From: Fibrobacter sp. UWR3
Lineage (GTDB): Bacteria > Fibrobacterota > Fibrobacteria > Fibrobacterales > Fibrobacteraceae
Direction of reading: 5' to 3'
DNA: 64,000 nucleotides
Assembly: GCF_900143055.1 (NCBI RefSeq)
Contig: NZ_FRCW01000009.1
Coordinates: forward strand, 62,001-126,000
Shown here: in pieces, positions 1 through 64,000 of the stretch
Numbering within the stretch: position 1 is the first letter of the stretch
Layout of the letters: each line of letters opens with the position of its first letter
Position numbers and translations under genes: made by a program
The notes under the pieces: model-generated
Told to the model about the DNA's origin: nothing
Databases searched by the model: none
What the model saw: the letters and a program-made list of their open reading frames with translations, nothing else

Positions 1-1
1 C

Positions 2-442
2 GTGAACGTGCGCGAATTCACCATCGACCTGAACTTTCAAATCTGGGAATCCGAGCAAATCATAAACGGGTTCCCCGACGAATCCGTAAGGGGCAACAGC
101 CTGTACTGGCGCATAAGCATGGAATTTGTATACAACCTGTTCTGGCCTGAATTTTTCCAGGTAGGGCTCGGCGGGTCACTTTCCTACACGACGCTCACCA
201 CCGACAACACGGCCTATTCCGGCGACGAGGTGAGCGAATCCGAATTCATGGGCTCGTCATTCGGTTTTATCGCCAATATCAAGTACTACGTGCACGACAA
301 CATTGCCATTGTTCCCTATGCCAAGATTTACGAGAACTGGTTCAGGAACGTGTACACCGAGGCCAGCGGGCTTTGCGACCTCGATTCGTACATGTGGCAG
401 ACGTTCTTCTTTGTGGGCGTAAATCTCCAGTTCCAGTTCTAG
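2..442 (+). CDS. Outer-membrane beta-barrel protein, C-terminal part
   Basis: The reading frame is open to the left edge, so this is the C-terminal part of a longer protein. About 146 residues are visible. They alternate hydrophobic and polar residues with many Tyr, Phe and Trp, as in outer-membrane beta strands (for example the stretch around YYVHDNIAIVPYAKIY). The protein ends in FQF; a terminal aromatic residue is the usual recognition mark for the barrel-assembly machinery. The next gene, 42 bases downstream, encodes another barrel-like protein, so the two may be functionally linked. I cannot name a family or substrate. A GTG near position 2 could be read as a start, but the lack of a signal peptide argues that the true start lies outside the window. 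Confidence 0.6.
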   Translation: MNVREFTIDLNFQIWESEQIINGFPDESVRGNSLYWRISMEFVYNLFWPEFFQVGLGGSLSYTTLTTDNTAYSGDEVSESEFMGSSFGFIANIKYYVHDNIAIVPYAKIYENWFRNVYTEASGLCDLDSYMWQTFFFVGVNLQFQF

Positions 443-464
443 CCCCCGAACGCACCTGGCCCCA

Positions 465-476
465 TTTTCTATATTT
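465..476 (+). promoter_or_regulatory. -10-like TTTTCTATATTT close to the start codon
   Basis: TATATT at 470-475 lies only nine bases before the ATG at 485, and there is no Shine-Dalgarno sequence between. The same motif sits 6-9 bases before several other start codons in this window. If it is a -10 box, the transcript starts at or next to the ATG. No good -35 is visible. Confidence 0.4.
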
Positions 477-484
477 GGCGGCGT

Positions 485-1660
485 ATGAAAACGCTTGCCA
501 AGTACACTATCGCAATTTTAATGGGAGCATCCACCTTCGCACCTGCCATGGACGAAGACGGATGGGCATCCATCTACGAATCCATCGCCGCATTCGAAGA
601 CCGCCCCGGCGGAGACGCCCGCATCTTCAACCGCCCCGGCTACGTAAAGCCCATCATCGAGAACCTGGGCAACGTACTCAACAGCAACTGGTACGTGAGT
701 GCAAATGTGCCGCAGAGCCTCAACTTTGAATTCGGCCTTCCCATTTCGCTTATCCCGATAGGCGATGACGACCGCACATTCAGCGAGACAAGCCTCATCT
801 ACGGCGAGCGCGACGTGCCCACAATTTTCGGCGACAAGTGGGACGCGACTGCGGACCCTGCGAACCTGAACAATTTTGTCTACGGCAACGAGACCCTGAA
901 CGGGCTCGGCGTATTCACCTACCCCTACCTGCAAATCGGCGTGAGCGCATTCCACGCGCGCGTGGTGCTTCGCGGAATGTGGCTCCCGGCAGTAAGCGAA
1001 CTGCGCGGTTTCAGCCTGCTCGGCTTTGGCCTGCAATACAGTTTTGGCAGGTGGTTCCAATACATGCTCCCGCCGGCGGCACAGGGCCTCGACGTGAGCC
1101 TTGTTTTCGGTTATAACTCGAGCAGCATTGGCTACAGGCCCAAGGATTACAATGGACAACTCGACCTCGACGTGAGCGCAACGACATTCGACCTGGTTAT
1201 CGGATACAAGCCGTTCAACTTCTTCGAAGTCATGATGACGCTCGGCTACCAGTCCGCAACGATGGAATCTTCGGGACACCTGGAATTCAAGGAAAACCCC
1301 ACCGGCATGTTCATCAACCCGAATATTTCTGTTGACGGGAATTGCGGATTTAAGTTCGGCATCGCTATAGCACTCCAGCTCGGCAAGAGCTATCACCCGG
1401 TTGTCGGGTTCGATTATGCGGGCAAGTCGAGCTTCACGACGAACATCCTCTACCTGCGCCAGCAATTCGGCGAAGACAAGACGCCGGATGAAATCGCGAA
1501 GGAGAAGGGCTACGTGCGCGGCGCCAAGAAAGAAGACAAGGCAAACGAAACTGCAGAAAAGAACGCCGCTACGGAAGAAGCAAGTAGCGAAGCCCAGCAG
1601 GAACTGAGCCAGGAGACAGAACAGCCCGCAGAACCTGAACCGAGTGAACCCGCAGAATAG
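485..1660 (+). CDS. Secreted outer-membrane barrel-like protein with acidic C-terminal tail
   Basis: 391 residues. Residues 1-21 form a signal peptide (Lys near the start, hydrophobic core, cleavage near FAPAM). The middle (about 60-335) has alternating hydrophobic strands and Gly/aromatic-rich turns such as FGLQYSFGRWFQYML and VIGYKPFNFFEVMMTLGYQ, which fits a beta barrel; it recalls the uncharacterised DUF6588-type family, but that is only an impression. From about residue 340 the chain becomes a Lys/Glu-rich then Glu/Pro/Ser-rich tail (ending EPEPSEPAE), probably disordered. cstA starts 26 bases downstream on the same strand. The start at 485 is preferred because the signal peptide begins there. 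Function unknown. Confidence 0.6.
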   Translation: MKTLAKYTIAILMGASTFAPAMDEDGWASIYESIAAFEDRPGGDARIFNRPGYVKPIIENLGNVLNSNWYVSANVPQSLNFEFGLPISLIPIGDDDRTFSETSLIYGERDVPTIFGDKWDATADPANLNNFVYGNETLNGLGVFTYPYLQIGVSAFHARVVLRGMWLPAVSELRGFSLLGFGLQYSFGRWFQYMLPPAAQGLDVSLVFGYNSSSIGYRPKDYNGQLDLDVSATTFDLVIGYKPFNFFEVMMTLGYQSATMESSGHLEFKENPTGMFINPNISVDGNCGFKFGIAIALQLGKSYHPVVGFDYAGKSSFTTNILYLRQQFGEDKTPDEIAKEKGYVRGAKKEDKANETAEKNAATEEASSEAQQELSQETEQPAEPEPSEPAE

Positions 1661-1686
1661 TTTTTAACTAAAAAAGAAGGCATAAC

Positions 1687-3219
1687 ATGATTACATTCCT
1701 TATCGGTGTCGCCATACTGATTGGCGGATACTTTACCTACGGAAAGTTTGTCGAACATGTCTTCGGCCCTGACGACCGCAAGACTCCGGCACTCGCTAAC
1801 CCCGACGGCGTTGACCGCGTCCCGATGAAGCACTGGAAGAACATGCTCATCCAGCTTCTGAACATCGCGGGTATCGGCCCCGTCATCGGCGTGATTCTCG
1901 GCATCAAGTTCGGCGCCATCGTATTCATCATCCTCCCGCTGGGTAACGTATTGGGCGGTGCGGTGCACGACTACTTCAGCGGCATGATAAGCATGCGCAA
2001 CAACGGCTACAACGTGCCGGCACTTTCGCGCAAGTTCCTGGGCAAGGGCCCCTCGAAGGTGGTGATGGCGCTCATTTCCATCGCGCTCATCCTCGTGGGT
2101 GCTGTGTTCACTAACACGCCGGCGCAACTCATCAACACGCCCATCATCGCGGGCTCCGCAGTCTCCCCCACGCTCTTCTGGGTAGCGGTCGGCGTGATTT
2201 TCGCCTACTACTTCGCAAGCACATTCTTCCCCATCGACAAGATTATCGGCCGCATCTACCCGATTTTCGGCGGCATGCTCATTCTCGCCTCCCTCGGAAT
2301 CATGATCGGCATCGCGCCGCACCTCAATGTGCTTAGCGAATTCAACCTCTCCGACATCGCCTCGAACTTCACACAGCATCCGGCACACCAGCCCATTATC
2401 CCGATGCTCTTCGTGACGATTGCCTGCGGCATCATCAGCGGTTTCCATAGCACGCAGAGCCCGCTCGTGGCCCGCACCGAAGTGACCGAGAAGACTGGCC
2501 GCCAGACGTTCTACGGCATGATGATTATCGAAGGCCTCATCGGCATGATCTGGGCCGCGGGCGGCATGTTCATCTACCACATGCAACCCGAACTCATGGC
2601 GGCTGGCGGCGTGAAGGTATTGAGCGTACTCGTCTCTACCGTCATCCCGTTCGCCCCGATTTCCATTCTCGTGGTGGTGGGCGTCATCATCCTCGCGATT
2701 ACGAGCGGCGACACGAGCCTGCGTAGCCTGCGCCTCACGATTTCGGAACTCTTCGGCATCGACCAGACCGACCCGAAGAAGCGCCTGCTCCTCACCGTGC
2801 CGATGTTCGCCATCTGCCTCGTGATTATCTTCTGGAGCAACCTGAACCCGCAGGGTTTCAACATCCTGTGGAACTACTTCAGCTGGAGCAACCAGCTCAT
2901 GGCCGTGTGCAGCCTGTGCGTAGCAACAGTTTACCTCCGCAGCAAGAAGAAGAACTACGTGATTGCGCTTATCCCGTGCATGTTCATGGCATTCATCTGC
3001 TTCGATTACATCCTGTGGGTAAGCCCCGAAAACCTGAAGGGCGCCCCGCTCGGATTCGGGCTTGACTACAAGACGGCCCTCGTGCTCGCTATCGAGAATG
3101 CGGCCGTGCTCGGTGCGCTCCTGTGCCTGCGCGGCAAGAAACTCGCCTCCCGCAAGGAATTCAATCCCGATAAGTGGGACAAATCCATCGACGAGAAGAA
3201 CGACTACGAACCGGATTAA
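1687..3219 (+). CDS. cstA: Carbon starvation protein CstA family transporter
   Basis: 510 residues of an integral membrane protein with many hydrophobic segments and no signal peptide. The N-terminal part matches the CstA core: a first helix with GGYFTYGKFVE, then DGVDRVPMKHWKNMLIQLLNIAGIGPVIGVILG and a GNVLGGAVHDYFSGMISMRNNG region, all typical of the family. CstA proteins import pyruvate or peptides; which one here cannot be told. E. coli CstA is about 700 residues, so this is the shorter form. The start has AGAAGG about six bases before the ATG. recD2 begins 13 bases after the stop, so the two may be cotranscribed. No CsrA or CRP site is evident. Confidence 0.85.
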   Translation: MITFLIGVAILIGGYFTYGKFVEHVFGPDDRKTPALANPDGVDRVPMKHWKNMLIQLLNIAGIGPVIGVILGIKFGAIVFIILPLGNVLGGAVHDYFSGMISMRNNGYNVPALSRKFLGKGPSKVVMALISIALILVGAVFTNTPAQLINTPIIAGSAVSPTLFWVAVGVIFAYYFASTFFPIDKIIGRIYPIFGGMLILASLGIMIGIAPHLNVLSEFNLSDIASNFTQHPAHQPIIPMLFVTIACGIISGFHSTQSPLVARTEVTEKTGRQTFYGMMIIEGLIGMIWAAGGMFIYHMQPELMAAGGVKVLSVLVSTVIPFAPISILVVVGVIILAITSGDTSLRSLRLTISELFGIDQTDPKKRLLLTVPMFAICLVIIFWSNLNPQGFNILWNYFSWSNQLMAVCSLCVATVYLRSKKKNYVIALIPCMFMAFICFDYILWVSPENLKGAPLGFGLDYKTALVLAIENAAVLGALLCLRGKKLASRKEFNPDKWDKSIDEKNDYEPD

Positions 3220-3223
3220 GGAG
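3218..3223 (+). promoter_or_regulatory. Shine-Dalgarno AAGGAG that selects CTG 3233
   Basis: AAGGAG overlaps the end of cstA and lies nine bases before CTG 3233. It decides the unusual start of recD2; no ATG, GTG or TTG lies in frame between the upstream TAG and codon 24. Confidence 0.6.
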
Positions 3224-3232
3224 CGCTAGCCT

Positions 3233-5374
3233 CTGCAGCTCGAAGGAACCATCAAGAGCGTTACGTTCCACAGCGCCGATAGCGGGTTTTCCGTTTTCCG
3301 CGTGACCGTGGAAGGCGAAAAAGCCCCCGTCGTGGTGACGGGGACTTTTCCCGATTTGGGGAGCGGCGAAAAGCTCCTGATGGAAGGGGAATGGGGGCGC
3401 CACCCCAAGTACGGCAGACAGTTCAAGTGCACCTCGTACAAGGTCGCGGCCCCGCAGGACAGCGATATCGGCGCATACCTCGCTTCGGGTATATTCCGCG
3501 GCATCGGCCCCAAGACGGCAGAAGCAATCGTGAAGGTGTTCGGCGACGATACCGCGGACATCCTCGACAACCATCCGGACATTTTCCGCAAGGCAAAAAT
3601 CAAGGGGCTTACGGGCAAGAAGGTCGAAGCCTTCCTCGCCGCATGGCAAACAAACCGCCACAGCAGGGAAACGATGCTGTTCCTGTACGGGCACGGCATC
3701 GCGGGCAGTGTCGCGAAACGCCTGTGGAACCAGTTCGGCGCCGAAACGATTTCCCGCATTACCGAGAACCCGTACCTGCTCTGCGAAGAAATCTGGGGCA
3801 TCGGGTTCCTGAAGGCCGATGAAATCGCGATGAAGGTCGGCATCCCGAAGGAAAGCCCCAAGCGCCTGCAGTCCGCCCTCATGTACGTGCTGCAGGAATC
3901 GAGTTTCAGCGAAGGGCACGTGTACCTCCCCAAGGATATCCTTCTCGAAAAGACCTTCCGGATTCTGCGCATCCCGATGGAAGACGACGACGCCGTCTAC
4001 GGGCTCATACAGCAGTTCGATTACCTGTGCGAACGCGAACGCATCAAGCGCGTCGACGATGACTGCTTCTACCCGCCGATATTCCGCGCCGAGCAGAGCA
4101 TTGCAGACAACATCCTGTACCGGCTTGCGGGCAACGCGCTCCCCACCGCGGGCTTCGAGCGGGCACTCATGGACTGGGAAAACCAGCACAAGTTCGCATT
4201 CGACCCCATCCAGCGGCAAGCTATCCAGATGGCGCTCGCCTACCGCATATCGATTATCACCGGCGGGCCCGGCACCGGCAAGACGACTATCCTGAAAGGC
4301 ATTTTGCACCTCGCGCAGAAGATGGACGAGAGCGTGTTCCTCGCCGCCCCCACGGGCCGCGCCGCCAAGCGCATGGGCGACCTCTGCGGATTAAAGGCCC
4401 GCACCATCCACCGCATGCTCGAGATGGACCCCGCCACAAAGAAATTCAACCGCAACGCCGAAAACAAGCTGCCCTGCGATTTGCTCATCGTCGACGAGTT
4501 CAGCATGGTCGATACCTGGCTTGCGGCGGCGCTGTTCGAGGCGATTCACGCGAAGACCCGCATCGTGCTCGTGGGCGACGCGGACCAGCTCCCGAGCGTC
4601 GGCCCGGGCAACGTGCTGAACGACCTCATCCGTTGCCCGAAAATCCCGACGACGCGCCTGCAGCACATATTCCGGCAGGCGGGCGGGAACGACATCGCCG
4701 ACAAGGCAGCGAAGATAAACCAGGGCATTGTGCCCTCGCCCATCGACGGCCCGAACTTCCACTTTATCCCGTTCGAGGAACCCGAGCAGGCCAAGCAGAT
4801 TATCGCGGACCTTCTCGCTACGGGCGTGCGGAGCAAAATCGATATCGACCAGAAGGCCGACCTGCAAATCCTTACCCCCATGCGCAAGGGCCCGCTCGGC
4901 ATCTTCGAGCTGAACGCCTTCCTGCAAGAATTGCAGAACCCCGGAGTCGCCCGCCACAGGATTATGGGAGTCCCCTGGAGCGACGGCGACAAGGTGATGC
5001 AGATAAAGAACAATTACGACAAGAACGTGTTCAACGGCGACGTGGGCGTAATCTTCAAGGTACACAAGAGCGACGACAAGGTGACGGTGTTCTATGACGA
5101 CAAGACCGTCGAGTACGAGGGCGACGAACTGGAACAGCTCGCGCTCGCCTACGCCTGCACCATCCACAAGAGCCAGGGAAGCGAGTACCCGGCGGTCATC
5201 GTGATTCTCGATTCGAGCCACTACATGATGCTCCAGCGGAACCTGATATACACGGCGATCACCCGAGCGAAGGGGCACGTGTGGGTACTTTCTGCACCTG
5301 GCGCGTTCGCGACCGCCGTCCGCAACAACAGGAGCGTGCGCCGATTTACCCGCTTGACTGAGCGGCTCGGGTAG
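3233..5374 (+). CDS. recD2: RecD2-type ATP-dependent DNA helicase, probably starting at CTG
   Basis: 713 residues if read from CTG 3233. Order: N-terminal OB-like strand segment (LQLEGTIKSVTFHSADSGF), helix-hairpin-helix region near FRGIGPKTAEAIVKVFG, Walker A GGPGTGKTT near residue 345, Walker B VDEFSMVD near 420, VGDADQLPSVGPGNVL motif, and C-terminal UvrD-like motifs TIHKSQGSEYP and AITRAKGHVWVL. This is the RecD2/YrrC class, a 5'-3' helicase that works without RecBC. An in-frame TAG lies at 3227-3229, and AAGGAG at 3218-3223 sits nine bases before CTG 3233. The next in-frame start candidate, GTG 3302, has no good ribosome site and would remove the conserved first 23 residues. Leading gene: cstA, 13 bases upstream. 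Confidence 0.88.
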   Translation: MQLEGTIKSVTFHSADSGFSVFRVTVEGEKAPVVVTGTFPDLGSGEKLLMEGEWGRHPKYGRQFKCTSYKVAAPQDSDIGAYLASGIFRGIGPKTAEAIVKVFGDDTADILDNHPDIFRKAKIKGLTGKKVEAFLAAWQTNRHSRETMLFLYGHGIAGSVAKRLWNQFGAETISRITENPYLLCEEIWGIGFLKADEIAMKVGIPKESPKRLQSALMYVLQESSFSEGHVYLPKDILLEKTFRILRIPMEDDDAVYGLIQQFDYLCERERIKRVDDDCFYPPIFRAEQSIADNILYRLAGNALPTAGFERALMDWENQHKFAFDPIQRQAIQMALAYRISIITGGPGTGKTTILKGILHLAQKMDESVFLAAPTGRAAKRMGDLCGLKARTIHRMLEMDPATKKFNRNAENKLPCDLLIVDEFSMVDTWLAAALFEAIHAKTRIVLVGDADQLPSVGPGNVLNDLIRCPKIPTTRLQHIFRQAGGNDIADKAAKINQGIVPSPIDGPNFHFIPFEEPEQAKQIIADLLATGVRSKIDIDQKADLQILTPMRKGPLGIFELNAFLQELQNPGVARHRIMGVPWSDGDKVMQIKNNYDKNVFNGDVGVIFKVHKSDDKVTVFYDDKTVEYEGDELEQLALAYACTIHKSQGSEYPAVIVILDSSHYMMLQRNLIYTAITRAKGHVWVLSAPGAFATAVRNNRSVRRFTRLTERLG

Positions 5375-5469
5375 CGAAATCACAAAAAGCGCCCTTTTTC
5401 GAGCATTTTTCGCCTTTTTAAAGTAAAAAAAACATTTTCTCCTTTGCTTTTTCGTTCATTTTTGTTTAT

Positions 5470-5487
5470 TTTCATAGAAAACAAACA
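5470..5487 (+). promoter_or_regulatory. 18-base element shared with the second GH5 gene upstream region
   Basis: TTTCATAGAAAACAAACA sits 11 bases before the lipoprotein start at 5498. A copy with one mismatch lies at 31202-31219, before the GH5 gene at 31262. This suggests a shared promoter core or 5'-leader element. Confidence 0.4.
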
Positions 5488-5497
5488 GAGGTAACTC

Positions 5498-6496
5498 ATG
5501 AACTTCAAAAAGATTCTTCTTGGCTCGGCTATCGCCGCAGCTTCTTTCGGTTTGTATGCTTGCGGTGACGACTCCAGCAGTCCCGATACTCCGGTCAATC
5601 CCGACAATCCGGGTGCCGAGATCATCGACCTTCCCAAGCAGTCTGAACTTTCCCCGGTGATTTTTGACAACCTGAAAATCACGGTTATGTCGGGCATCAA
5701 CTCCCTGCGCGGTTCCCTCTCCGGCATGATCAAGCTCGACGACACGTTCCTCGACACGAGCGAGCCCTACACTGCCGATGTCGACGTCAAAATCGATAGC
5801 GTCGGTTTTGCCGTGGGTAGGCTCATCGATGGCAACGCGTTCCAGGAAAAAATCAACATCCACCTCGATGGCGTGGTGTTCCCGACCGAACGTGTTTCCC
5901 TGTCGCAGAAGTACTTTGAATTCTCCGACCTGAGCGGCTGTGGCGAATTCAAGCTCTACATCTTTGTGTACTCGAGCAGCAAGGAAGAAGGCATCCAGAC
6001 CTCGCTCTACACGAGCGTCTATGACCAGCTCACCTTCACTCGCCCCGAACAGGAATGCCAGGCAGCCCTGCCGCCTTCTTCCTCTTCTGAGGTCCCGCCT
6101 GCACCGTGCACTCCGGTTACCGCACACCCGGTATCCCTCTCCAACAGCATGGGCACGAGCCAGAGCGCCATTAACTTCGAAACCGGCCTCGCCGACAATC
6201 CGCACATCACGATCAAGTTCGCGAACAACATGGCCACTATCGTTCCGGGCGCAGGCGTGACCGTTTACGAAGACAACTCGCAGACCACCGGTCTTGACGC
6301 CGAACCCAAGGCTGGCCAGACCCAGATTTGCCGCGAAGACTTCGTGAAGTCGAACTTCCAGCTCGAAGACGAACTCACCAGCGGTCTCTGGATTGACGTT
6401 GTCACGGCTGACGGCAAGATGTACCCCGTAATGATTAAGAAGGCTATGTTCGAAAGCGCCACGAAGGGCACGGTCGACATCGTCTACTACAACTAG
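5498..6496 (+). CDS. Lipoprotein with Ser-rich linker, function unknown
   Basis: 332 residues. A signal peptide ends in a lipobox LYAC near residue 21, followed by GDDSSS, so the mature protein should be lipid-anchored. A Pro/Asn/Asp linker (DTPVNPDNPG) leads to a domain of about 150 residues rich in Val, Asp and Ser, then a second linker (PPSSSSEVPPAPC) and a C-terminal domain of about 120 residues. The PSSSSE linker is typical of secreted proteins in Fibrobacter. GAGG lies just before the ATG. A strong terminator follows at 6521, so it is probably monocistronic. No family recognised. Confidence 0.7.
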   Translation: MNFKKILLGSAIAAASFGLYACGDDSSSPDTPVNPDNPGAEIIDLPKQSELSPVIFDNLKITVMSGINSLRGSLSGMIKLDDTFLDTSEPYTADVDVKIDSVGFAVGRLIDGNAFQEKINIHLDGVVFPTERVSLSQKYFEFSDLSGCGEFKLYIFVYSSSKEEGIQTSLYTSVYDQLTFTRPEQECQAALPPSSSSEVPPAPCTPVTAHPVSLSNSMGTSQSAINFETGLADNPHITIKFANNMATIVPGAGVTVYEDNSQTTGLDAEPKAGQTQICREDFVKSNFQLEDELTSGLWIDVVTADGKMYPVMIKKAMFESATKGTVDIVYYN

Positions 6497-6520
6497 TCTC
6501 GAATAAAGACCTTTACAGGA

Positions 6521-6549
6521 GCCCTCCCCTCACGGGAGGGCTTTTTTTT
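6521..6549 (+). terminator. Rho-independent terminator
   Basis: GCCCTCCC / GGGAGGGC stem with a short loop, followed by eight T. It closes the lipoprotein gene and separates it from gpmI. Confidence 0.9.
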
Positions 6550-6586
6550 CTATTTTTACCCGCGTAATTTAAAAATGGAGTAAATC

Positions 6587-8221
6587 ATGCTCAAGAAACT
6601 TTCCAATTTTCCCGGCATCAAGGGACCGGTCGTAACCATCGTGATGGATGGTTTTGGTATCACCGATAGGGTCGAAGGCAACGCCATCAAGGCTGCCCGC
6701 ACCCCGACTCTCGACAACCTCTTCAAAATGTACCCGAACGTGCTTTTGAAGGCTCACGGCCGCGCCGTGGGTATGCCGACCAACGAAGACATGGGTAACT
6801 CCGAAGTGGGCCATAATGCCATCGGTGCTGGCCAGGTGTACAACCAGGGTGCCGCCCTCGTGCAGGACGCCATCGTCTCCGGCGACATCTTCGGCCGCGA
6901 CGCCTGGAAGGAAATCGCCTCCAACGTGCGTGACCACGGTTCCGTGCTCCACTTCATCGGCCTCTTCAGCGACGGCAACGTCCACTCCAACATTTCTCAC
7001 CTCAAGGCCATGGTCGCCCAGGCCAAGAAGGAAGGCCTGAAGAAGGTCCGCGTGCACATCTTGCTCGACGGTCGTGACGTTCCCGAAACTTCCGCCCTCG
7101 ATTACGTTGGCCCGTTCGAAAAGTTCCTCGACGAACTCCGCAGCCCGGAATTCGACGTCTGCATTGCTAGCGGCGGTGGCCGTATGCAGATTACCATGGA
7201 CCGTTACAACGCCAACTGGAAGATGGTGGAACTCGGCTGGAAGACCCACGTGCTGGGCGAAGGCCGCTACTTCGACAACGCCACCCAGGCTATTGAAACC
7301 CTCCGTGGCGAAACCAAGGCTATTGACCAGGACCTGCCTCCGTTCGTGATTGCAAAGGACGGCGCTCCGGTCGGCACCATCAACGATGGCGACTCCGTGG
7401 TGTTCTTCAACTTCCGTGGCGACCGCGCCATCGAAATCACGCGCGCCTTCGAAGAAGAATCCTTCAATGAATTTGACCGCAAGCGTTTCCCGCACGTCTG
7501 CTACGCCGGCATGCTCCAGTACGACGGCGACCTCAAGCTCCCGAACCGCTTCCTCGTGCCGCCTCCGGCCATCAAGGAAACCAGCGGCGAATGGCTTTCC
7601 GAAACGGGCGTGAAGCAGTTTGCCTGCTCCGAAACGCAGAAATACGGCCACGTGACCTACTTCTGGAATGGTAACCGTTCCAGCAAGTTCGACGGCGAAA
7701 CCTACCTCGAAATCGAATCTGACGTTGTTCCGTTCGAACAGCGCCCGTGGATGAAGGCTGCCGAAATTACCGACGCCATGATTGAAGCCTTGAAGAGCGG
7801 CAAGTACCAGACGCTCCGCTGCAACTTCCCGAACGGCGACATGGTGGGCCACACCGGTAGCTTCCGCGCCGCTACGATGGCTATCGAAGCCGTGGATATC
7901 GGTCTTGCACGCCTCCTCCCGGTGATCGACGCCCTCGGTGGTGTCGCTATCATCACGGCTGACCACGGTAACGCCGACGAAATGTACGAAATCGACAAGA
8001 AGACCGGCATGCCGAAGGTCAACAAGGACGGCACCTTCAAGGCAAAGACCAGCCACACCCTGAACAAGGTTCCTTGCATCCTTTACGATAACGTAACGGG
8101 CGGCAAGCTTTCCCTCAAGGAAGGCGACTGGGGTCTTTCCAACATCGCTGCAACGACCGCGAACCTCCTCGGCCTCGAAAAGCACGAAGCGTGGGATGAC
8201 AGTATGTTAATCATCAAATAA
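6587..8221 (+). CDS. gpmI: 2,3-bisphosphoglycerate-independent phosphoglycerate mutase
   Basis: 544 residues; interconverts 3- and 2-phosphoglycerate in glycolysis, in the cytosol. Alkaline-phosphatase fold with two metal sites. Visible: metal ligand region VMDGFG (Asp 21), nucleophile Ser 72 in GNSEVGHNAIGAG, substrate-binding LLDGRDVPETSALDY, RGDRAIEITRAF, and C-terminal metal ligands NGDMVGHTGSF and ITADHGNADEM. It is roughly 30 residues longer than common bacterial GpmI, mainly through an insert after the DHGN motif. GGAG lies before the ATG. Codon use is that of a highly expressed core gene. A terminator follows at once, and a diverged copy of its last 11 codons lies about 190 bases downstream. 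Confidence 0.95.
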   Translation: MLKKLSNFPGIKGPVVTIVMDGFGITDRVEGNAIKAARTPTLDNLFKMYPNVLLKAHGRAVGMPTNEDMGNSEVGHNAIGAGQVYNQGAALVQDAIVSGDIFGRDAWKEIASNVRDHGSVLHFIGLFSDGNVHSNISHLKAMVAQAKKEGLKKVRVHILLDGRDVPETSALDYVGPFEKFLDELRSPEFDVCIASGGGRMQITMDRYNANWKMVELGWKTHVLGEGRYFDNATQAIETLRGETKAIDQDLPPFVIAKDGAPVGTINDGDSVVFFNFRGDRAIEITRAFEEESFNEFDRKRFPHVCYAGMLQYDGDLKLPNRFLVPPPAIKETSGEWLSETGVKQFACSETQKYGHVTYFWNGNRSSKFDGETYLEIESDVVPFEQRPWMKAAEITDAMIEALKSGKYQTLRCNFPNGDMVGHTGSFRAATMAIEAVDIGLARLLPVIDALGGVAIITADHGNADEMYEIDKKTGMPKVNKDGTFKAKTSHTLNKVPCILYDNVTGGKLSLKEGDWGLSNIAATTANLLGLEKHEAWDDSMLIIK

Positions 8222-8248
8222 TTGATGATCAACATAAAACAAAATTAA

Positions 8249-8276
8249 AAATGGACCCCGTAAGGGGTCCATTTTT
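8249..8276 (+). terminator. Rho-independent terminator after gpmI
   Basis: ATGGACCCC / GGGGTCCAT stem with loop GTAA, flanked by A on the left and T on the right. Confidence 0.9.
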
Positions 8277-8346
8277 GCCACGCTTCCAAATCCTTGTTAA
8301 GAGCTGCGGCAGCCATAGGCTGGCGCATCTCTAATAACAACGATTT

Positions 8347-8628
8347 CGTTCGACGAACGGAGGGCATAAAGCCCTCCTCCCGCACCATAGGTGCGGAGTC
8401 TCACGAGAAGCGTGGGACGACTCGATGCTCATCATCAAGTAAATATTCGTCATCCTGAGCCCTTCGACAAGCTCAGGGTAAACTCCGTGCCAACGGCACG
8501 AAGTCGATATACAAGACTTGGGGCTTTAGCCCCATAGTCGCGTTAGGTTCGAAGGAGCAGGATCCAGACCAGAACTAGATTCTCGCCTCCGCGAGAATGA
8601 CGAATGAAAGGGAACCCGCAAGGGTTCC
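8347..8628. repeat. Array of eight short hairpins in the gpmI downstream spacer
   Basis: Perfect or near-perfect stems occur one after another: CGTTCGACGAACG (8347-8359), GGAGGGC/GCCCTCC (8359-8377), CGCACCATAGGTGCG (8381-8395), CCTGAGC/GCTCAGG (8454-8477), CGTGCCAACGGCACG (8486-8500), GGGGCTTTAGCCCC (8520-8533), ATTCTCG/CGAGAAT (8579-8598) and GGAACCC/GGGTTCC (8611-8628, then six T). The last is a rightward terminator. The 8579 and 8454 stems resemble dispersed extragenic repeats seen elsewhere in the window. Confidence 0.65.
8407..8442 (+). pseudogene. Relict copy of the gpmI 3' end
   Basis: The codons read EAWDDSMLIIK and a stop, identical to the last 11 residues of GpmI, but several codons use different synonymous bases. 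There is no upstream open frame. It looks like the tail of a former or homologous gpmI left behind. Confidence 0.65.
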
Positions 8629-8649
8629 TTTTTTGCATTAACATAAGAA

Positions 8650-8673
8650 TAAAAAAACGCTCCCGAAGGAGCG
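8650..8673 (-). terminator. Terminator of the leftward lipoprotein gene
   Basis: CGCTCC-CGAA-GGAGCG stem at 8658-8673 with an A run at 8651-8657, which is a T run on the minus strand. Confidence 0.85.
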
Positions 8674-8696
8674 CGTTTGGTCATAAAATCAAGCGA

Positions 8697-9698
8697 TTAC
8701 TTGCAAGAACCCTTCGGGCCAACTTTGTAGATTGCAAACTCACCCGGATCACCATCGGCAGCATTTTCTTCTCCCTGAATCTTGAACTTAAGAGAAGAAA
8801 GCTGCTTGGCAGACTGAGCACCGGAAAGAACCTTCGTGGCCCATTCAGGAGGTGCAAACGATGCCCAAGAGAGATCCACAACCTTCTTGGCAGTAGATTT
8901 CGGCAACTCATAGAAGGCGTTTGCGCCGCCATCAATAGTCTTTTCCTTAGCCGCCGTAAGACCAAGTTCCAAGTGGATGGGTGCAGTAGAAGTGTATTCC
9001 ACACAAACACCAAGCATCGCGCTCGCATCACCGGAATACTTATTGTCTGGCCCGAAGCCGAACGCAAAACCGATGAACGGCTGCCATTCATTGGTACCCA
9101 CGATTAGAGTGTACGAGCCACAGAGAGAGCCACCGCACGCTTCAAGCACGGGAGTCATGTCACCATTAGTGCCCGGCTCACCTCCCCAAGTAATCGCGGA
9201 TTCACCACCATTGTTACTATCGTCGTAGCCATACCACCAGCCACCTTTCTTATTGCTGACAGGGACTTGCGGTTTAAGTTCAGAAGCATCCCACAGTTCC
9301 ATAGTGATGGTTCCGTCATCTACAGCGGCGGAACTCTTCGGGACAATTGCGGAGGAACTAGACCTAACAATCGCAATGCTGCTGGAGCTTGCGAAAGAGG
9401 AACTGGACACGGTCGGGAAAACCATGGAGCTGCTGGACAGCGGCATAATAGCGGAACTGCTCAGGAAGAAGTCCACGGACGAGGACGAGAACGGGTCGAT
9501 TGCGGCAGAGGACATTGCCTGCGCCGCGTTAATCGAATCGAGCACATGCTGGTAAATGGAGTCGGCATTCACCTGCTGCTGGTTCGGGTCCTGGTAAGCG
9601 TTCTGATTGCCGCCCGATACGGGAGCAACTGCGGTTTCGCCGGATTCATTGCAAGCCACAAGAGTGCAGATTGCCAAAAGTCCGAGTATCTTTTTCAT
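8697..9698 (-). CDS. Lipoprotein with Ser-rich linker and a possible carbohydrate-binding domain
   Basis: 333 residues. Signal peptide with lipobox LVAC near residue 16 gives a lipid anchor. Residues about 65-125 are a low-complexity Ser linker (repeated SSSS with Ala, Pro, Val). The C-terminal domain of about 200 residues has WWYGYDDSNNGGESAITWGG and a jelly-roll-like alternation; it resembles CBM11/CIA30-like carbohydrate-binding modules, but this is inference from composition. It contains two Cys pairs (EACGGSLCG and a late GSCK), which could form disulfides outside the cell. AGGA lies before the ATG. Its terminator is at 8650-8673. The next leftward gene encodes a secreted esterase. Confidence 0.65.
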   Translation of the reverse strand: MKKILGLLAICTLVACNESGETAVAPVSGGNQNAYQDPNQQQVNADSIYQHVLDSINAAQAMSSAAIDPFSSSSVDFFLSSSAIMPLSSSSMVFPTVSSSSFASSSSIAIVRSSSSAIVPKSSAAVDDGTITMELWDASELKPQVPVSNKKGGWWYGYDDSNNGGESAITWGGEPGTNGDMTPVLEACGGSLCGSYTLIVGTNEWQPFIGFAFGFGPDNKYSGDASAMLGVCVEYTSTAPIHLELGLTAAKEKTIDGGANAFYELPKSTAKKVVDLSWASFAPPEWATKVLSGAQSAKQLSSLKFKIQGEENAADGDPGEFAIYKVGPKGSCK

Positions 9699-9822
9699 CT
9701 TGTTTTCCTCACTGTTGTAAATTCTAGTTAGTGAATATATATTTTTTTGTTACAAAAAGCAAAATGCCTTCCGTTTTTTTACATCACGAAAGACACTTCT
9801 TGAACATTCCCGGTATATTCCG

Positions 9823-11298
9823 CTACTTTACGGAGAAAATCCGGTTAAAGTTACCGTCCTTGACCACATACAGGCCCTTTTCGATGTTCATCGCATCGAG
9901 TTTCGCCTGCACGTCGCCCATGCGGGTTGCCTTCAGTTTGCACACGAAGGCGCCCTTCATGTTGTACACGCTGAACGTCCTTTCTCCCGCCTGCAGCAGG
10001 GCCTTGCCCGCAATGGAGGTTGTTCCGCCGCCGACTTCGGATTCGTCGATTTTTGCAATAACAACGTTGTCTATATACACGCTCCCCTTCGCAAGGCCCG
10101 CATTGAAGGAAATGCGCCCGTTCTCGTCGGTAGATTCCTTCATGGTGAACGTTATCTCGAAGTTCTTCTTGTCAGTCCCGAGGTCAAACGTCTTCGCTTC
10201 GCCCAGGTAGCTGGTCCACGGGTCGGTATCCTTCTCGAGGTTCACTTCGAGCGACCTTGCCTCGGAGGCGTACGCATCGAAGGTCAACTTGTAGCTCTGG
10301 CCCTTCTCGTAGTGCATCCCGTTCTGGATCATCTGGATGTCGTATGCATTCGTACCCACGCTGGTCACCTTGATTTCGGCCATGCCTTCGGTATGCTTCA
10401 GGGAGCCTTCGCCGCCATGGGTCTGCAACTTCCATCCGGCAAGCTTGAGCGAATCCGAGAACGTTCCGTTGAAAACGGTATCCCTGTTGGTCGGGACCTC
10501 GATTGCCCCCGCAACGCCGTCGAGCGAGAACATCTTCACGAAGTTCCAGATATCCGAGACATCTGCCTTGGAGGGGCTATGCATACGGCCCTCGAGTTTC
10601 AAGTGCTTCACGTAGACACCGTCATCGCACGGGCCCCAGGAATAGAGCGTCGCCCTGTTCTCGCTATTCGGGTGGTTTTCCTCGACTTCCGCCTGCGCGG
10701 GGCAGTTGAACTGCTGGCGGTAACTCTTGAGGTTGTTTTCGAGATTATTGTAGCCCACCACATCGTCGCTGGTTCCATGCGTATGGAAAATAGGCACCGG
10801 ACGCATGGCCTGGCCCGGGCCGCCCATCAGGTAGCCGGAGCAGGGGGCGAACGCAGCAATTTTGTCTGCAATCTTGCCCATCGCATGGTAGCTGAGCATG
10901 CCGCCCATCGAGAAGCCCGACATGTAGACGCGCTTGGTATCGATGTCGTAGTCCTTGGCGAGCTGGCTAATAATTTCGGTAATCCACTTGGTGTCCTTGT
11001 CACCGCTAATGTCCCACGTGCTGTAGCCCGTAGCGCCCTTGGGGTATGCCACGACAAAACCGGCCGTATCGGCGACCGCCTCCCAGTGGGTATTCGACTG
11101 CTGATAATTGGGGTCCTGGTCCATGCCATGGAAAGAAAGCAGCAACGGGCTCTTTGCCGCGACACCGGACGGCGCGTAGACATAGACGTCCCGGCCCGAA
11201 ACCGAGACCCTCTTGTAATCGTTAATGGATTTTCCACCGCCTCCCCACTGAGCGAAGGAAAGCGTAACGGCGGCTAACAGAAGTATTGGAAACTTCAT
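9823..11298 (-). CDS. Secreted CE1-type esterase with carbohydrate-binding module and sorting tail
   Basis: 491 residues. Signal peptide 1-16 (ending SFAQ). Residues about 25-265 are an alpha/beta hydrolase of the poly(3-hydroxybutyrate) depolymerase / feruloyl or acetylxylan esterase family: LLSFHGMDQDP oxyanion region, nucleophile Ser near 130 in GFSMGG, acid near GTSDDVVG, His near EGRMHS. Residues about 275-415 look like a CBM4/9-type jelly roll (starting NGTFSDSLKLAGWKL, ending SVYIDNVVIAKI). The last 60 residues (FSVYNMKGAFVCKL to NRIFSVK) resemble type IX secretion sorting tails. It probably removes ester side groups from hemicellulose. SD GAGGAG lies eight bases before the ATG. The substrate is not resolved. 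Confidence 0.82.
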   Translation of the reverse strand: MKFPILLLAAVTLSFAQWGGGGKSINDYKRVSVSGRDVYVYAPSGVAAKSPLLLSFHGMDQDPNYQQSNTHWEAVADTAGFVVAYPKGATGYSTWDISGDKDTKWITEIISQLAKDYDIDTKRVYMSGFSMGGMLSYHAMGKIADKIAAFAPCSGYLMGGPGQAMRPVPIFHTHGTSDDVVGYNNLENNLKSYRQQFNCPAQAEVEENHPNSENRATLYSWGPCDDGVYVKHLKLEGRMHSPSKADVSDIWNFVKMFSLDGVAGAIEVPTNRDTVFNGTFSDSLKLAGWKLQTHGGEGSLKHTEGMAEIKVTSVGTNAYDIQMIQNGMHYEKGQSYKLTFDAYASEARSLEVNLEKDTDPWTSYLGEAKTFDLGTDKKNFEITFTMKESTDENGRISFNAGLAKGSVYIDNVVIAKIDESEVGGGTTSIAGKALLQAGERTFSVYNMKGAFVCKLKATRMGDVQAKLDAMNIEKGLYVVKDGNFNRIFSVK

Positions 11299-11514
11299 AT
11301 CTGTACTCCTCAGAATTTCCAGTTTTTACATCGTGTTGGCCTCCATATACCTACCCATATATAATGTATATCAATAATGTAGGAATGGGACTGCGGCCAA
11401 CCAAATTGCGGTGTAAACGACTACAACGCAGTAAATGGCGAAATTATCATAAATTAGGCGGTTTTTCGATATTTCACAACAAGCAGTTGGGTTTTCCCGA
11501 GAAACACAGGCGTG

Positions 11515-11543
11515 TTGACATTTTTCAGTACAGTTTGTATTTT
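11515..11543 (+). promoter_or_regulatory. Sigma-70-like promoter before the Cys-rich gene
   Basis: TTGACA at 11515-11520, 17 bases, TATTTT at 11538-11543. The expected start is near 11550, leaving a short leader before the TTG at 11567. Confidence 0.65.
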
Positions 11544-11566
11544 CGTCGCAAGCAACGGTACACCCC

Positions 11567-12535
11567 TTGGAAAAAGTCTTCTATCACATTCCCGGACTGT
11601 TCGAGTTCTACGACCTGTACAAGGCCTTCTTGCCGCTATGGCGCGACCACCGGGAATACTTTTACGACTGGTGTGAAATCGGCTCCATCTACGGGGCACC
11701 CAGCGGCTGCCTCTGGGGCGGCGGGCGCGTCGGTTTCGGGGATGCCGAGCCAGAAAAGGTTGCCGCACTCGTGAAGGAATACGGGATTTCGGCTCGGCTC
11801 ACCTTCAGCAATTCATTGATTCGCGAAGAGCATCTGGCCGATGTAGAGTGCAACGCATTGTGCAAGATGTTCGAGAGCGCGGATACTGGGCTTGTAGATG
11901 GGAGGAACGGCGCTGGAAACGGTGCGGGTTTGAACGGCGCCGAGTTCGATGTAGGTTTGGACGGTGCGGGCATCATCGTCCACTCGGACCTTCTGCTCGA
12001 TTACATCAGAGCGAAGTACCCCGGATTCTATTTCATATCTTCCACCACGAAGGTGATTACGGACTTCGGGCAGTTTGTCGCCGAGCTGAACCGCGACGAA
12101 TTCCGTTACGTTGTTCCGGATTTTCGACTCAACAGGCAAATTGACAAACTGAGCACGCTTACGGACGCGCAAAAGCAGAAGGTCGAGTTCCTGTGCAATG
12201 AATGCTGCTGGTTCGGCTGTCACGACCGCAAGGCCTGCTACGAGAACGTAAGCCGCAAGAGCCTCGGCGAAAACTGCGAAGACCACGTTTGCGTTTCGCC
12301 CACCGCCCAGAGGGGCTACCGATTCTCCGACGCGATGAAGAACCCGGGATTCATCGGAATTGACGACATCCGGAACGTGTACGCGCCCGCGGGATTCAGG
12401 CACTTCAAAATCGAAGGCCGCAGCCTCGGCAGCGCGCTCATTCTGGAATTTCTGCTTTACTACATGACCAAGCCCGAGCACCAGTTAAAAGTGCGCGAAG
12501 AAATCTACCTGGACAGTTCTCTGGATTTGTTCTAG
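11567..12535 (+). CDS. Conserved protein of unknown function with a cysteine cluster
   Basis: 322 residues, not secreted. The N-terminus has YFYDWCEIGSIYGAPSGCLWGGGR; the middle has ISARLTFSNSLI, an SDLLLDYIRAKYPGFYFISS strand-helix pattern and YVVPDFRLNRQI, followed by a cysteine cluster CNECCWFGC...KACYENVS and a later DHVC. The C-terminus carries IEGRSLGSALILEFLLYYMTKPEH. I recall similar uncharacterised proteins in gut anaerobes with a peptidase-U32-like barrel feel, but cannot prove it. The cluster could bind a metal or an Fe-S centre. A Gly/Ala/Asn-rich insert (about residues 108-132) looks low complexity. The start is TTG; no ATG or strong SD is near, so the exact start is uncertain. 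Confidence 0.55.
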   Translation: MEKVFYHIPGLFEFYDLYKAFLPLWRDHREYFYDWCEIGSIYGAPSGCLWGGGRVGFGDAEPEKVAALVKEYGISARLTFSNSLIREEHLADVECNALCKMFESADTGLVDGRNGAGNGAGLNGAEFDVGLDGAGIIVHSDLLLDYIRAKYPGFYFISSTTKVITDFGQFVAELNRDEFRYVVPDFRLNRQIDKLSTLTDAQKQKVEFLCNECCWFGCHDRKACYENVSRKSLGENCEDHVCVSPTAQRGYRFSDAMKNPGFIGIDDIRNVYAPAGFRHFKIEGRSLGSALILEFLLYYMTKPEHQLKVREEIYLDSSLDLF

Positions 12536-12572
12536 CGCAATCACGCAAATATTGGGCAACTGCATTTTTTAT

Positions 12573-12593
12573 GAATGTCATGTTTTGACATTC
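12573..12593. promoter_or_regulatory. Perfect palindrome with TGTCA half-sites
   Basis: GAATGTCA, five bases, TGACATTC: eight-base perfect arms. Two further sites with TGTCA, five bases, TGACA lie at 37114 and 37696. Likely operator; the regulator is unknown. Confidence 0.5.
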
Positions 12594-12719
12594 TGTTATT
12601 TATATTTGATCGTGAGCAGTACAAAAGCGACATCAAATACGAGGGAGCCAATAAAACTTTTTCTTAGAAGCAAGCACTTATAATTGTATTTTGGCATAAT
12701 TTTAAAGTTATTTAGCGTA

Positions 12720-12748
12720 TTGACAATTTGTAATACAATTTGTATATT
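12720..12748 (+). promoter_or_regulatory. Sigma-70-like promoter overlapped by a direct repeat
   Basis: TTGACA at 12720-12725, exactly 17 bases, TATATT at 12743-12748. ACAATTTGTA occurs twice inside it (12723-12732 and 12735-12744), spanning the spacer and -10. This is the layout of an autorepressed antitoxin promoter. Confidence 0.65.
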
Positions 12749-12795
12749 AATTATGAAAATCATAAAACACACATTTGAAAAATTGACGGAGATAT

Positions 12796-13170
12796 ATGGA
12801 TAGTCGTATTAGAAAAAGACCTGTACACAGTCGTCACGGCAAGGCGTGCACACAAAGACGAGCAAAATCTATGGCATTCAAGGTAATGGAAAAGCCCGAC
12901 ATGACGGAAGAAGAACTCCGCTATTTTAACGAGCACGATTTTGCAGAGGAATTCCGCAAGGGTTTGGAAGATGGCACAACGATCGTCAGCAACGGCCCCT
13001 GGGAAGAAACCGTAAAGGAAATCAAGGCCCGCAAGGCCCGCGAAGCAACGAAGATGGCATCTTTCCGTTTGCCGACTTGGGTCATTGAAGGGCTGAAGCG
13101 CAATGCAGCAAAAGGCGGCGTCAAGTACAGCGAATACGCCATCGAGGTCTTGTCAAAGGCCGCTGTATAA
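12796..13170 (+). CDS. Orphan ribbon-helix-helix antitoxin-like protein
   Basis: 124 residues. The C-terminal third (ATKMASFRLPTWVIEGLKRNAA, then YSEYAIEVLSKA) fits a CopG/BrnA-type ribbon-helix-helix: a strand that contacts DNA, then two helices that dimerise. Residues about 30-75 are acidic and charged, as in the toxin-binding part of type II antitoxins. The first 25 residues are very basic (MDSRIRKRPVHSRHGK). GGAG lies four bases before ATG 12796; an internal ATG at 12871 lacks such a site. No toxin gene is seen on either side: upstream is a 260-base spacer and downstream is a metabolic gene. The promoter carries a direct repeat that could be its own operator. Confidence 0.6.
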   Translation: MDSRIRKRPVHSRHGKACTQRRAKSMAFKVMEKPDMTEEELRYFNEHDFAEEFRKGLEDGTTIVSNGPWEETVKEIKARKAREATKMASFRLPTWVIEGLKRNAAKGGVKYSEYAIEVLSKAAV

Positions 13171-13185
13171 ATTTATATTCAAGGT

Positions 13186-14952
13186 ATGAAACTCCTCGAC
13201 CAGTTCAGCTTTACGGAACTCATGCCCGTCCTCTCGACCGAGGGGATGCGTGCACTTGACAAGGCGGCCAAGGAAGCGCTCGCCAAGGACGTTCGCCAGA
13301 CAGACGCCCCAATTGAAGGTGAGACGCGCGCGGCGATTGAGGCCGGTTATGAACTGATGAAACAGGCGGGAGCCGCGCTGTTCAAGAAGGTGGTCGAGGT
13401 TTTAGATGCTTATCGCGGGGCCGGGAATGCACCGCGATCGGTGGCGGTGTTTGTCGGCGGGGGCAACAACGGGGGTGACGGGCTCGTACTTGCGAAGTTG
13501 CTTATCGAAGCGGGAATCCCCTGCACAACGTATTCGCTTGCCGCCGCAAGCAAGTTCCAGAACGAAGCCAAGATGGCTTTAGAGGATTTTTCGCAGGCGG
13601 GCGGAAGGTTGATTGCCTATTCGCCGGCCGATGACAGTTTATCGCAGGCAGAAACTGCGTCGGAAGGTTTGGCGCGGGCTGAAACTGCGCCGGAAAGTTT
13701 ACCGCAGGCTCCAAGATTCGCGGGCTTCACGCTGGCCATAGATTGCATGCTCGGGAACGGAGCGCACGGCGAACTGCGGGAACTGTACGCAGCCGCGGTC
13801 CGCGACATTGCCGCGTCGAAGGTCGCGGTTGTCGCGGCCGACGCCCCTACCGGATACGACTCCCAGGAACACGTGCGTCGCGAACCCTGCATACACGCAC
13901 TTGAAACCCTGATGTTCGGGTTCCCGCGGCTGGATGCATACACGCGCGAAGGCGGGCCCGCATTCGGGGAAGCCTCGGTCGCGCCGCTCGGCTACCCCGC
14001 AGGCATCGTCGAGCAGTTCAACGAAAACACGTTCCTCGCCACCGAATCGCTCATCCCGCAAATGTTGCCCGAGCGCGACGACTGGGGCGACAAATGCAAA
14101 CATGGCTGCGCCATGATTGTAGCAGGTTCGGGCGATATGCCGGGAGCCGCCGCGCTCTGCACGCAGGCCGCCCTCCGGAGCGGCGCCGGCCTCGTGACCC
14201 TCGCGAGCCCCGAAGCCGTGATGCCCGTACTGCAAGCGAAACTCTCGGAACCCGTATTCGTGAACCTGCAAGATATCGCAGGTCAAGATGCGGATTCCAC
14301 GGACGACCGCGCCACAGCACTCTCGCCCGCGCACATCCCGCAAATTCTCGAGAAAGCGAAGCACAACCAGGCACTCGCCATCGGGCCGGGGCTAGGGAGC
14401 GCCGAATGCACGCGCGACGCCGTAATCGAAATACTCCCGCAGCTCAACTGCCCGCTGGTCATCGACGCCGACGCGCTGAACGCCATCGCCACACACAACA
14501 AGACATCCGCAAGCCCCACTTCGGGCGCGGCATCTTACCTTCACAGCATCGAAACTGCGGCAATCCTCACGCCGCACCGCCGGGAATTCGAAAGGCTTTT
14601 CGGAGCGCTCCCGACAAACGATATCGACATACCCAAACTACTTCGTGACATCGCCCGCAACACGAAAAAGGTCATTCTCCTGAAGGGAGCGCCCACCTTC
14701 GTCGCCGTTCCCGACGGACGCGTGTTCATCGCGCCCGCACACAACTCGGGCCTCGCCAAGGGCGGCTCGGGCGACGTGCTTACCGGCATCATCACGGCTC
14801 TGCTCGCACAAGGCTTGCCCACCTGCGAAGCCGCCGTGCTCGGTGCGTTACTGCACCAAAAAGCGGGTCGCATAGCCCGCACAAAAATGGGAGCATTCAG
14901 CATGCTCCCAAGCGATGTCATCGACGCACTGTCGCAAGCATTCGGTCGATAA
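13186..14952 (+). CDS. nnr: Bifunctional NAD(P)H-hydrate epimerase / ADP-dependent dehydratase
   Basis: 588 residues; repairs hydrated NADH and NADPH. N-terminal YjeF_N epimerase domain (about 10-275) with FVGGGNNGGDGLVLAKLL and DAPTGYDS. C-terminal ribokinase-like dehydratase domain (about 290-585) with AMIVAGSGDMPGAAAL, LAIGPGLG, LVIDADALN, ILTPHRREFERL and the nucleotide-binding SGLAKGGSGDVLTG. An insert near residues 147-172 is made of three imperfect ten-residue repeats (DSLSQAETAS, EGLARAETAP, ESLPQAPRFA), probably a surface loop. TATATT at 13174-13179 lies six bases before the ATG with TTGTCA 18 bases further up, so the transcript may be leaderless. Confidence 0.9.
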   Translation: MKLLDQFSFTELMPVLSTEGMRALDKAAKEALAKDVRQTDAPIEGETRAAIEAGYELMKQAGAALFKKVVEVLDAYRGAGNAPRSVAVFVGGGNNGGDGLVLAKLLIEAGIPCTTYSLAAASKFQNEAKMALEDFSQAGGRLIAYSPADDSLSQAETASEGLARAETAPESLPQAPRFAGFTLAIDCMLGNGAHGELRELYAAAVRDIAASKVAVVAADAPTGYDSQEHVRREPCIHALETLMFGFPRLDAYTREGGPAFGEASVAPLGYPAGIVEQFNENTFLATESLIPQMLPERDDWGDKCKHGCAMIVAGSGDMPGAAALCTQAALRSGAGLVTLASPEAVMPVLQAKLSEPVFVNLQDIAGQDADSTDDRATALSPAHIPQILEKAKHNQALAIGPGLGSAECTRDAVIEILPQLNCPLVIDADALNAIATHNKTSASPTSGAASYLHSIETAAILTPHRREFERLFGALPTNDIDIPKLLRDIARNTKKVILLKGAPTFVAVPDGRVFIAPAHNSGLAKGGSGDVLTGIITALLAQGLPTCEAAVLGALLHQKAGRIARTKMGAFSMLPSDVIDALSQAFGR

Positions 14953-14966
14953 ATTTATCCTTAGAA

Positions 14967-15803
14967 CTAATCCTTGAGGCAACGGACAGAAAAACCGCTG
15001 TACTTGTCGCTGGAGCCCACGTCCGCATTGACGTCGTTGTAGTGGTACAAGCTCATGAGGTACGCACCGTAGCTAAGGAATTCAGTAGAACTCCAGAAAG
15101 ATGCATCGTAGCCCGCATTGTAGAAATCCTCACTGTAGCCCCTGTTGCCAGCAGGCAACGCCGAGAAAGAATAGGCGTCCGTACCGTTGCCGCCATCGTC
15201 CCAGCCGCTCGTAGACTTGAGTATCTCGCACGGCGTCGATTGGTCCCCGACTGCAACAAACAACGTATTCCATTCCGTTGTATCTGGCAAATGCCAACCT
15301 TCGGGACAAATGCCGCGCACCGGATAAGTCAGTGTACATGTCACATTATAGCCGCACCCCTTGCCATTCGTACCCCACTCGCCTACGCTGTCCATCGCGG
15401 CTGCCCACGTATAAAGACGACCATACTTGAAACAGTTGGCTGGGTCATTGCCATAGCACCAACTAGTGGAATCGGAGGTATAGAGGGTATCCCTATAGGT
15501 GTTTTTATAGGGGACGTCAGTATATGCGTAATTCAGATTTTCCGCCATCCATACTTGGTCACCGATGGTTACAGTCTTGTAAATTTGACCGTCGCGAAAA
15601 TCCGTAAGGGTATTATTATCCGCATCATACTCGCTGCCATCGTTTTTTGTCTTGCTATCGCTCGATTTCGGCGAGATGCTCGAAGAAGAAGCCCCGCTAG
15701 ACGACGATTCCTTCCCGTCCGGACGTGTCGCAAAATCGCTGTCGTCATCGCCGCAGGCGGCCAGACACAATAATGCAGCCAGGGCAAAAATTCTCCATTT
15801 CAT
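14967..15803 (-). CDS. FISUMP lipoprotein
   Basis: 278 residues. Lipobox LAAC near residue 17, then an acidic and Ser-rich linker (SSSSGASSSSISPKSSDSK). The rest is one FISUMP domain (TIGR02145): DFRDGQIYKTVTIGDQVWMAENLNY, SWCYGNDPANC, GRLYTWAAAM, ICPEGWHLPDTTEW, YSFSALPAGNRG, FWSSTE and the closing SVRCLKD. The family is abundant in Fibrobacter and has no known function; the pattern recalls fimbrial or formylglycine-enzyme-like folds of surface proteins. GGGAGAA lies before the ATG. The terminator of the upstream pectate lyase gene lies between the two genes, so they are probably separate units. Confidence 0.88.
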   Translation of the reverse strand: MKWRIFALAALLCLAACGDDDSDFATRPDGKESSSSGASSSSISPKSSDSKTKNDGSEYDADNNTLTDFRDGQIYKTVTIGDQVWMAENLNYAYTDVPYKNTYRDTLYTSDSTSWCYGNDPANCFKYGRLYTWAAAMDSVGEWGTNGKGCGYNVTCTLTYPVRGICPEGWHLPDTTEWNTLFVAVGDQSTPCEILKSTSGWDDGGNGTDAYSFSALPAGNRGYSEDFYNAGYDASFWSSTEFLSYGAYLMSLYHYNDVNADVGSSDKYSGFSVRCLKD

Positions 15804-15831
15804 AGCGGTTCTCCCTTTTTACACAATGTAA

Positions 15832-15859
15832 TAAAAAGCGCCCGCTGTTACGCGGACGC
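15832..15859 (-). terminator. Terminator of the pectate lyase gene
   Basis: Imperfect GCG(C)CCGC / GCGG(A)CGC stem followed on the minus strand by a T run (A run at 15833-15837). Confidence 0.65.
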
Positions 15860-15886
15860 CGGTATTTTGGAGGAGAAATTTTTCGT

Positions 15887-17665
15887 TTAGCGGGCATTCA
15901 CGCGCATGGCGCGCGGGCCGATTTTCAGTATAAACGTTCCCGTATGCGGGAGTAGCGCCGACTCGACGGAAGTCGCTATGCGTTTTGTCAAGAGCAGGCG
16001 GCCCTGCATGTCGAAAATCGCCATCGTATTGCCCGCTGCATTCTGGACTTGCAACAGGCGACCTGCGGTAGAGACCGTGAACTGCAGGGCAAAATCTGTT
16101 CCGCGAATTGCATCGGAAGCCTCGCTGCTGCTGGACACGTCTGTCTCGCTATCGCTCGACTGCGGTGTGACGCTACTGCTGGACTTTGCAGAGGAACTCG
16201 ATGCAGGCGCCGTGCCGTTCCCCGTCACGGTAATGGTCCCGCTCTTCGAGGCATTCGTCGTAGCGCCCGTCGTAGTAACGGTGAACTTGTACGCACCCGG
16301 CGCCACCGTCGCAGAGACCGTTCCCGAAATGTAGAAGTCAGAACCCTTGAGCGTACCCGACACGCCATCCGGAAGGCCCGTCACCGTGGCACCCGTCGCG
16401 CCCGCGATCGTGTAGTAGAATTCCGCAATCGATTCGCCTGCGGCAACCGTCTGCGTGGTGCTGCCCGAGCCGTGCTTGGTAAGGCTAGCCTCGCCCGCGA
16501 CAGGCGTCTGCGACGAGCTGGACTTTGCAGAAGAACTCGATGCAGGCACAACGCTGCTGCTGGACTTCGCCTGTGAAGAACTGGACGCAATGCTGCTGCT
16601 AGACTTGGCCGAGCTCGAACTTGCCGGAGTCACCACAGGACTGCTGCCCGGATCCGGGAGTGTAGCACCTGCATACAACTTAATGGAATCGCGCAGGGCA
16701 TACGCCTTCGCCTGCGTGCTCACGTCGGTAAGGCTCATGGAATAGCTCGGCTTGAACGCCGTGCCCGTACCGGCTTGCGGCTTCTTCACGTTCTCTTCGT
16801 AATTTTCGATCATCTGCGCCGCCGTGATAGCGCCATCGCTCGTGTAGAGGTCAAGCGCCTTCTGCACGCCAATGAACACGTTCCTTTCGATGCGGATGTC
16901 CGCCTCGATGGCCGCACGCACGCAGTAGCTCGCGTCCTTGCTGTCGAAAAGGTTGTTCGCCACATGCACCTTGCCAAAGCGCACGCGCGGCATGCGTTCC
17001 ACCACGCCGTCCGCCCACCACGTATGGTGAATCGTCACGTTCAGGTGCCCGCGGTCGCTCGTCTTTGTCTTGCTGTTACCAATCAGGTTGCTGAACTGGT
17101 GGCCGGTCGATGCCGAAGTGTAACTGAACTTGGTCCACGAAATCGTCACGTAGTCCGAGGCGTTGGTAATGTCCAGGTTGCCATCGTGACCGTCATACAC
17201 GTCTACGTGGTCAATCCACACGTTCTTCGATTCGTGATTCACCTGGAGGCAATCCTCGTCGTCGTCGTCATGCGCGCCCACGCCCTTGAATTTCAGGTTG
17301 CGGATGATGACGTTCTTCGAGCCGCTCAGCTTCATGGCGCTACCCGAGCTGGGCTGTGCGATGATGGCGCCCTGGTAACCGTAAATCGTCACGTTGCTAC
17401 CGACTTCCACCGGACCCATGTATGTACCCGGCTTCACGTAAATAATCTTGTTGCCCGCCTTGGCGTAGCTCTTAAGGTCACTCACGTTGTCCACCGTGAC
17501 CTCGGAATATCCCTTGCCGCCCGTGGTGCCGCCATTCTGCGTGGCAAATCCCGCCATCGGGAAGTCCGGCGAAGTGACCGCGAACGCGGAAGTCGCCGTA
17601 CCGACAACCGTCGCCCCGCACACAAGCAGCGCCGAGAGCGACATTTTCAACGAATTACAACCCAT
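15887..17665 (-). CDS. Secreted PL1-family pectate lyase
   Basis: 592 residues from ATG 17665, chosen because AAAAGG lies nine bases upstream and a normal signal peptide follows (cleaved near SAFA). Residues about 25-320 form a right-handed beta helix of polysaccharide lyase family 1: NVTIYGYQGAII, NVIIRNLKF, VWIDHVDVYDGHDGNLDITN, YVTISWTKFSY and the catalytic-Arg region VVERMPRVRFGKVHVANN. It cleaves polygalacturonate by beta-elimination, normally with calcium. Next come Ser-rich linkers, an Ig-like domain (about 415-500), another Ser linker, and a C-terminal sorting tail (AIFDMQGRLLLTK to RAMRVNAR) like those of type IX secretion. A longer start 63 bases upstream is possible but would put 21 basic residues before the signal. 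Confidence 0.85.
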   Translation of the reverse strand: MGCNSLKMSLSALLVCGATVVGTATSAFAVTSPDFPMAGFATQNGGTTGGKGYSEVTVDNVSDLKSYAKAGNKIIYVKPGTYMGPVEVGSNVTIYGYQGAIIAQPSSGSAMKLSGSKNVIIRNLKFKGVGAHDDDDEDCLQVNHESKNVWIDHVDVYDGHDGNLDITNASDYVTISWTKFSYTSASTGHQFSNLIGNSKTKTSDRGHLNVTIHHTWWADGVVERMPRVRFGKVHVANNLFDSKDASYCVRAAIEADIRIERNVFIGVQKALDLYTSDGAITAAQMIENYEENVKKPQAGTGTAFKPSYSMSLTDVSTQAKAYALRDSIKLYAGATLPDPGSSPVVTPASSSSAKSSSSIASSSSQAKSSSSVVPASSSSAKSSSSQTPVAGEASLTKHGSGSTTQTVAAGESIAEFYYTIAGATGATVTGLPDGVSGTLKGSDFYISGTVSATVAPGAYKFTVTTTGATTNASKSGTITVTGNGTAPASSSSAKSSSSVTPQSSDSETDVSSSSEASDAIRGTDFALQFTVSTAGRLLQVQNAAGNTMAIFDMQGRLLLTKRIATSVESALLPHTGTFILKIGPRAMRVNAR

Positions 17666-17815
17666 AACATCCATCCTTTTTTTGAGTCGCGGACAACCCG
17701 CCCGCATTGTTCTCAAAATTTTTCTCAAAATTTATATTCAAAAAAGGAAAAAGTCAATAGGAAATTTTAACATTTTGCCGCTCTTTCACCCGTAATTAGC
17801 CACAAAACAAACAAA

Positions 17816-17844
17816 AATGGCGAAATCAAAAGAAATTCGCCATT
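17816..17844 (-). terminator. Terminator of the flavodiiron gene
   Basis: AATGGCGAA / TTCGCCATT stem; A run to the left gives a T run on the minus strand. Confidence 0.6.
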
Positions 17845-17909
17845 CTTAAAATGTTCTCAAAAATTTATTTTACAATTACAACAGGTCGGGCACCCGAGAA
17901 AACACGCGC

Positions 17910-19067
17910 CTACACAAGTTCTTGAACGAGTTTGTCCATCGCCGCTTCGGATTCGGCGCTGAGCGTCGACTTCACCGTCACCACCGTTTCGGCAAGCGTC
18001 ACGTTCTTGAGCGTAGCGAGAATTTCAGTCATCTTCTTGGCGGCCATCGGAGCCCACGTGCCGTTTTCCACGATGCCCACCTTGCGGTTACTGTAGTTCT
18101 TGGCCTTCAAGTGATTCAAGAAGTCTTCCATCACCGGGAAAAGGCCCGCGTCGTACGTGGGGGCAGCCACCACCATGCGGTCGTAGCGGAAGGCGTCTTC
18201 GATGACTTCGGCCATGTCGCTGCGGGCAAGGTCAGAGACTACCACCTTCTCGACACCGGCGGCCTTGAGCTTTTCGCCGAGCAATTCCGCGGCCTTCTTG
18301 GTTCCGCCGTAAATCGAGGCGTAAGCCACGAGCACGCCCTTGTCTTCGGGAGCGTAGCTGCTCCAGGTGTTGTACTTGTCGATGTAGTAGCCGAGGTTTT
18401 CGGTGAGCACCGGGCCATGCAGCGGGCAAATCGTCTTGATGTCGAGCGTGGCAGCCTTCTTGAGAACCGCCTGCACCTGGTTGCCGTACTTGCCCACGAT
18501 GTTGAAGTAGTAACGGCGGGCTTCGCAGGCCCAGTCATCCGGGTCGGCATCGTACACGCCGAACTTGCCGAACGCATCGGCCGAGAGCAAGACCTTTTCG
18601 CTCTGCTCGTAGCTGAATAGGACTTCGGGCCAGTGCACCATCGGGGCACCGATAAACTGCAAGGTGTGCGCACCGAGCGAAAGCGTCTCGCCTTCCTTCA
18701 CGGTCTGCTTCTTGACCGATTCAGGGAGAGCCATGAACTGCGGCAAGAGCGCGAAAGCCTTCGCAGACGCCACGAGCGTCGCCTCCGGGTACTTCGCCAC
18801 GAAATCAGCGATACCGCCGGCGTGGTCCGGTTCCAAGTGGTGAATCACCAGGTAATCCGGCTTGCGGCCAGCGAGAGCAGCGTCCAGATTGGCAAGCCAC
18901 TCGCCCACCTTGTGGGCATCCACCGTGTCCGTCACGGCAATCTTTTCGTCCACAATCACGTACGAATTGTACGCCATGCCCTCGGGCACCACGTACTGGC
19001 CTTCAAACAAATCCAAGTCGCGGTCATCGACTCCGATGTACTTGATATTTTCGCTAAAGTTCTTCAT
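17910..19067 (-). CDS. Flavodiiron protein (FprA-type oxygen / nitric oxide reductase)
   Basis: 385 residues, cytosolic. N-terminal metallo-beta-lactamase domain with the di-iron ligands HLEPDH (His 77, Glu 79, Asp 81, His 82), later ligands in VHWPE, LLSADAFGKFG and CPLHGPV. C-terminal flavodoxin domain from about residue 245 (VLVAYASIYGGTKKAAELL; VVAAPTYDAGLFPVMEDFL) binds FMN. Such proteins reduce oxygen to water or NO to N2O in strict anaerobes, fed by rubredoxin. There is no fused rubredoxin and none nearby, so the donor is elsewhere. GGAG lies close to the ATG. It is followed by its own terminator at 17816. The oxygen/NO preference cannot be read from sequence. Confidence 0.92.
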   Translation of the reverse strand: MKNFSENIKYIGVDDRDLDLFEGQYVVPEGMAYNSYVIVDEKIAVTDTVDAHKVGEWLANLDAALAGRKPDYLVIHHLEPDHAGGIADFVAKYPEATLVASAKAFALLPQFMALPESVKKQTVKEGETLSLGAHTLQFIGAPMVHWPEVLFSYEQSEKVLLSADAFGKFGVYDADPDDWACEARRYYFNIVGKYGNQVQAVLKKAATLDIKTICPLHGPVLTENLGYYIDKYNTWSSYAPEDKGVLVAYASIYGGTKKAAELLGEKLKAAGVEKVVVSDLARSDMAEVIEDAFRYDRMVVAAPTYDAGLFPVMEDFLNHLKAKNYSNRKVGIVENGTWAPMAAKKMTEILATLKNVTLAETVVTVKSTLSAESEAAMDKLVQELV

Positions 19068-19175
19068 ACCGACTCCTATTTTTTTTGAAATTTAGAAAAA
19101 AACACCGACCGCCAATTTTGCCCTCACTTTTTTTCGCTATTTTGCTTGATAGAGGGTGCTGGGTGTCATCTTTTC

Positions 19176-19877
19176 CTAATCTTCCAAGAAATACTGCACG
19201 TTCGTCACGACGCGGACTTTCTTGATGTACGGCGTATTTTCGTCGCGGTTTTCAATGGAGAACACGCCCTGCGTAGCCGTCTTGATTTTGCCAAGCTTGC
19301 TGTCGGAATCCTTGGCAAATTTTTCGGCAGCGGTGCGCGCGTTCTTAGTCGCTTCGTCAATCATGGCAGGCTTGATTTCGTTGAGGCCGTTAAAGCTATA
19401 AATGGTGCGGTACTGGTAATCGCTACCGCTAAAGGCTATTCCATGTTTCAGGAGTTCGCCCTGCTTTTCCATGGTCTTGCGGACAAGGGCCACATCGTTT
19501 GTCGCAACAGTTGCAACCACGGTTGCCACATAGCGGTAATTATGTTTACCGCCGCTGTACAGTTCGCCATCGGCATCGACTATGGCCGGGGTCGAGTAAG
19601 TAATGTTTTCTTTTTTAACGCCGTTTTCGAGCAGGAACTTTTCAAGTATCTGCGTCTTGGACTGTAGCGTTGCAGAAAGTTCCGCAAGGTCGTTGCCCAC
19701 TTCTTTGTAAACGATCGGCCAAATCACGAAATCAGCCGGTACTTCGCGTTCAGCAAGGCCGCGCACGAACACCACGCGGTCGCGGTCCTTGACATCGATT
19801 TGCGCGCGATAGAAAAATGCACCCAGGCACAAAATGGCCACTGCCAGAATGACAGTCTCTTTAACTCTTGATTGCAT
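19176..19877 (-). CDS. SIMPL-domain (DUF541) envelope protein
   Basis: 233 residues. An N-terminal hydrophobic segment (VILAVAILCLGAFFY) anchors or exports it. The remainder is a SIMPL/DUF541 domain: VFVRGLAEREVPADFVIWPIVY, then alternating helix-strand pattern with GVKKENITYSTPAIVDADGE, and a late DEATKNARTAAEKFAKDSDSKLGKI, which is the family signature. The role of the family is poorly defined; some members affect oxidative stress or membrane integrity. ATG 19877 is chosen because GGAG lies six bases upstream; a TTG two codons earlier is also possible. Divergent from the zinc-ribbon gene at 19949 with a 71-base spacer between them. Confidence 0.85.
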   Translation of the reverse strand: MQSRVKETVILAVAILCLGAFFYRAQIDVKDRDRVVFVRGLAEREVPADFVIWPIVYKEVGNDLAELSATLQSKTQILEKFLLENGVKKENITYSTPAIVDADGELYSGGKHNYRYVATVVATVATNDVALVRKTMEKQGELLKHGIAFSGSDYQYRTIYSFNGLNEIKPAMIDEATKNARTAAEKFAKDSDSKLGKIKTATQGVFSIENRDENTPYIKKVRVVTNVQYFLED

Positions 19878-19948
19878 ATTCAACTCCTTTTTTCTTTAAG
19901 TCAATATACAAAATTTTATATATTACCAAAGTAAAAAAGGAAAACAAG

Positions 19949-20884
19949 ATGATTTGTCCTAAATGCGGCAGAAAATACGAAGACGACATGCCCCAGTGCC
20001 TGTGGTGCGACGCCCCCAACCCCAAAAGAAACAAGGAAACGGAAGAAGTTTACGAAAGTTCGGAATTCTCCGAAACGGCAGAATCCGAAGATGACGGCAA
20101 GCCCCGCAAAGGAACGCTTATTTTCTGGATGAGCATCATTCTAGGAGAAGCGGGCGTACACTGCTTTATGAGCGGGAGATCCTTACGAGGATGGTTGTAC
20201 TTCATTTTTGGCGGAGTTGCATTCAGCTTTTGGGTGGGAGTTTTAAGTCCCTTCGAAATATATTTCCCGGTCGCAGTACACTTCATCATGTACTTTACGT
20301 CCATTGCAGTCTCCGTACTCACCTATATTGACGCATGGAAAATCGCACACGGGAAATACACGAACACCAAAAAAGGCTTCAATTACACAGGCGCCAAGTG
20401 GATGACGGTCATCACCATTTTGAGCATCGTCTTCAGTGCGGCTTACACATCAATTAGCTTTGTCGGACATGCCAAATCCGGATTCCTAAACATTGAATCC
20501 TACAACAAGGACTTGAGAGAAAAAAGCATCAAGGAAAAAAGCAAAAGTGACAGCGAAAGCATCGCCGCCGTCATCGAGACTTACATACTAAAGCAGGAAC
20601 AATTCTTTAAATCGGAGAATAAACTCGGCCGCTTTAAAGAAATTGGCTTTGCAGATACGACGGCTTCCATGTATTTCCAGATACAGGACCTGGGCGCAGG
20701 TATCGGCGTCACATACAAAAGCATGTTTGGTTGTTCCAGGAATTCAACGTGGCTTTACACGACTTCCATTCAAGACGGCAAGCTCACTTGGTACACCTCT
20801 GCTCCCCAAGACGAAAACTGCAAGGAAGCATTCCCAAAGCTTTACATCTTGACTCCGAATTCTGAATGCGTCAACCAGGAATAA
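19949..20884 (+). CDS. Zinc-ribbon membrane protein with pilin-like C-terminus
   Basis: 311 residues. The N-terminus MICPKCGRKYEDDMPQCLWC is a CxxC-CxxC zinc ribbon, followed by an acidic linker. Residues about 50-175 hold four hydrophobic segments with a TM2-like look (LGEAGVHCFMSGRSLRGWLYFIFGG). After the last helix comes a charged helix (KSIKEKSKSDSES) and a domain with KLGRFKEIGFADTTASMYFQIQ, which resembles the globular part of pilin-like proteins and has a Cys pair. The same zinc-ribbon opening is found in two genes at 52.1-56.8 kb, fused to other domains. ATG 19949 is chosen because AAAAGG lies nine bases before it and the ribbon starts there. Confidence 0.65.
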   Translation: MICPKCGRKYEDDMPQCLWCDAPNPKRNKETEEVYESSEFSETAESEDDGKPRKGTLIFWMSIILGEAGVHCFMSGRSLRGWLYFIFGGVAFSFWVGVLSPFEIYFPVAVHFIMYFTSIAVSVLTYIDAWKIAHGKYTNTKKGFNYTGAKWMTVITILSIVFSAAYTSISFVGHAKSGFLNIESYNKDLREKSIKEKSKSDSESIAAVIETYILKQEQFFKSENKLGRFKEIGFADTTASMYFQIQDLGAGIGVTYKSMFGCSRNSTWLYTTSIQDGKLTWYTSAPQDENCKEAFPKLYILTPNSECVNQE

Positions 20885-20892
20885 CGGGTTAA

Positions 20893-20967
20893 ATTTCTAC
20901 ATTCAAAAGGTTTCGATGATGCACGGCTACTGGGGTGCGGTGCTCCGCATTTTGGCCCAGCACAAAT
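20893..20967 (+). pseudogene. Relict of the polA 5' end
   Basis: TTTCTACATTCAAAA matches the sequence just before polA (22899-22913), and positions from about 20909 match polA codons 35-54 (GATGATGCACGG...GCCCAGCACAA) with two mismatches in about 56 bases. The part between is deleted. It ends abruptly at 20967. Confidence 0.8.
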
Positions 20968-21052
20968 CTATATTTCAGTAAAAATATTTATCCTAAATAC
21001 GATAAACCTTGGCACAGGCTCCGATGTGTTCCTGACTTTACACGTTTCTCGG
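20968..21052. other. AT-rich junction, no gene seen
   Basis: This stretch between the polA relict and the FISUMP relict has no open frame of note. It could hold the breakpoint of the insertion. Confidence 0.4.
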
Positions 21053-21173
21053 CTAATTTTTCACGCAACGGACTGATACTCCCATATTCCGGTCTGTATA
21101 ATTGAGTGACGCATAGCTAAAAGTCAGGTCAAACATTGTCGCAGAATCGTCCCCGATTTCCGTTGAGCTCCAC
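21053..21173 (-). pseudogene. Relict FISUMP C-terminus
   Basis: Read leftward from 21173, the frame gives WSSTEIGDDSATMFDLTFSY, then a short gap, and GVSVRCVKN with a TAG stop. WSSTE and SVRCVK are the last two landmarks of the FISUMP domain. About 40 codons remain; upstream the frame runs into an A/T run and is lost. Confidence 0.75.
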
Positions 21174-21224
21174 TTAACAAAAAAAAAAAGACGAAAGCTT
21201 TATTTTTCGGCATACATACTTCTC

Positions 21225-21257
21225 AAATGGCGCAAGGTAAGGCTTGTGCCATTTTTA
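21225..21257 (+). terminator. Terminator-like hairpin without a gene
   Basis: AAATGGC/GCCATTT stem with inner AAG/CTT pairs, then five T. No rightward gene ends here, so it is likely left over from lost DNA. Confidence 0.5.
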
Positions 21258-21362
21258 TTGTAGTCGACCTACGGCAACTCTCCGCCATTTATCAATATAC
21301 CTTTAGGCCCCACTTTCAGCTTCGTTTTTAGCCAAAGGCCCGATTTTGACGTAAAACAAGCG

Positions 21363-21461
21363 ATTTTTAGTCTAAATCTATAATAATTTATAAGATTTAG
21401 ACTAAAAATATCACACATTTAATCTAAAAGTCGAACATTTTTATATATTTAGACAAGAAAT
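21363..21461. promoter_or_regulatory. Four-copy operator-like array before the ATPase gene
   Basis: ATTTTTAGTCTAAATCT (21363-21379) and its exact reverse complement (21393-21409) make a 17-base inverted repeat with a 13-base loop. Two weaker copies of ATTTAGACTAAAAAT follow at 21417-21431 and 21447-21461. The array ends 20 bases before the ATG at 21481. Confidence 0.6.
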
Positions 21462-21480
21462 CTGAAAACAGGGGGCTTAA

Positions 21481-22887
21481 ATGCACATTGTCGGCAGAAA
21501 AAAGGAAATCCTCAGACTTGACCGGTTCGTTGAATCCAAGCGCTCCGATTTTGTCGTGGTCTATGGCCGCCGCCGCGTGGGCAAGACATACCTGATTCGG
21601 GAATACTTCGACAACACTTTCGACTTTCAGGTGACGGGCATTTGCAACGGCAGCAAGGAAATGCAGCTTGCCAACTTCGGACTCGCCCTGCAGAAATACT
21701 TCGGCGAGTCGCGAGTTCCCAGGACTTGGCTTGACGCGTTTTCGCTTTTGCAGGCGGGGCTAGAAAAAAAGAATACCGGCGAAAAGCTGGTCGTGTTCCT
21801 TGACGAAATGCCGTGGATGGATTCCCAGAAATCCGACTTCTTGAGAGCGTTCGAAGTCTTTTGGAACGGCTACGCCGCCTGGGACAACAACATTTTGCTG
21901 ATTGTATGCGGTTCGGCAACCACATGGCTTACGGACAACATCTTGAACAATGTCGGCGGGCTTTACAACCGCGCCACTGGCCGCATTTTCCTTGAACCGT
22001 TCACCCTGGGAGAGACCGAAGAGTTCCTGAAGGACAAGGGTATCGTCTGGAGCCGTTACGACATCATCCAGCTCTATATGGTCATGGGAGGAATCCCCTT
22101 CTACCTGAGCCACTTGCAAAAGGAACTGTCCCTGGCGCAGAACATCGACGAGCTGTTTTTCAAGCCGCACGGAAAGCTCTGGAACGAGTTCAATAACCTT
22201 TACGCAACTTTGTTCAAAAATGCGGACGCGCACGTCAAGGTCGTGGAGGCGCTTTCCCAAAAGAACAAGGGACTCACCAAGAAAGAAATTTCCGAAGCGA
22301 CAAAGTTGCCCGAAAACGGAACGCTTACAAAGATTCTCGACAACCTCTCCAATTCAGGATTCATTCGCCCCTACAACTACTACGGCAACAAGAAGAAACA
22401 GATGACTTACCAGCTCGCCGACTACTACACCCTTTTCTACTTCCGGTTTTTGAAAGACCAGAACGGCAAGGACGAGAATTACTGGCAGAATACGCTGGAC
22501 AATCCGGCGAAACGGGCGTGGTGCGGGTATTCCTTCGAGCAGGTCTGCAAGGACCATATCGACAAAATCAAGGACAAACTCGGCATCGCGGGAGTCCTTA
22601 CCGAAAGGTCGTCGTGGTCCAGCAAGGGGGAACCCGGCGCGCAAATTGACCTGGTCATCGAACGCCGCGACAGGATTATCGATCTGTGCGAAATGAAGTT
22701 TTCCCAGTCCGAATTTGCGATTGACAAGGAATACGACCTGATTCTTCGAAACAAGGCGGAAACCTTCAGGACGGAAACGAAGACAAAAAAAGCGTTGCAC
22801 CTGGTCTTTATCACCACCTACGGGCTAAAACGCAATATGTACAGCGGCATTGCCCAGGCCGAAGTCAAGGGCGACGACCTGTTCTGA
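21481..22887 (+). CDS. AAA+ ATPase with C-terminal PD-(D/E)xK-like nuclease domain
   Basis: 468 residues of the archaeal/bacterial COG1672 type. Walker A GRRRVGKTYL near residue 30, Walker B VVFLDEMPWMD near 105, sensor region LLIVCGSATTWLTDN, then a winged-helix segment (GLTKKEISEATKLPENGTLTKILDNLSNSGFIR) and a C-terminal DUF234-like domain with AQIDLVIERR and LCEMKF (Asp and Glu-x-Lys of a PD-(D/E)xK fold). Function of the family is unknown; such genes move often and many genomes carry several copies. GGGGG lies a few bases before the ATG. It sits between a polA relict and intact polA, so it was probably inserted. The multi-copy palindrome upstream suggests self-regulation. Confidence 0.8.
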   Translation: MHIVGRKKEILRLDRFVESKRSDFVVVYGRRRVGKTYLIREYFDNTFDFQVTGICNGSKEMQLANFGLALQKYFGESRVPRTWLDAFSLLQAGLEKKNTGEKLVVFLDEMPWMDSQKSDFLRAFEVFWNGYAAWDNNILLIVCGSATTWLTDNILNNVGGLYNRATGRIFLEPFTLGETEEFLKDKGIVWSRYDIIQLYMVMGGIPFYLSHLQKELSLAQNIDELFFKPHGKLWNEFNNLYATLFKNADAHVKVVEALSQKNKGLTKKEISEATKLPENGTLTKILDNLSNSGFIRPYNYYGNKKKQMTYQLADYYTLFYFRFLKDQNGKDENYWQNTLDNPAKRAWCGYSFEQVCKDHIDKIKDKLGIAGVLTERSSWSSKGEPGAQIDLVIERRDRIIDLCEMKFSQSEFAIDKEYDLILRNKAETFRTETKTKKALHLVFITTYGLKRNMYSGIAQAEVKGDDLF

Positions 22888-22894
22888 GTCCTCC

Positions 22895-22908
22895 TTTTTT
22901 CTACATTC
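22895..22908 (+). promoter_or_regulatory. -10-like TTTTTTCTACATTC before polA
   Basis: TACATT at 22902-22907 lies six bases before the polA ATG with no Shine-Dalgarno. The same stretch is repeated in the relict at 20893. Confidence 0.4.
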
Positions 22909-22913
22909 AAAAC

Positions 22914-25778
22914 ATGTCTGAAAAAACTCTACTTTTGCTTGACTCCTACGCGCTCGCGTTCCGCATGTTTTACGCCTATTCGCAGAACCCGCTGAAAAAC
23001 AACCAGGGCGAAGAGGTCTCGATGATGCACGGTTACTGGGGTGCGGTGCTCCGCATTTTGGCCCAGCACAAGCCGACGCACTTTGCGATTGCGCGCGACG
23101 TGGCACACACCAAAACTTTCAGGCACGAACTTTACCCGGACTACAAGGCCAATCGCGGTCCCATGCCCGAAGAGATGGCGGCGCAGATGCCGCTATTGGG
23201 CGAAAGTCTGGAAGCGAGCGGAATCCCGCTACTTTCGGAGCCGGGCTACGAGGCGGACGACGTGATGGCAAGTACCGCCACGGCCGCCGTCGAAGCAGGC
23301 TTCGACCATGTGGTGATTTTAAGTAAAGACAAGGACATGTCGCAAATCGTAACCGACAAGATCCATCTTTTCCACCTGACAAAAGGTGCCGACGGCATTG
23401 ACTTCGGTCCGGAACAGGTGCTCGAAAAATACGGGCTCCCACCGGAGAAAATCCGCGACTACCTGGCGCTCATGGGTGACACAAGCGACAACGTTCCCGG
23501 CGTGCCGAAGGTGGGGCCCAAGACGGCCATCCAGTTGCTGAACGATTACGGCGACATGGACAACCTGTATGCGAATCTCGACAAGATTACCAAGAAGGGT
23601 TTGCACGACAATTTGGCGAACAACCGCGAAAAGGCATTCCTCAGCCGCGAACTGGTGACGCTCCAGACCAAGCGCGCCTTTAGCGGAAACTTGGACGCCC
23701 TCGAATACAACGGCCTGCACGTGGATACCTTGGCGCAGATGTTCAAGGACCACGAAATCAACAGTCTGCTTCGCCTGCTTGAGAAGGTCCCGAGCAAGGC
23801 GGGATTCGTGCGGGATGGAGAAGGTGCGGAAGGCCCTTCGGCTAATTCGACAGGCTCATCAACCGGCTCAGGGACCTTAAACGGGGATGCCGCGATTCAG
23901 GCAGCATTCCCGGTTGACGTTCCTCCCCCGTATATTTGCGTTGATACCGACGAAATCTTTGAGCAGATGAAGGCGGAATTTTCCGCATCGTCTTTGATTG
24001 GCGTAGACACCGAAACAGACGGCCTCGACCCGATGCAGTGCGGCCTCGTGGGAATGTGCCTCGCCTCCGCCGACAGCGATGGCAAGGTTGCGAAGGGCTA
24101 CTACATTCCCCTTGCGCACACCGACGAAATCGGGTTCCCGCTCCCCGCGGGCAAGGGCGGCAACTTCGACTTCAACAAGGCGAAGGAGTGGTTCAAGGAA
24201 TTTTTCGCGGGCGCGACATCTCAACGCGCGTTCGTATTCCATAACGCGAAATTCGACTTGCACGTTCTCGCACGCGCATTCAAGATTCCGCAATCCGTTA
24301 TCGACAACGCAAACATCATCGACACGCTCATTGCCGCCTGGATGCTTTCGCCGGGGCAATCTGGCCTCGGGCTCGACAACCAGGTGATGCAGCGCCTGCA
24401 GCACGAGATGATTCCCATCGAGAACCTTATCGGGCGCGGCAAAAACCAGATTACGTTCAACCGCGCGCCAATCAAGGACGCCACCGAATACGGCGCCGAA
24501 GATGCAGTCTACACGCTCCGCCTTTGGAAACCGCTCAAGCAGGAACTCGAAAAGCTCGACTACGTGAAGTATTTCTTCGCGCAGGAGATGCCGCTCTTGA
24601 AGGTACTGTACCAGATGGAATCCGTGGGTGTCGCCATCGATGTTCCGGCCCTCAAGACGCTGGAGCAGGAACTGGCCCGCCGCATCGAAAATCTGGAGAA
24701 AGAAATTTGCGACATGGCCGGTGTCGAGTTCAACATCGGAAGTCCAAAGCAGCTGGGCGACGTGCTTTTCGATACGCTCGGACTCCCCGAAATCAAGAAG
24801 CGCAGTACCGACGCCGTGGTTCTCGAAGAACTCAGCTACAAGGCGCCGCACCCGATTGTCTTTGCCGTCATCGAGTACCGCGAGCTCAAGAAAATGCAGA
24901 GCACCTACATCTCGGTGCTCCCGACGCTCATCAATCCGGACACGCACCGCATCCACACGAGCTTTATCCAGTGGGGTACCGCGACAGGCCGCCTTTCGAG
25001 CCGCGATCCGAACCTGCAGAACATTCCCGTGCGTAGCGACTTGGGTAAGAAGATTCGCGCAGCATTTATCCCGCAGAGTAAGGACAACGTAATTCTTGCG
25101 GTGGACTACTCGCAGATTGAACTCAGAATGCTTGCGCACCTGAGCGGAGACGAAGCACTCATCGAAAGTTACAAGGAAGGCATAGACATTCACGCCCGCA
25201 CCGCCGCCGCGATTTACGGAGTTGACCTAAATGCCGTCACGAGCGACATGAGGCGCGATGCAAAAGTCGTGAATTTCGGCGTGCTCTACGGGATGACGGC
25301 CTTCCGCCTTGCCCGCGACCTAAAAATCCCGATGTCGCAGGCAAGGGATTTTATCGACGGTTACTTCGGGATGTACCAGGGTGTACAGCAGTTTATTGAA
25401 GATACCAAGGCGGCCGCCCACCGCGACGGCTACGTAGAAACGCTTTCGGGCCGCCGCCGTTACATTGCAGGTATCGACAGCAGCGACCGCATGGAATCGC
25501 AGATGGCCGAGCGCATGGCCGTGAATACTCCCGTCCAAGGCTCCGCCGCCGACCTCATCAAGATTGCGATGATTCGCATCCAGAAGCGCATCAACGCCGA
25601 GAACCTCCCGCTCCGCATGATGTTGCAGGTGCACGACGAACTCGTGTTCGAATGCCCCCGCGACCAGGTAGAGGCGATGGCCCAGATGGTGAAATCCGAG
25701 ATGGAAGGCGCCATGCAGCTCAAGGTTCCGCTCGTTGCAAGCGTCGGCTTCGGCGAGAACTGGCTCGAAGCGCACTAA
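22914..25778 (+). CDS. polA: DNA polymerase I
   Basis: 954 residues, fills gaps and removes primers. 5'-3' exonuclease (1-300): LLLDSYALAFRMFYA, YEADDVMAS, LMGDTSDNVPGVPKVGPKTA. A short Gly/Ser/Thr-rich linker follows (about 302-325). 3'-5' exonuclease (about 340-560) keeps its metal ligands: GVDTETDGLD, FHNAKFDLHVL and YGAEDAVYT, so proofreading is likely active. Polymerase domain: TATGRLSSRDPNLQNIPVR, motif A VDYSQIELRMLAH, motif B RRDAKVVNFGVLYG, motif C VHDELVFE. The start ATG has no SD and a -10-like motif lies six bases upstream. A damaged copy of codons 35-54 and the promoter region lies 2 kb upstream. Confidence 0.97.
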   Translation: MSEKTLLLLDSYALAFRMFYAYSQNPLKNNQGEEVSMMHGYWGAVLRILAQHKPTHFAIARDVAHTKTFRHELYPDYKANRGPMPEEMAAQMPLLGESLEASGIPLLSEPGYEADDVMASTATAAVEAGFDHVVILSKDKDMSQIVTDKIHLFHLTKGADGIDFGPEQVLEKYGLPPEKIRDYLALMGDTSDNVPGVPKVGPKTAIQLLNDYGDMDNLYANLDKITKKGLHDNLANNREKAFLSRELVTLQTKRAFSGNLDALEYNGLHVDTLAQMFKDHEINSLLRLLEKVPSKAGFVRDGEGAEGPSANSTGSSTGSGTLNGDAAIQAAFPVDVPPPYICVDTDEIFEQMKAEFSASSLIGVDTETDGLDPMQCGLVGMCLASADSDGKVAKGYYIPLAHTDEIGFPLPAGKGGNFDFNKAKEWFKEFFAGATSQRAFVFHNAKFDLHVLARAFKIPQSVIDNANIIDTLIAAWMLSPGQSGLGLDNQVMQRLQHEMIPIENLIGRGKNQITFNRAPIKDATEYGAEDAVYTLRLWKPLKQELEKLDYVKYFFAQEMPLLKVLYQMESVGVAIDVPALKTLEQELARRIENLEKEICDMAGVEFNIGSPKQLGDVLFDTLGLPEIKKRSTDAVVLEELSYKAPHPIVFAVIEYRELKKMQSTYISVLPTLINPDTHRIHTSFIQWGTATGRLSSRDPNLQNIPVRSDLGKKIRAAFIPQSKDNVILAVDYSQIELRMLAHLSGDEALIESYKEGIDIHARTAAAIYGVDLNAVTSDMRRDAKVVNFGVLYGMTAFRLARDLKIPMSQARDFIDGYFGMYQGVQQFIEDTKAAAHRDGYVETLSGRRRYIAGIDSSDRMESQMAERMAVNTPVQGSAADLIKIAMIRIQKRINAENLPLRMMLQVHDELVFECPRDQVEAMAQMVKSEMEGAMQLKVPLVASVGFGENWLEAH

Positions 25779-25945
25779 GCGACCGTTCGGCTCACACTCC
25801 CGTAAGGCTTCTCCGGCTTCGCCTCACTCCCACCTAAAGGTGGCCATGTACACTAAGCGCTAAAGCGCAAGTGTCCAAAGGTCGCCGACACGACTCGTTA
25901 ATACGAGTCGCTTACGGCTCACCAAGCGCGCGAACTAGCCTACGC

Positions 25946-27382
25946 CTATTCCGCGTCCTTTATGCAACGGACGCTATACGCATCCGTTATCTTGCCTCCC
26001 GAAACGGAGCTAGAAACAAAGTTTGTTTCCTCGCTAGACAAATACAACGCTTCATACTCGTTCAGCGAGCAGTCCTGTGCATACCAGAACCATGCTTCCT
26101 GCGTAGCGCTTCCATACGAGTTCTCTCCATACATGATTCCGCCAGGGAGAGCCGTAAAGCCCAACACATCCGTTCCATTATTGACATTGTCTGAATAATC
26201 TAACCAGCCATCCTTCGCCCGCAAACCACTCTGCGGGTCACCACCCATAAGCACTATAAAATTGTACAACTCAAACCAATCCGATATCGACGGCAAATGC
26301 CAACCCGCAGGGCATACCTGGCTGGACAATTCGCAGGAATAGAAAGAGCCGTAAGCGTCGCACTGTTCTGCCTCATTGCCGTAGCACCAGCGGTTCCCTT
26401 CCAGTTCGGGCTTTGCAACCGAATCCCTGTAGTCCAGGTTTTCAGCCATCCATGTCTGGCCCCAGATGTCAATTGTCTTGTACACCCTGCCGTCGCGCGC
26501 ATCCGTGAACGAGCCATATCCCCATGCGGTCGAATCTATTTTCCAGCCCTCTTCGCCACACACGAAATGCGTATTGTTCACCGTAATTTTCTTACCGTAG
26601 ATATAACTGGTACAGCCTAAATTCAATCGCATTTCCCTTTCCGTGGGCAACCGGAATCCGCCATTCTCGCAAACGTAGACGCGGCCTGCAGCTCCGTTAT
26701 GCTCATCGTGGAACGAGCCGTCGCCATACAGCCCTGTCGCGTTACACTCGTCACGATCATCGTAGGTATCGTTGTAAATCTGCGGAGCCAACTGCCAACT
26801 CCTGAATACGGTACCCCAGGTTTGCTTTTTGCAAACATAGTACTCATCGTTGTACTTTACTGTGGATGTATCGCCTTCCACAAGGCACGCCGTTCCGCCC
26901 AATGACACCATGATGCTGTCCATCCTGGTGCCTTCGCGCCACTTGCCATCCTGGAACACACAGTAGCGGCGCGTCGCAGGGCATCTCAGGACTTCGCCTT
27001 CCTCGTAGTCTGTGCCCAGCAGTATTGAGTCCGCCGTTTCGTCCTCAACATTTTTCCATACGAAATTATCGCACATGTACCACATGTCATTATTAGACGA
27101 TCTTTCCACTGCACCCTGGCGCGCTGCCGTGCAGCCCCGAAATCCCAGCAGGCAATTGGAACTATCTCGTTCGTGCCAGGCTCCGCTCTCGTACACAAAG
27201 CATTGACGCGGAATTGCATTTTCCCTCCACTTGACCTGGCTTTCTTCCCCTACCGTCCAGCTGAAGTCTTCATATTCGTCATTGCTCATCGGAATCCAGT
27301 TCCCGTTCTGGCAGACATATACCGCAATGTCATTGTAGTGGACCGCCGTATTCATGGTCGCATCATTGCAAGGCATGGACAT
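25946..27382 (-). CDS. FISUMP protein, second half cut off by an in-frame TAG
   Basis: 478 residues from ATG 27382, without any signal peptide. Residues 1-320 hold Cys-rich units such as AVYVCQNGNWIP, CFVYESGAWHE, YCVFQDGKWRE and YYVCKKQTWG; then comes a FISUMP domain with DARDGRVYKTIDIWGQTWMAENLDY, RWCYGNEAEQC, CPAGWHLPSISDW, LGFTALPGG and SVRCIKDAE. This is in the same frame as the gene at 27392-28936 and starts only three codons after its TAG. As it stands the product could only be made by reinitiation and would stay in the cytoplasm. More likely it is the C-terminal half of a 996-codon gene broken by a nonsense change. Confidence 0.8.
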   Translation of the reverse strand: MSMPCNDATMNTAVHYNDIAVYVCQNGNWIPMSNDEYEDFSWTVGEESQVKWRENAIPRQCFVYESGAWHERDSSNCLLGFRGCTAARQGAVERSSNNDMWYMCDNFVWKNVEDETADSILLGTDYEEGEVLRCPATRRYCVFQDGKWREGTRMDSIMVSLGGTACLVEGDTSTVKYNDEYYVCKKQTWGTVFRSWQLAPQIYNDTYDDRDECNATGLYGDGSFHDEHNGAAGRVYVCENGGFRLPTEREMRLNLGCTSYIYGKKITVNNTHFVCGEEGWKIDSTAWGYGSFTDARDGRVYKTIDIWGQTWMAENLDYRDSVAKPELEGNRWCYGNEAEQCDAYGSFYSCELSSQVCPAGWHLPSISDWFELYNFIVLMGGDPQSGLRAKDGWLDYSDNVNNGTDVLGFTALPGGIMYGENSYGSATQEAWFWYAQDCSLNEYEALYLSSEETNFVSSSVSGGKITDAYSVRCIKDAE

Positions 27383-27391
27383 GGGGGCATC

Positions 27392-28936
27392 CTAGACGCA
27401 GCGAACAGAAAGGTGCATCGTGCTACCCAGCGTTCTCGCCATGGACACTCCCGTTTTTTGAAATATCATGTAATACGAAAGTTTTTCTTCTATAGAATTG
27501 TAGTAGAATGAACTTGTCCAGAAATGCGTTTTCAACTGTCCGGGAGGAATCAGCGTCATGCCAAACCTTTCAAAGTCCGATGCCTCCAATCCTCCTACAG
27601 ACCTAAACAGCTCATTCCATTCTTCCATGCTCGGCAAGTGCCAACCCGCAGGGCAAGCTTCCTTGGCATCGTCCCAATAATATTCAGAGCTTTCTCCGTA
27701 GTTCAAATCATCGGCCATCCAGTTCTGGATCCCTATTTTGATGGTATGGTAAGCCTGTCCGTCACGGGCATCCACCAGCTTGCCGTAATCGAAGCTTACC
27801 GTATCCTTATTTTCTGTCGTATCCTTGACAACCGTAGTGTCTGTAACACCTGTCGTATCCTTAACACTTGTCGTGTCCTTGACCTGTACCGTATCCGCAA
27901 CACCCGCAGAGTCCTTAACGTCCGTAGAATCCTTACTGTCATCCCCCCTCCTTTCGGGGATCCACTTGCCGTTCTTGCATATAAAGTAAACACCCCTATT
28001 TGCACTGTAGGGATTGTCGTTCAGCCATGCGGCCCCATCCAACGTTGAGTCGCACGCATCGAACCCATAGATTTTCCACCAGAAGGAATCTATGTAAGAA
28101 ACGACCTGCGTACGGAACGTATCGAACTTGCCGTTCAAGCCCTGTTCCACCGCCCAGTCTGCCATATTTGCGGCGGTGCGCCCGTTTTTCCATAGGCCAT
28201 CCTTTTCAAGGTCTTCTGCAAAATCCGTGATTCGCTCAGCAAGTTTCGAGTTTTCCTCGCCATCGTCATTCTTCGTTGCAAGGCCGAACGGGAGTCCGGA
28301 TCCGCCATCCTTCTCCAGACCACCCAGCATAATCACGCTTATCGCTAACAGTGCCGCATTTCCGTCGCCATTGCTATAGATATTCAGGTCTTCGGCCAGG
28401 GCAAAGTCGCCACTGATTCCAAAGGCCCTGAGCACCTCTCGCTCCGCCTGCATTTTCGCTTCCGCGACGGTCAAGCCCTCTTCCCTTACAAGGTAGAGTA
28501 CGCGCAAATATTCCAGGTGCGTAAGCAAGTTCACGTTCGCCGACTTGCGGGCAGTAAGGTCTACCAGCGCATTCAAGGTCACCGTCGCTTTTGATTTTTC
28601 ACCCGTGAGTTCATCGCGGTACGTACCCACGGCCGTAAGCAGTGCATACGGGGATTCGAATTCGCTGAATTCCAGGGAGTAGGTCCCCTCGTCATTCAGC
28701 ACCCCGCCCTCGGAAACATTCCCCACCGGCAGGAGCGTAGTTGCCTCCAGTTCCTGTATGGAAATTTTCGAACCCTTCGAGAACGGGCCCTTCTGCACAA
28801 AGCCCGCGAGCGTTCTTTTTTCGGTATACGGGGAATCCAGTTCTTTGTCGGTACCGCTATCACCGCACGCACCAAGCAAAGCAAACAGCGTCGCATATAC
28901 AAGAGCAGCAAAAAATGTCCGACCAAAATGAATCAT
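27392..28936 (-). CDS. FISUMP lipoprotein, first half, ending at TAG in SVRCV(K)D
   Basis: 514 residues. Signal peptide and lipobox LGAC near residue 24. Residues about 40-250 are the N-terminal domain shared with the two giant FISUMP lipoproteins (LAGFVQKGPF, ANVNLLTHLEYLRV). One Cys unit follows (CDSTLDG...GVYFICKNGKWIP), then a repeat linker of VKDTT-like units, then FISUMP domain one: DARDGQAYHTIKIGIQNWMADDLNY, CPAGWHLPSMEEW, FWTSSF and LSVRCV at a TAG stop. Other FISUMP domains end SVRCVKD; here the Lys codon is TAG and the next codon still reads Asp. The frame stays open for a further 481 codons. Signal, anchor and first FISUMP are intact, so this half may still work. Confidence 0.85.
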   Translation of the reverse strand: MIHFGRTFFAALVYATLFALLGACGDSGTDKELDSPYTEKRTLAGFVQKGPFSKGSKISIQELEATTLLPVGNVSEGGVLNDEGTYSLEFSEFESPYALLTAVGTYRDELTGEKSKATVTLNALVDLTARKSANVNLLTHLEYLRVLYLVREEGLTVAEAKMQAEREVLRAFGISGDFALAEDLNIYSNGDGNAALLAISVIMLGGLEKDGGSGLPFGLATKNDDGEENSKLAERITDFAEDLEKDGLWKNGRTAANMADWAVEQGLNGKFDTFRTQVVSYIDSFWWKIYGFDACDSTLDGAAWLNDNPYSANRGVYFICKNGKWIPERRGDDSKDSTDVKDSAGVADTVQVKDTTSVKDTTGVTDTTVVKDTTENKDTVSFDYGKLVDARDGQAYHTIKIGIQNWMADDLNYGESSEYYWDDAKEACPAGWHLPSMEEWNELFRSVGGLEASDFERFGMTLIPPGQLKTHFWTSSFYYNSIEEKLSYYMIFQKTGVSMARTLGSTMHLSVRCV

Positions 28937-29129
28937 CCTAGCCCGCCTTTTTCGAGAAAAACACCCTATTGGAAATATAAAAACTCTTCTCGCAACAAAA
29001 AATTTACACTTTGTTGTAAATCGTTCAATAGTATTTGGGCAGGGCAGTCAATTTTTCGCGCACTCCTGCCATTTTCAATATACATTTGAGGCGTGTAGTG
29101 TTATTAGGGTTACTTTCAGAGGAATCCAA

Positions 29130-30803
29130 ATGAAGCAAATTCTCGCAAAAACAGCCATTTTCGCCATCGCGGGCGCAATCTCTGCAACGGCGGCGCTCCC
29201 CACTGCAAAGCAGGTCCAAGCCAACATGGGCATGGGGTTCAACATCGGCAACTCGATGGAAGTGCCGAACAACCCGACCGCATGGGGCAACCCCTTCCCC
29301 ACGCAGGCCCTGCTCGACTCCGTGAAAGCGGCAGGCTTCAACACGGTGCGCATTCCCTGCGCATGGGATAGCCACACGAGCGGCGGCAAGGTCACCGAAA
29401 CCTGGCTCGATTCCGTAAAGACAGTCGTTGACTACGCGATGCGCGCGGGCCTCTACACGATTTTGAACATCCACCACGAAGGTGAAGGCGGCTGGTTCCA
29501 GACAAACATCGGCACGAGCGTCAACTCGACCGTCGACAACAAGATGAAGACGTACTGGACGCAGATTGCGAACAAGTTCAAGAACTACAACGAACGACTG
29601 ATTTTTGCGGGCGCGAACGAGCCCGGCCCGAATGTGAACACCTGGACGGCCCAGCATGTAAGCACGCTGATGCACTACTACCAGACGTTTATTGACGCCG
29701 TGCGCGCCACCGGCGGGAACAACGCCACCCGCACGCTCATTATCCAGGGCCTCAACACCGACATCGACAAGTCTGTCGCGAACGCTCCCGTTAGCACGTT
29801 CCCTAAGGACAAAGTAACAGGCTACCTGATGTTCGAGGTGCATTACTACGACCCGTACCAGTACACGCTCATGACTAGCCAGCAGGACTGGGGCGCAAGC
29901 GAACCCATCATGCCGCAGTACTACTACGGTAATTACCAGAAGGCGAGCGAACCCAAGCGCAACGCGGGCTACAACGCGTGGGCAGGTTCCATCGATTCCA
30001 AAATCGCAGGCATCGGCCACCCGCAGGAACAGTTCGCCAAGATGAAGACAAACTACGTGGACAAGGGTTACCCGGTCATTGTCGGCGAATTCGGCGCGAA
30101 CGTGCGCTCTCCGGAACTGAGCGGTTCTGACCTGAACCTCCACAAGCAGGGCCGCGTGCAGTGGCACAAGGACGTGGTGAGCGCGGCCAAGCAGTACGGG
30201 CTCACCCCCATCCTCTGGGACATGGGCAACGAGAGCAATTCCGGCTACGACAACATGGCCTACATCCGTCGCCAGAGCAGCCCTGTGGGCAAGGTGCTCG
30301 AAACCGACGTCATCAACGCGATGCGCAGCGTGTACAACCTCGGCAACTATGTGAACACGGGCGTGACGCACGTAGAAGACTTCATTACCGGCGGCAGCGA
30401 GAACCCGGCTACGAGCAGCAGCACGGTCGTTCCGCCGGCATCAAGTTCTGCAATCGCGCCCACATCAAGTTCCGCAATCGCGCCTGTTTCCAGTTCAGCA
30501 ATCGCGCCGGCATCGAGCAGCACGGAAATCTACCCCTGCGATGCCATGATTCCGGAATGCGGCTGGACGGGAATAACGCCAGACGTTCTCGCGGGCAGTC
30601 ACGTTAACGCGAATCTCGTACGCGAGGGAAGCATGCTCCGCTCGAACGCCACCATCCGCCTGTTCGACCTGAACGGCAACATGGTGCGGGAGGCAAGCGC
30701 AGAAATCGCAAGCGGCCATAGCGAAATGGACCTGCGCGGGCTCCGTCAGGGCATGTACATTGCCCGCAGCGGCTCGCAGACCCTCCGCGTGCAGGTGAAA
30801 TAA
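29130..30803 (+). CDS. GH5 endoglucanase with Ser linker and sorting tail
   Basis: 557 residues. Signal peptide 1-21. Catalytic TIM barrel about 25-405: MGMGFNIGNSMEV, AGFNTVRIPCAWDSH, acid/base Glu near 165 in AGANEPGPN, FEVHYYDPYQYTLM, and nucleophile Glu near 320 in VIVGEFGA. This is the GH5 cellulase family, which hydrolyses beta-1,4-glucans. A linker (about 423-468) has four nine-residue repeats of the SSSAIAP type. The tail (MLRSNATIRLFDLNGNMVREAS to SQTLRVQVK) resembles type IX sorting domains. GAGG precedes the ATG. It is followed at 31262 by a related GH5 gene, and both are preceded by complex spacers. Confidence 0.9.
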   Translation: MKQILAKTAIFAIAGAISATAALPTAKQVQANMGMGFNIGNSMEVPNNPTAWGNPFPTQALLDSVKAAGFNTVRIPCAWDSHTSGGKVTETWLDSVKTVVDYAMRAGLYTILNIHHEGEGGWFQTNIGTSVNSTVDNKMKTYWTQIANKFKNYNERLIFAGANEPGPNVNTWTAQHVSTLMHYYQTFIDAVRATGGNNATRTLIIQGLNTDIDKSVANAPVSTFPKDKVTGYLMFEVHYYDPYQYTLMTSQQDWGASEPIMPQYYYGNYQKASEPKRNAGYNAWAGSIDSKIAGIGHPQEQFAKMKTNYVDKGYPVIVGEFGANVRSPELSGSDLNLHKQGRVQWHKDVVSAAKQYGLTPILWDMGNESNSGYDNMAYIRRQSSPVGKVLETDVINAMRSVYNLGNYVNTGVTHVEDFITGGSENPATSSSTVVPPASSSAIAPTSSSAIAPVSSSAIAPASSSTEIYPCDAMIPECGWTGITPDVLAGSHVNANLVREGSMLRSNATIRLFDLNGNMVREASAEIASGHSEMDLRGLRQGMYIARSGSQTLRVQVK

Positions 30804-30877
30804 CGCGAACTGATGCGCCAATAGCGTGCGAACAGATGCGCGGCCCCAAAAGCCGCATTACAAGCTTTAAAATAACA

Positions 30878-31069
30878 CCCTTTACATACCACCATATAGC
30901 AAAACAACCCCACGGTATGTAAAGGGTTGTTTCTTTTTTTCCGGTTTACATACTTTTCCGGCTTTTTCAGGCAAAAATCAGCAAAAACACGCCTAGAAGT
31001 CGATTTTTCACACGATTTTCGGCCATTTTTACATACTAAAAGCGTGTTTTCATGCATTTGGTATGTAAA
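30878..31069. repeat. Five copies of TTTACATACY, in inverted pairs, before the second GH5 gene
   Basis: Copies: 30881-30890 (+), 30914-30923 (-), 30945-30954 (+), 31028-31037 (+), 31060-31069 (-). The first pair has 13-base perfect arms (CCCTTTACATACC and its complement) around a 23-base loop; the last pair has a 22-base loop. No gene is visible in this 458-base spacer. Confidence 0.6.
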
Positions 31070-31201
31070 GACGCCTAAAAACAGCAGTAAAACCGGCAAA
31101 AACAACCCGAAATCGGCCCTGTTGTACCCCGTTGAGTATTCTACACCGCAAAAAACACGCTGGAACACATTTTTCTTTATTTTCGGTGTCCCAGAATCTA
31201 A

Positions 31202-31219
31202 TTTCATAGAAAACAGACA
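31202..31219 (+). promoter_or_regulatory. 18-base element shared with the lipoprotein gene at 5.5 kb
   Basis: TTTCATAGAAAACAGACA, one mismatch to 5470-5487. Lies 42 bases before the ATG of the second GH5 gene. Confidence 0.4.
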
Positions 31220-31261
31220 ACCGGGCAAGTCATGCCCACACATACCATATAAGGAGTCAAA

Positions 31262-33367
31262 ATGTTTGGTATCGGAAAGTTTGGTCTCGTGTTCGGCGCG
31301 CTCTCGCTCGCAAGCACGGCTGCGTTCGCCCTCCCCAAGGCGACCGAGATTTACCCCGACATGGGTCTCGGCTACAACATCGGTAACACCATGGAAGTGC
31401 CGGGCAACCAAGGTGGTCCAACAGGATGGGGCAACCCCTTCCCGGATGCCGCTTACGTGAAGGCAATCAAGGACGCCGGCTTCAACACCGTTCGTATTCC
31501 CTGCGCCTGGGACAGCCACGCCTCTAACGGAACAATTAATGCCGGCTGGCTTGACTCTGTAAAGACCGTCGTCGATCTCGTCATCAACAACGGCATGTAC
31601 GCCATCTTGAACAGCCACTGGGACGGCGGTTGGCTCGAAGACCACGTGTTCGACGGCGAAGGCTACGACAAAACTGGTCTCGTGAACAGTTCTGCAGCAA
31701 CCGTTGCCGCCAAGCAGGAATCTTACTGGAAGCAGATCGCTACCAAGTTCGCCGCTTACGACGAACACCTGATTTTCGCATCCGCCAACGAACCCGGCGT
31801 GAACGACCCATGGAACGGCGGTGCGGACAACGGCCAGTGGGCCTTCGACGAGAACCGCATGAAGGTTCTCAAGCAGTTCCATGAAGCATGCATCAAGGCA
31901 GTGCGTTCTACCGGCGGAAACAACGCCACCCGTATCGTGGTCGTGCAGGCCCCGCGTACCGAAATCGACAAGTCTCCGCTCCTCGCCTCCATGTACCCGA
32001 CTGACCCGGCTGGCGACGGCTACACCATGGCCGAAGTACACTTCTACCCGTATCAGTTCTCGCTCATGACTGGTGGCGACGAAGACTGGGGCAAGATGTT
32101 CTACTACTGGGAAGACCAGACTCCGGGTAACGACGCGGCACACACCTGCTCCGGCACGGCCCTCGGTTCCAAGAAGTCTATCAACGAACTGTTCAGCGGT
32201 CTCAAGAGCCGTTTCTACGACAAGGGCATTCCGGTCGTAATCGGCGAAATGGGCGCAGTCAAGCGTTTCTCCCTCACAGGAGACAACCTGAAGGCGCACC
32301 TGAAGGCTCGTGCCGCCTGGTACGGCTACACAGTCGCTGCAGCCAAGCAGAACGGTCTCGTTCCTTGCGTGTGGGACACCGGTGACGAAGGCGATGGCAA
32401 CTTCACCATCATCCGCCGTCAGGTGAACAAGTTCGGCGGCAACGTGGGCGACATTACCGACGTCGAAACTTTGAACGCCATGCGCGAAGCATACGGCCAG
32501 GCTGCGCTTCCGGGTGGTTCCATTGATTCTCTCGTCAACCAGAACCCCGACGTTCCCGAAGGTTCCGGCAAGGGTGTCGAAGTTACCTACAAGACTGCAA
32601 CATCCGACTCCAGCGAAGTGGGCACGCTCCGTATCAACCTTTCTGGCACCAAGAAGGATCTTTCCCAGTACGTGGGCATTGAAATCCGTCTGAAAGGTTC
32701 CGTCGAAACTGCAGGCCCCTGCACCGGTGCAGGCGATGGCTGCGGTGAATACGGCTGGACCTCCATGGACCTCTTCATGATGACCGGTGGCAGCTGGGCA
32801 TGGTTCGACGCTCCCGTGCTGGAACAGGCCGACCAGGAACTCGATGCGACCAAGTTCCAGACCATTCAGGTCAAGTGGGATGAGTTCCGCACCGAACCGA
32901 CCGACCTCAACTCCGCAAACGCCATCGGCCTGAACCTCTATGGTACGCAGGTCACCGGCACAATCACTTTTGACTACATCGCGGGCATCAAGGCCGACGG
33001 CTCTACCGAAATCATCGATGACTTCGACAAGAAACCCGGACTCGAAGGCACCGCCACCGGCAAGGTTGTCGCCCTCAACGGCACAGGCGACATCGGAGCG
33101 AACGCCATCAAGCCCACACGCGTCGCCAGCAGCAAGATGCTCGTGAGCGTACGTCCGAGCTCGGTGACCGCCTCGTTCAGCGCCGCCACCGCAGGCATGG
33201 CAAGCGCCACGCTCATGAACTTCATGGGCCAGGTCATCGACCAGAAGAACTTCAACGCAAGCAAGGGCGCGAACAGCGTCGAACTGCAGAGCAACTACCG
33301 CGGGGCCGCAATGCTCATCGTGAAGCAGGGCAGCCAGCGCTACGCCCAGAAGGTTCTCCTGAAGTAA
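31262..33367 (+). CDS. GH5 endoglucanase with C-terminal carbohydrate-binding domain and sorting tail
   Basis: 701 residues. Signal peptide ends near AAFA (about 23). GH5 barrel to about residue 420: LGYNIGNTMEV, AGFNTVRIPCAWDSHAS, acid/base Glu near 177 in FASANEPG, AEVHFYPYQFSLM and nucleophile Glu near 328 in VIGEMGA. Residues about 435-620 form a jelly-roll-like domain (SEVGTLRINLSGTKKDLSQYVGIEIRLKGS; GTITFDYIAGIKA), likely a CBM11/30-like glucan binder. The last 70 residues (ASATLMNFMGQVIDQK to RYAQKVLLK) look like a sorting tail. AAGGAG precedes the ATG. Catalytic-domain motifs are close to those of the gene at 29130, pointing to an old duplication, but linker and binding domain differ. 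Confidence 0.9.
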   Translation: MFGIGKFGLVFGALSLASTAAFALPKATEIYPDMGLGYNIGNTMEVPGNQGGPTGWGNPFPDAAYVKAIKDAGFNTVRIPCAWDSHASNGTINAGWLDSVKTVVDLVINNGMYAILNSHWDGGWLEDHVFDGEGYDKTGLVNSSAATVAAKQESYWKQIATKFAAYDEHLIFASANEPGVNDPWNGGADNGQWAFDENRMKVLKQFHEACIKAVRSTGGNNATRIVVVQAPRTEIDKSPLLASMYPTDPAGDGYTMAEVHFYPYQFSLMTGGDEDWGKMFYYWEDQTPGNDAAHTCSGTALGSKKSINELFSGLKSRFYDKGIPVVIGEMGAVKRFSLTGDNLKAHLKARAAWYGYTVAAAKQNGLVPCVWDTGDEGDGNFTIIRRQVNKFGGNVGDITDVETLNAMREAYGQAALPGGSIDSLVNQNPDVPEGSGKGVEVTYKTATSDSSEVGTLRINLSGTKKDLSQYVGIEIRLKGSVETAGPCTGAGDGCGEYGWTSMDLFMMTGGSWAWFDAPVLEQADQELDATKFQTIQVKWDEFRTEPTDLNSANAIGLNLYGTQVTGTITFDYIAGIKADGSTEIIDDFDKKPGLEGTATGKVVALNGTGDIGANAIKPTRVASSKMLVSVRPSSVTASFSAATAGMASATLMNFMGQVIDQKNFNASKGANSVELQSNYRGAAMLIVKQGSQRYAQKVLLK

Positions 33368-33435
33368 CATAAAGCCCGCAAGGCAGGAGTGTCCTTGTCG
33401 GGCTAATCCCCAAGAGGGATGTGTGGAAATCCCCC

Positions 33436-33465
33436 GCAGCGAATGCCGCGGGGGATATTTTCAGA
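33436..33465 (+). terminator. Hairpin after the second GH5 gene
   Basis: CCCCCGC / GCGGGGG stem followed by ATATTTT. Likely terminates the GH5 transcript. Confidence 0.6.
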
Positions 33466-33519
33466 CCGCTCGTTCGTCGTATCAGGAACTGAACCTACGG
33501 TTTCTCACTCACTCTCACT

Positions 33520-33548
33520 GCAAAGGCCCGTTTATCACGGGCCTTTTC
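33520..33548. terminator. Bidirectional terminator between GH5 and maeB
   Basis: AAAGGCCCG / CGGGCCTTTT stem with a six-base loop; A on the left and T on the right serve both strands. The motif GACCGCTCGTTCGTCG occurs on either side (about 33466 and 33560). Confidence 0.7.
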
Positions 33549-33580
33549 CGTTCACGGAGACCGCTCGTTCGTCGCGGTCC

Positions 33581-35902
33581 TTACCACATCTTGTCGAATT
33601 TCTTGCGGCTCTTTTCCTCGTCCTTCTTCTCCTGCACAATCGCGTCGATTACGGCGGCGACCGTCAGGTTGAAGATATCGTGCACGGAGGCGTCGGAGTC
33701 GGTGAAATGCACCGGCTTGTTCAGGCCCATCTGCACGGGACCGATGGACTCGCCCACGCCCATCTCGAGAAGCATCTTGCAAGTAGTATTCGCAGAAGAG
33801 AGGCACGGGAAGATAAGCGTGTTGACCGTCTGGCCCTTGAGCTTGTTGAACGGGTACTTGGTATCGCGCAGCTGCTTGTCGAGCGCCACGTTCACCTGCA
33901 TTTCGCCATCGATCATGTAGTCCGGGAACTGCTCGTGAATCATCTTCACCGCATCGCGGGCCTTGTTTGCCGTACCGCGGGCCGCTTCCTTGTCACTGCC
34001 GAAGTTCGCGTAGCTGAGCATCGCCATCACCGGTTCGTGAGCGAAGAACCGCACCGCGTCGTGCGTGAGCTTCACGACATCCACGAGCGTTTCGGCATCG
34101 GGGTCGCGGTTCACGAGCGTATCGGCCAGGAAGAACGTTCCCTTGCGCGTGCTCAGGATATGCATTGCACCGAAGTGCTTGTATTCCTCGCGGATGCCGA
34201 TGATTTCCTTCGCAAGTTCAATCGTCTCGCTGTACTTGGAGTAGCCGCCCGTAATGAACGCGTCGGCATCGCCCGTCTTGACCATCATCATGCCAAAATG
34301 GTTCGGTTCGAACATGTCGTCGCGGGCCTCGTCGAGCGTCACGCCGTTGCGGCCGTTTTCCTCGGCGTAAATCGTCGCGTACTTGCGGCGGCGTTCGAAT
34401 TCCTCGGGCGAGCGCGGGTTTACAATCCTGATGCCCGTAAGGTCGAGCTGTTCGCGCTGGGCGATAATCTGGATGCGTTCCGGGTTGCCGAGCACAATCG
34501 GGTGTGCAACGCCTTCCACCTTTGCCTGCACGGCAGCCTTGAGCATGTTCAGGTTGCTCTCGGCGAACACCACGCGCTTCGGGTTGCTGCGGGCGGTATC
34601 GCTGAACTGGCGGATAAGCTTGTTGTCGTAGCCCATCATGTCGCGGAGCCTGTCGTAGTAAGCGTCCCAGTCGGTAATCGGCTTGCGGGCCACACCGCTC
34701 TCGATGGCCGCCTTCGCCACCGCGATAGAAACTTCCGTAAGCAGGCGCGGGTCAAGCGGCTTCGGAATCAAGTATTCCTTGCCGAAGGTAAAGCGCTGCG
34801 CGTTGTAGGCAATGTTCACCACGTCGGGCACCGGCTGGTGCGCAAGAGCGGCAATCGCACGCACAGCCGCATGCTTCATGTGCTCGTTGATGCAGGTCGC
34901 GCGCACGTCCAGCGCCCCGCGGAAAATGTACGGGAAACCGATGACGTTGTTCACCTGGTTCGGGTAGTCGCTGCGGCCCGTCGCAAAAATCAGGTCGCCA
35001 CGGCTCGCCATCGCCTCTTCATAGCTGATTTCGGGAGTCGGGTTCGCGAGTGCGAAGACAATCGGCTGGTCGGCCATGCTGCGCACCATCTCGCGGGTCA
35101 GAATGTTGCCCTTCGAGAGGCCAACGAACACGTCGGCGCCCTTCATGGCATCTTCAAGAGTCTCGATGTCGGTGCGGTCAGTCGCAAAGAACGCCTTCGC
35201 CTCGGTAAGGCCCTTGCGGTCCTTGCGGATAACGCCCTTGCTGTCGCACATCACCAGGTTTTCTTTCCTGAGGCCGAGCGACAGGTACAAGCGGGTGCAG
35301 GCGCAGGCGGCAGCGCCGGCACCGTTCACCACCATCTTCACGTCGCGGATGCTCTTGCCCGCAACCTCGATGGCATTCAGGAGGCCCGCCGAAGAAATGA
35401 TGGCCGTACCGTGCTGGTCATCGTGCATCACGGGGATGTCGAGTTCCGCCTTCAGCGTGTTCTCGATCTCGAAGCATTCCGGAGCCTTGATATCTTCCAG
35501 GTTGATGCCGCCGAACGTCGGGGCGATACCCTTCACGATTTCGATGAACTTCTTCGGGTCCTTCTCGTTGATTTCGATGTCAAATACGTCGATGCCCGCG
35601 TAAATCTTGAACAGGAGCGCCTTGCCTTCCATCACCGGCTTGCCCGCGAGGGCGCCGATATCGCCGAGGCCGAGAACCGCAGTGCCGTTAGAAATCACCG
35701 CGACCAGGTTGCCCTTGCCCGTGTATTCGTAGGCCAGGTTGTTATCCTTTTCAATTTCCAAGCAAGGAACAGCTACACCCAGAGTGTACGCAAGACCAAG
35801 GTCGGTCTGCGTGCTGTGCGGCTTGGTCGGCACGATTTCGATCTTGCCGGGCTTGCCCATGGAATGGTATTCGAGCGCCTGTTCCTTCAAATCCTTGCTC
35901 AT
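33581..35902 (-). CDS. maeB: NADP-dependent malic enzyme with phosphotransacetylase-like domain
   Basis: 773 residues. Malic enzyme part (about 1-430): [23 protein letters not shown], catalytic [11 protein letters not shown], Rossmann [14 protein letters not shown], and [11 protein letters not shown]-terminal part (about 440-770) is phosphotransacetylase-like ([49 protein letters not shown]), typical of the MaeB class where it acts as an acetyl-CoA sensing domain. Converts malate to pyruvate and CO2 with NADP+. ATG 35902 has AAAGGAG upstream; a longer frame adds 14 basic residues without support. AAATATAGAAAAAA at 35996-36009 is a -10-like box on this strand. Confidence 0.93.
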
Positions 35903-36056
35903 CTTGGCTCCTTTCCGCGAGCATCTAGCCTTGTTTTTGGGCATTTTTATGCCATTTCGGGCATCTGGACGCGCGGACGTTCATTTTTTGCGCGCAAATA
36001 TAGAAAAAAGTTTACATTTCTACAAGGAGGGAGAAGGAAATTTAAATCACACGGTT

Positions 36057-36449
36057 TTATCTCGACCTGGTCGAAATACCTCCCCCGCCACCACCAAAAA
36101 GACCACCACGGCTACCAGAACTTTTTCTAGCAGCTTCTTGGTCGCATTCTTCCACAGATTTCGTCAAATACGCAATATAATTCGGATGGTCAATATTTTT
36201 TCGTAAATCATTCTCCAATCTCCAGTAGTCCACCTCACTATATTGCTGTTGGATTTTGCCCAAAACACAGTAACACACCTGCTGGTTCGCCCCTTTAATA
36301 CACTCACCGACAAAGCGCTCCCTTGTCTCAAAGGAATACGTGAACCCTTTCGCCTTGCTTTTCTTGGCGACAACAGATGCCGAACCTCCGGCCTGCGCAC
36401 AAGCAACAGCAACCAGCATCCCGAGCAATATGATTTTTAAATTTCGCAT
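36057..36449 (-). CDS. Small secreted protein with Gly-rich tail
   Basis: 130 residues from ATG 36449, chosen because GGAGG lies seven bases upstream and a signal peptide follows (cleaved near CAQA). A middle domain has FVGECIKGANQQVCYCVLGKIQQQY, a C-x9-C-x-C pattern found in many small periplasmic proteins of unknown function, probably disulfide-bonded. The C-terminus is KSSGSRGGLFGGGGGGISTRSR-like, i.e. Ser/Gly-rich and flexible. The next upstream gene on the strand (36484) also encodes a small secreted protein, 34 bases away, so the two are probably cotranscribed. Confidence 0.6.
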   Translation of the reverse strand: MRNLKIILLGMLVAVACAQAGGSASVVAKKSKAKGFTYSFETRERFVGECIKGANQQVCYCVLGKIQQQYSEVDYWRLENDLRKNIDHPNYIAYLTKSVEECDQEAARKSSGSRGGLFGGGGGGISTRSR

Positions 36450-36483
36450 AGGTTTGCCTCCGAAAATTATTTTAAGCCTTTTT

Positions 36484-37062
36484 CTACAGCACGGAATCCT
36501 GTTCGTCTTCAATATTATCCGAGTTTTTGAAGAAATAATAAAGAATTAAGAATCCCTGATGAGTAGAAATCTCGCTTGCGGAACACTCGAGGATGACCAT
36601 ATCAAGATTATCAGCAAGATTTTCGTCCTTTCCCCAAATGGCGGCCAAAGTACGAGCACCACCCTTTAAAGTGTACATCCAGTAATTACCATCTTGAAAA
36701 ACTGATCCCGGGTCAATTTCATCGCGAATCGTAGGTTCCCCGTATCTCTTTGCGACACGATCTTTTGTGGCGTTGAATGAACTTTGCAATTCTGTTCCAT
36801 AATCGTTTGTACTGATAGCCGAAGAAATTGCTTTAATCTGATACAAACCCTTATTTTTATCAACGAATACAATATAATGTTCAAATGACGGATGACTTTT
36901 CTTAGGCCTGATTATGTAGGCGTCATTTTTTACGAACTCGGGTTTGCCCTCGCATTCCTTGGCAATATCCTTAAGAGTCATGCCCATTTTCAGCCCAAAA
37001 GGCGACGCCATTGCAAGGGCGGGAAATATCGCCACAATAAGAAGAAAAAGAAGCCTTTTCAT
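36484..37062 (-). CDS. Small secreted protein, function unknown
   Basis: 192 residues from ATG 37062, which has AGGAGG five bases upstream. Signal peptide 1-19 (LLFLLIVAIFPALAMA). The mature part begins SPFGLKMGMTLKDIAKECEG, a short GMTL-like opening seen in small periplasmic proteins that measure or bind; then FEHYIVFVDKNKGLYQIKAISS and a domain with KDRVAKRYGEP and WGKDENLADNLDMVILECSAS. The C-terminus, LILYYFFKNSDNIEDEQDSVL, is hydrophobic then acidic. The open frame continues upstream into the broken ORF6N gene, but the strong ribosome site marks the true start. Confidence 0.65.
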   Translation of the reverse strand: MKRLLFLLIVAIFPALAMASPFGLKMGMTLKDIAKECEGKPEFVKNDAYIIRPKKSHPSFEHYIVFVDKNKGLYQIKAISSAISTNDYGTELQSSFNATKDRVAKRYGEPTIRDEIDPGSVFQDGNYWMYTLKGGARTLAAIWGKDENLADNLDMVILECSASEISTHQGFLILYYFFKNSDNIEDEQDSVL

Positions 37063-37098
37063 ATTATGCCTCCTGGAAAGAGTGTTTCTGCCCATAAA

Positions 37099-37130
37099 GA
37101 TACATTCTTCGAGTGTCAAAAGATGACAAT
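37099..37130. promoter_or_regulatory. TGTCA-N5-TGACA palindrome element, copy A
   Basis: The 32-base stretch shares 25 positions with 37681-37712. The core TGTCA (37114) and TGACA (to 37128) are separated by five bases. It lies upstream of the secreted-protein gene at 37062. Confidence 0.5.
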
Positions 37131-37189
37131 CGCGGAAATTTTCGTAAAAAAAGCGAAAAAGGCGGGAATTTGGCACAAAAACGCGGGGA

Positions 37190-37619
37190 TAGGCATTGAA
37201 TGTGCTGCGCCTAGAAAACGCGAAGCTCAATTCTATTTCCGTTTCGCTTTCCAAACTTGTAGAATCCGAGGCGAGAACATTAGAAATGATTTCGCCGCTT
37301 CTTTTCAACAAAGACTTCTTTTCATTTTCATCAACAACTTCAGGAACGCGAGCAATGGCACGAGACAACTCGCGAATTTCTACGAATGTATTGATGATGT
37401 TGATAGTTGTTTGCGTTGCGACACTCCCTTTCAAAATTGTCGCAAGCATGTAGAGACCGCGTTCAGTAAAGGCAGTCGGATTAACAGGACTGTATTTTAG
37501 TTTGACAAGGTGGTCAAAATTTTTGACCACCTCCTTTTTCTCGGCAACATTAACTAATCGCAATCAAGGATAACTCGCTGATCTCTCAACACAAGAATTT
37601 TGCTTTCAACTTCATTCAT
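37190..37619 (-). pseudogene. Broken ORF6N-domain gene
   Basis: From ATG 37619 the frame reads MNEVESKILVLRDQRVILDCD, the usual opening of ORF6N proteins, then hits TAG (37554-37556). In another frame the same family resumes at once with KKEVVKNFDHLVKLKYSPVN, PTAFTERGLYMLATILK, TINIINTFVEIRELSRAI and TEIELSFAF. About 30 codons between the two parts are missing and the frame is shifted. ORF6N proteins are phage or mobile-element DNA-binding proteins. The far end runs into the spacer near 37190. Confidence 0.75.
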
Positions 37620-37680
37620 CTTCTACTCCAATCCGCCTACAAGCAAAAAAAAAGGCGGGGTAAAGTGTTCTCAATGCAAA

Positions 37681-37712
37681 TATACATTCCTCGTATGTCA
37701 TATTATGACAAT
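37681..37712. promoter_or_regulatory. TGTCA-N5-TGACA palindrome element, copy B
   Basis: Core at 37696-37710, upstream of the ORF6N remnant start. Resembles copy A in sequence and in position relative to a leftward gene. Confidence 0.5.
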
Positions 37713-37740
37713 TTAAAAAAAGCAGATTTTTTGCGCTTCA

Positions 37741-37866
37741 AAGGTAATGGAACTGACCGGCTGCAAGCCGACCGCCGCGGCTTCTCTTATTAAGAAATTG
37801 CTAGCGATAGAAATGATCGAGCCCATTGCGGGGCATGGCAAGGGTAAGTACCGGGCGAAGGGATAG
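37741..37866 (+). pseudogene. C-terminal fragment of a winged-helix protein
   Basis: 42 codons read KVMELTGCKPTAAASLIKKL, then LAIEMIEPIAGHGKGKYRAKG and a TAG. This is the last winged-helix motif of Schlafen/AlbA-type ATP-binding or RecG-like regulators (V-x-ELTG...A-x-x-LIKKL...IEP-x-G-x-GKY). There is no upstream open frame. A relict. Confidence 0.6.
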
Positions 37867-37884
37867 GTAGCTTCAAGCGACAAA

Positions 37885-40800
37885 TTACGCTCTCGCAAAT
37901 TTCACTCTAAACAACGGCACCCAAGTTTCTTGTCCATCTTCAGATGTCCAGCGGACAACTTGCGAAAGAATTGCCTTTTGTGGAACAAGGATATTCTTTG
38001 CCAGGCTTTTCACAAGGCCACCAGTAAAATCCTTTGCGAACCATGCCCAATAAAGTGAACCTTGTTTTATACAGTAGTTTCCTGTTTTGGGATGAAATTC
38101 TACGGAAAGGGATGTTCCTATCGATTCTTTTTCTAACACCTGTTGTAACTTTTCAACAAAAACATCGCTAGAATCACCTTTTTTCAGATACTGTCCCAAA
38201 GCCATGTCACCGAGTCCCGTTTCGATATGCAGAACCTTCGGGATGGCCACACCATTAATTTTATCTTGCTTGACAAAATGACTTAACCATTCTCGCGGCA
38301 GCATTTTTTCAGCGCCAATAATAGTTAGCGACTTCTTTGCACGTGTTGTCGCGACATAAAGCAGACGATAATTTTCTTGTGCTATTTTCTCGTCGGCATC
38401 TTTCAATGCCCACGGACCTAGCGCAAGGATTACATTATCCCATTCAAGTCCTTTTGCACTATGCATTGTCCCTATAGAAACCGCACCCATGTTTTTCGTT
38501 GCAAAGTCACTATACGACACTTCACTCAAATATTGGTTGAAATCACCTAATGTAATTTCGTCTTCGCCGCAAGCCGTTTCGGTCTCTATAAAATCGTTTA
38601 CCAGCGCATCCAGCAACTCAAAAGAACTTTCTGTTTTATGGCTTGTTTTGTAATCGTCTGCAAGTCGCCTGAATTCTTTTGCACTCCACGGGAATTTACC
38701 TACGCGCGGGTCCTCCTGGAGTATTTTGCTGAATCCTAAAATTTCTCGTGTTTTTTCAACGGGACATTTGTCCTTGTCTCGCCCTTTAAGAAGGCGATAT
38801 GGGATATTTTTCTCCTCTAATTTCGCTGCGGCTAAGAAGGCTTCTGCATTATCTCTCGTCAGAATACAATAGGACTCTGTTGAATTTGATGAAAATTTTT
38901 TTGCGAGAATTTCCGCAGCTACAAAAGCCGCTGTAGCTTTATCACCTTCTTCATAAAATACTAGAGTCGCTTTGTCCTGTTTTAGTGCAAACTGTTGTGA
39001 GCCTTCTTTTACTCGTTCTGTCATCAAATCAAGTAATTTTGCATTCGCTCGTACAAGTCCAGCGACAGAGCGGTAATTTGTCGTTAAATAGAATTTTTCT
39101 GTATTCGGGAATTCATCGGCAAATTTTTGGAAATACTGAGAAGAACTTCCACGGAAAGCAAAAATACTTTGATCATCGTCTCCAACGACAATAACGCGGG
39201 GATCTTTTTCTCCTAAATCATAAAGAGCTCGCAATAGGCGGTATTCTCCTGCAGACAAATCCTGGAATTCATCAACAAGAATAACACCGGGGGCACCTAC
39301 GCCAACGTCTTCTCCGGATTCAAGAAGTTCAGCCGCCTTAGAAACAACATCGTCGGCATTTTCAAGAGCTTTTTTATTACCCTGTACTCCGAGTATAGAG
39401 AAGGCTAGTGAATGGAATGTGGTAATGACTACTTTTGCCGCCAAAGGTCCAGCCAAATCGAACAGGCGCTTTCTGAGTTCTCGGCATGCAGCGCGTGTGT
39501 ATGTCAAGCACAAGATAGAATCGGGCTTTGCCTCTTCTATCCACAAGAGCGAAGCGACTTTATGGACAAGCAAATGTGTTTTTCCCGAACCGGGACCAGC
39601 TCCTACCAGAATATGTTTCTTGCGACTTTTTATGACTTTGCGTTGTTCGTCATTGACTTTTTCAATTTTTCGCTTTAAGCCATCGGATACAGAATCCATC
39701 TGGGCAACACCCTGCATATACTTCAAACGGAAATCTGCAATATCCATTACAAAATAATCATCTAGCAACTGCTGAGCCATTTGCTCATTGGTAAGCATCA
39801 TCTTAGCATATTCACCAACAATATGAATCGCTTCTGCTTTATGCTTATAATGTGCATTAAGCATTTCGAAGTCTTTTGGAGTAAAACTGCGCTGTTTTGC
39901 ATCTGGATTCAACTCCAAGACAAGTCCGGTATAAAAAACAACAAGGCCATGGTCCAATGTAATGGAACCAACTAAGTGCAAGAAGAGAAGAGCATACTCC
40001 AGTTGCTTTTGCATTTCAATACGGCCAACCGCTTTCTCGCCGTACATTTTTCTCATTAAACTATTTAAGGAGAACCAGACGATATTTCCATTTTTATGAG
40101 CTTGTTCCTTTTGCATATCCGTCAATGCATCAATGGCCTTGTCAAATATCTGCCATTGCTTCTTGAGGTTTTCCTTGACACTTTCAGGAGGAACAAGAAA
40201 TTCTATCTGATAAACCTGATGTCCTGCTTCTACTAAATGGATTTCAGCGACACTTTCGTGGGCCCAATAACGCAGAATGCCACGGAAAATGAAAAGATTC
40301 CGTCTAGATGTAGAAGCACCGATAGAGTCATCTCTTTGGTTTAACTGGGAATTGAGTTTGGTCATGTCTATGACAAAGCGGTCATTAACGCCCTTGCCTT
40401 CGCATGCTTTCAGCAGTTCTTCCTGCAATTCAGATGCGGCTTTTAAGAGTGAACGTGGAGTATCGTTACCCTTTCTCTGTAATCTTGCGCTCCAATCGTC
40501 TTCCTCGTTCAAAAGATTGAGCGTTCTCAATAGCCGCAGTCCATCATTTGCCTGTTCGCGCGTCAGGCCTAAATTTACAGTAAGTTCGTCAAGAGCGCAT
40601 TCAGGAGAACGGGTCCATCGTTTGCTGATGATATGATGTATTATGCGATATGCAATATTTTCAACAGAATTAGTGATTTCTATCTTGTCTGAACCGATTC
40701 TTTCTCGGGCTTCTTCTGCAGAATCAACCGAAATAGATGAACCATACATCTGAGTTCTATTTCGTTTGCGCTTCAAGAATCCTTGCTCTTCCAAAACAAG

Positions 40801-42831
40801 TATGGCAAGTTTGACTTTTGTCGTATTGACACTGGCGTCAGTTTCTTTTTCTGTCCATCCGCATAGATCGGCAATTTCAAGAGCCGACATGATAATGCGA
40901 TTCTGGTTGCCAGCCGTTTTTTTCAAAACCTTCCAGACGGCTGAAATTTCTTGTGCAGAAAGCTTGGATTGCTGGAGAATTTGAAAGTTCGTGTCAAGAT
41001 CTTTAGGATTGAAAAGCGCTATACAGCTGGCCTGCAATTTAGGGTCGCGACCCGCACGTCCTGCTTCTTGCACGTAATTTTCTAGCGTACTTGAAATTTC
41101 GTAATGCGCAACTAGTTCTACGTTATCTTTGTCAACACCCATTCCGAAAGCCGTAGTCGCCACCATGGTATCCACTTCGCCATTCTGGAATTGGTCCTGA
41201 ATGGTCATTTTCTTTTCGGATTCCATTTTACCGTTATAGCAGGCGCTAGCGAAACCGCGATTGTACAATTCCTCGGCTAAAGATTCCGTCGTCTTCACCT
41301 TGGATGCATATATGATTTTGGGACCTTTATATTCGCGAAGAACATTTACTAACTGTTTGCGCCGTTCGTTGGGAGATTCCGAAGATTCGATAACCTTATA
41401 CGTCAGATTTGTACGCTTTGCTGGGCTAATGAATTTTACCAGTTCAAGATTTAGGCGTTCCTTAAAATAACCACAGATATCGTCAACAACGGATTGCTTT
41501 GCGGTTGCCGTAAAACAACTCACCGAAATCGGAGATTCTAGATTCTTTTCTCTTTGCAAGTCTTTCAAAAAGTCTGCCAAATAAAGATAATCGACTCTAA
41601 AATCGTGTCCCCAACCACTAAAGCAGTGCGCTTCATCTACAACGATTCGCTCCACTCGACGATGCTTCAGCAAATTGAACGTTGTATTTGAACGCAGTGA
41701 TTCTGGAGAAATATATAGAATGTTCTTTTCGCCGTTGCTGACTTTCTCAATAACATCTTTTCTTTCTGCGGGAGAAAGCATGGAATTTATATAGGCAGCA
41801 TCTCCGATTTGCCTTCGTTTTTCCAAAACATCAACTTGGTCCTTCATCAAGGCGACAATCGGCGAAATCACGACTGTCAATGCGCCTACTTGGGTGCCAG
41901 CAATCAATGCCGGTAATTGGAAGGTCATTGATTTCCCGCCACCCGTCGGAAAAACTGCCAATAAGGATTCCCCACGCATCGCCGACTCAACAACCTGTTG
42001 TTGAAGAGGAATCTTTTCCCCGTTAAAAGAGCGAAAACTATCGAAGCCAAACCATTTTTTTAATTGCTTAGTCGAACTTAATTGTTCGGAACAGTATGGA
42101 CATTGGGAGTCTCCGCAAGGAACAAGACGTCTGCGATGCAGAATATTTTCAAGATGCGGATATTGATAGCGTACCCAATAAGGCACATAATCGCTAGGGC
42201 CTTCTTCATGGAACAATGTTAGGAGAAAACACCATTCAGCACGGTACGCTTTCCATTCATTCTGAAAATTTTGACGCAAGCAAATTGCTTTTTCGTAATT
42301 AGAAGTAAACCAGCGCTGTATTTCCGCTATTTTTAGGCGTAGCTTTAGCGTATTAGGGACATCGACCAGTTCAAAAAAAGGGGCAAAACCAGGCTCATTT
42401 TTTAAAAACTGGAAGAGAAGATATTGAAGTTGCCACGGATAACTTCCCCATTTTTCAATGCAGTCTTCTAGCAATTTTTTGCAGAGTCTTGCATCTTCCT
42501 GCGGATCAGACGGGTCGTCTTCACTGTGAAGGTATTCTTTGCGCAATTTATGATACGGTTTGCGTGGGAATAACAATGACGACAGCATCAAGGTGTCAAG
42601 CGCCTTGACGTTCGGAAAGTCGATAGAAAAGTATTGCCGGAGTATCGGGGCGTCATGACGCAGTACATTGTGCCCAACAATAAACTTTGCTTTTGAAGCT
42701 GCCGATTCTAATTTGGCAGGGTTCTTATCGCGAACTTTCTCTTCGCCCAATATATAGCCATATTCCCGAACTTTCTGCGTTTCGGGGTTATATTCCAAGT
42801 CAAAGAATAAGAATTTGCTAAAATCGGGCAT
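37885..42831 (-). CDS. Fusion of DEDD exonuclease, RecQ helicase and UvrD-like helicase
   Basis: 1648 residues, three enzymes in one chain. N-terminal DnaQ/DEDD-type 3'-5' exonuclease (about 1-170): FFDLEYNPE, VGHNVLRHDAP, HSEDDPSDPQEDARL. RecQ helicase: Walker A FPTGGGKSMT near 295, DEAHCFSGWGHDFR near 397, CFTATAK, QEAGRAGRD near 588, then a winged-helix-like region. UvrD/Rep SF1A helicase: Walker A GAGPGSGKTH near 1079, VDEFQDLS near 1189, VVGDDDQSIFAFRGS near 1218, TMHSAKGLEWDNV near 1458, LLYVATTRAKKS. All key motifs look intact. Opposite AT-rich composition to the core and a neighbouring AbiE pair suggest an acquired island. TATATT lies eight bases before the ATG; no SD. Role (repair or phage defence) unproven. 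Confidence 0.88.
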   Translation of the reverse strand: MPDFSKFLFFDLEYNPETQKVREYGYILGEEKVRDKNPAKLESAASKAKFIVGHNVLRHDAPILRQYFSIDFPNVKALDTLMLSSLLFPRKPYHKLRKEYLHSEDDPSDPQEDARLCKKLLEDCIEKWGSYPWQLQYLLFQFLKNEPGFAPFFELVDVPNTLKLRLKIAEIQRWFTSNYEKAICLRQNFQNEWKAYRAEWCFLLTLFHEEGPSDYVPYWVRYQYPHLENILHRRRLVPCGDSQCPYCSEQLSSTKQLKKWFGFDSFRSFNGEKIPLQQQVVESAMRGESLLAVFPTGGGKSMTFQLPALIAGTQVGALTVVISPIVALMKDQVDVLEKRRQIGDAAYINSMLSPAERKDVIEKVSNGEKNILYISPESLRSNTTFNLLKHRRVERIVVDEAHCFSGWGHDFRVDYLYLADFLKDLQREKNLESPISVSCFTATAKQSVVDDICGYFKERLNLELVKFISPAKRTNLTYKVIESSESPNERRKQLVNVLREYKGPKIIYASKVKTTESLAEELYNRGFASACYNGKMESEKKMTIQDQFQNGEVDTMVATTAFGMGVDKDNVELVAHYEISSTLENYVQEAGRAGRDPKLQASCIALFNPKDLDTNFQILQQSKLSAQEISAVWKVLKKTAGNQNRIIMSALEIADLCGWTEKETDASVNTTKVKLAILVLEEQGFLKRKRNRTQMYGSSISVDSAEEARERIGSDKIEITNSVENIAYRIIHHIISKRWTRSPECALDELTVNLGLTREQANDGLRLLRTLNLLNEEDDWSARLQRKGNDTPRSLLKAASELQEELLKACEGKGVNDRFVIDMTKLNSQLNQRDDSIGASTSRRNLFIFRGILRYWAHESVAEIHLVEAGHQVYQIEFLVPPESVKENLKKQWQIFDKAIDALTDMQKEQAHKNGNIVWFSLNSLMRKMYGEKAVGRIEMQKQLEYALLFLHLVGSITLDHGLVVFYTGLVLELNPDAKQRSFTPKDFEMLNAHYKHKAEAIHIVGEYAKMMLTNEQMAQQLLDDYFVMDIADFRLKYMQGVAQMDSVSDGLKRKIEKVNDEQRKVIKSRKKHILVGAGPGSGKTHLLVHKVASLLWIEEAKPDSILCLTYTRAACRELRKRLFDLAGPLAAKVVITTFHSLAFSILGVQGNKKALENADDVVSKAAELLESGEDVGVGAPGVILVDEFQDLSAGEYRLLRALYDLGEKDPRVIVVGDDDQSIFAFRGSSSQYFQKFADEFPNTEKFYLTTNYRSVAGLVRANAKLLDLMTERVKEGSQQFALKQDKATLVFYEEGDKATAAFVAAEILAKKFSSNSTESYCILTRDNAEAFLAAAKLEEKNIPYRLLKGRDKDKCPVEKTREILGFSKILQEDPRVGKFPWSAKEFRRLADDYKTSHKTESSFELLDALVNDFIETETACGEDEITLGDFNQYLSEVSYSDFATKNMGAVSIGTMHSAKGLEWDNVILALGPWALKDADEKIAQENYRLLYVATTRAKKSLTIIGAEKMLPREWLSHFVKQDKINGVAIPKVLHIETGLGDMALGQYLKKGDSSDVFVEKLQQVLEKESIGTSLSVEFHPKTGNYCIKQGSLYWAWFAKDFTGGLVKSLAKNILVPQKAILSQVVRWTSEDGQETWVPLFRVKFARA

Positions 42832-42904
42832 TCACTTGAAATATAAATGAATCTAGGCATAAAAGACGCCATTTTAGCGAGAATTGTTAAAAATTTTGAA
42901 GTTT

Positions 42905-43747
42905 TTACCCCACTCTATCCACAATAGGCTTGAAATACACCTTGATTTGCTCAACAACCTTGTCGAAGGTCACTTGCACCATAGCATTTTTCTTCTTCAC
43001 GAAAGCATTCCATCTTTTAACGCGTTCTTCATCCGTTGCGAAAGAATCTTCGAAGACGACTATGTCATTGAACGTAGTCCTTCGGTTTTGGAATGTCTGG
43101 ACAATGGCCTCTTGCAGCAATTCAGCATCAATTTTTTCGCTCTGCAAAATCACGTAGATATCGTAGAAGTCCTTGAAGCGGCTATTCGCATAACCCAACG
43201 AAACTATCGCTTCAAATTTTTCTGCAAGCACGGATTCAATGGAATAGCCGTAAATCAGCGGACACTCCATATCCAGCAATACAGGGAAAGACATTTCTTT
43301 TTTCGAAGGAACGATTACATCACCAAATCCAATATCAATAGACACGGGGAGTCGCGTGTTTCCAAGTAAAGCTGTGATACTGATGTTTGTGCCTAGATAT
43401 TCGTCTTGCTTTTTTATTTCGCGAGCCTTGAGCGACGCCAAATCAAATACAAGTCCGTCATCCGCTGGGATAGAAAATATCTCACCGAAAATCGAAAAAA
43501 GCGATTCCAACGTCCCGCTAATTTTGTCAGCCCGAAGGTCTATATCCGATGTAGAACGAGGGTAGTCCTTCCCGTAGAGGGCATACAAAAAGATGCCCCC
43601 TTTGAGCGTGAAGTTTTCTCTATACTTTGACTTCCCAATTCTGAACAAGGCCCGTTCCAGTCCATAGACAGTAAGCAGTTCCTGATACAGTCTGAAATTC
43701 GTCTTGGCGACATTCTTCAGTTTATCCTTTATCGACTGGACATTCAT
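42905..43747 (-). CDS. AbiEii-type nucleotidyltransferase toxin
   Basis: 280 residues from ATG 43747 (GGAGG seven bases upstream). DUF1814/AbiEii nucleotidyltransferase fold: KYRENFTLKGGIFLYALYG (the conserved LKGG) then RSTSDIDLRADK with the catalytic DID pair, and a later region SIESVLAEKFEAIVSL that includes conserved Lys/Glu residues, followed by RFKDFYDIYVIL. Members transfer nucleotides to tRNA or other targets and block growth on phage infection. The start overlaps the antitoxin stop by four bases (ATGA), giving translational coupling. The longer frame upstream is not supported. Confidence 0.88.
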   Translation of the reverse strand: MNVQSIKDKLKNVAKTNFRLYQELLTVYGLERALFRIGKSKYRENFTLKGGIFLYALYGKDYPRSTSDIDLRADKISGTLESLFSIFGEIFSIPADDGLVFDLASLKAREIKKQDEYLGTNISITALLGNTRLPVSIDIGFGDVIVPSKKEMSFPVLLDMECPLIYGYSIESVLAEKFEAIVSLGYANSRFKDFYDIYVILQSEKIDAELLQEAIVQTFQNRRTTFNDIVVFEDSFATDEERVKRWNAFVKKKNAMVQVTFDKVVEQIKVYFKPIVDRVG

Positions 43748-44331
43748 ACGAGAACCTCCAGGTAAGTCTTCAGGATTTTCAGGCACGAAAGTTTTCCTGC
43801 ATAGCGATAGAGTTTATTTATGTTCCGGTCTTGCCTTGCAAGGTAATTGGTCAGGATTTCCTTGGTTTCTTCGATCCCTACCTTGTTCCTGTTGGAGACG
43901 ATATCAACGACCGTTTTCTCTATATCGTAAATTTTGAAGGTGTTCTTGTTTTCGCTGATTGTGCGCACGCCAACGGTATGCCGCCTATCCGAGAAATAAT
44001 GCAGCGAAAGTCTTTGCGATTCTGGCAGCGAGGAAAGCTTTGTCTTTGGCGGAACCGCAACATCGATGGCATCGGGACGGAAGGTCGTCAGACCATAGTA
44101 AACGGCAGCGCTCAGAAGGCACACTACCCCCTGGGGTGCAAATGCCTGAACGTAGTAGAAATCGTTCATCTCGCCGGCAAAGTTCGCGTTTTCGTAATAC
44201 GATTTATTGAGCCGAAAAAGTTTGCCCTGTTCGACCATTTTCGTTATTTGGTAATACGAAAATCCCTGCTTTTGGAGTTCCTCGCTCGAAAAGACAAGTT
44301 TTTGGTCGGATAGAACATTCTTTTGTGCCAT
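43744..44331 (-). CDS. AbiEi-type antitoxin / transcriptional repressor
   Basis: 195 residues from ATG 44331. N-terminal winged helix (VFSSEELQKQGFSYYQITKMVEQGKLFRLNKSYYE) and a C-terminal AbiEi antitoxin domain (VVCLLSAAVYYGLTTFRPDAIDVAVPPK, then RTISENKNTFKIYDIEKTVVDIV). In type IV AbiE systems this protein neutralises the toxin's effect and represses its own promoter by binding inverted repeats. The longer frame from 44478 would run through the promoter and operator, so it is rejected. TTGAAA, 17 bases and TATATT (44338-44343) lie directly before the ATG, so the message should be leaderless. Confidence 0.85.
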   Translation of the reverse strand: MAQKNVLSDQKLVFSSEELQKQGFSYYQITKMVEQGKLFRLNKSYYENANFAGEMNDFYYVQAFAPQGVVCLLSAAVYYGLTTFRPDAIDVAVPPKTKLSSLPESQRLSLHYFSDRRHTVGVRTISENKNTFKIYDIEKTVVDIVSNRNKVGIEETKEILTNYLARQDRNINKLYRYAGKLSCLKILKTYLEVLV

Positions 44332-44337
44332 ACCGTA

Positions 44338-44366
44338 AATATACCTTTTTGACGGCAAAATTTCAA
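44338..44366 (-). promoter_or_regulatory. Sigma-70-like promoter of the AbiE pair
   Basis: On the minus strand: TTGAAA, 17 bases, TATATT (44343 to 44338). The expected transcription start falls on the ATG at 44331. Confidence 0.65.
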
Positions 44367-44368
44367 CC

Positions 44369-44400
44369 AAATACGGAAAATGTTTAGACATTCCGTATTT
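44369..44400. promoter_or_regulatory. Predicted AbiEi operator palindrome
   Basis: Ten-base perfect arms AAATACGGAA (44369-44378) and TTCCGTATTT (44391-44400) with a partly palindromic centre (AATGT, TTAG, ACATT). It abuts the -35 of the AbiE promoter. Confidence 0.65.
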
Positions 44401-44668
44401 CATTGAAAAATTATCAAGAAAACGACTACAATTTTGAATATTTGTAGTTGTTTTGTACAGGTTTAGAGAAATATTCATGTCCCCAATCTATACTCGCGCG
44501 CGATAGCGGTCAAGGGCTCGAGCCGCGAGTAACAATTGCCGTTTTTAGCCCAAAAGTCGCAATTCTCGGCAAAACAGTTCCCGGCAAGCGCACCTCGCTG
44601 ACAGTACGCTTTCATTTTCCTATCTTTTTGTCTGTCAACGAGTTACGACAGTCGCATTCTGTAAAGAT
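44401..44668. other. Spacer upstream of the AbiE and symporter genes, nothing further seen
   Basis: Besides the operator next to it, this stretch shows no open frame or clear structure. It probably holds the rightward promoter of the symporter gene. Confidence 0.3.
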
Positions 44669-44711
44669 TCCCGCCTTCGCGGGAATGACATCATCCGCGG
44701 GGATGACAATT
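44669..44711. repeat. REP-like palindromes
   Basis: ATTCCCGCC-TTC-GCGGGAAT (stem CCCGC/GCGGG) then CATCCGCGGGGATGAC. Related elements lie at 8579, 52041 and 59905. Such repeats are common between genes. Confidence 0.6.
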
Positions 44712-44745
44712 CAGGAAGCGACGTCTTTAACATAGGGAGTTTCAG

Positions 44746-46176
44746 ATGGAAACTTTAAACGCTATTCTCGATACCATCGACGGTTACGTGTGGGGTATCC
44801 CGCTCATTGCCGTAATCCTGTTCGTGGGCATCTTGCTCACCAGCCGCCTCGGCGTTTTGCAGGTGACAAACCTCGGCAACGCGCTGCGATACATGCTCCA
44901 CAGCGAAAAGGAAGGCGAAGGCGAAGTCTCGAGCTTCGCGGCGCTCTGCACGGCTCTTGCGGCCACCGTCGGCACGGGTAACATCGTGGGTGTCGCGACC
45001 GCCATCGGTACCGGCGGCCCGGGCGCTCTCTTCTGGATGGAAGTTGCCGCCTTTTTCGGCATGGCCACAAAATACTCCGAAGGCCTGCTCGCGGTCAAGT
45101 ACCGCAAGGTCGATACCGACGGCAAGGTATTGGGCGGCCCCTTCTACTACATCGAGACGGGTATCAAGGAACGTTTCGGACTCAACTTCAAGTGGCTCGC
45201 CGTGCTGTTCGCGGTGTTCGGCGTGCTTGCGGGCCTGCTCGGCATCGGCACCATCACACAGGTGAACGGCATTACCTCGGCGGTCGCGACAGTCATCCCC
45301 ACCGGCGAATTCATCAACCTCGCCGGCAACTCGGTCTCTTACTCCACGGCCATCGCGGGCCTGCTCTGTGCGGGCTTCACCGCCTGCGTCATCATCGGCG
45401 GGCTCAAGCGCATCGCGAAGGTTTCCCTCTACATCGTGCCGTTCATGGCCATCTTCTACATTCTCTTCTGCCTGCTCATCCTGGGCTTCAACTTCTCGAA
45501 GATTTCGGGCGCCATCGAGACCATCATCCAGGCGGCATTCAACCCGAGCGCCGTCACGGGCGGCGTGGTAGGCACCATCTTCATCGCAATGCAAAAGGGT
45601 ATCGCCCGCGGCATCTTCAGTAACGAGGCGGGCCTCGGCTCGGCCCCGATTGCAGCCGCAGCGGCCAAGACAAAGGAACCGGTGCGCCAGGGTCTCGTAA
45701 GCATGACGGGCACGTTCATCGACACGATCGTCATCTGCTCCATGACGGGCCTTGCCATCGTAGTCACCGGCGCTTGGACTCCGGAACTTGGGCTCCAGGG
45801 CGTGAACATCACCATGGAAGCGTTCTGCCGCGGGCTTACGAACTTCCCGGGCGGTTCGACCATCGCGCCGTACATCCTTACCGTGGCGCTCGTGTTCTTC
45901 GCGTTCACCACAATCCTCGGGTGGGCTTACTACTCCGAGCGCTGCCTGGAATACCTTATCGGGCGCGGCAAAAAGAACGCCATCCTCGCCTACCGCTGGG
46001 TTTACGTGGCCGCGGTGTTCATCGGCCCCTACCTCACGGTGAGTGCGGTGTGGACTAGCGCCGACATCTTCAACGGGCTCATGGCCTTCCCGAACCTCGT
46101 GGCACTGGTATTGCTTAGTGGCATTGTCGCCCGCGAGACGAAGAAGTTCTTCGTGAAGCTGGAAAACGAGAAGTAA
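44746..46176 (+). CDS. Sodium/alanine symporter family protein (AgcS)
   Basis: 476 residues, about 11 membrane helices. Family signature is clear: AATVGTGNIVGVATAIGTGGPGALFWMEVAAFFGMATKYSEGLLAVKYR near residues 75-130, then GGPFYYIETGIK and, near 285, GIARGIFSNEAGLGSAPIAAAAAKT. These proteins bring in alanine, glycine or related amino acids with Na+ or H+. The ATG has GGGAG eight bases upstream. REP-like palindromes precede it. The GC-rich codon use matches the core, unlike the AT-rich island to its left. The substrate cannot be fixed from sequence. Confidence 0.9.
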   Translation: METLNAILDTIDGYVWGIPLIAVILFVGILLTSRLGVLQVTNLGNALRYMLHSEKEGEGEVSSFAALCTALAATVGTGNIVGVATAIGTGGPGALFWMEVAAFFGMATKYSEGLLAVKYRKVDTDGKVLGGPFYYIETGIKERFGLNFKWLAVLFAVFGVLAGLLGIGTITQVNGITSAVATVIPTGEFINLAGNSVSYSTAIAGLLCAGFTACVIIGGLKRIAKVSLYIVPFMAIFYILFCLLILGFNFSKISGAIETIIQAAFNPSAVTGGVVGTIFIAMQKGIARGIFSNEAGLGSAPIAAAAAKTKEPVRQGLVSMTGTFIDTIVICSMTGLAIVVTGAWTPELGLQGVNITMEAFCRGLTNFPGGSTIAPYILTVALVFFAFTTILGWAYYSERCLEYLIGRGKKNAILAYRWVYVAAVFIGPYLTVSAVWTSADIFNGLMAFPNLVALVLLSGIVARETKKFFVKLENEK

Positions 46177-46240
46177 CAACATGCGGAATAAGCGCGAAAT
46201 TAGCACAAAAGCGAATTTCGAATAGCAAAAAACCGGAAAT

Positions 46241-46473
46241 TGGGTACCAAACGGCGTGGTTCAGCCTATTTTGGTACCCATTTTTTAGAATAAACTAACA
46301 CAAAAGCAACTATCGGGGAGCAATAAAGCCTCGCAAGAAGGTTTTACTGGGTACCAAAATGTGAAATTAGAGCAATTTAGTACCCATTATCGTCATCAAT
46401 TCGCGATCAATAGTGCAGACAAACTAAAATTTTTGGGTACCAAACGCCCCATTTTTAGGTGTTTTGGTACCCA
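46241..46473. repeat. Six copies of TGGGTACCAAA in three inverted pairs
   Basis: Pair 1: 46241-46251 and 46270-46280 (loop 18). Pair 2: 46348-46358 and 46376-46386 (loop 17; second arm has one mismatch). Pair 3: 46434-46444 and 46463-46473 (loop 18). Orientation alternates. No open frame fills this 347-base spacer, which lies after the rightward symporter gene and after the leftward gene at 46524. Confidence 0.7.
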
Positions 46474-46523
46474 TTTTTGCACTTTTTCCCTTTTTCAGCA
46501 GCTTTTCAAGCAACTTGCGGGCT

Positions 46524-47654
46524 TTACCAGCCCATCATCTCGGCGATTTCGGCGCCGATGAGGCCATCTTGCATAGTCATCGAAAGAATGCGCTGTTCCA
46601 ATTCACTTGGCGGGTCCTGCGGGCCCGCGTTTTTATTTGCTGTGGCCTCCCGCACGAGCAATTCACCGAGGGCGGCATGCAGCGCGAGCGACGCATCGAT
46701 GTACTTGAGATGCGTCGGCTCTTCCAGAATAAAATTCAGCGGTTTCTTTTCGGCGAGCACGCGACTCGCCGGAACGCCCGGCCCGTATTCGTCCTCAACG
46801 CCCATGTTGGCAAGCACCGCGCCCGAGGCGAGCAAAGCTTCCACGATTTGCGGGCGGTCGAGCGCGCCCTTCACGCCGGTCGCAGTCACCACGAAGTCGG
46901 CACCGCGCACGAGCGACGCCACCGCATCGAGGTCATTGCAGTCCGTGACCGGAACGCCGTTGGCATCCAGGAACGGGTTTGCACCTCGCGAGCAGTCCGT
47001 GACCACATGGACATCGGCACCGGACCGCAACAGCTGCAACACAATGCCCTGCCCCACCTTTCCGCTCCCGAAGACAATAAACTTCTTGCCGCCGGAAGGC
47101 GCGCCGTCCGTACCCGAATCTAAGCAAAAATCGTACCCGAGTTGCGCGAGCGCACGCACGTAGCCCTCGCCCGTCCCAAGGCAAGTCTCGATGCGTTTTA
47201 CCACTCCGCTATCGGCCACATACACCGGATGTTCGCACTTCTCGTAAAACTGCACTCCACTGCGCGTGAGTTCCACAAACCCGAACCGCGGGTGGCATGC
47301 CGAAAACTGGCCCGCACAATCCAGAATCAGGTCGAACGCGCAATCACCCGACTCCGCGCAACGGGCCTCCATCTCGAGGGCCTCTTGCAGCCCGATTACG
47401 GGAATCCCGTTCCCGCGCAAGACTTCCACGATACCCAGGTCGCAGGGCATCCCGCCTGCCACGCCCACGACAAGATCGGCACCGCCCGCGATAAGCGCAC
47501 GGTACTCCAGCAGCGTATTGCGAAATACGGGTGTCGCCACCAATACACGGAGAGCCCGAAACGGCCTCGTACCCGACCATTCGGCAAAAAAAGCGGAAAG
47601 TGCCGGGTATTCACGTTTTTCGTAGGCGTCGTTCAGAATCTCGTCGAAAATCAT
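46524..47654 (-). CDS. S-adenosylhomocysteine-hydrolase-like NAD-binding protein
   Basis: 376 residues. The core has a Rossmann motif FIVFGSGKVGQGIVLQLL near 185 and later ADFVVTATGVKGAL and ANMGVEDEYGPG, as in the NAD-binding part of S-adenosylhomocysteine hydrolase-like proteins; the N-terminal part (VLVATPVFRNTLLEYRALIAGGADLVVGVAGG) resembles its substrate half but is shorter. The usual SAHH length is above 420, and I do not see all of its catalytic residues, so a different reaction is possible. TATATT lies six bases before the ATG, no SD. It faces the symporter gene across a repeat-filled spacer and is divergent from the deacetylase at 47874. Confidence 0.5.
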   Translation of the reverse strand: MIFDEILNDAYEKREYPALSAFFAEWSGTRPFRALRVLVATPVFRNTLLEYRALIAGGADLVVGVAGGMPCDLGIVEVLRGNGIPVIGLQEALEMEARCAESGDCAFDLILDCAGQFSACHPRFGFVELTRSGVQFYEKCEHPVYVADSGVVKRIETCLGTGEGYVRALAQLGYDFCLDSGTDGAPSGGKKFIVFGSGKVGQGIVLQLLRSGADVHVVTDCSRGANPFLDANGVPVTDCNDLDAVASLVRGADFVVTATGVKGALDRPQIVEALLASGAVLANMGVEDEYGPGVPASRVLAEKKPLNFILEEPTHLKYIDASLALHAALGELLVREATANKNAGPQDPPSELEQRILSMTMQDGLIGAEIAEMMGW

Positions 47655-47873
47655 GCCCCTAATATAGAAATCCGGCGCGGCCCGAAAAGCCGGGGCAAAC
47701 CGCCCCGCAGCGCCTGTAAAATTTTAACAACACCCGCAAAAAACAGCCATTTCACGCAAAATTCGCCATTTTTGCGTTGCTAACCTATACAACGGAAACG
47801 TTTTGCCGCATAAGCAATCACCCCGACAAAAACATAATTTAATGGTATAAATCATGATTATGGAGTATATCTT

Positions 47874-49253
47874 ATGAAAAAGGTTCTCTTTGCCGCATCT
47901 GCGGTTGGGTTGTTCGCGGTGGGCTCCGCGTTCGCGCAGAGTGTCGAAATCGCAACCTGGTCGGGCTTCCGCAAGGGTGCCGCCTCGTTCACATTTGACG
48001 ATGGCGCTCCGAGCCACGTAACCGACGCTGGTCCGATGTTCAAGAAGTATGGCTACAAGGCTACCTTCAACGTGGTGGTGAACTGGAACCCCAACTGGAG
48101 CGGATTCCAGGGATTGGCCGACGAAGGGCACGAAATTGCAAGCCATAGCAACAGCCACGGCCAGAACATGAGCGGCGAAGAAGCCTCTTCGAAAAAGGCA
48201 ATCGAAGGCAAAATCCAGCAGAAGTACGGTATTATCACAGTCGCCTATCCGAACTGCAACGTGCCTAACGAAAGCGCCGTTCTCCAGAACTACATCGTGG
48301 GCCGCATCTGCAACGGCAGCTGGAAGGGCATGAATGATGAAATGGGCAAGGACGGTCCCTCCAACTGGGCCCAGGTCCCTGCCACCATGACCGGTGCCGA
48401 AGGCCAGCTCAAGAGCACGAACGACTTTACCGGCAGAATGCAGAAAGTCATCCAGAGCAACGGCTGGGCTGCATTCCTCACGCACGGTTTCCAGGGCAAG
48501 AACAACGGTAACGCCACCTACTCGCCGACGGATATCAACGCCATCGACGGTGCCCTCAAGTGGGCCCAGCAGAACGATAAGGACATCTGGGTCGCCCCGA
48601 TGGGCCATGTCGCCATGTACCTCAAGGAACGCAAGGCATCGAAGGCCGAAGCTTCCTCTAGCGGTAGCACCATCACGGTCAAGCTGACCCACAACATCAA
48701 GGACAACATTTCTAACTACGACTACCCGCTCTCCCTGCGCGTAAAGTACAGCGGTTCCACCGCCAACGTGACGCAGGCGGGCGCAAAGCTCGAATCCAAG
48801 ATTGATGGCGGCTACGTGTACTTCGACGCCGTGCCGAACGCAGGCGATATCGTCATCGCGGGCGAAGGCTCGGGTCCTGCTCCGGAATCCTCCAGCAGCA
48901 TCGTGGCGGAATCCTCCAGCAGCATCGTGGCGGAATCCTCCAGCAGCGCTACGAATCCGGCATCTTCCTCGTCCGTAACAAATCCGTGGGGACCGTGGAA
49001 CCCGCAGTCTTCTTCGGGCACGGACGCAATCGAGGATATCGCATTCACGAACAGCCACTTCTCGGTGTACAGATCCTCTGACAACTACATCGTGGTCGGC
49101 GGCGCACAGGGCATGCCGATTACGGTATACAACCACATGGGACAGGTCGTCCGCGTTACCCGCGGGCTCGGCTTTGAACAGAAGGTCTATTCTGGAGCGA
49201 AGGGTGCATACATCGTGCGCGTAGGCAACAGGACCTTCAAGGTGAATCTCTAA
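47874..49253 (+). CDS. Secreted CE4 polysaccharide deacetylase with sorting tail
   Basis: 459 residues. Signal peptide 1-22. NodB domain (about 30-250): motif 1 FTFDDGAPS (Asp 42/43), motif 2 HEIASHSNSHG, LTHGF near 205, all of the carbohydrate-esterase family 4 type that removes acetyl groups from xylan or chitin. The expected motif 3 is seen as AYPNCN, a variant. Then a beta domain, a Ser linker with three 24-base tandem repeats (about 335-360), and a C-terminal sorting tail (MPITVYNHMGQVVRVTRG to NRTFKVNL). GGAG precedes the ATG by nine bases. Terminator at 49283. Confidence 0.85.
   Translation: MKKVLFAASAVGLFAVGSAFAQSVEIATWSGFRKGAASFTFDDGAPSHVTDAGPMFKKYGYKATFNVVVNWNPNWSGFQGLADEGHEIASHSNSHGQNMSGEEASSKKAIEGKIQQKYGIITVAYPNCNVPNESAVLQNYIVGRICNGSWKGMNDEMGKDGPSNWAQVPATMTGAEGQLKSTNDFTGRMQKVIQSNGWAAFLTHGFQGKNNGNATYSPTDINAIDGALKWAQQNDKDIWVAPMGHVAMYLKERKASKAEASSSGSTITVKLTHNIKDNISNYDYPLSLRVKYSGSTANVTQAGAKLESKIDGGYVYFDAVPNAGDIVIAGEGSGPAPESSSSIVAESSSSIVAESSSSATNPASSSSVTNPWGPWNPQSSSGTDAIEDIAFTNSHFSVYRSSDNYIVVGGAQGMPITVYNHMGQVVRVTRGLGFEQKVYSGAKGAYIVRVGNRTFKVNL
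48884..48949 (+). repeat. 24-base tandem repeat in the deacetylase linker
   Basis: GGAATCCTCCAGCAGCATCG plus TGGC occurs at 48884-48907 and 48908-48931, with a third partial copy to 48949. Each unit adds ESSSSIVA, so copy-number change keeps the frame. Confidence 0.85.
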
Positions 49254-49282
49254 ACTTCATAGGAAATCTCACAAATCCATAA

Positions 49283-49318
49283 AAGGAAGCACCCTGCAAG
49301 GGGTGCTTCCTTTTATTT
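49283..49318 (+). terminator. Terminator after the deacetylase
   Basis: AAGGAAGCACCCC / GGGGTGCTTCCTT stem followed by TTTA. Confidence 0.85.
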
Positions 49319-49373
49319 GCGAGGAGTCTGCCGAAGGTCACACCGATGCTGGGCACAGCCCAGCGAGCGTGTC

Positions 49374-49640
49374 TGGATACGCTTGCGCCTTCGGCGCTGC
49401 GGTATGACGCGGGTTTGGCGTTAGTGGATACGCTTGTCGCTACGCGACTGCGGTGTGACGAAGGTTCGCGAACCGAAGCCGTACAATAGTACGGCGAGAT
49501 AGTTCACATGACGCCGTATGGCGAAGCTTATAAAGCTATATCAATAATTCGCCTAGAAGCGAGCCAGACAAAGAACGCGAACCGAAGCTGTATAAGAATA
49601 CAGCGAGTGCGAGCGAGATGCAGTATGGCGAAGCTTATAG
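49374..49640. repeat. Two kinds of direct repeat with covarying hairpins
   Basis: GGATACGCTTG-containing units at 49374 and 49427, then GCGAACCGAAGC units at 49467 and 49577. Inside the latter, stems GCCGTAC/GTACGGC (49478-49495) and GCTGTAT/ATACAGC (49587-49604) differ by paired substitutions. Both continue to GTATGGCGAAGCTTATA. No open frame. Confidence 0.6.
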
Positions 49641-49650
49641 ACGAATTAGA

Positions 49651-51357
49651 CTAGGTAGAGAACTTCTTGTTGGTATGCGCCTCGACCACGTTCACCACGT
49701 AGTCGCCGAGCTTTTCGCAGTCGTTCACCACATCCATGTAGTGCACGCCCATCTGGTAGCTGTACTTTTGCGATTCGATATCGGCAATGTTTTTCTCCTT
49801 GAGGAGCTTGCGGTAATCGTTGATTTCGTTTTCCAGGTTCAGCGTGCGGTTCGCATCGGCCGATGCCAGATCGCTAATGACATCGATCATGTTCGTAAGC
49901 GCATTGTCGCACAGCTGCATGATGTGCTTGATATGGCCGTACTGCTCTTCGGTAAAGTCGTCGGTGCTCCTAAACTTGCGGTTGATGGCGCGGGCCATAT
50001 TGTAGCAAGCGTCGCCGATACTTTCGATTTCAGAAATTTCGCGGAGCATCGACTGGATGTTCGTCTTACTTTCGGGGCTCAAGCGACCTTCGGAAACCTG
50101 GTTCAGGTACTTGGCAATCTCGATTTCCATATTGTCGCTGATGCCTTCGTACTTCTCGATGCGGGCAAACAGCTTGACGAAGTCATTTTCGTCCTTCATC
50201 TCGAGCAGTTCGGGCACCATGCGGAACATCTTCTGCGTGCGGGTTGCAAACAAGTTAATTTCCTTGCGGGCTTCGAAGAGCGAAAGTTCTGCGGTACTCA
50301 TGAGGCCCGCACTGATAAACTTGACCTTGAAATCCTCGCCGTCTTCCTTTTCGCGGATAATCTTGCAGATGATTTTTTCCATCGGCTTGATGAACCAGAT
50401 GAGGATAAGCACGTTGCAGAGGTTGAATGCCGTATGGAATGCCGAAAGCGCGTAAGTGACACGGACGCTTGCCTGGGCAACTTCTTCTTCGGTATGCGGC
50501 ACGAACGTCGGGTCAAACCCTACGATGCTGCAAACCATGTTCACGAACGGGCGGAACACAATCAACACCCACACCACGCCGAACACGTTGAAGAGCATGT
50601 GCGCCAAGGCCGCGCGCCTCGCCTGCGTACTTGCCGAAAGTGCCGCGAGGTTCGATGTCACCGTGGTACCGATGTTTTCGCCCATCACGAGCGCAATGCC
50701 CTGGTAAATCGGGAGCACGCCGCTACTGCAGAGCAAGAGCGTAATCGCCATGATGGCCGCAGACGACTGCACGCACATGGTAAGGATGCTACCCAGCAAC
50801 AGGAAGAGGAGCGTGCTGAAGATGCCCCAACCGCCGGTCGTCGTAAAGAAGTTGATGACGGCCTGGTTGTGGGCCAAGTCCATCGCCACCGCATTTTCGC
50901 GCAGCGTAGTAAGGCCGAGGAACATGAACGCGAAACCGAACACGAATTCGCCGATACTCTTGGTCGAGTTCTTCTTGGTGTATGAAAGGATGATGCCGAG
51001 GGCGAAGAAGGGCCACACCACCGAGCTCATGTTGAACTGGAACCCGAATATGGACATGAGCCACGCCGTGGCCGTGGTACCGATGTTCGCGCCCATAATA
51101 ACAGGAATGGCCTGACTCAATGTGAGCAGGCCAGCATTAACGAAGCTTACGGTAAGAACGGTCGTAGCGGTAGAAGACTGCACCGAGGCCGTAACGAACG
51201 TGCCTGTGAGGAGGCCTCCGATACGGTGCTTGGTCATGGTGCCAAGAACTGCGCGGAGGTGCCCGCCGGTGAGTTTCTGCAAGCCTTCGCTCATCGTCTT
51301 CATGCCGAACATGAGCAGCGCAAGGCAACCAATCATTTTGAGAATCATAAGTGTCAT
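49651..51357 (-). CDS. Na/Pi cotransporter family protein with PhoU-like domain
   Basis: 568 residues. N-terminal half has eight or more membrane helices with the doubled QSS motif of the family (TASVQSSTATTVLTVSF and CVQSSAAIMAITL), each in one of two inverted repeats. Residues about 350-568 are soluble and helical, PhoU-like (ISEIESIGDACYNMARAINRKF and MQLCDNALTNMIDVISD). Imports phosphate with Na+. A start with AGGA nine bases upstream fits. A hairpin repeat region follows the stop. The -10-like AAATATAGAAAAAA at 51454-51467 serves this strand. Confidence 0.88.
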   Translation of the reverse strand: MTLMILKMIGCLALLMFGMKTMSEGLQKLTGGHLRAVLGTMTKHRIGGLLTGTFVTASVQSSTATTVLTVSFVNAGLLTLSQAIPVIMGANIGTTATAWLMSIFGFQFNMSSVVWPFFALGIILSYTKKNSTKSIGEFVFGFAFMFLGLTTLRENAVAMDLAHNQAVINFFTTTGGWGIFSTLLFLLLGSILTMCVQSSAAIMAITLLLCSSGVLPIYQGIALVMGENIGTTVTSNLAALSASTQARRAALAHMLFNVFGVVWVLIVFRPFVNMVCSIVGFDPTFVPHTEEEVAQASVRVTYALSAFHTAFNLCNVLILIWFIKPMEKIICKIIREKEDGEDFKVKFISAGLMSTAELSLFEARKEINLFATRTQKMFRMVPELLEMKDENDFVKLFARIEKYEGISDNMEIEIAKYLNQVSEGRLSPESKTNIQSMLREISEIESIGDACYNMARAINRKFRSTDDFTEEQYGHIKHIMQLCDNALTNMIDVISDLASADANRTLNLENEINDYRKLLKEKNIADIESQKYSYQMGVHYMDVVNDCEKLGDYVVNVVEAHTNKKFST

Positions 51358-51545
51358 AGGACATTCCTACGGAACACCACTACCGGATCATCGTCGCTGC
51401 CTTTCAGCTAGTTCGGGCTCATGGCGGTAAATTGTTTATTTTAGAGCTGGCGTAAATATAGAAAAAATATGACCGATTCCAAATAGTAAAAATTTCCCAG
51501 TCGCATTGGACCGGGGGATGATAACCATGAAAGCTACCGAAATAA

Positions 51546-52031
51546 CTACAGACTTCTTACCATCGCGATAGCCTGGCTCGCAATGCCCTCGCCCCTGCCC
51601 GTAAACCCGAGCTTTTCGGTCGTGGTGCCCTTGATGCCGACCTGTTTTACGTCGATTCCGAGCACGCGGGCGATGTTTGCCTTCATGGCGTCCTTGTGCG
51701 GGTTCACCTTCGGGCGTTCGCACATCACGATGCTGTCGATGTTGATAATCTCGTAGCCGGCCTTCTTGACTTCCTCGCCCACCTTGCGCAACAGTTCCAG
51801 GCTGTCGGCGCCCTTGAACGCGGGGTCCGTATCCGGGAAGTACGTGCCGATATCGCCGAGACCTGCGGCCCCGAGCAGGGCATCGCTTATCGCATGCAGC
51901 AACACGTCGGCATCGCTATGGCCCAAGAGGCCCTTCTCGTACGGGATATCCACCCCGCCGATAATGCACTTGCGGCCTTCCACCAATTTGTGAACGTCAA
52001 AACCAATTCCAGAGCGATAAATCTTGTCCAT
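51546..52031 (-). CDS. ispF: 2-C-methyl-D-erythritol 2,4-cyclodiphosphate synthase
   Basis: 161 residues, trimeric enzyme of the MEP pathway for isoprenoid precursors. Zinc ligands by alignment with E. coli positions: Asp 12 and His 14 in GFDVHKL, His 46 in [18 protein letters not shown]. Also [16 protein letters not shown], and [19 protein letters not shown] at the C-terminus. Length is normal. It is last in the leftward cluster, 66 bases after the zinc-ribbon gene, with a REP-like element between them. Confidence 0.95.
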
Positions 52032-52040
52032 AATTATACC

Positions 52041-52078
52041 TACATTGTCATCCCCGGCTCCGACCGGGGATCTCCTTT
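52041..52078. repeat. REP-like element before ispF
   Basis: CATTGTCATCCCCGGCTCCG then CCGGGGATC: stem GATCCCCGG/CCGGGGAT. Related to those at 44669 and 59905. Confidence 0.55.
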
Positions 52079-52096
52079 CCTATAAAATAAAAAAAT

Positions 52097-52675
52097 TCAG
52101 CCTATCCCAAAGTAAAGTTTCTCCATCGTTTCGGCAACTTCGGGGAAATCGTATTCGTCGACGAAGAAAATTCCCTCGTTCATGCGGAAAATAAGGACTC
52201 GACGGCCAGCCCACCTGATTCTCCTTTTCTGCATATCCGCCTTGTCGAACGGGAGGGTAACCCTATCATAGCAGCCGTACAGCACGAATTCATCCTTGTG
52301 GCATTCTATTTTTCGCACGACATTTGCAGAATAAAAGGCATCCCAGAAAATCATTACGGCACCAACAAAGAAGGATACAGACAAGGTAACGCCACGCGAA
52401 TCAAACGCATCCCAGATGATGAATCCAAAAGAAATAGAAATCAGTATGCAGATTATTGCAACGATGTGCCGGAAAATAATCTTTAATTTCCCGGCATGTT
52501 TCCTCTTGCTGTTATACGTAAAGTATACTTCCTTTTCCTCGGCATTTTCAATTTGAGAACCGGAAGGTTCCGCCCCCTCATCAGGCTTCTCTTTTTCTAC
52601 AGGCTTCGCAGCCCCGCACCACGGGCACTGCGGCTCGTAGTAGTTATACCTTTCTCCACATTCCGGACAAATCAT
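52097..52675 (-). CDS. Zinc-ribbon protein with two membrane helices
   Basis: 192 residues. MICPECGERYNYYEPQCPWC is a CxxC-CxxC zinc ribbon; an acidic linker follows (EKPDEGAEPSGS). Two hydrophobic segments (IVAIICILISISFGFIIWDAF; GVTLSVSFFVGAVMIFWDAF) lead to a C-terminal domain of about 80 residues (IECHKDEFVLYGCYDRVTLPFDKADMQKRRI, PH-like in appearance). The gene lies 18 bases after the FISUMP giant at 52694. A second copy of its 5' half, in the same position after another FISUMP gene, is at 56644-56835. The zinc-ribbon opening also starts the gene at 19949. Function unknown. Confidence 0.65.
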   Translation of the reverse strand: MICPECGERYNYYEPQCPWCGAAKPVEKEKPDEGAEPSGSQIENAEEKEVYFTYNSKRKHAGKLKIIFRHIVAIICILISISFGFIIWDAFDSRGVTLSVSFFVGAVMIFWDAFYSANVVRKIECHKDEFVLYGCYDRVTLPFDKADMQKRRIRWAGRRVLIFRMNEGIFFVDEYDFPEVAETMEKLYFGIG

Positions 52676-52726
52676 CTACTGCTCCCTAGCCCGCTAGTCC
52701 TTCACGCAGCGCACGGAATACGAGCG
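52555..52726. repeat. 172-base duplication, copy 1
   Basis: Gapless match to 56715-56886 with four mismatches by eye. It covers the zinc-ribbon 5' end, the 18-base spacer and the last codons of the FISUMP gene. Confidence 0.9.
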
Positions 52727-55700
52727 TCCCTTCATGGTACTTCGGATAATTTCTGGCGAGTCGTAATTGTAATAGAAATTAATGCCATAAAAGATTGCCA
52801 CACTAGAGCCGCTTCCCGAAGCGTCCGATGTCACAAAATACGCATTTTCTTTTGTAGTCCACGTCACCGGAGCTGCCGAGAAGCCAAACATATCATCGAA
52901 GTTCGGCCTAGTCAGCCAATCGGTTTCTGCCTTAAGTCCAACGCCAAACGCCCCGTCATTCTTGTATGTCGCATAGCGCGCAAGTTCGTGCCACTCTTCA
53001 AGAGACGGGATATGCCAACCCGCAGGGCAAATCCCCTGCACCGGGGCACACGTTTGCGAAACAACTTCGTCCTTGGTTCCGTGCACTAGGTTCATTGCCG
53101 CATACCAGTAATACAGACGCCCCGTAGCCTCGCAGGAATCAACGTCGTCCGAGCACCCCGTAAGGCCAATCATGTTCGGGGCTGCGAGCGTGTCGTAGTA
53201 GTTCATGTTTTCTGCCATCCACACCTGCTTGCCGATAGTCGTCACGCGGTAGCGGCGGCCGTCACGCGGGTCGGTAATATAGCCACCTTGCTCTTTGACC
53301 GGAGTTCCCCTTGCCGCTAGTTGTTCATCAGAACATTTTTCCCATTGCACATAGCGCGTCGGGTCATTACGTTTATCCTCAATCTTGCCAAAGAAATTAT
53401 AGTGCGGATACGAAACTCTTTGGTAGGCAAGGACAGAATCCGCATTGTAGTCACAAATAACATCGACATCCTTGCCCATTATTTTCTCGTACCCAACTTT
53501 TCCCAAATCCTCAATGTCATCGCAGCCATCCGTCACTTTTTTTGCGAATTCTTCAATAAGCATTTCTATAAGCGAATCTTTCTGTATGCGGGTAAGTACG
53601 TACACACCACCGTTCTCCTTGCAGTAGAAATAATAGCCATAGGCATCCTGTCGATACTCCAGCGTATCGGGATTTGCGCTACAAGCCTCCAGGTTCGATT
53701 CACCGGCAAGGCTAGCGTAGTAATCCGCCTGTCTTTCATTTATCTCCACAAATACATACTTTCCGTCATGCTTTTCGCAATGGAAATAATCGCCATACAA
53801 GGAATCACGCACAAAAGAAAGCGTATCCGTATTCGCATCGCATGTATACCTCGCATTCACATCAGCAAGCCCTTCCAAGTCCCGGCGCTTCCCGTAACCC
53901 AGCGCTTCGTACTGGTACTTCCCGTCAATAAATGCACAGTGGAAATACGTATTCCAGTCCTTATGGCGCGTCTTCTCGAAATAAGGATGTACAAAAAGTT
54001 CGAACGTGTCGGACTCCGCGGTACACTCCGGCAAAGTCTTTAAATACTGCTCGTTCAAATATTTTTCGGCATGGTCGTAATCCGAGTCGTAGAACTTGAG
54101 AATAGTGTTCCTGATTTCGCAATGGTAGTAACGGTTTGTGGTCGTATCGACGATGTACTTTACCGTGTCCGCCAACGATTTACAGGGCGGCATCGAAGCG
54201 ATAAACGCAAGCGAATCCGCAACGCGCTTTGTCGTCTTTTCAAACGTATAGATGCCGTTCCACTTTTTTCTTTTGTCGGTACAGATGTAATATATGGAAT
54301 CGTACATGACAACGCGAAGCGAATCCGTCGCCTTATCGCAAGGGCGCTGTTCCGAAAGGAACCGGAGAGTATCGTTCACGGGCGTCCAGGAATCAAACGT
54401 ACATACGAACTCGGACGAATCCGGCAACATCTTCCGTTTCCAGATATCACCGCTAGTGCAATTTCCCAACATAAAACTCAGCGTATCCGTTCCGTCATTC
54501 CTCCAGCCTCTATTATAGGCGACACATACATAGATGGTATCGCCGAATTTTTTTCTCAGTCTGGTGGAGCCCCTCGGGGCCTCATTCTCAATCAAGGCGT
54601 TGCTACATACTCCTAGTTCATTATCAAGGACCTCCCCCCATGTAGCCTTGACCCACGTGCTCAGGACTCTAGTCGAATCGTACTGTGTCTTGTGCTTGCA
54701 GACATAGAACACCGAGTCCCCATCCGAAACGAAATTCTCCGTACTGATTGCGGTGCAAGGCCCATACAGAAGTTCTTCGGGAGCAAAAGGCCGGTGGAAA
54801 AAATCCCCATTCCCGCGCTTGTCGCAAAGAAGGGAATCTCCATCCAGTTTCGATTTGCCGTTCTTTACATACGAGACTTTTTCGCCCGCCGTCACGCACG
54901 ATTCCAGGCCATAGGCGTTTTCTACAAAGCGCTCTATAAGCCTCCAACTGAATTTATATCCCGACCACTCTGGATTCAGGTCGTACATGCGCATACGCAT
55001 GTTTTGCCAGTTTTTCACGACATAATCCGCAAACTCGACAAGGGCAAGCGAATCCTCGTAGACTCCATCCGCCAAATCCAGCCGGAAATCCTCGATGTTT
55101 TCTACAAAAGAGGAATCCGTATAATTCCGCATGAACAGCGCAAGCAACGAACCGGTTTCGTCGTAGGCCCTTCCGACAGATTCCGCGGGCAGGGATTCCT
55201 GCTTGAACCCGAAATTTTCGATAAATCGCCGCATGGCGAGTTTCTTCGCGACACTGAACGGATAACCCTCGCCCACAAGCGCCTCGACAAGCGGGACTTC
55301 CAGGTGGGTCATCAGGTTCACGTTCGGTTCGGCGATATTCGAAATGTCGCTAACCGCCTCCAGCGTAAGCGGAACTGCTGTCGAATCCAGGAATTTCCAC
55401 TTTCCCTTCACGCGGACCTTCACATAGGGAAACCTATAATCGCGCGTGGGCATCTTGAAAGAGATTTCCCTTCCTGTATTGAGGGTTCCCGTAGCGGAAT
55501 CGTAGGGCGCAAGCGAACTGTCCAGCTGGATAATCCGAATTTTCTCGGGAACGAAGGCGCCGGTATTAGCACTAGAGGGGAACGTTATTTTCCCTTGTAA
55601 AAGGCGTGTCTTCAGCGGATATTCCCCCGAAAGGTCATGCTCCGAGATTGTCGTGTAATCCGTTTCCGCATTCTCGTAGTACGTATCTTCGTAATAGCAG

Positions 55701-55807
55701 CCGCCGGCAACGAGTGCAAAAAGCAAAAGCATACCGGCAACTATATGCACCGAGCCTTTCGCCAAACGGGAGGGGCGACCCGAAATCATCCACAGAAACC
55801 GTAACAT
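52694..55807 (-). CDS. Giant FISUMP lipoprotein with about ten Cys repeat units
   Basis: 1037 residues from ATG 55807 (GAGAGG upstream). Lipobox AGGC near residue 38. N-terminal domain about 60-330 (LKTRLLQGKITFPSSAN; NVNLMTHLEVPLVEALVGEGYPFSVAKKLA). Then about ten units of 45-55 residues, each with two Cys and a pattern C-(3-4)-DTL or DSL, about 15 residues, Y-x-x-C-(5-9)-Y, for example CDANTDTLSFVRDSLYGDYF. The C-terminus is one FISUMP domain with DPRDGRRYRVTTIGKQVWMAEN and SVRCVKD. Such a repeat chain should be disulfide-linked outside the cell. Overlaps the small lipoprotein gene upstream by 22 bases. Confidence 0.8.
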   Translation of the reverse strand: MLRFLWMISGRPSRLAKGSVHIVAGMLLLFALVAGGCYYEDTYYENAETDYTTISEHDLSGEYPLKTRLLQGKITFPSSANTGAFVPEKIRIIQLDSSLAPYDSATGTLNTGREISFKMPTRDYRFPYVKVRVKGKWKFLDSTAVPLTLEAVSDISNIAEPNVNLMTHLEVPLVEALVGEGYPFSVAKKLAMRRFIENFGFKQESLPAESVGRAYDETGSLLALFMRNYTDSSFVENIEDFRLDLADGVYEDSLALVEFADYVVKNWQNMRMRMYDLNPEWSGYKFSWRLIERFVENAYGLESCVTAGEKVSYVKNGKSKLDGDSLLCDKRGNGDFFHRPFAPEELLYGPCTAISTENFVSDGDSVFYVCKHKTQYDSTRVLSTWVKATWGEVLDNELGVCSNALIENEAPRGSTRLRKKFGDTIYVCVAYNRGWRNDGTDTLSFMLGNCTSGDIWKRKMLPDSSEFVCTFDSWTPVNDTLRFLSEQRPCDKATDSLRVVMYDSIYYICTDKRKKWNGIYTFEKTTKRVADSLAFIASMPPCKSLADTVKYIVDTTTNRYYHCEIRNTILKFYDSDYDHAEKYLNEQYLKTLPECTAESDTFELFVHPYFEKTRHKDWNTYFHCAFIDGKYQYEALGYGKRRDLEGLADVNARYTCDANTDTLSFVRDSLYGDYFHCEKHDGKYVFVEINERQADYYASLAGESNLEACSANPDTLEYRQDAYGYYFYCKENGGVYVLTRIQKDSLIEMLIEEFAKKVTDGCDDIEDLGKVGYEKIMGKDVDVICDYNADSVLAYQRVSYPHYNFFGKIEDKRNDPTRYVQWEKCSDEQLAARGTPVKEQGGYITDPRDGRRYRVTTIGKQVWMAENMNYYDTLAAPNMIGLTGCSDDVDSCEATGRLYYWYAAMNLVHGTKDEVVSQTCAPVQGICPAGWHIPSLEEWHELARYATYKNDGAFGVGLKAETDWLTRPNFDDMFGFSAAPVTWTTKENAYFVTSDASGSGSSVAIFYGINFYYNYDSPEIIRSTMKGRSYSVRCVKD

Positions 55808-56460
55808 ATCGCATCCCTCTCGAGACAAGTTTCCGAGCCCCTCTGCACATCCATGTCAAGTTTTATTTCGTCGTCATCCACAACTACATGAAAAAAATAT
55901 TCCTTCGTCACGTCGCAATCGTATCCGTGTTCCCGCACATAGAATTTTTCCTTGGGTTCGGATATTTCGAATTTATCCTTCTTTATCAGCCTGGTATAGG
56001 AATAGTCTTCGTTGTGAACGACAACCTGTTCGGCGTTCTTGCATCCATAATCGGTACAGCCGTAAATATCCACGAAAAGAGATTGTCCAATTCCGCGTGC
56101 ATACCAGTCGTATTGATCGCTTGTGTTCTTGTACTGCAGGCCAAGCTTTATAGACAGCGCCTCGGCCGAATTCTCAAAACTAGCGGTCACGGAGATAATC
56201 TGGATTGTAGAATCCTTGGCCGGGAGTTTCTTTATCTTTTTAGACGAAGGCTTGTATCCATTAAAATTGAAGGCCGAGATGCTATCGGATTCGGCAAAGG
56301 CGATAATGGCAGAATCGGCACCAGGCCAATAGGCCGAATCGAAAGTCACCCTGTCCAATTTATCCGTAGTGCTGTAGTAATCATACGCAGACCCACACCC
56401 TTCAAGAACAAGGGCAAAAAGCACCAGGCACAAACAGGGTATTATCTCCATTCTTTTCAT
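55786..56460 (-). CDS. Small lipoprotein of the FISUMP cluster
   Basis: 224 residues. Lipobox LEGC near residue 22. The mature part has no family I know; it contains six Cys in the second half (DIYGCTDYGCKN, GYDCDV, ETCLERDAICYGFCG), likely disulfides, and a long segment of polar beta-like residues. TATATT lies seven bases before the ATG without an SD. Its end overlaps the FISUMP gene start by 22 bases, so the two are translated together. Confidence 0.6.
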   Translation of the reverse strand: MKRMEIIPCLCLVLFALVLEGCGSAYDYYSTTDKLDRVTFDSAYWPGADSAIIAFAESDSISAFNFNGYKPSSKKIKKLPAKDSTIQIISVTASFENSAEALSIKLGLQYKNTSDQYDWYARGIGQSLFVDIYGCTDYGCKNAEQVVVHNEDYSYTRLIKKDKFEISEPKEKFYVREHGYDCDVTKEYFFHVVVDDDEIKLDMDVQRGSETCLERDAICYGFCG

Positions 56461-56491
56461 CGCCTATAATATAAATTCGTCACGAGTGTTT

Positions 56492-56835
56492 TCAAAACTC
56501 TCGGGTAGTTTTTCCGACGAAATAGCACAGCAGGGAGACAAAAAGCCCCATTCTGAACCTCTTTTTTAGTATATCCGTCTTGCCATACGGAAGGACTGCC
56601 GAGTCATTGAGCCTATACAACACAAAATCGTCCTTGCGACATTTTATTTCCCGTCACGTTTCTTGCGGGCCTTGTACGTAAAGAATACTTCCTTCTCCGG
56701 GGCATTTTCTATTTGAGAACCGGAAGGTTCTGCCCCCTCGTCAGGCTTCTCTTTTTCTACCGGCTTTGCAGCCCCGCACCACGGGCACTGCGGCTCGTAG
56801 TAGTTATACCTTTCTCCACATTCCGGACAAATCAT
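56492..56835 (-). pseudogene. Broken copy of the zinc-ribbon membrane gene
   Basis: 63 residues from ATG 56835 (MICPECGERYNYYEPQCPWC... to KKRDGK) end in a TAA. Immediately after, in another frame, the C-terminal domain of the intact gene resumes (IKCRKDDFVLYRLNDSAVLP, PYGKTDILKKRF) up to a TGA at 56492-56494. The two membrane helices are missing. A deletion with a frame change best explains this. Confidence 0.75.
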
Positions 56836-56886
56836 CTACTGCTCCCTAGCCCGCTAGTCCTTCACGCAGCGCACGGAATACGAGCG
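56715..56886. repeat. 172-base duplication, copy 2
   Basis: See copy 1 at 52555-52726. Only four mismatches in 172, so the exchange or duplication is recent compared with the rest of the genes. Confidence 0.9.
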
Positions 56887-59778
56887 GCTCACCTCATCCG
56901 TGAATATTGTCGGATTGTCGCCACCATAGGTAAACCGGATTCCAAGAGGTTGCCGGTTGGTAAGATTCGTAATAACATCTGCGGCAGCAAAATAGGCCCT
57001 TTCGTCGGTAGTCCACGTCACGGGCGATGCAGAAAATCCGAACAAATCCCCAGACCAGTTAATGCGATAGCTCCAGCCATCCTTGCCCTTCAAGCCGCCA
57101 CCGTAACCCGCACCGTCATTGTAGTACGAAACATACTGGAACAGTTGCGACCATTCTTCTACCGTGGGGATATGCCACCCGGCGGGGCATATTCCCTGCA
57201 CCGGCAGGCAAAGGTTCTCTTTCACAATTTCCTGGTCAAAATAGTTCGGGACACCAACCGCGGCATACCAGTAGTAAAGCCTTCCCGTCGCTTCGCACTG
57301 TTCCGCATCGCTTGCGCACCCTTGCGGGTCTGTCATGTTCGGGTTCGCCACCGGGTCGTAGTAATTCAGGTTTTCCGCCATCCACGTCTGCTTGCCGATA
57401 GTCACCACGCGGTAACTGCGGCTGTCACGCGGGTCCGTAATGTAGCCATCATGCGCTTCTATCGGAGCACCACGCGCCGCAAGCACATCCTCGCTGCAAG
57501 CATCAATCTTCACGCCTTTCTCGCCGACGTTCTTCCTTGCAGTATACTGGCCGTAATACGCTTCGTCCACCCGCATCATCACAAAGTTCGCATTCGTATC
57601 GTAGTCACATACAAAGTAATACTTATTCGACATGAAATTATTCTTGTCGCTCCTCCATCTTGCGACAGTAGCATCGCAGGGTTCAAGTTTCGCCATATAC
57701 TGGTCGGCAAGCATGTCAGCCAAGGCCTTTTCCTCAATTGGTTCCAAGTGGTATTCGCCACCAGTCTCGACGCAGTAATACAAATACCCGTAAGCATCCC
57801 TCGTGTAGTGTATTTCTTCGCCTGCATCATTACAGAAACTGGACTCCCTCGCCTCCCTCATGCTCTCGTAGCGTTTCAGGTCCCAATAGTCCACCTGTCC
57901 ATAACCGTACTTGCCGTCGACATTCGAGCAATGGTAGAACACATTTACCGTAGATTCATACCTTGTGACGTTATACGGGCAATCGATAATTTCGAGCGTA
58001 TCAGACTCGGCGTTACAGGCAGGGAGCGTTTTCACAAACTCGCCGCACATGGCCTGCCTGCCTGCCTTTTCGTCGACCTCGTAGTACTGGTACTTATCAT
58101 CTCTGGTTTCGCAATGGTAAAAGTGGTTGCCAGTCGAGTCGTACACGTACTGGTACGCATTCACCGGATTGCACGGTTCCTGCATTGCGATAAACGCAAG
58201 CGAATCGGCGACACCACTCGAAACCCCCTTGAAGGAATATATTGCAGGCATATCGCCAATCTTCACATCGTCACACCTGTAATAGAACAGGTCGCTATAA
58301 GAGAACGAACGCAGGGCATCCGTTTCCCTATTGCACTTGCGCTGCTCCGCAAGGAACTTATTGATATCGTTCGCAGGGCTCCACCGCATGCTCAGGGAAT
58401 CGTGCGTACAGACATATTCCGAAGAATCCGGCATGCGCCCGAGCGTCCAGACGCTACCCGTATCGCATTCGCCCAGGTAGAAACCGACAGTATCCTGGCT
58501 CTCGTAATTCCAGGAATACGTGTCGTCCGAAACCACGTGTTCGCAGACGAATATCGAGTCGTGGAACAAGGACTTTTGGCCCAAGTTTTCGGAATGGCAT
58601 GCGCCAAAGTGATAATTCCGGATAAACTCGTCGTCCGCTACTTCCCACCCGTTCTTGAATTCCATGCGGCGACCATCCGCAGACAACCCGAACGAGGCAT
58701 AATTGCCGGTGCACTTGTAAGAAAGTCTCTCGCTTACCTTTTCCAGCCGAGGAGTGCTACCGACAATGCAGGGGCCAAACTGTTTCTCCAAATCGGTCAG
58801 GAACCTCCTGAAATACACGAGCGAGTCATTCTTGTTAAGGACTGCATCGCATACCAGCGAATCCTTGTAATAAGAGGATCTGGAGTTTGCAACCGAATCG
58901 ACCTTACCCAGGCGGTCCTTGCAGTCCGGGAGCCCGAAGGCTTCTTCAACCATGCGTTCAAAGAACTTCCACTTGTTAACGCCAGCGGTTGAATCCAGCT
59001 TATCCAGCAGGGAATCTACACTCAGCCATCTATTGACAATGAACTCGGCAAACTCGATGTTTTTATCAGTATCGTCGATACTCCCATCCGAGAGGTCTTC
59101 TTTCAGGTAGGACTTGTTTTGGGCAAAGCTACTTTCCGACAGGCCTCGCAACAAGTATGCGTACAGCCCGGCAACTTCCTCGAACGGGCGCGCATACAAT
59201 TCTGCAGGGAGCGTATCCTGCTCCGTAAAGTGAAACGCCTTCGCCACATCCTGCATGGCCTTCTTTTTCGCCTCGCTGAACGAGTAGCCCTCTGACACGA
59301 ATTCCCAAATCATCGGGACTTCGATATCCGTCATCAGGTCAATCCTCGGATTTTCTACTTCCGAAATATCCGTTATCACGGAGAAATAAATTCTGTTCGC
59401 CGTGGTGGGCCACATGATGCGTGTAGCATAGGACAGCGAGACTGCTACGTAGGGAGACTTGTAATCGTGAGCAGGGAATTCGAACTCGCTCCGGCTGGCA
59501 TCGACAGGGGAACCTTCCACCGAGTCAATTACATAGAGCGAGGAATCAAGCACATAGGCTACGGCTCGTGAATCCGGGATAAACCATGCATTGGGAGCCA
59601 TGTTCCGCACGCGGAACGACTTGCCTACCAGGGCGTAGTCTTCAGGAGTCGCTTCGTCCTCGATTATCGAGTCTACGCCCGCGCGGTTATAGTCCGAACC
59701 GCCGTCACAGCCCATAAGGCATAACGCGCCTAGAACGAGCGGCAGGCTGGCGGCATATGCGAACTTGAACAAATTCAT
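56854..59778 (-). CDS. Giant FISUMP lipoprotein, second copy of the cluster
   Basis: 974 residues from ATG 59778. Lipobox LMGC near residue 23. N-terminal domain as in the neighbouring giant (FRVRNMAPNAWFIPDS; NPRIDLMTDIEVPMIWEFVSEGYSFSEAKKKAM). Several two-Cys units follow (for example CNAESDTLEIIDCPYNV, CDAVLNKNDSLVYF). FISUMP domain at the end: DPRDSRSYRVVTIGKQTWMAENLNYY, GWHIPTVEEWSQLF, FGFSASPVTWTTD and SVRCVKD. The zinc-ribbon pseudogene follows 18 bases downstream, as in the other cluster. TATATT lies seven bases before the ATG; no SD. Confidence 0.85.
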   Translation of the reverse strand: MNLFKFAYAASLPLVLGALCLMGCDGGSDYNRAGVDSIIEDEATPEDYALVGKSFRVRNMAPNAWFIPDSRAVAYVLDSSLYVIDSVEGSPVDASRSEFEFPAHDYKSPYVAVSLSYATRIMWPTTANRIYFSVITDISEVENPRIDLMTDIEVPMIWEFVSEGYSFSEAKKKAMQDVAKAFHFTEQDTLPAELYARPFEEVAGLYAYLLRGLSESSFAQNKSYLKEDLSDGSIDDTDKNIEFAEFIVNRWLSVDSLLDKLDSTAGVNKWKFFERMVEEAFGLPDCKDRLGKVDSVANSRSSYYKDSLVCDAVLNKNDSLVYFRRFLTDLEKQFGPCIVGSTPRLEKVSERLSYKCTGNYASFGLSADGRRMEFKNGWEVADDEFIRNYHFGACHSENLGQKSLFHDSIFVCEHVVSDDTYSWNYESQDTVGFYLGECDTGSVWTLGRMPDSSEYVCTHDSLSMRWSPANDINKFLAEQRKCNRETDALRSFSYSDLFYYRCDDVKIGDMPAIYSFKGVSSGVADSLAFIAMQEPCNPVNAYQYVYDSTGNHFYHCETRDDKYQYYEVDEKAGRQAMCGEFVKTLPACNAESDTLEIIDCPYNVTRYESTVNVFYHCSNVDGKYGYGQVDYWDLKRYESMREARESSFCNDAGEEIHYTRDAYGYLYYCVETGGEYHLEPIEEKALADMLADQYMAKLEPCDATVARWRSDKNNFMSNKYYFVCDYDTNANFVMMRVDEAYYGQYTARKNVGEKGVKIDACSEDVLAARGAPIEAHDGYITDPRDSRSYRVVTIGKQTWMAENLNYYDPVANPNMTDPQGCASDAEQCEATGRLYYWYAAVGVPNYFDQEIVKENLCLPVQGICPAGWHIPTVEEWSQLFQYVSYYNDGAGYGGGLKGKDGWSYRINWSGDLFGFSASPVTWTTDERAYFAAADVITNLTNRQPLGIRFTYGGDNPTIFTDEVSRSYSVRCVKD

Positions 59779-59897
59779 CGTTATAAATATAGATTCTAAT
59801 GTTTGAAAAAGCGCACGGGTCGCCCGTATTCCCGACAAAACGTAAAGTTATGCGACAAGGGAGGGTTTCCAACCCTCCCTAAGACCCTCCCGGAAAC

Positions 59898-59925
59898 AAA
59901 AAAAGATCCCCGCCTACGCGGGGAT
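59898..59925 (-). terminator. REP-like element acting as terminator of the nuo operon
   Basis: GATCCCCGCCTACGCGGGGAT stem at 59905-59925 with an A run at 59898-59904, which is a T run on the minus strand. It closes nuoN. Confidence 0.75.
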
Positions 59926-59974
59926 GACAAGACTCACGCAAAGGCGAGCCTAAAGGTCTTTTTTACAGGTTTCG

Positions 59975-61450
59975 CTAGCCGAGCAGCGCCTTGCCGGGGA
60001 ACATGCTCATGGCGATGAGGGCAATCGCAGAAATTGCCACCGCAAACTTGAGCATGTAGGTGAACGCGGCCTGGGACTTGCAACAGCAGCACTTGCACTC
60101 GCCTTCCGCCTTCACGGGCATAAACAGCACGTAGGCAATGCGCAGGTAGTACACCGCCGCCACCAGCGAAAGCACGAAGGCGAATATCGCAATGGCGCCA
60201 TGGCCCGCGGCGAACACGTCGGTAAAGAGCGCGAACTTCGCGAGGAAGCCTGCAACAGGCGGGAGACCGGCGAGGCTAGCGAGGCAAACCGTAGCGCCGA
60301 GCGCCACGAACGGATGCTTGCGGCCTGCACCCTGCAGGTCTTCGAGATTTTCCTTGCGGTCACCCTTGCCCGAAAGGTAGGCAACCCCCGTAAGGGCACC
60401 CGCACTCGCAACGGCGTAGGTCACCAAGAAGTAGAACATTGCACCGAGCTGCACCGTACCGTTCTTCAGGTAGCTCGGAACCAGGAGGCCGAGTACAATG
60501 AAGCCCGCGTTCATCACGGCAGAGAACGCGAGGATACGGCGAATGGACTTCTGGGCAAGGCCGCTAAACGCACCGACAAGAATCGAGAGCACGGCGACAA
60601 TCACCACCAGGTAGAAAACCGGCTTGGACTGCCCTGCGGCAGTAACCTGTTCGGAGAGGTTCCAGGCACCGGCGACACCGGCGCGGGTAACGAGCATGCC
60701 GAGCCACACGGAACCGAGAGCGGCGAGCGCCCCCACCTTCACGACGGCAGCCATGAAGCCCGTGACCGCGACAGAAGCACCCGTATAGACGTCAGCCACC
60801 CAGTAGTGCACCGGAGCGGCGCCCGCCTTGAACAGGAGCCCGAAAATAGTGAGCAGAATGCCAATCGCATAGATGGGTTCACGGCCCTGCAGAATCAGCG
60901 CACTGAAGTGAGTCGTGCCGGTCGCACCGTAAACGAGCGCCACACCGTAGAGGAATATGGCACTGAAGATGGAGCCCGAAACGAAGTACTTGAACACGCC
61001 TTCACCCGCGTTAGTATCCTTGCGGCGGATACCCACCAGGGCGTACACCGGGAAGCTCGTGAGTTCCATGGCGATAAACAGGGCGACAAAATCAATCGCC
61101 TGAGTCATGAGGAGTGCGCCGGTCGAAGCGAGCAGCATGAGCCCGTAGGCCTCGCCACCCTTGTGGCCTTCGTGACCGAGGGTCCACTGCAGGCCCGAAA
61201 CGCCGAGCAGCGTGCAAAGCAGCACGGCAAGCCCGAGCAGGCGACGGACCGGGTCCATGGCGAACAGGTCGTGGCACGTATCGGTTGTCACGAGCGCGAA
61301 AGACGCCATGCCCAGAGCCACGAATACGGCAGCAAACCAGGGGATAATCTTGTGCTTGTTGTCGTCCTTAAGGAACGGTTCCATCACCAGGGTAGCGAGG
61401 GCACCGAGAGCGACAACGATTACCGGGAAAAAGTTGACGATACTAGTCAT
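59975..61450 (-). CDS. nuoN: NADH-quinone oxidoreductase subunit N
   Basis: 491 residues, about 14 membrane helices, an antiporter-like proton pump subunit of complex I. Family features: AIDFVALFIAMELTSFPVYALVG (Glu of the proton path), FKYFVSGSIFSAIFLYG, FGLLFKAGAAPVHYWVADVYTGA (Lys and His of the channel), LAQKSIRRILAFSAVMNAGF. A loop near residue 460 (EGECKCCCCKS) has five Cys in six residues, which I have not seen in NuoN. Overlaps nuoM by eight bases, so translation is coupled. Confidence 0.92.
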   Translation of the reverse strand: MTSIVNFFPVIVVALGALATLVMEPFLKDDNKHKIIPWFAAVFVALGMASFALVTTDTCHDLFAMDPVRRLLGLAVLLCTLLGVSGLQWTLGHEGHKGGEAYGLMLLASTGALLMTQAIDFVALFIAMELTSFPVYALVGIRRKDTNAGEGVFKYFVSGSIFSAIFLYGVALVYGATGTTHFSALILQGREPIYAIGILLTIFGLLFKAGAAPVHYWVADVYTGASVAVTGFMAAVVKVGALAALGSVWLGMLVTRAGVAGAWNLSEQVTAAGQSKPVFYLVVIVAVLSILVGAFSGLAQKSIRRILAFSAVMNAGFIVLGLLVPSYLKNGTVQLGAMFYFLVTYAVASAGALTGVAYLSGKGDRKENLEDLQGAGRKHPFVALGATVCLASLAGLPPVAGFLAKFALFTDVFAAGHGAIAIFAFVLSLVAAVYYLRIAYVLFMPVKAEGECKCCCCKSQAAFTYMLKFAVAISAIALIAMSMFPGKALLG

Positions 61451-63245
61451 TGGAAGCCTCCTTCTCGTTCACCGGAGCGGCATCTGTCGCGGGGTGAGCG
61501 TCCATTTCGGCATCATTGAGTTCGTAGTCCTTGTCTTCGACGCCGCGGACCTGAGTTTCTTCTTCGCGAGCCTGCTTTTCTTGGGCAAGCACCGTGGAGC
61601 GCGCAATGTTCGCCTCGGTCTCAATAACCTGGCGGATAAGTTCCTTGCGTTCTTCTTCGGAGAAGCCCGCCTTCACCAGCGAGGAATCGAGCTTGCCGAT
61701 ATCGCTGGAAGTAACGATGTGGGATTCGAGCGGTTCGACCTCGCCTTCCTCCTCTTCTTCGACTTCTTCCTCAACGACCAGCTCTTCGGCAACAGGCGCG
61801 CCCTCGGTCTGTTCGACTGCAGATGCGTCATTGATAAGCAGGGATTCCGTCACGAATGACGGGTGGAAACCGAACACGAGGAGAAGCAGGAGCATCGCAC
61901 CGTAGGCAACACCCTCGATGCCCGAGACCTTCACGCCTTCCTTGCATTCGCGCTTCGCCTCGCCGAAGATGACCTTCTGGATAAAGCGGAGCACGTAGGC
62001 CGCAGAGAGAATCATGGAGAATCCCATGATGCCCGCGCAAACCGGGCTCAGGTCCCACAGGGAAAGCAGCACGGTGAATTCACCGATAAAGCCCGCCGTT
62101 CCGGGAACCGCAAGAGCCATCACGCCGGCAGCACCGAACAGGAAACTGAACGCAGGCGCCTTGTGGGCAAGCCCGCCCATTTCGTTGATGTCGCGCGTGC
62201 CCGTCATGCGCTCGGCAATTCCAATCAGGTAGTACTGCACGCCGGCCGAAATACCGTGGGCCACCAGCAACACGAGAACTGCCGGGAGCATCGCCTCGGA
62301 GAGGCTGAACACGCCCGCGACCGCAATGCCCAAGTGGCTCATGGAACTGAACGCAAGCAGTTTCTTGCCGTCGCGCGCACGGAGCGCCATCAGGGCGCCG
62401 TAGATTGCGGAAGCAAGCCCGAGCCACACCATCGTAGAAATCTCGGTCATGTTGAAGGGGAACACCGGAAGCACCCAGGCAATGAACCCGAACACGCCAG
62501 CCTTACTCATGGCACCCGTAAGGATAGCCGAGAGCGGAGCCGGAGCCTCGGAATAGGTAATCGCCTGCCAACCGTGGAACGGGAAAATCGGGGTCTTCAC
62601 GATAAACGCAATCAGGAAGCACAAGAGCAGCACGAGCTGCGTGTTTTCCGGCAGGCTCTGCACTGCGAGCGCCACGGAGAGGAGCAGCGAGTTGTCCGCA
62701 ATCGTGAGCAGGTACCAGAGCGCCACCATCATCGGGGCAGAACCGACCAGCGTGTAGATTGCAAACGTCATGGCCGCTTCCTTGCGCTTCTCGCCGCCGA
62801 AGCCCGCTATCAGGACGGCAGCCGGAATAACCATCGCTTCGAAGAAGAAGAAGAACAGCACTGCGTCGGCGGCAAGGAACGTACCGTTCATCGCACCCAT
62901 CAAGGAGAAAATCCCGATGGCGAAGTTGCGGTAGTTGTTCCCGAAAAGCCCGCGTGCAGAGATGAGGGCCACGAGCGAAAGCCCGCAAGAGAGGAACACC
63001 ATCCAGGCGCCCAGACCGTGGCTGTAGAGGTAGTAGTACGTGGGGCCCTTGCAGCCGGGAATCCAGAACCATTCCACCGGAGTGGTGGCGATGTTCCCGC
63101 CCGAGACAAGAGCGACGGAAAGCCCGAGGAACACGACGGCGAAGAGAATCGCCATGCGGGTCGCCGACCTGAAGTCTTCCTTGGAGTTGAGGACCATCAG
63201 GATGGCGGCAACAAACGGGGCAAAGACAAGGAGATGTAAAAGCAT
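61443..63245 (-). CDS. nuoM: NADH-quinone oxidoreductase subunit M with long acidic tail
   Basis: 600 residues. Antiporter-like core to about 470: FFFFFEAMVIPAAVLIAGFGG (proton-path Glu), FIVKTPIFPFHGWQAITYSEAPAPLSAILTG (Lys and His), LLAFSSMSHLGIAVAGVFSL. After the last helix an extra segment of about 115 residues rich in Glu (VVEEEVEEEEEGEVEP), then a charged helix (KAGFSEEERKELIRQVIETEANIA, QEKQAREEETQVR), predicted cytosolic or periplasmic according to topology. This is not part of usual NuoM. Starts where nuoL stops (TAATG). Confidence 0.93.
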   Translation of the reverse strand: MLLHLLVFAPFVAAILMVLNSKEDFRSATRMAILFAVVFLGLSVALVSGGNIATTPVEWFWIPGCKGPTYYYLYSHGLGAWMVFLSCGLSLVALISARGLFGNNYRNFAIGIFSLMGAMNGTFLAADAVLFFFFFEAMVIPAAVLIAGFGGEKRKEAAMTFAIYTLVGSAPMMVALWYLLTIADNSLLLSVALAVQSLPENTQLVLLLCFLIAFIVKTPIFPFHGWQAITYSEAPAPLSAILTGAMSKAGVFGFIAWVLPVFPFNMTEISTMVWLGLASAIYGALMALRARDGKKLLAFSSMSHLGIAVAGVFSLSEAMLPAVLVLLVAHGISAGVQYYLIGIAERMTGTRDINEMGGLAHKAPAFSFLFGAAGVMALAVPGTAGFIGEFTVLLSLWDLSPVCAGIMGFSMILSAAYVLRFIQKVIFGEAKRECKEGVKVSGIEGVAYGAMLLLLLVFGFHPSFVTESLLINDASAVEQTEGAPVAEELVVEEEVEEEEEGEVEPLESHIVTSSDIGKLDSSLVKAGFSEEERKELIRQVIETEANIARSTVLAQEKQAREEETQVRGVEDKDYELNDAEMDAHPATDAAPVNEKEASND

Positions 63246-64000
63246 TAGACCAAACCTCCAGTCAAGAGAACAACAAGCACAAGGAGCGCCACGCCGAACA
63301 GGCTAAGCGTAAGTTGCAGGCGCACCTTGCGAACCTGGAACACGGTCGCGCCGTCGCCCACGATGGAGACGATGGCCGAGAGCGTCCACTGGAACGCCTG
63401 CAGCACCTTGTCGACAACTACGTCGCAAATCCAGGCGACAATAAGCACAACCTTGATAAAGAACAGGTGGACGTAGTCCCAAAGGAACGTCCAGCCCTTG
63501 GCATAGCCCTCGGGAGCGGTAGAAGAGCCCTTCGCAGAAGCCTTGATATCGGCCTTGCCCCAGCCCTTCCAGGCAACGAACATGCCGAAGAGAGCAGCAA
63601 GCGTACCGAGCGCGGCAAAGAGCATCGGGTTCACGTGCGTCGTGACGCGCGGGATAAATTCCTCGAGCATCATGTCGGGGCTAAACATGCGTGCGGGGTC
63701 GAACGCCTGAGCGGCACCGAGCACCGGAGCGAGCGAATCGGCAAAGAAAGTGATGCCGATGGATTCCGCCCACAGGTAACCCGCGAAGATGGAACCGAAC
63801 GTGAGCACGACCATCGGGATGAGCATCACGGCGGGAGCCTCGTGGATGTGCGATTCGGTTTCCTTGTCGCCGCGGTATTCGCCAAAGAACGTCATGATGA
63901 TGAGGCGACCCATGTACACCGCAGTGATAACCGCAGTGAAGAGGCCCGTCACGTAGAAAATCTTGTTCATGGGAACGGCGCCATCGGCAAGCCAGGTTCC
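63245..64000 (-). CDS. nuoL: NADH-quinone oxidoreductase subunit L, C-terminal part
   Basis: About 251 residues to the right edge; the frame is open beyond it. Visible: GTWLADGAVPMNKIFYVTGLFTAVITAVYMGRLIIMTFFGEYRGD, typical of the region after the last core helices of NuoL, then the long amphipathic segment and final helix (LFGVALLVLVVLLTGGL). NuoL is the largest of the antiporter-like pump subunits. Gene order nuoL-nuoM-nuoN and tight overlaps are canonical. An ATG at 63970 is internal, not the start. Confidence 0.88.
   Translation of the reverse strand, partial: GTWLADGAVPMNKIFYVTGLFTAVITAVYMGRLIIMTFFGEYRGDKETESHIHEAPAVMLIPMVVLTFGSIFAGYLWAESIGITFFADSLAPVLGAAQAFDPARMFSPDMMLEEFIPRVTTHVNPMLFAALGTLAALFGMFVAWKGWGKADIKASAKGSSTAPEGYAKGWTFLWDYVHLFFIKVVLIVAWICDVVVDKVLQAFQWTLSAIVSIVGDGATVFQVRKVRLQLTLSLFGVALLVLVVLLTGGLV

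Follow-up and report, generated by a model that had tools for sequence, protein, structure and literature searches.

Results

An in-frame TAG within a double-FISUMP lipoprotein gene

The window analysed here was a stretch of 64,000 nucleotides from Fibrobacter sp. UWR3 (contig NZ_FRCW01000009.1, positions 62,001 to 126,000). On its minus strand a reading frame beginning at 28936 ran through 514 codons to the residues LSVRCV, met a TAG at 27394-27392 and then, beginning with Asp, stayed open for another 481 codons, reaching a second FISUMP domain (Table 1). Apart from this TAG and the terminal TAG at 25948-25946, no stop was found in the translated frame. Both halves matched the profile PF09603 (Fib_succ_major) above its curated cut-off of 33.9 bits, the first with 39.4 bits and the second with 83.9 bits. 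The original prediction had given these coordinates for the stop and the open frame behind it, had pointed to an ATG 9 bases past the TAG and had described the downstream part as remaining in frame and having no signal peptide; translation confirmed each of these points.

Table 1. Positions of the split gene, its parts and its neighbour in the window.
Feature	Position	Strand	Evidence
Entire ancestral gene for a double-FISUMP lipoprotein, 996 codons, of which one is an internal TAG	25946..28936	-	one unbroken frame in related copies
Upstream ORF, 514 aa, truncated lipoprotein ending LSVRCV	27392..28936	-	translation; PF09603 39.4 bits
Lipoprotein-type signal peptide, LFALLGAC, lipobox LGA-C, lipid-attachment Cys is residue 24	28865..28936	-	translation; aligned signal regions in relatives
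First FISUMP domain, complete to RCV, short of only the last two usual residues	27395..27784	-	PF09603 match; FISUMP C-termini
In-frame TAG; CAG in the nearest relative	27392..27394	-	translation and codon alignment
AGGA, Shine-Dalgarno-like, sharing bases with the TAG and 7 bases ahead of ATG 27382; found in the intact gene of UBA4375 too	27390..27393	-	
Downstream ORF starting at ATG 27382, 478 aa, lacking a signal peptide; second FISUMP domain preceded by Cys-rich repeats	25946..27382	-	
Region of Cys-rich repeats, conserved in every related copy	26516..27391	-	alignment
Second FISUMP domain	25955..26515	-	PF09603 83.9 bits
polA, convergent neighbour, synteny anchor	22914..25778	+	

FISUMP proteins form a large paralogous family in this organism, with 137 PF09603 matches in the UWR3 genome. 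None of 58 other FISUMP C-termini stopped directly after RC followed by V, I or L, as all had at least two more residues; TAG served as the terminal stop in 19 of these 58 sampled genes. A likeness of the whole gene to the two giant genes at 52-60 kb of the window had also been proposed. Their lengths, 1037 and 974 aa from the first ATG, were as claimed, but each of them carries a single C-terminal FISUMP domain, and in layout they resemble the downstream half and not the double-FISUMP whole gene. AlphaFold2 models built from six-row alignments were poor to middling (pLDDT 49 and 66), and neither had a significant match among solved structures; the top Foldseek matches of the FISUMP model (shallow alignment, pLDDT 66) were C-type lectin folds with E 0.25 or worse. 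No relative in the PDB was found by sequence search.

A sense codon at the aligned site in all relatives examined

When the downstream half was searched against 80 Fibrobacter genomes, the clear relatives were seven copies in six other genomes, all of them oriented convergently to polA, like the gene of the window. Two of the copies belong to Fibrobacter sp. UBA4375 (G007; 98% and 78% identity to the downstream half), and the others to UBA7003 (G010; 73%), G019 (56%), G070 (48%), G063 and G020 (45% each). In the five copies from the latter genomes the frame continued unbroken between the signal peptide and the last FISUMP domain; the contigs of the two UBA4375 copies begin inside the gene and their frame was open across the site. 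The aligned codon was CAG in one UBA4375 copy (G007:C81) and AAG in the other (G007:C82), CAG in UBA7003, AAA in G019, CAT in G070 and AAT in G063 and in G020. No stop or gene boundary was found at this site in any of the seven copies. A conserved TAG followed by a separate downstream gene was accordingly not seen in these six other Fibrobacter genomes. Since the region is kept as one gene in all seven related copies, the frame beyond the TAG is a true coding continuation and not a chance frame. A second intact copy of the split gene was not found within the UWR3 genome.

Two further observations were made on the relatives. Both polA-linked copies of the locus in UBA4375 lie on contigs starting at the same NGKWIPER codon, and this metagenome-assembled genome therefore probably mixes two strains. 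The first FISUMP domains of UBA7003 and G020 were nearly identical and the remainder of the proteins far apart, which suggests domain shuffling between lineages.

Nature and age of the change

The stop codon differs by one base from the CAG of the nearest copy (G007:C81). Because this copy has CAG, the simplest history would be a single C-to-T transition from CAG (Gln) to TAG. The original prediction had assumed a lysine at the site and a change from AAG. Lysine is indeed typical of the family at this position, but AAG to TAG is probably wrong as the actual change, as the nearest relative has Gln. Over the 438 bases before the TAG the window was identical to UBA4375. After the TAG, 17 synonymous and 10 nonsynonymous codon differences were counted over 480 codons, together with an altered gene end, and the comparison revealed no frameshift or further stop. 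The identity upstream and the undamaged frame downstream together indicate that the nonsense change is very young and that decay has hardly begun. For a change of this age, the intact downstream frame would require no selection.

The differences from UBA4375 were distributed in patches. Following the 438 identical bases, 6 bases differed within the 51 starting at the TAG; none differed over codons 117-340 after the TAG, and many did near the gene end. The chance of a comparable clustering of neighbouring differences around the TAG was approx. 0.004. Thus the TAG may have been brought in with a short conversion tract instead of by a lone point mutation. No donor for the cluster was identified, as the 117-base patch, searched across the genus, matched the UBA4375 copy only. 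The patchy divergence is pointing to a locus touched by recent homologous recombination.

The neighbouring DNA was compared as well. polA was 96.2% identical to that of UBA4375 overall, and its last approx. 450 bases, adjoining the gene, contained no differences. Across 22914-28936 the end of polA and much of the split gene were thereby almost identical to UBA4375, the rest of polA being at approx. 96%. Directly past the split gene, at 25779-25945, lies an interspersed intergenic repeat with hairpins (core of approx. 112 bases, 31 matching places in the genome), which is absent beside the UBA4375 copy. At this repeat the gene ends also differ, with KDAE-TAG in the window and KN-TAA in UBA4375.

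Other stop-split FISUMP genes in the UWR3 genome

Two other FISUMP genes of this genome were found to be split by a single stop, each of them having an intact counterpart in a near relative. On contig C3 a multi-FISUMP gene is interrupted by an in-frame TAG (approx. 228376-228378), where the G064 copy (99% identity) has TCG (Ser); on contig C5 a FISUMP gene is interrupted by an in-frame TAA (approx. 65754-65756), where the G020 copy (91% identity) has GAG (Glu). Across the three breaks there are two types of stop and three parent amino acids, which fits random mutation but neither an altered code nor a dedicated signal; it is this mixture of stops and parent codons that favours random nonsense mutation over recoding. 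Among PF09603 matches, in-frame stops were flagged in 2 of 137 in UWR3, 0 of 126 in UBA7003 and 1 of 110 in G003; the TAG at 27392-27394 falls just outside the profile match and is additional to the two. The idea that stop-split FISUMP genes are in excess across the genome was considered and rejected, the counts being too few.

Termination, reinitiation, readthrough or sequencing error

Taken together, these comparisons make it very probable that the TAG is an ordinary and very recent nonsense mutation in a single lipoprotein gene of approx. 1000 residues, and not a recoding signal. A fresh nonsense mutation was one of the explanations originally offered, and it is strongly supported: each of the seven related copies has a sense codon, the flanks are near-identical and a single transition suffices. 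An error of base calling or assembly, with a sense codon such as CAG in the true genome and the gene intact, would also account for a TAG one base from the codon of the nearest relative and for the intactness of the remaining frame. This is nevertheless unlikely: the same kind of single-stop split occurs in two other genes, the quality of the assembly is high, with 20 contigs and 100% completeness, and the TAG lies among several other differences that are mostly ordinary in kind.

Reinitiation at ATG 27382, also put forward in the original prediction, is physically possible and found no support. Ribosomes would terminate at the TAG and restart to give two separate proteins. The spacing of the ATG from the stop and the AGGA before it would suit such a functional split, and a modest Shine-Dalgarno excess was detected in the genes of the window (at least 4 matching bases in 63%, vs 41% in shuffles). 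However, the uninterrupted gene of UBA4375 contains the identical AGGA and ATG, which would therefore not have arisen for the sake of reinitiation. The two-gene arrangement occurs in none of the relatives, and promoter-like sites in the region were no better than in shuffles. Moreover, the product is rich in Cys and of envelope type but would lack a signal peptide; at 478 residues, such a protein would be expected to stay in the cytoplasm. We therefore regard a functional split as very unlikely.

Programmed or tolerated UAG readthrough, yielding some full-length 996-residue lipoprotein, would be in line with the intact, in-phase downstream frame, and in-frame stops under purifying selection, including TAG/CAG pairs, have been described in other bacteria (PMC7918605). 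The TAG is however conserved in none of the related copies, it is a routine terminal stop of FISUMP genes, the other split genes include another stop, and the retained frame is fully explained by the youth of the change. The suggested search for a TAG suppressor was run, and no tRNA with anticodon CTA was present among the 47 tRNA genes of the genome; TCA and TTA were absent too. RF1 (prfA) is intact (500.6 bits vs a cut-off of 423). For PylS only weak matches were obtained in the genome (at most 32.6 bits vs a cut-off of 178), presumably cross-hits to other aminoacyl-tRNA synthetases. Readthrough by way of a suppressor tRNA, pyrrolysine or loss of RF1 was thereby rejected, and a real readthrough site at this TAG appears extremely unlikely.

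Discussion

In the history favoured here, that of a recent nonsense mutation, the ancestral single gene would have encoded a secreted lipoprotein of approx. 1000 residues, in which a signal peptide and an N-terminal domain were followed by a FISUMP domain, Cys-rich repeats and a second FISUMP domain. One nonsense substitution would then have arisen in the UWR3 genome at the penultimate residue of the first FISUMP domain. Ribosomes would terminate at the TAG and release a 514-residue lipoprotein with the signal, the N-terminal domain and nearly the whole first FISUMP domain, and the repeats and the second domain would be made little or not at all. The truncated lipoprotein may still fold, since its last motif retains Arg-Cys. 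As the genome holds no second copy of the gene, the repeats and the second domain are probably lost from the cell surface. The TAG lies almost exactly where the domain ends, the position at which a stop is least costly, and selection for a shortened product could have been involved. Several large FISUMP surface genes of this lineage might use their single stops to switch expression reversibly over the short term, with readthrough at a low level, and selection for variable surface proteins might maintain this; it is a speculation to which we give hardly any credence.

Where close relatives have a sense codon, a TAG that interrupts a frame and is followed by a long open stretch is nothing out of the ordinary. 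This guards against taking gene decay in a paralogous family of 137 domains for recoding. At most, the split gene would indicate that FISUMP lipoproteins are individually dispensable and fast-changing surface proteins.

A FISUMP protein, Fisuc_2249, was detected in the envelope proteome of F. succinogenes S85 (PMC4619616). With FISUMP proteins (PF09603) the split gene has in common the domain in both halves, the lipoprotein signal and the large paralogous family; what sets it apart is a single chain in which Cys-rich repeats lie between a pair of FISUMP domains, and which a stop now interrupts.

Belinky et al. 2021 (PMC7918605) reported short-lived in-frame stops from the coding genes of bacteria, TAG/CAG pairs among them. 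In that study the stop had to be common to at least two species, whereas the UWR3 TAG was seen in one genome only, and for this reason the argument made there for readthrough does not apply to it. In other respects the likeness is close: a single stop interrupts an otherwise intact gene, the parent codon in the nearest relative is CAG as in the TAG/CAG example of the paper, and the flanks are near-identical, as was reported there for most cases. The split gene thus fits, on the sequences compared, the known short-lived in-frame stops of bacterial genes and is ordinary among them.

Follow-up and report, generated by a model that had tools for sequence, protein, structure and literature searches.

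Divergent FISUMP lipoprotein genes in tandem at a variable nuoN–ispF interval of Fibrobacter

Gene content of the interval

The window (the whole stretch of 64,000 nucleotides analysed here) belongs to a Fibrobacter genome, denoted here as G000, of 3.55 Mb in 20 contigs, 100% complete and with 1.09% contamination; in the genome collection it is related to MAGs of rumen Fibrobacter, among them RUG14609 (G045) and RGIG8275 (G103). Between the conserved genes nuoN and ispF, the window carries two units, each composed of a large FISUMP lipoprotein gene and a gene with a zinc-ribbon motif (denoted ribbon 1 and ribbon 2), together with a smaller lipoprotein gene, LP3, which the initial annotation had overlooked and which sits between the two units and precedes only one of them (Table 1). 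Fibrobacter is one of the main degraders of cellulose in the rumen, and few of its unexplained proteins are as numerous as those with the FISUMP domain, to which the G000 genome has 137 matches. Promoter- and terminator-like sites in the window showed no excess over the number expected by chance.

Table 1. Positions in the window of the genes and sequence features of the nuoN–ispF interval and its flanks.
Feature	Position	Strand	Remarks
ispF	51546..52031	(-)	conserved right flank; match in 72/80 same-genus genomes
Ribbon 1 (192 aa, beta subtype)	52097..52675	(-)	CxxC...CxxC, two membrane helices, C-terminal beta domain; starts at 52675
Joint repeat, copy 1	52555..52726	(-)	4 mismatches in 172 vs copy 2
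18-base spacer, copy 1	52676..52693	(-)	same bases as copy 2
FISUMP lipoprotein 1	52694..55807	(-)	start 55807 or 55789; ends at 52694; domain models
LP3 (224-aa lipoprotein)	55786..56460	(-)	first gene of a conserved pair; lipoprotein gene directly after it in 38/38 members
Ribbon 2, out-of-frame C-terminal remnant, alpha subtype	56552..56644	(-)	28/31 residues as G059, 15/31 as ribbon 1
Ribbon 2, remaining open frame (63 aa)	56644..56835	(-)	intact 63-codon frame, TAA end; starts at 56835
Joint repeat, copy 2	56715..56886	(-)	4 mismatches in 172 vs copy 1
18-base spacer, copy 2	56836..56853	(-)	same bases as copy 1
FISUMP lipoprotein 2 (974 aa)	56854..59778	(-)	without LP3 partner; ends at 56854; domain models; 61% / 59% aa identity to the single FISUMP of G045 / G103
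Terminator-like hairpin 3' of nuoN	59906..59925	(-)	8-pair stem and T run; such sites number as by chance
nuoN	59975..61450	(-)	conserved left flank; 95.5% / 96.3% aa identity to G045 / G103

As in other members of the family, both large lipoproteins end in the FISUMP domain, with scores above the curated cut-offs of Pfam PF09603 (Fib_succ_major; 70.8 and 69.2 bits against 33.9) and NCBIfam TIGR02145 (136.1 and 131.3 against 41.65), and their N-termini are lipobox-like by pattern. The two proteins are homologous along their full length and share 38% identity, while their synonymous sites are saturated (pS 0.75). In the tree, FISUMP 2 and the single FISUMP genes of G045 and G103 form a group (97/100). 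FISUMP 1 falls outside this group and has no firm branch among the LP3-linked FISUMPs. By identity it is nearer to those of G029, G101 and G030 (47-48%) than to FISUMP 2. A fold prediction for FISUMP 1 from four sequences reached a mean pLDDT of only 41.6. According to PMC4704652, most Fibrobacteres carry TIGR02145 in 17 to 119 copies, and a role in binding cellulose is suggested there.

LP3 has 38 matches in 29 of 80 Fibrobacter genomes. The gene directly after it encodes a second lipoprotein in every case, its lipobox being recognized by pattern in 37 and by eye in one; in the window this partner is FISUMP 1, which overlaps the LP3 stop (by ATGA for the start at 55789). A mechanical recount placed a lipoprotein after 32 of 34 LP3-family ORFs, compared with 12 among 99 further ORFs with a lipobox (p about 1.5e-18), and the two LP3-family exceptions are the partner ORF itself (L157) and an ORF other than the listed LP3 match (L150). 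The lipobox Cys22 and both cysteines of a DIYGCx4C motif are invariant (25/25). No Pfam family matched more than one LP3 member, LP3 belongs to no curated family, and its profile had no match among solved structures.

The ribbon genes and the joint

Four cysteines of the ribbon (C3, C6, C17 and C20) are invariant in the ten members aligned. All Pfam and NCBIfam matches nevertheless stayed under the curated cut-offs, the best zinc-ribbon model being DZR (13 bits against 27.3) and a TcaA-like NCBIfam match being likewise sub-threshold; since no curated model was reached, the zinc-ribbon name is taken from the motif only. The protein resembles zinc-ribbon membrane proteins of the DZR and TcaA-like types in that membrane helices come after a CxxC-CxxC motif close to the N-terminus, and differs from them in these sub-threshold scores and in its C-terminal beta domain, predicted to be cytosolic and weakly PH-like. 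The structural model (mean pLDDT 78.6) comprises the CxxC-CxxC head, helices 63-90 and 93-118, and a C-terminal domain of six strands with a last helix, the closest meaningful solved folds of which are PH domains; the match to that of Rtt106 is weak (E 0.086, probability 0.91), and a second structural search with the model was dominated by helical hairpins. Given the lack of a signal peptide and the tight hairpin, the ribbon is predicted to be an inner-membrane protein with its head and beta domain facing the cytosol.

Ribbon 2 had been described as a gene that is out of frame and no longer encodes membrane helices, and comparison with its closest relative, the single ribbon of G059, bears this out: about 181 nt are missing, including the helix region, and what follows is out of frame. 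The 63-codon frame is succeeded by a deletion junction at a short imperfect repeat. Two further shortened ribbon genes lie at the same spot in other genomes (L138:7070-7414 in G113 and L059:5711-6028 in G006), which suggests that the C-terminal half of the ribbon decays repeatedly. A Fibrobacter-type ribbon gene with its neighbours was also found on L073, a MAG contig labelled Treponemataceae, a label that is probably due to a binning error.

The initial annotation had drawn attention to two FISUMP genes with strongly diverged bodies and a near-identical joint, in which each FISUMP gene is followed after exactly 18 bases by a ribbon start and the 172 bases of the joint differ at four positions; all of this was confirmed. 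The joint opens with 119 exactly matching bases and has an abrupt upstream edge at 52726, and a longer match over it spans 245 bases at 92% identity. When both copies are compared with the single joints of G045 and G103, the 29 informative sites fall into only 5 runs, as few as were obtained in none of 100,000 shuffles, and define a mosaic of three tracts: copies 1 and 2 first agree with each other against G045 and G103, next copy 2 agrees with these genomes, and last copy 1 does. Such clustering of conflicting site patterns at a seam is as expected for gene conversion or recombination. The order of the tracts implies that the single unit of G045 and G103 corresponds to the left part of copy 2 joined to the right part of copy 1 within the ribbon linker. 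Thus, of the earlier proposal that gene conversion or recent exchange keeps the joint, the part that stands is that recombination or conversion shaped it. A crossover in the ribbon linker may have removed a unit from G045 and G103 or added one to G000. Two units may accordingly be the ancestral condition, with one of them lost in both relatives, or a derived one.

Variability of the interval across the genus

The nuoN–ispF interval was examined at 73 loci, 52 of which were resolved with both flanks, the 21 others having no nuoN on the fetched stretch. The interval, which in the window corresponds to positions 52031-59975, is variable across the genus: about 10 of the 52 are nearly empty (302 nt or less), and the others differ in their cargo, which includes unrelated genes such as those for a nucleotidyltransferase (G012), an ATPase_2 protein (G004) and a FISUMP protein that also matched a collagen repeat below threshold (G008). 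Sites without cargo, and cargo that varies while the flanks stay the same, are the marks of a hotspot. LP3 is present in six of these intervals and is followed by a FISUMP gene in each.

The pairing of FISUMP and ribbon fared differently from that of LP3 with its partner. The initial annotation had regarded it as constant and as a hint that the two proteins work together, proposing a count of such pairs as a check. A ribbon was found in 16 of the 52 intervals, a same-strand FISUMP in 13 and both in four, exactly the number expected by chance (4.0; Fisher p = 1); opposite-strand FISUMPs in G037 and G043 were left out of this count and would bring it to 15 FISUMP intervals and five shared ones. 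Twelve of the 16 ribbon intervals have no same-strand FISUMP, and nine of the 13 FISUMP intervals have no ribbon. Only in G000, G045 and G103, three genomes of one clade, does a FISUMP gene stand immediately before a ribbon, and only these three carry the joint. None of the ribbon relatives found elsewhere in the G000 genome comes closer than about 3.6 kb to a FISUMP domain. The claim of a constant pairing did not survive this count. In the literature on the FISUMP family, as far as its accessible text goes, no pairing with a ribbon or with LP3 was found, and the papers listed in a literature search included nothing on the LP3 pair or the nuoN–ispF locus, with no match for the word FISUMP in the papers searched.

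Probable exchange of cargo and its alternatives

Cargo and flanks contrasted in pairwise comparisons of synonymous divergence. Between G045 and G103, dS is 0.18 for nuoM, 0.19 for nuoN and 0.05 for the ribbon, and rises to 0.91 for the FISUMP gene lying between them (62% amino acid identity). Likewise, G010 and G030 differ by 0.24 in nuoN and 0.10 in ispF, against 0.97 in LP3 and 2.45 in the FISUMP gene. The reverse pattern is found between G106 and G030, with 0.72 for nuoN and 0.43 for ispF, as opposed to 0.25 for LP3 and 0.11 for the FISUMP gene, and these opposite patterns are hard to explain without transfer. G101 and G030, close in LP3 (dS 0.05) and less so in the FISUMP gene (0.63), break the simple picture of a unit exchanged as a whole.

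A control on G045 and G103 used regions hand-picked because their FISUMP genes are of comparable length. Each genome contributed 20 such regions and the locus itself, and 16 pairs could be matched up. The median dS was 0.45 for 13 FISUMP pairs, among them L184/L204 (376 against 258 long), which are probably not orthologous, and 0.24 for 92 other ORFs; most of the FISUMP pairs were 80-99% identical. The notion that FISUMP genes are swapped everywhere was rejected on these values. As FISUMP genes in general are just mildly more divergent, the nuoN–ispF locus is unusual, though not alone: a few other genes in the control were as divergent as its FISUMP. One gene of this kind, at L181:2670-3710, has a dS of 1.3 and 47.5% amino acid identity between the two genomes, with conserved neighbours.

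We consider it probable that nuoN–ispF is a variable spot at which cargo is exchanged between strains, and that in G000 old divergent alleles stand in tandem, with the conserved seam serving as a site of crossover or conversion. The simplest agent of such exchange would be homologous recombination by way of the conserved flanks; both this agent and the order of events that follows are what we infer from the patterns described above. On this reading, G000 would have two cargo units side by side, namely FISUMP 2 with an alpha ribbon that is now broken and LP3–FISUMP 1 with a beta ribbon, brought into tandem as old alleles and not by recent duplication. The seam, formed by the last FISUMP codons, the spacer and the ribbon N-terminus, would be near-identical, while the bodies are not, because crossovers and conversion took place there; ribbon 2 would have been broken later by the deletion of about 181 nt. 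Loci with swapped surface-protein alleles and hotspots of chromosomal integration are both held in place by conserved flanks. The present locus is like them in its housekeeping flanks, empty sites, variable cargo and allele divergence far above that of the flanks, and differs in that a single genome carries two alleles one after the other, with the seam homogenized.

A first alternative, which we regard as unlikely, is that the two units are old paralogues, ancestral to G000, G045 and G103, that stayed alike at the joint only through gene conversion, with no exchange between strains. The conversion-like tract of 119 exact bases fits this reading, as does the resemblance of G045 and G103 to the product of a deletion between two joints, but it leaves unexplained both the FISUMP dS between these genomes at flanks of 0.05-0.19 and the reverse pattern of G106 and G030. 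An old paralogous pair and exchange between strains are compatible and could both be true.

It is very unlikely that FISUMP and the ribbon form a functional pair whose joint and order are held by selection. The order is kept in the three genomes mentioned with a spacer of 18 or 21 bases, and the two genes also adjoin in G114, though in the reverse order. Against this, the co-occurrence is that of chance, most ribbons and FISUMPs of the interval stand without the other, and the predicted compartments differ: a direct complex between a cytosol-facing ribbon and a FISUMP lipoprotein with export signals would be unlikely, which also speaks against the annotated hint of joint function. The near-identical joints are best explained by recombination and not by such a partnership. 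The G114 case (L136:7390-10108) has the ribbon first and the FISUMP after it, opposite to the window.

An artefact of assembly, merging two strain haplotypes or introducing a consensus error in the repeat, is highly improbable: a genome in 20 contigs could yield two alleles from mixed strains, but the exact run of the repeat is only 119 bases, with distinguishing sites on either side, and completeness and contamination are as given above. Hardly any credence is left for a recent tandem duplication of the FISUMP–ribbon pair followed by fast divergence of the FISUMP bodies under positive selection. The duplication was part of the initial annotation, and the near-identical joint and the homology of the bodies along their length agree with it; it was rejected because saturated synonymous sites stand beside 119 exact bases, and the ribbon 2 remnant is of the other subtype and LP3 precedes one unit only. 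Finally, variation of the FISUMP bodies by a diversity-generating retroelement, suggested by the naming of the FISUMP domain among the targets of such elements in human microbiomes (PMC4159848), is practically negligible, as no reverse transcriptase (PF00078) was matched in the G000 genome at E 0.001 or better and the divergence covers the whole protein, synonymous sites included.

As part of this probable scenario, LP3–FISUMP would be a surface-binding module of exported lipoproteins that is selected for variety. More tentatively, and as a possibility viewed with some reserve, LP3 and its partner may constitute a surface module of two lipoproteins that is widespread in Fibrobacter and has not been described before. 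At nuoN–ispF, its FISUMP-bearing form would be exchanged among strains in the manner of a serotype or receptor locus, G000 having been caught with two types at once. Exchange of a FISUMP gene with a sharp seam, and a constant partner that is another lipoprotein instead of the zinc-ribbon protein, would direct experiments to the right pair, and the approach can also serve to detect FISUMP alleles on which selection for variety acts.

Beyond ispF, the window has a Na/Pi cotransporter gene with a 61-nt repeat inside it (72%, at 50661-51132); an internal repeat is expected in this transporter, which has a two-fold sequence repeat.
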